The notes beneath the pieces were generated by a model. It was given only the letters and a program-made list of their open reading frames with translations, had not been told where the DNA came from and did no database searches. The position numbers and the translations under genes were made by a program. 5,651 nucleotides of DNA from Nitrososphaerota archaeon (GTDB taxonomy: Archaea > Thermoproteota > Nitrososphaeria > Nitrososphaerales > CADDZS01): assembly GCA_027314685.1 (NCBI GenBank), contig DAHVAI010000499.1, positions 1-5,651 of the forward strand, read 5' to 3'. Within the stretch, counting starts at the first letter, position 1; each line of letters opens with the position of its first letter. Positions 1 through 5,651 of this stretch are shown here, in pieces.

Positions 1-110
1 TCACCCTCAATATCCACCTTGTAGACAAGTCCCAGATCCACTATGTTGATAGGTATCTCAGGGTCGTAGCATTCTCGAAGTACTTCGAGTACCTCTTCTT
101 TGTTTGTCAT
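1..110 (-). CDS. DUF59/MIP18-family Fe-S cluster assembly protein (SufT/PaaD-like), N-terminal part
   Basis: The first 36 codons of a gene that runs off the left edge. The translation starts MTNKEEVLEVLRECYDPEIP and continues with INIVDLGLVY, the conserved DPEIP...DLG(L/I)VY signature of the DUF59/MIP18 family (residues 16-30). Family members such as SufT, PaaD and eukaryotic MIP18 are about 100 residues long and help assemble or insert cytosolic Fe-S clusters. The ATG is preceded by GGTGA (118-122 on the complementary strand), a good archaeal ribosome site, and an in-frame TAA lies a few codons upstream, so the start is secure. The gene lies outside the 5.1-kb insertion and diverges from the secreted-protein gene at the right edge, so the two were probably neighbours before insertion. 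The family is clear; the exact subtype cannot be settled from the N-terminus. Confidence 0.88.
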   Translation of the reverse strand, partial: MTNKEEVLEVLRECYDPEIPINIVDLGLVYKVDIEG

Positions 111-131
111 TCGCCATTCACCTTCAACTTA

Positions 132-153
132 ACTATTTTAATGCAATTTAATA
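132..153 (-). promoter_or_regulatory. A/T-rich promoter region of the DUF59 gene
   Basis: Read on the minus strand, this segment contains TTATTAAATT and TTAAAATAG, about 25-40 bp upstream of the ATG at 110. It is the only TATA-like sequence between this gene and the insertion. The insertion lies about 70 bp further upstream and leaves it intact. Position and composition are the only evidence. Confidence 0.4.
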
Positions 154-223
154 AGCCTTGCTGTAGTTGGTGCAGCTAAGAAAGCGGCCCTCTCACTCAG
201 TCCTGCCCCCCGTAAAGGATGCA

Positions 224-231
224 CATTTCTG
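224..231. repeat. Target-site duplication, left copy (CATTTCTG)
   Basis: CATTTCTG directly precedes the left inverted repeat and recurs at 5364-5371 directly after the right one. Eight bases is the duplication length typical of several IS families, including IS6, IS1595 and many IS1/IS256 members. The boundary has a one-base ambiguity: taking the repeat to begin GGG at 231 gives a 6-bp duplication (ATTTCT). Confidence 0.85.
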
Positions 232-258
232 GGTTCTGTTAAGTTGACGGTTGGCTGG
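232..258 (+). repeat. Left terminal inverted repeat
   Basis: It starts GGTTCTGTTAAGTTGACGG and is the exact reverse complement of 5342-5363 over 22 bases. It then continues with GCTGG against ATTGG at the other end, giving 25/27 identity. Such a long, near-perfect repeat next to a target duplication marks a transposase recognition end. Confidence 0.9.
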
Positions 259-345
259 ACAGGTTGTTAAGGGTCGGTTGGCATTTGCCTATCTGGTGGT
301 CGACTCTCTGGCACGTCAGTTTGTGCTTTCGGTTGATCGGTTGAT
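248..345 (+). repeat. Left subterminal CGGTTG motif cluster
   Basis: Four octamers share CGGTTG: CGGTTGGC at 248-255 and 275-282, and a tandem pair CGGTTGAT at 330-337 and 338-345. The first overlaps the terminal repeat. The same motif, inverted, occurs at the right end. Iterated subterminal motifs are typical transposase or host-factor binding sites; that role is inferred. Confidence 0.5.
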
Positions 346-465
346 AAGTTTAAGACGAGATGGATGAATTGCGTCTTCATGACTGGATGGAAAGTCCGTG
401 CGGTTCTGGTATTCTCTCTATTGCAGGTACTACCATGGACTTCCTTCAAGAGGAATGTGATTTGA
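259..465. other. Gene-free left end of the element
   Basis: About 200 bp between the left repeat and the first cargo gene. It holds the inner CGGTTG motifs and a weak TATA-like AGTTTAAG near 347-354 that could serve the gene starting at 466. A minus-strand open frame of 60 codons (267-449) looks non-coding: it is proline- and charge-rich with no recognisable domain. No RNA gene or strong hairpin was seen. Confidence 0.5.
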
Positions 466-1026
466 TTGGCTATTGATTATACTCTTCTGACAGTTATTGT
501 CCCATTTGTAGTCGGTCTTCCTACTTCACTTTGGGCCACAAATGAAATCTTCGCCAGATTTATAGATGAAAGACGTGATTCCATCACGAAAGGCAAAGAG
601 AATATATCGGTTTTTGTGAATAATCAAGTAGCGACATTGCAAGTAGCACTGAGAGAAGCACACAACCTGATTGAAGGGTGGAAGACACATCAGGACGACT
701 GGTACTCCAATAAGGACTTACAGGATAACTTGGATAAGATTATAGGTGGCATCGAAACCCTTGATGATATTGAGGATATTGGCGACGCATGCATATCATT
801 GCTTAAACGGATGAGAAAGGAATTTTTACTGGGTGTATTGGCAATCTGGACTGTGATCACTATCGATATTCTTGTCGAGATAGCAACGCCTGTCGATACC
901 CTGCCGTTGTTCTTCATTGAGCTTTTGGTTGCAGTCGTCCTCTTGCCTCCTAGAAAAGAAATGATTGACAAGTACAGGCAAAAAGTCAAGATGCTTGAGA
1001 AAAATAAGCTTATTAAAGAAGTCTAA
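466..1026 (+). CDS. Membrane protein of unknown function with three hydrophobic segments
   Basis: A 186-residue protein I do not recognise. Hydrophobic segments lie at about 6-26, 119-140 and 145-162. The middle region (about 28-115) is charged and mostly helical, and the C-terminal tail (163-186) is lysine-rich and probably cytoplasmic. The layout is one N-terminal TM, a soluble helical domain, then a TM hairpin. The start is TTG: an in-frame TGA immediately precedes it and no methionine codon is usefully placed before residue 115, so TTG is the only credible choice; an AGGA lies 11 bp upstream. It is AT-rich compared with the operon to the right, and converges with the 70-aa membrane gene with only 8 bp between stop codons. 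TM hairpins occur in many defence effectors, but nothing specific here supports that role. Confidence 0.72.
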   Translation: MAIDYTLLTVIVPFVVGLPTSLWATNEIFARFIDERRDSITKGKENISVFVNNQVATLQVALREAHNLIEGWKTHQDDWYSNKDLQDNLDKIIGGIETLDDIEDIGDACISLLKRMRKEFLLGVLAIWTVITIDILVEIATPVDTLPLFFIELLVAVVLLPPRKEMIDKYRQKVKMLEKNKLIKEV

Positions 1027-1034
1027 AAATGTTT

Positions 1035-1247
1035 CTAGCTGTCGTGAATGGATAGAACCATCCCAACAGCGACACCAACTGCGCCACCAGCCAGCATTCC
1101 CAGCGGGCCGCCTAAATAACCTATACCCACACCAATTGAAGCACTTGTACCAAGTTTTACTGAATCGATGAATTTACGATGTTCTCTGTATTCTTCTTTT
1201 ACCTTACGGGAAGCGGGTGGATGACTTATCGTCTTATCGTTCCACAA
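1035..1247 (-). CDS. Small glycine-zipper membrane protein
   Basis: A 70-residue protein with a charged N-terminal half (residues 12-28 rich in K, R and E) and a glycine-rich hydrophobic segment, about 33-66, with glycines at 33, 39, 41, 43, 46, 47, 50, 54, 55, 58 and 62. This spacing is typical of glycine-zipper helices that pack or oligomerise in membranes. The start is TTG, directly after an in-frame TAG. GTGGTG lies 6 bp upstream (1254-1259, complementary strand), and a TATA-like box TTTAATATAAG at 1301-1311 fits a short leader. These signals favour a real gene despite its size. The function is unknown. Its opposite orientation to, and near contact with, the 186-aa membrane gene suggests they may be linked, but that is inference. 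Confidence 0.58.
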   Translation of the reverse strand: MWNDKTISHPPASRKVKEEYREHRKFIDSVKLGTSASIGVGIGYLGGPLGMLAGGAVGVAVGMVLSIHDS

Positions 1248-1300
1248 CTATAACACCACTAACTGTGTAATTGTCTCTGTTGATATTAACGTTTAGCAAA

Positions 1301-1311
1301 CTTATATTAAA
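1301..1311 (-). promoter_or_regulatory. TATA-like box for the 70-aa membrane gene
   Basis: The minus strand reads TTTAATATAAG. Transcription about 25 bp downstream would start near 1275 and give a leader of roughly 28 nt containing the GTGGTG ribosome site before the TTG at 1247. Confidence 0.5.
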
Positions 1312-1421
1312 CAATTTGTTTCAAAAATCGGTCGTGACTGGTCCGGCCCCATTGAAAACAGAATCCCCCTAGGAGATAAATTATCATAAGAATGAGTTAA
1401 AGGTGATAGGACGAACTGCGA

Positions 1422-1751
1422 ATGGAATCAACCAGGAAGCAGAAGAAGGAGGTTGCAGCTGTGTACAGGCAATGGACTCCTGAACAGAAGTTCTCAATCA
1501 TCATGGAATACTACAACGACAAACTGCCAGTATCCGACCAGTGCAGGAAGCACAGGCTCTCTCCACAACTGTTCTCAAAGTGGAGAGACGAGTTCATAGA
1601 GAACGGCAAGAACGTCTTCGTGAAGCAGGAGAACCCCGACTCACTCCTGCTCAAGGAGATAGATGACTACAAGCGACTTGTGGCAGAGCTCACACTTGCA
1701 AACGAGGAATTGAAAAAAATACGACTGCTGAAGAGAGGCGGGAGGCGGTGA
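1422..1751 (+). CDS. IS3-type transposase OrfA (HTH_Tnp_1 helix-turn-helix)
   Basis: A 109-residue protein with the OrfA layout. A helix-turn-helix spans about 17-60 (WTPEQKFSIIMEYY, then VSDQCRKHRLSPQLFSKW). A leucine-rich coiled coil follows at about 75-99 with L76, L86, L90 and L97, which in IS3 OrfA proteins mediates dimerisation. OrfA binds the IS ends; the catalytic DDE domain comes from the OrfAB fusion. A run of seven A at 1713-1719 precedes the stop and could allow the family's -1 frameshift into orfB. GGTGAT at 1402-1407 is the nearest ribosome site, but 14 bp from the ATG is long. Without orfB this protein cannot transpose DNA itself, and its IS family does not match the ends of the large element. 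Confidence 0.78.
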   Translation: MESTRKQKKEVAAVYRQWTPEQKFSIIMEYYNDKLPVSDQCRKHRLSPQLFSKWRDEFIENGKNVFVKQENPDSLLLKEIDDYKRLVAELTLANEELKKIRLLKRGGRR

Positions 1752-1834
1752 GGAACCTAGTGAAGTCCATGTCAGTTCGTTCTCGACCGATTCGACAATC
1801 AGTCCAAAGAAAGCGAGTCCAGGAACTTCTGTGA
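1718..1834 (+). pseudogene. Remnant of IS3-type orfB (5' end only)
   Basis: A -1 shift at the A7 run opens a frame reading NTTAEERREAVRNLVKSM and then SVRSRP before a TGA at 1832-1834. The AVRNLVKSMSVR stretch fits the start of an IS3 OrfB, where a helix-turn-helix precedes the integrase core. Similarity fades after SVR (about 1782), and the DDE core is absent. The sequence from there to about 1860 is of unknown origin and may be a deletion scar. Confidence 0.5.
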
Positions 1835-1860
1835 CAATGCCAGAGGAGGAAGAAGTCGGG

Positions 1861-2784
1861 CTAGCATGGTGGAGTTGTTCTATTGGAATTAGTCAGACCA
1901 GTGCGCTCAGCAAGCCGAATTGCATGCCCCTTGCACCGTTCCTGAAGTAATGGAATCGACGCATTAGATATCAGGAGTTCTCTCCCTCTTTTCGGGGACT
2001 TGACACTATAATCAAGTGAAACTTCACTCATGTTGGCAGTGCTATATAGCTGCCTTATGTGAGGTTCGTCAGCGTAGCTCACCAACCATGGAGTGTCCAT
2101 TGAAAGCAACGCAGTAGCCAGTTCTGAGTGTTGATGTTCCGAGAAGAAATATCTGTACAGCTTGTCTCCAGCATCGAAGTAGGGCGGATCCACATAGTAG
2201 AAAGCACCAGCGTCAACGTCCTGTCTGCACTTCTTTGTTAGTTCTTGGAGCCCATCTGAAAGACGCACTTCAGTCTGCGAGGCAAAGCGACTCATTCTAT
2301 AAACCTGGTCTATGATGCGAGCGCGGTTGAATCTGCAATCTATGCTGTAACTCGAACTTTGAGTAGCACCCCCTATCGGCCCGGCACCAATAATGCCAGA
2401 GAAATTTGTCCTATTGAAGAAGACGCAGGCAGTAGCGAGGTCCAGCACGGAGTAATTCTGAGAGTTCTTCGCTTCGCGGAACTTCTGGAATTCATGCCAT
2501 GTCCGAAGTGAGATGTCGATTTTGTCGATTTTACCGCAGAGGTCATCTGGTGAATCAAGGGCGGCAGCTAAGAACGAATACACCAAAGGGTCGATTTCAA
2601 TAAGAATCGCCTTCTTCACCACTCTTCGTGCCAGAAGCTCAAATGAAACAATCCCGCTGCCCGCAAATGGCTCGCAGATTGTGCCAGAGTATAAGGCGTT
2701 CAGATTGACGAATGCTTCTAGGTGATCGGTGAGTGATGACTTGCTTCCAGGGTACCTAAGCGGACTTTGAATCAGATTGGACAA
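1861..2784 (-). CDS. D12-class (Dam-like) DNA adenine N6-methyltransferase
   Basis: A 307-residue enzyme that transfers a methyl group from S-adenosylmethionine to adenine in DNA. The family signature is in order: RYPGSK (10-15), the AdoMet-binding motif EPFAGSG (38-44), LIEIDP (61-66), FFNRTNFSG (122-130), the catalytic DPPY (199-202) and the late RGRELLISN block (266-274). All key residues are present and the length is normal for Dam/M.DpnII-type enzymes, so it should be active. The start is TTG: GAGGGA lies 6 bp upstream, and an in-frame TAA upstream with no start codon between leaves no alternative. It is the last gene of the minus-strand operon, 68 bp after the ParB-like gene. The last ~25 residues look non-conserved and may have been altered by the adjoining IS deletion. 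Specificity (GATC or other) cannot be read by eye. Confidence 0.93.
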   Translation of the reverse strand: MSNLIQSPLRYPGSKSSLTDHLEAFVNLNALYSGTICEPFAGSGIVSFELLARRVVKKAILIEIDPLVYSFLAAALDSPDDLCGKIDKIDISLRTWHEFQKFREAKNSQNYSVLDLATACVFFNRTNFSGIIGAGPIGGATQSSSYSIDCRFNRARIIDQVYRMSRFASQTEVRLSDGLQELTKKCRQDVDAGAFYYVDPPYFDAGDKLYRYFFSEHQHSELATALLSMDTPWLVSYADEPHIRQLYSTANMSEVSLDYSVKSPKRGRELLISNASIPLLQERCKGHAIRLAERTGLTNSNRTTPPC

Positions 2785-2790
2785 AGCGCA

Positions 2791-2796
2791 TCCCTC
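2791..2796 (-). promoter_or_regulatory. Ribosome binding site deciding the methyltransferase TTG start
   Basis: GAGGGA on the minus strand, 6 bp before the TTG. A nearby ATG (GGATGCGC) is out of frame, so this site supports the TTG. Confidence 0.6.
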
Positions 2797-2852
2797 GTTG
2801 ATTTATTACACATCTCGGCCAAAAACCTGTCGATGATATTACCGGAGGCAGG

Positions 2853-4223
2853 TCATACGTTCTCGTCAGCGAGTATCCTTTTGACTACAGTCCTAAAGAT
2901 ATCGGCATAGTACTTCAACGCCTCGGGGTTCGCATGTAGCCAGTTGCCATGAACTACTAAGTTCATGTAATCCTTCGGGGCAGCCGTCATCGTCTGGAAT
3001 ACAGTTAGGATGCTCTTGTCCTCGAACACTTTATTGGCAGCTCCTCGGCAGTACTTGAGTATGTTATTCAGCTTCACTTGAGGACCATATTTCTTGACGA
3101 ACGCATCGTAGACTCCCTTCTTCCTCATCTGGTAGACGAATGTCTTCTCGAGCAAAGTCCTGAACAGCATGGTGGCGGCTATTGGAAACTTCCTGAAATT
3201 GATGTTACGTATTTCGCCTGTGATGCTTGAGAGATGATCGTCTGGAACGTAACATTTTAGGGTCTCAAAGAACACATCTTTCTTCGTCTCCCTCTTTTCA
3301 GGCTGAGGTCGACATTCCTCTTCTACCTCTTGGAACTTTGATATGACGGCCCTAGTTTTCTCCTTCACTTCAGTTATAGGCGTCCTTGTGTCAAACGCAG
3401 GATCCCTCCTCAACTCTTTGTTGACAAGGAAGCCGCGAGCGAGGAAGGCTAGACCCGCATCAAACGCCTTCTTATGGAGTTCAGTCTTGGGCTCAAGCGT
3501 TTTACTGTCAAAGCTAAGTGAGAGGGTTTCAGCACCGTCTCTTGATTTCATGAATCTTGTGAACTTCGTGATTCCTACTCTGTTGTCCTTCATCATGTCG
3601 ATTTCATCGGACTTAAGTCCCTTGCACTGGAGGGCTCTCAAGTAGAGTTTGTAATCCTTGATGTCCCTCTCGATTTTGTACATGTCCTGTCCGAATTCCT
3701 TCGATATCGTAGCTATATCTGCACCCCCGTTGAAACGCCTATATGCCCTCCTCATTTGAGCGAGCCTACTCCACTTCTTGATGCCGTAGTCGGAATGACG
3801 GGATGTTATGATCGGCTCTGCGCTCAGTCTCGTTGGCGATACGTATGCCTTAATTGAACTCAAGCGCCCAGGTAGCTCAGAGGACCCATTTACGCTCGGA
3901 AAGTTTCCCCGGTGCTCCTGAGGCACCAGGGATGGTTTCATAAGAAGCTGTACCGCGCATACTCTCCTATTGCCTTCAAGGACAATCATCTGTTTGTCCT
4001 TCCTACAAAGAATTATCTTCTCACCTTCGAGCAGACCGTTCATGGCCACTATACTTTTTGCGAGACCAGTCACATCTTCCTCTTCTAACAAAGTCTTCCT
4101 TATCTCTTCTTGACTCGTGTCCGGCGGAAGATCCAGACGAGAGTTCTGGAGATCTAGCGTTAGCGAGAACGGGTCGACCTCTATCTCTTCCCAACTTTTC
4201 TCCGGTTCTATCTGTTTCTCCAA
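2853..4223 (-). CDS. ParB/Srx-fold DNA-binding protein with HTH and C-terminal helical domain
   Basis: A 456-residue protein in three parts. Residues 14-94 form a ParB/sulfiredoxin-like domain, with NSRL (27-30), a helix LAKSIVAMNGLLEG and the core VLEGNRRVCAVQLL (81-94), equivalent to the E-G-x-R-R box of ParB-type proteins. Residues 141-194 (RHSDYGIKKWSRLAQMRRAY, then IATISKEFGQDMYKIERDIK) look like the helix-turn-helix that follows in this group. After a charged linker (about 295-317), residues 318-452 form a helical domain with MLFRTLLEKTF and NLVVHGNWLH, reminiscent of HEPN/DUF4145-type domains, but without a clear RxxxxH. ParB-fold proteins bind DNA and can be CTPases or nucleases; which applies here is unknown. 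The TTG start is fixed by AGGAGG 8 bp upstream and an in-frame stop. Adjacency to the methyltransferase suggests a modification or defence role. Confidence 0.8.
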   Translation of the reverse strand: MEKQIEPEKSWEEIEVDPFSLTLDLQNSRLDLPPDTSQEEIRKTLLEEEDVTGLAKSIVAMNGLLEGEKIILCRKDKQMIVLEGNRRVCAVQLLMKPSLVPQEHRGNFPSVNGSSELPGRLSSIKAYVSPTRLSAEPIITSRHSDYGIKKWSRLAQMRRAYRRFNGGADIATISKEFGQDMYKIERDIKDYKLYLRALQCKGLKSDEIDMMKDNRVGITKFTRFMKSRDGAETLSLSFDSKTLEPKTELHKKAFDAGLAFLARGFLVNKELRRDPAFDTRTPITEVKEKTRAVISKFQEVEEECRPQPEKRETKKDVFFETLKCYVPDDHLSSITGEIRNINFRKFPIAATMLFRTLLEKTFVYQMRKKGVYDAFVKKYGPQVKLNNILKYCRGAANKVFEDKSILTVFQTMTAAPKDYMNLVVHGNWLHANPEALKYYADIFRTVVKRILADENV

Positions 4224-4231
4224 TTCGATTT

Positions 4232-4237
4232 CCTCCT
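4232..4237 (-). promoter_or_regulatory. Strong ribosome binding site of the ParB-like gene
   Basis: AGGAGG, 8 bp before the TTG at 4223. It begins within the TGA stop of the upstream two-TM gene, so translation of the two genes is probably coupled. Confidence 0.75.
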
Positions 4238-4506
4238 CATGGTTTCAATGATTTTATCTCATTGCTGAGTGCTTCTAGCTTTTTCTCGATAGATTGCAAC
4301 CTTTCCATCACACGCTGGTCCGGGATCCTTTCCCTGACTATGAAGGACCCTACGGCTATGGCTGTCCCGAGTCCGAAGAAGGTCAATCCATCCGTGAGAG
4401 ACTGAGTCTGCGTGAGCGGGAGCAATGCAACTCCTGCTAGCATAAGAGACAGCCCAGCAGCAAACAGTAACGATGAAGCAGTGCTGACGATGATTGGACG
4501 CTTCAC
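4237..4506 (-). CDS. Small two-TM protein with C-terminal coiled coil
   Basis: An 89-residue membrane protein with no recognised family. Hydrophobic helices lie at about 8-30 and 40-58, joined by a short polar loop (TQTQSLTDG). They are followed by the basic VRER and a helical, heptad-like tail (RVMERLQSIEKKLEALSNEI, about 65-84) that should project into the cytoplasm and could bind a partner. The GTG start overlaps the TGA stop of the wHTH gene by 4 bp (GTGA), a classic coupled junction, and the stop lies 13 bp before the ParB-like start. The three genes are therefore surely one operon. The coiled coil could tether operon products to the membrane, or the protein could be a membrane effector; neither is shown by the sequence. 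Confidence 0.75.
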   Translation of the reverse strand: MKRPIIVSTASSLLFAAGLSLMLAGVALLPLTQTQSLTDGLTFFGLGTAIAVGSFIVRERIPDQRVMERLQSIEKKLEALSNEIKSLKP

Positions 4507-4781
4507 CCCTTCAGCACCTCCTCAATCTTCTTGAGCAGCTCGGCGACCTTCTTGCCCTTGGGGGTGAGGGAAATCATGTTCTTTGGTGGATAGGAGGAGT
4601 TGTCGACGCGAGAAGAGATGAGCCCTAGTTCCCGAGCTTTATCGAGGGACCTGTACCCTTGATTTGTACCAATATCAGCTTCTTCCCATATCTTTGAAAG
4701 AATATACTCGCCTTTGTCCGAAAGGAAAACTACCATCCTGATTAGGCCGGACTGTCGCTCAAATACCTGAATTCGTAGCAC
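4503..4781 (-). CDS. Small winged-helix DNA-binding protein, likely operon regulator
   Basis: A 92-residue protein read as an archaeal winged helix. Residues 22-56 give the helix-turn-helix (DKGEYILSKIWEEADIGTNQ then YRSLDKARELGLISS). A short wing includes residues 57-72 (ending PKNMISLT), and a closing helix GKKVAELLKKIEEVL spans 76-90. The ISLTPKGKKVAELL ending is common in archaeal wHTH proteins. GTG is taken as the start because a weak AGGGA lies 4 bp upstream; an internal ATG at residue 16 is possible and would keep the whole domain. It is first in the operon, directly downstream of a divergent promoter region, the usual position for an autoregulator. A role as sequence-specific repressor is inference. 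Confidence 0.78.
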   Translation of the reverse strand: MLRIQVFERQSGLIRMVVFLSDKGEYILSKIWEEADIGTNQGYRSLDKARELGLISSRVDNSSYPPKNMISLTPKGKKVAELLKKIEEVLKG

Positions 4782-4810
4782 TTTCCCTGAAATGCCGTCT
4801 TTAGTTATGA

Positions 4811-4850
4811 GATATATTATCTGTTTCTAGCAACAATAGATATATATGGC
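4811..4850. promoter_or_regulatory. Divergent promoter region with paired TATA-like boxes
   Basis: The 64-bp gap between the wHTH start (4781, minus) and the broken small gene (4846, plus) has two boxes. GATATATTATC at 4811-4821 is nearly palindromic, and about 30 bp before the ATG at 4846 it suits a leaderless plus-strand transcript. ATATATATC on the minus strand near 4838-4846 would give the operon a leader of about 35-40 nt. The wHTH product could act here. Confidence 0.5.
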
Positions 4851-5151
4851 AATGAGTAATATACCTCGTTTGCAAAGTGGAAACATGATGAAGAGGTATC
4901 TACTTTCGCTTTCCCCAGAACTTTCAGAATGGCTCGACAGTCGCGGGGAATACAGACCATAAGGCATGTTTGAAAAATCTGTTTCTGAGGCCAAGAAGAA
5001 TGAAGAAGAGCTGGTCCGCCTCCTGAAGTCCGAGGTTCCGTTCCTCAGGAGGCTCACTGATGTCGTTTCAGTGCGTCCTATGCGGCGGCAGGATTGCGGG
5101 GTCGATATCTCACTTCCTCGCTTTGGACTTTTCGAGTTCCCTCCTCAGTAA
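4846..5151 (+). pseudogene. Small DNA-binding-type protein gene interrupted by an in-frame TAA
   Basis: A single frame reads MKRYLLSLSPELSEWLDSRG from residue 15, then EYRP, then TAA (4960-4962), then continues without shift as GMFEKSVSEAKKNEEELVRL. The first part, a strand-like start followed by LSPELSEWLDSRGEYRP, resembles archaeal ribbon-helix-helix proteins, and the sequence after the stop reads as the natural continuation of its helix. One base change (for example TCA to TAA) explains the stop. Alternatives are two separate short genes (4846-4962 and 4966-5151), the second with its own ATG 3 bp after the stop. The last ~14 codons overlap the opposite-strand RHH gene and are probably not original coding sequence. 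Probable leaderless start at 4846 or 4852. The family call is tentative. Confidence 0.55.
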
Positions 5152-5265
5152 CTCGTTGACAAATTCGGAAACTGACCGATATCCCATCTCGGCGTGATCC
5201 TTGAGGAACTGCTCAATCTTCTAGAAGAATGGTTTGGGAATTCTTGCGGATGAATATCCTGGCAT
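5110..5265 (-). pseudogene. Ribbon-helix-helix (CopG/Arc-type) protein gene with in-frame TAG
   Basis: Fifty-one codons read MPGYSSARIPKPFF, TAG (5221-5223), then KIEQFLKDHAEMGYRSVSEF and VNELLRRELEKSKARK before TGA. This matches small archaeal RHH regulators or antitoxins: a DNA-contacting strand (YSSARIP), helix A (FFxKIEQFLKDH), a GYRSVSEFV turn and helix B. The only fault is the amber at codon 15, where a glutamate is likely (GAG to TAG, one change). Without suppression the product would be 14 residues, and no later start could restore the strand, so I call it a pseudogene. Upstream, TTTTTTAG about 24-31 bp before the ATG could be a TATA box for leaderless transcription. It lies next to the right end of the element; its toxin partner, if any, is not visible. 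Confidence 0.72.
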
Positions 5266-5288
5266 ACATGCAACATCCAAGTTAAATG

Positions 5289-5296
5289 CTAAAAAA
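5289..5296 (-). promoter_or_regulatory. Possible TATA box of the RHH gene
   Basis: TTTTTTAG on the minus strand, about 24-31 bp before the ATG at 5265, a spacing that fits leaderless archaeal transcription. Assigned on composition and position only. Confidence 0.3.
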
Positions 5297-5301
5297 TCTT
5301 G

Positions 5302-5347
5302 TTTCCAATCATGTCAACCGGCGCTTAGCACTCTTTCCAATCAACCG
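5302..5347 (-). repeat. Right subterminal motif cluster
   Basis: On the minus strand CGGTTGAT (5340-5347) and CGGTTGAC (5313-5320) repeat the octamers of the left end. A second word, GATTGGAAA, also occurs twice (5334-5342 and 5302-5310), each time near a CGGTTG. The arrangement suggests two copies of a binding site inside the right terminus. Confidence 0.5.
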
Positions 5348-5363
5348 TCAACTTAACAGAACC
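5337..5363 (-). repeat. Right terminal inverted repeat
   Basis: The reverse complement of the left repeat, 22 identical bases from the outer end and 25/27 overall. It ends in ...TTAACAGAACC on the plus strand and is followed at once by the second CATTTCTG. Confidence 0.9.
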
Positions 5364-5371
5364 CATTTCTG
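5364..5371. repeat. Target-site duplication, right copy (CATTTCTG)
   Basis: Identical to 224-231. Removing the element and one copy restores a continuous intergenic region between the DUF59 and secreted-protein genes. Confidence 0.85.
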
Positions 5372-5376
5372 GCATG

Positions 5377-5384
5377 TTTAAATA
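5377..5384 (+). promoter_or_regulatory. TATA box outside the right end of the element
   Basis: GTTTAAATAG contains a good archaeal TATA core. It lies only about 6 bp beyond the target duplication, so the insertion replaced the sequence where a BRE and upstream operators would sit. An ATG at 5404, about 24 bp downstream, would be a leaderless start in frame with the secreted protein. Confidence 0.5.
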
Positions 5385-5463
5385 GCTGTGTCAATAACCG
5401 GAAATGCGAAAAGGCGTGACACAATCGCGATTGATGTTCCCGTTGGATAGCCGAAAACAAAGT

Positions 5464-5471
5464 CATTTAAG
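5464..5471 (+). promoter_or_regulatory. Second TATA-like box, nearer the secreted-protein ATG
   Basis: CATTTAAG centred about 27 bp before the ATG at 5494, the usual distance for a leaderless archaeal transcript. It competes with the box at 5377 as the promoter. Confidence 0.4.
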
Positions 5472-5493
5472 AAGGATCAGGATCGTCCTCAAG

Positions 5494-5651
5494 ATGAAAA
5501 AGCTACTCGCTGCACTAGTCGCCCTGGCACTTGTTTCAGTCTATTCTCTCATGGTTGCTGCGCCAGGAGCTTACGGCTCCGCTTCGCCACTTGTCCCCGT
5601 CACGTCCGACGCTATCGGCATCCCTGCCGGAGCAGTCAATACCCATGCGCA
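5494..5651 (+). CDS. Secreted or membrane-anchored protein, N-terminal part
   Basis: The first 52 residues of a gene that runs off the right edge. It opens with a Sec-type signal peptide: MKK, a hydrophobic core (LLAALVALALVSVYSLMVAA, residues 4-23) and a small-residue region PGAYGSAS where cleavage could fall near residues 27-30. The mature part begins with a proline- and serine-rich stretch (PLVPVTSDAIGIPAG), often seen as a spacer before an extracellular domain. I do not recognise the family. The frame is also open upstream to an ATG at 5404, adding 30 basic residues; I prefer 5494 because it gives a normal signal peptide. No good ribosome site precedes either ATG, so leaderless translation is likely. 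The gene lies outside the insertion. Confidence 0.7.
   Translation, partial: MKKLLAALVALALVSVYSLMVAAPGAYGSASPLVPVTSDAIGIPAGAVNTHA

Follow-up and report, generated by a model that had tools for sequence, protein, structure and literature searches.

Mobile insertion cassettes are elements that have the ends of an insertion sequence (IS) family, a target duplication and passenger genes, and that lack a transposase. Cassettes of the MIC231 type are listed by name, with references, in the reference list of PMC2266710. The IS6 family, as described in PMC7986276, generates 8-bp direct target repeats and uses a DDE_Tnp_IS240-type transposase that bears zinc fingers in some subclades; the majority of its members are ~800 bp (700-890 bp), the longest three listed there are 1710-1760 bp, and that account names a single passenger-bearing member, ISDsp3. 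PD-Lambda-5 is described in PMC9519451 as a bacterial prophage defence system. Here, we analysed a DNA stretch of 5,651 nucleotides (the window) that has IS-family ends, a duplication of the family length (8), no transposase, and passenger genes unrelated to transposition. We consider it highly probable that the window holds a mobile insertion cassette, i.e., a non-autonomous transposon that belongs to an IS6-like family found in Nitrososphaeria and carries a PD-Lambda-5-like operon instead of a transposase. The first-pass annotation had proposed such a cassette; at the sequence level, the parent family, the matching ends, the 8-bp duplication and the lack of a cognate transposase support that proposal.

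The element proper spans positions 232-5363 (5132 bp; Table 1), and the span of 224-5371 given previously is right for the element plus both duplications. We read the window as an entire contig, since a protein search places its ParB-like protein on one contig of 5651 bp. A direct comparison of the two ends confirmed the claimed terminal inverted repeat, exact over 22 bp and ~5.1 kb apart, with identity over 22/22, 25/27, 27/30, and 44/55 positions. Among exact inverted repeats with arms ≥1 kb apart, the longest obtained across 300 Markov-1 resamples of the window sequence was 16 bp; therefore, the 22-bp repeat and the abutting 8-bp duplication are not due to chance. The identical direct copies said to border the repeats are indeed present, with CATTTCTG matching in 8/8 positions.

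Table 1. Features of the window and the evidence for each.
Feature	Position	Strand	Evidence or remark
Left flanking gene beyond the element, iron-sulfur cluster assembly protein (start)	1..110	-	PF01883, 36.9 bits
Left target-site duplication CATTTCTG	224..231	.	Sequence, 8/8 identical to 5364-5371
Left bipartite terminal inverted repeat, outer GGTTCTGTTAAGTTGACGGTTG and inner TGTTAAGGGTCGGTTGG	232..282	+	End model, 35.1 bits
Orphan 186-aa ORF with hydrophobic stretches	466..1026	+	ORF list; no relative
Solitary IS3-orfA/HTH_Tnp_1-like ORF without catalytic partner	1422..1751	+	PF01527, 41.5 bits; NF033516, 38.3 bits
D12-class adenine DNA methylase, PD-Lambda-5_B-like (cargo)	1861..2784	-	PADLOC PDLC04018, 262.5 bits, E 1.1e-78; PF02086, 71.6 bits
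ParB-fold protein, likely HEPN-like C-terminal domain, PD-Lambda-5_A-like (cargo)	2853..4223	-	PADLOC PDLC04013, 109.9 bits, E 4.4e-32; model and fold comparisons
Small membrane-protein-like ORF, 4-base overlap with next ORF	4237..4506	-	Weak family matches, all below cut-off
Winged-helix regulator-like ORF, head of cargo operon	4503..4781	-	Weak PadR, HxlR and phage-regulator matches below cut-off
Right bipartite terminal inverted repeat	5312..5363	-	End model, 33.1 bits
Right target-site duplication CATTTCTG	5364..5371	.	Sequence
TATA-like box TTTAAATA before right flanking gene	5377..5384	+	5 nt beyond duplication; family-wide position preference
Right flanking gene, secreted-protein-like, runs off contig	5404..5651	+	Start at 5404, or at 5494 at signal peptide

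The ends of the window element are bipartite and resemble the ends of IS6-like (DDE_Tnp_IS240) elements, based on an end model of 35 aligned ends that has the window's own two ends among its rows. Among 300 sampled Nitrososphaeria genomes, 149 matched the family transposase (E ≤0.001) and 155 matched the end profile (E ≤0.05). The family transposase (~377 aa; its N-terminal parts are SWIM- and zinc-ribbon-like, both Pfam matches being below cut-off) scored 64.8 bits against PF13610 (DDE_Tnp_IS240), above the cut-off of 27, and 121 bits against NF033587, just below the curated 125. All of the 11 family transposases tested matched transpos_IS6, and NF033587 at E ≤1e-10; all 11 matched transpos_IS1 too, more weakly. 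We identified 23 transposase-bearing elements with perfect 8-bp duplications, with further ORFs in 21 of them as counted mechanically and with a crude transposase tag. Because these elements span 1970-4182 bp, we file them as IS6-like rather than plain IS6. The parent family consists of cargo-bearing IS6-like transposons that have been little described so far. Related complete elements with bipartite ends and an 8-bp duplication, which the first-pass annotation had pointed to as a check, do occur in Nitrososphaeria, as do other transposase-less members with perfect duplications.

Six transposase-less elements besides the window have perfect 8-bp duplications. In total, 30 of 68 candidate end pairings (window included) were flanked by identical 8-bp duplications, while displaced offsets gave 0 at each of 44 offsets over the same 68 pairings. 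For the loci chosen by ends, the first 100 of the matches listed gave 84 regions, of which 80 were used and four short ones dropped; for the transposase search, 30 loci were picked by the search tool. Among the 80 loci chosen by ends, seven of 25 paired elements were transposase-less, one of these having a 7/8 duplication and one a transposase remnant. The window is the largest transposase-less element among those found, and its best end match to another paired element is 24/30 bases, which argues that its true parent is not among them. Two elements (L041 and L046) have a common flank and duplication and may represent one inherited insertion. Locus L135 keeps a transposase fragment matching 27 profile positions, and L001 has the transposase C-terminus alone (74.7 bits, profile positions 321-365 of 366) beside its one end; this 38-aa peptide matches no Pfam family, though it matches the family profile. 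Interrupted transposases occur in L033 and L132. Three further candidates were set aside. A locus with TnpB between similar ends (L023) was left out of the count because it has no target duplication, and two exact matches to the end pattern outside the archaea, in Ratteibacteria (L002; only the first 28 of 55 model positions) and Lachnospiraceae (L003; only the first 23/55 model positions, inside a long open frame), were read as chance.

Within the window, hmmsearch with all filters off detected no transposase of the cognate family (best E 3.6, best single domain 3.2), and Pfam and NCBIfam revealed no transposase catalytic domain in the submitted ORFs; their sole transposase-related match was the HTH_Tnp_1 orfA-like ORF of 109 aa at 1422-1751. 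This bears out the earlier observation that no intact transposase is present, only an IS3 orfA of a different family. The NF033516 match of this ORF covers profile positions 1-82 of 369 at 38.3 bits versus a cut-off of 160, and the ORF also weakly matches the IS66 accessory protein TnpA (31.1 bits, cut-off 74). The IS3 parentage that the ORF might suggest was dropped, as the ends and the 8-bp duplication fit the IS6-like family.

It is unlikely that the block is a dead relic, i.e., an autonomous family element that gained cargo, then lost its transposase through an internal deletion, and no longer moves. Transposase remnants in relatives such as L135 and L001 fit such a history; however, the family profile detected no remnant in the window, and both ends and both 8-bp duplications are perfect, arguing that the block inserted as it stands or has changed little since. 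We regard it as very improbable that the block was moved by an unrecognised transposase of its own, such as the HTH protein encoded at 1422-1751 or another ORF. The HTH_Tnp_1 and weak TnpA matches, together with the fact that IS66 elements also have an 8-bp target duplication, would be compatible with this explanation, but the submitted ORFs lack a catalytic domain, and the ends and duplication fit the IS6-like family, the transposase of which is known in relatives. Finally, although the window is a metagenome contig of 5.65 kb, two independent IS ends facing each other by accident, or an assembly artefact, are hardly credible given the full bipartite layout common to both ends, the exact flanking 8-bp repeat, and the empty displaced controls.

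Inspection of the flanks gave the unexpected result that insertions are promoter-proximal. Family insertions lie 4-8 bp upstream of TATA-like boxes in 19 of 59 independent flanks versus 2.25 expected, with the motifs and their spacing window chosen after looking at the flanks; the spacing test was repeated with two motifs, four thresholds, and the window element left out. For the strict motif, nine cases were observed, while 500 Markov shuffles of the flanks averaged 1.28 and never exceeded 8, a contrast that is weaker than that of the positional control. L113, L117 and L135 have no TATA-like box at the 4-8 bp spacing. Eight family elements are located upstream of radA, although they may not all be separate insertions, and adjoining family elements are exactly 8 bp apart in 14/14 places. 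The first-pass annotation had proposed looking in relatives for an empty site that has one CATTTCTG; none was found in the 300 genomes searched, in which the 511-nt joined flanks matched 10 genomes, none across the junction and all within the start of the FeS gene or around query positions 325-364. We speculate, tentatively and at somewhat less than even weight, that basal transcription machinery, in the form of TBP/TFB or the bent TATA box, guides the family transposase. This would place elements 4-8 bp in front of a TATA box time after time and leave the gene unharmed, giving arrays with single 8-bp spacers before housekeeping genes such as radA, and transposase-less cassettes would be inserted in this way too, spreading defence systems such as that of the window.

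The cargo operon was previously read as a methyltransferase operon. The methylase operon is present, and PADLOC sharpens this reading to a PD-Lambda-5-like pair, because both subunits were matched in adjacent genes with 68 bp between the ORFs; the PD-Lambda-5_A similarity of the ParB-like protein is moderate. The same gene pair is present in Marinobacter phage AS1. From the gene content, we suggest that the cargo is likely a two-gene virus-defence system of the PD-Lambda-5-like type. The nearest named relative of the ParB-like protein (77% identical) is from a Nitrososphaerota MAG, supporting the archaeal origin of the window. In 400 genomes of the class, the ParB-like protein matched in five (best, 83-85 residues at 33-39%), and its 77% relative had distant matches in four of 250 genomes of the order. 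A sequence comparison of the ParB-like profile with the PDB gave no clear relative (best E 0.05); model and fold comparisons suggest that the C-terminal domain of the protein may be HEPN-like. The catalytic motif of HEPN ribonucleases, Rx4-6H, is not kept in this protein, in which no R lies at a constant 5-7 residues before H; 15/16 alignment rows retain the H at residue 425. A protein search with the orphan ORF at 466-1026 returned only itself (E ≤0.001). Among seven other transposase-less elements, with the cargo of L122 and L135 left out, only L143 has restriction-modification genes, and these are broken. The window DNA had no match in plasmids and the terminal repeat pattern none in IMG/VR; of the ParB-like and methylase queries in IMG/VR, one had no match and the other gave two pattern matches, neither confirmed.

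The ends and duplication suggest that an autonomous relative would provide, in trans, a DDE transposase whose N-terminal parts bind zinc; at each end of the window element, this enzyme would bind the outer as well as the inner module, and it would insert the element via an 8-bp staggered cut. Following the family-wide pattern, seen once in the window, insertion would occur a short way upstream of a host gene's TATA box and thereby leave that gene its core promoter. Based on its domains and the published description of PD-Lambda-5, the cargo may act by modification and abortive infection: the methylase would mark host DNA, and the ParB-fold/HEPN-like protein would sense unmarked or invading DNA and shut the cell down. 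The window element and its relatives represent passenger-bearing transposons, apparently common in Nitrososphaeria, with non-autonomous derivatives, and the cassette, as read from its sequence, would offer a concrete route for defence genes moving between archaea. The sharp TATA spacing raises the question of whether an archaeal transposase reads the promoter itself or the proteins bound there.

As in MIC231-type cassettes, the window combines IS-family ends, a target duplication, and passenger genes with the lack of a transposase; unlike them, it has an archaeal, IS6-like parent family whose ends are bipartite, its cargo is a predicted defence pair, and its insertion is promoter-proximal. The Nitrososphaeria elements share 8-bp duplications and a DDE_Tnp_IS240-type transposase match with IS6, while their length, their further ORFs, and the size of their transposase depart from the short, simple IS6 layout. 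Similarly to PD-Lambda-5, the adjacent methylase and partner protein match the PADLOC A and B profiles; in contrast to the system in bacterial prophages, this pair, known here from sequence, resides in an archaeal transposon cassette, and its operon adds winged-helix-like and membrane ORFs. Yeast Ty3 and Ty1 show promoter-targeted integration: they insert upstream of core promoter elements, at a short and constant distance that leaves the gene intact. Family insertions likewise lie at a short set distance upstream of such elements and would spare the gene; however, these are prokaryotic DDE transposons at the archaeal TATA promoters of protein genes, for which a targeting factor is only hypothetical.

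The window, which we took as a complete metagenome contig of 5,651 bp, contains a transposon-like element whose inverted ends agree at 22/22, 25/27, 27/30 and 44/55 positions. In 300 Markov-1 resamples of the window, exact inverted repeats with arms separated by 1 kb or more reached at most 16 bp. CATTTCTG adjoins both ends, and the element encodes no cognate transposase. The first-pass annotation had claimed all three features, i.e., 22-bp exact (25/27 extended) inverted ends, identical bordering copies and the lack of a transposase, and our data support each of them. In the left flank, 14 bases match ACCGTCAACTTAAC of the right end at 13 positions, either as the remains of an older end or by chance.

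The search for a complete IS with these ends, suggested in the same annotation, led to a transposase-encoding family in a sample of 300 genomes of one class of archaea. A 19-letter end pattern with one free position matched three stretches of the genome collection. The full bipartite end is present in only one of them, L001, a locus in a Nitrososphaerota MAG (49.1 bits), where it adjoins the C-terminal part of a transposase (74.7 bits, profile positions 321-365); the matches in L002 and L003 cover 28 and 23 of 55 positions and are not full bipartite ends. Allowing up to one mismatch, a 17-mer matched in 17 of the 300 genomes of L001's class, and the pattern read backward in four. Following the match in genome G043, we identified a 377-aa transposase whose DDE_Tnp_IS240 domain scores 64.8 bits (cut-off, 27); its SWIM and Zn_ribbon_InsA matches were below their cut-offs. 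In NCBIfam, transpos_IS6 scored 121 bits, slightly under its cut-off of 125, and two models of zinc-binding domains slightly exceeded theirs. transpos_IS6 matched all 11 members tested, as did transpos_IS1, more weakly. In this sample of one class, to which both searches were confined, 149/300 genomes have transposase matches at E up to 0.001, including weak ones, and 155/300 have end-profile matches at E up to 0.05. The profile comprises 35 aligned ends, including both window ends (35.1 and 33.1 bits), with GGTTCTGTnAAGTTGACGGTTGAT as the outer module and TGTnAAnTGTCGGTTGAT, beginning roughly 33-43 bases from the terminus, as the inner one. The archaeal origin of the window element is supported by its protein relatives and by the occurrence of the family in the class searched.

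For the analysis of duplications, we fetched 80 of 84 regions from the first 100 ends listed with the end profile and 30 loci from the transposase search, giving 68 distinct candidate pairings with one-base registers counted separately. Identical 8-bp flanks were found in 30 of these, the window included, and identical 9-bp flanks in none; at 44 displaced offsets, there were no matches. Of the 29 other elements with the duplication, 23 have a transposase (interrupted in L033 and L132) and six do not; in end-chosen loci, 18 paired elements have a transposase and seven lack it. The transposase-bearing elements span 1,970-4,182 bp (median, 2,835), and based on a mechanical ORF list, 21/23 have one or more further ORFs of at least 60 aa. 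Passengers are usual in the family.

Features of the window element and of related loci in other genomes
Feature	Location	Strand	Remarks
Window element	232-5363		5,132 bp
Duplications, CATTTCTG	224-231; 5364-5371
Left-flank stretch	120-133
orfA-like HTH protein	1422-1751		lone
Cargo operon	4781 to 1861	minus	winged-helix-like, small membrane-protein-like, ParB-like, D12 adenine methylase, in this order
Transposase of 377 aa	L021:2379-3509
Proteasome-subunit-like passengers	L035:459-1271; L039:201-1034		Pfam
ORFs similar to these	L043:314-1240; L052:243-1172		by eye
MazE-like antitoxin passenger	L040:1188-1403		Pfam
Toxin-antitoxin-like small ORF pairs	L079:6727-7204; L033:2607-3045		by eye only
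Methylase/endonuclease cassette	L143:151-1585
TnpB-like cassettes	L117:151-1520; L113:6178-7501		duplication 8/8 and 7/8, respectively
TnpB-like by eye	L023:439-1700		IS6-like ends, duplication absent
Transposase-less elements	L024/L110, L104, L117, L122, L135 (with remnant), L143		duplication 8/8
radA-site elements	L021, L031/L082, L037/L093, L040, L049/L070, L075, L079, L132		just upstream of radA start
Stacked elements	L021:2064-2073, L030, L037, L040, L041, L047, L049, L075, L106 and others		8 bp between neighbouring ends

The proposed methyltransferase operon cargo is indeed present. Using PADLOC, the D12 adenine methylase (307 aa) was assigned to PD-Lambda-5_B (262.5 bits) and its ParB-like neighbour (456 aa) to PD-Lambda-5_A (109.9 bits), the two components of a defence system. 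The nearest relatives of this ParB-like neighbour share 82% and, in a Nitrososphaerota MAG, 77% identity with it. The PD-Lambda-5-like gene pair is conserved: Marinobacter phage AS1 encodes an A-protein relative (25.7% over 93%), followed after 9 bp by a methylase 31% identical to that of the window over 279 positions. Longest contigs of the same size (1689938, 8441, 8697 and 3054) in the tables of both protein searches suggest further candidate linked A/B pairs. The cargo probably acts by modification and abortive infection. The orfA-like HTH protein lacks its catalytic partner; perhaps it is a remnant of an IS3-type insertion or was retained as a regulator.

The passengers of relatives are listed in the table. 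The transposase-less cassette in L143 has a broken DNA methylase with an Mrr-type endonuclease domain. No Pfam family was found for the passengers tested in L079 (the ORF at 6727-7204), L132 and L104. The main cargo in L117 and L113 is TnpB-like (Cas12f1-like_TNB domain) inside IS6-like ends; TnpB carried by a DDE-type cassette would be unusual.

Comparison of the element flanks revealed unexpected homology. In eight genomes, eight transposase-bearing elements have radA codon 1 or 2 at 37 or 40 nt past the duplication. Five of them (L021, L031, L075, L079 and L132) have a strict TATA motif 6-7 nt past the duplication, and TTTATT or TTTAAT is found there in the other three (L037, L040 and L049). 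These elements may represent separate insertions or inherited ones with altered content, and may influence recombinase expression. Among 59 flanks (ends of at least 22 bits, one per homology cluster, leaving out the window and ends directly followed by another end), nine have the strict motif starting at a distance of 12-15 nt from the element end, versus a mean of 0.43 (maximum, 2) in 30 windows of equal size farther away and of 1.28 (maximum, 8) in 500 Markov-1 shuffles. Motif and window were picked after examples had been viewed. A looser motif at 12-16 nt gave 19/59 versus 2.25 (maximum, 6; 24 windows), and the preference was consistent for both motifs across four thresholds. The count could not exceed approximately half of the flanks if a promoter is faced by just one side of each insertion. 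In the window, TTTAAATA begins 5 nt past the right duplication and an ATG follows at 5404. This arrangement fits the family's spacing; L113, L117 and L135 do not fit it.

Elements are also stacked. For ends pointing away from each other and no more than 60 nt apart, with 22 bits or more for at least one of the two, precisely 8 nt separate them in 15/15 distinct junction sequences, corresponding to 14/14 places because L039 and L075 overlap (20/20 with some junctions counted from both sides). Of 106 ends in a plain motif count, 17 are followed by another end at 8 nt, one at 0 nt and one at 83 nt. The exact 8-nt spacing is expected if new elements repeatedly insert at one site, next to an older element. 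A family transposase acting in trans probably moves the window cassette, and targeting may occur via the promoter or promoter-bound factors.

In the openly licensed literature, we found no report of the family or its targeting, including in passages of PMC7986276, PMC6563490, PMC9519451, PMC5797428 and PMC2266710. PMC6563490, which surveyed the mobile elements of thaumarchaea in 2019, describes IS-like transposons as typically having one or two genes and states that no composite transposons carrying passenger genes had been detected in archaea; the words TATA and promoter are absent from its text, and its sole radA passage concerns another element. Structurally, the window element is a mobile insertion cassette, i.e., IS-ended, transposase-less and cargo-bearing. 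Its parent elements are IS6-like; however, they are not short and simple in organisation like the reviewed members of the IS6 family.
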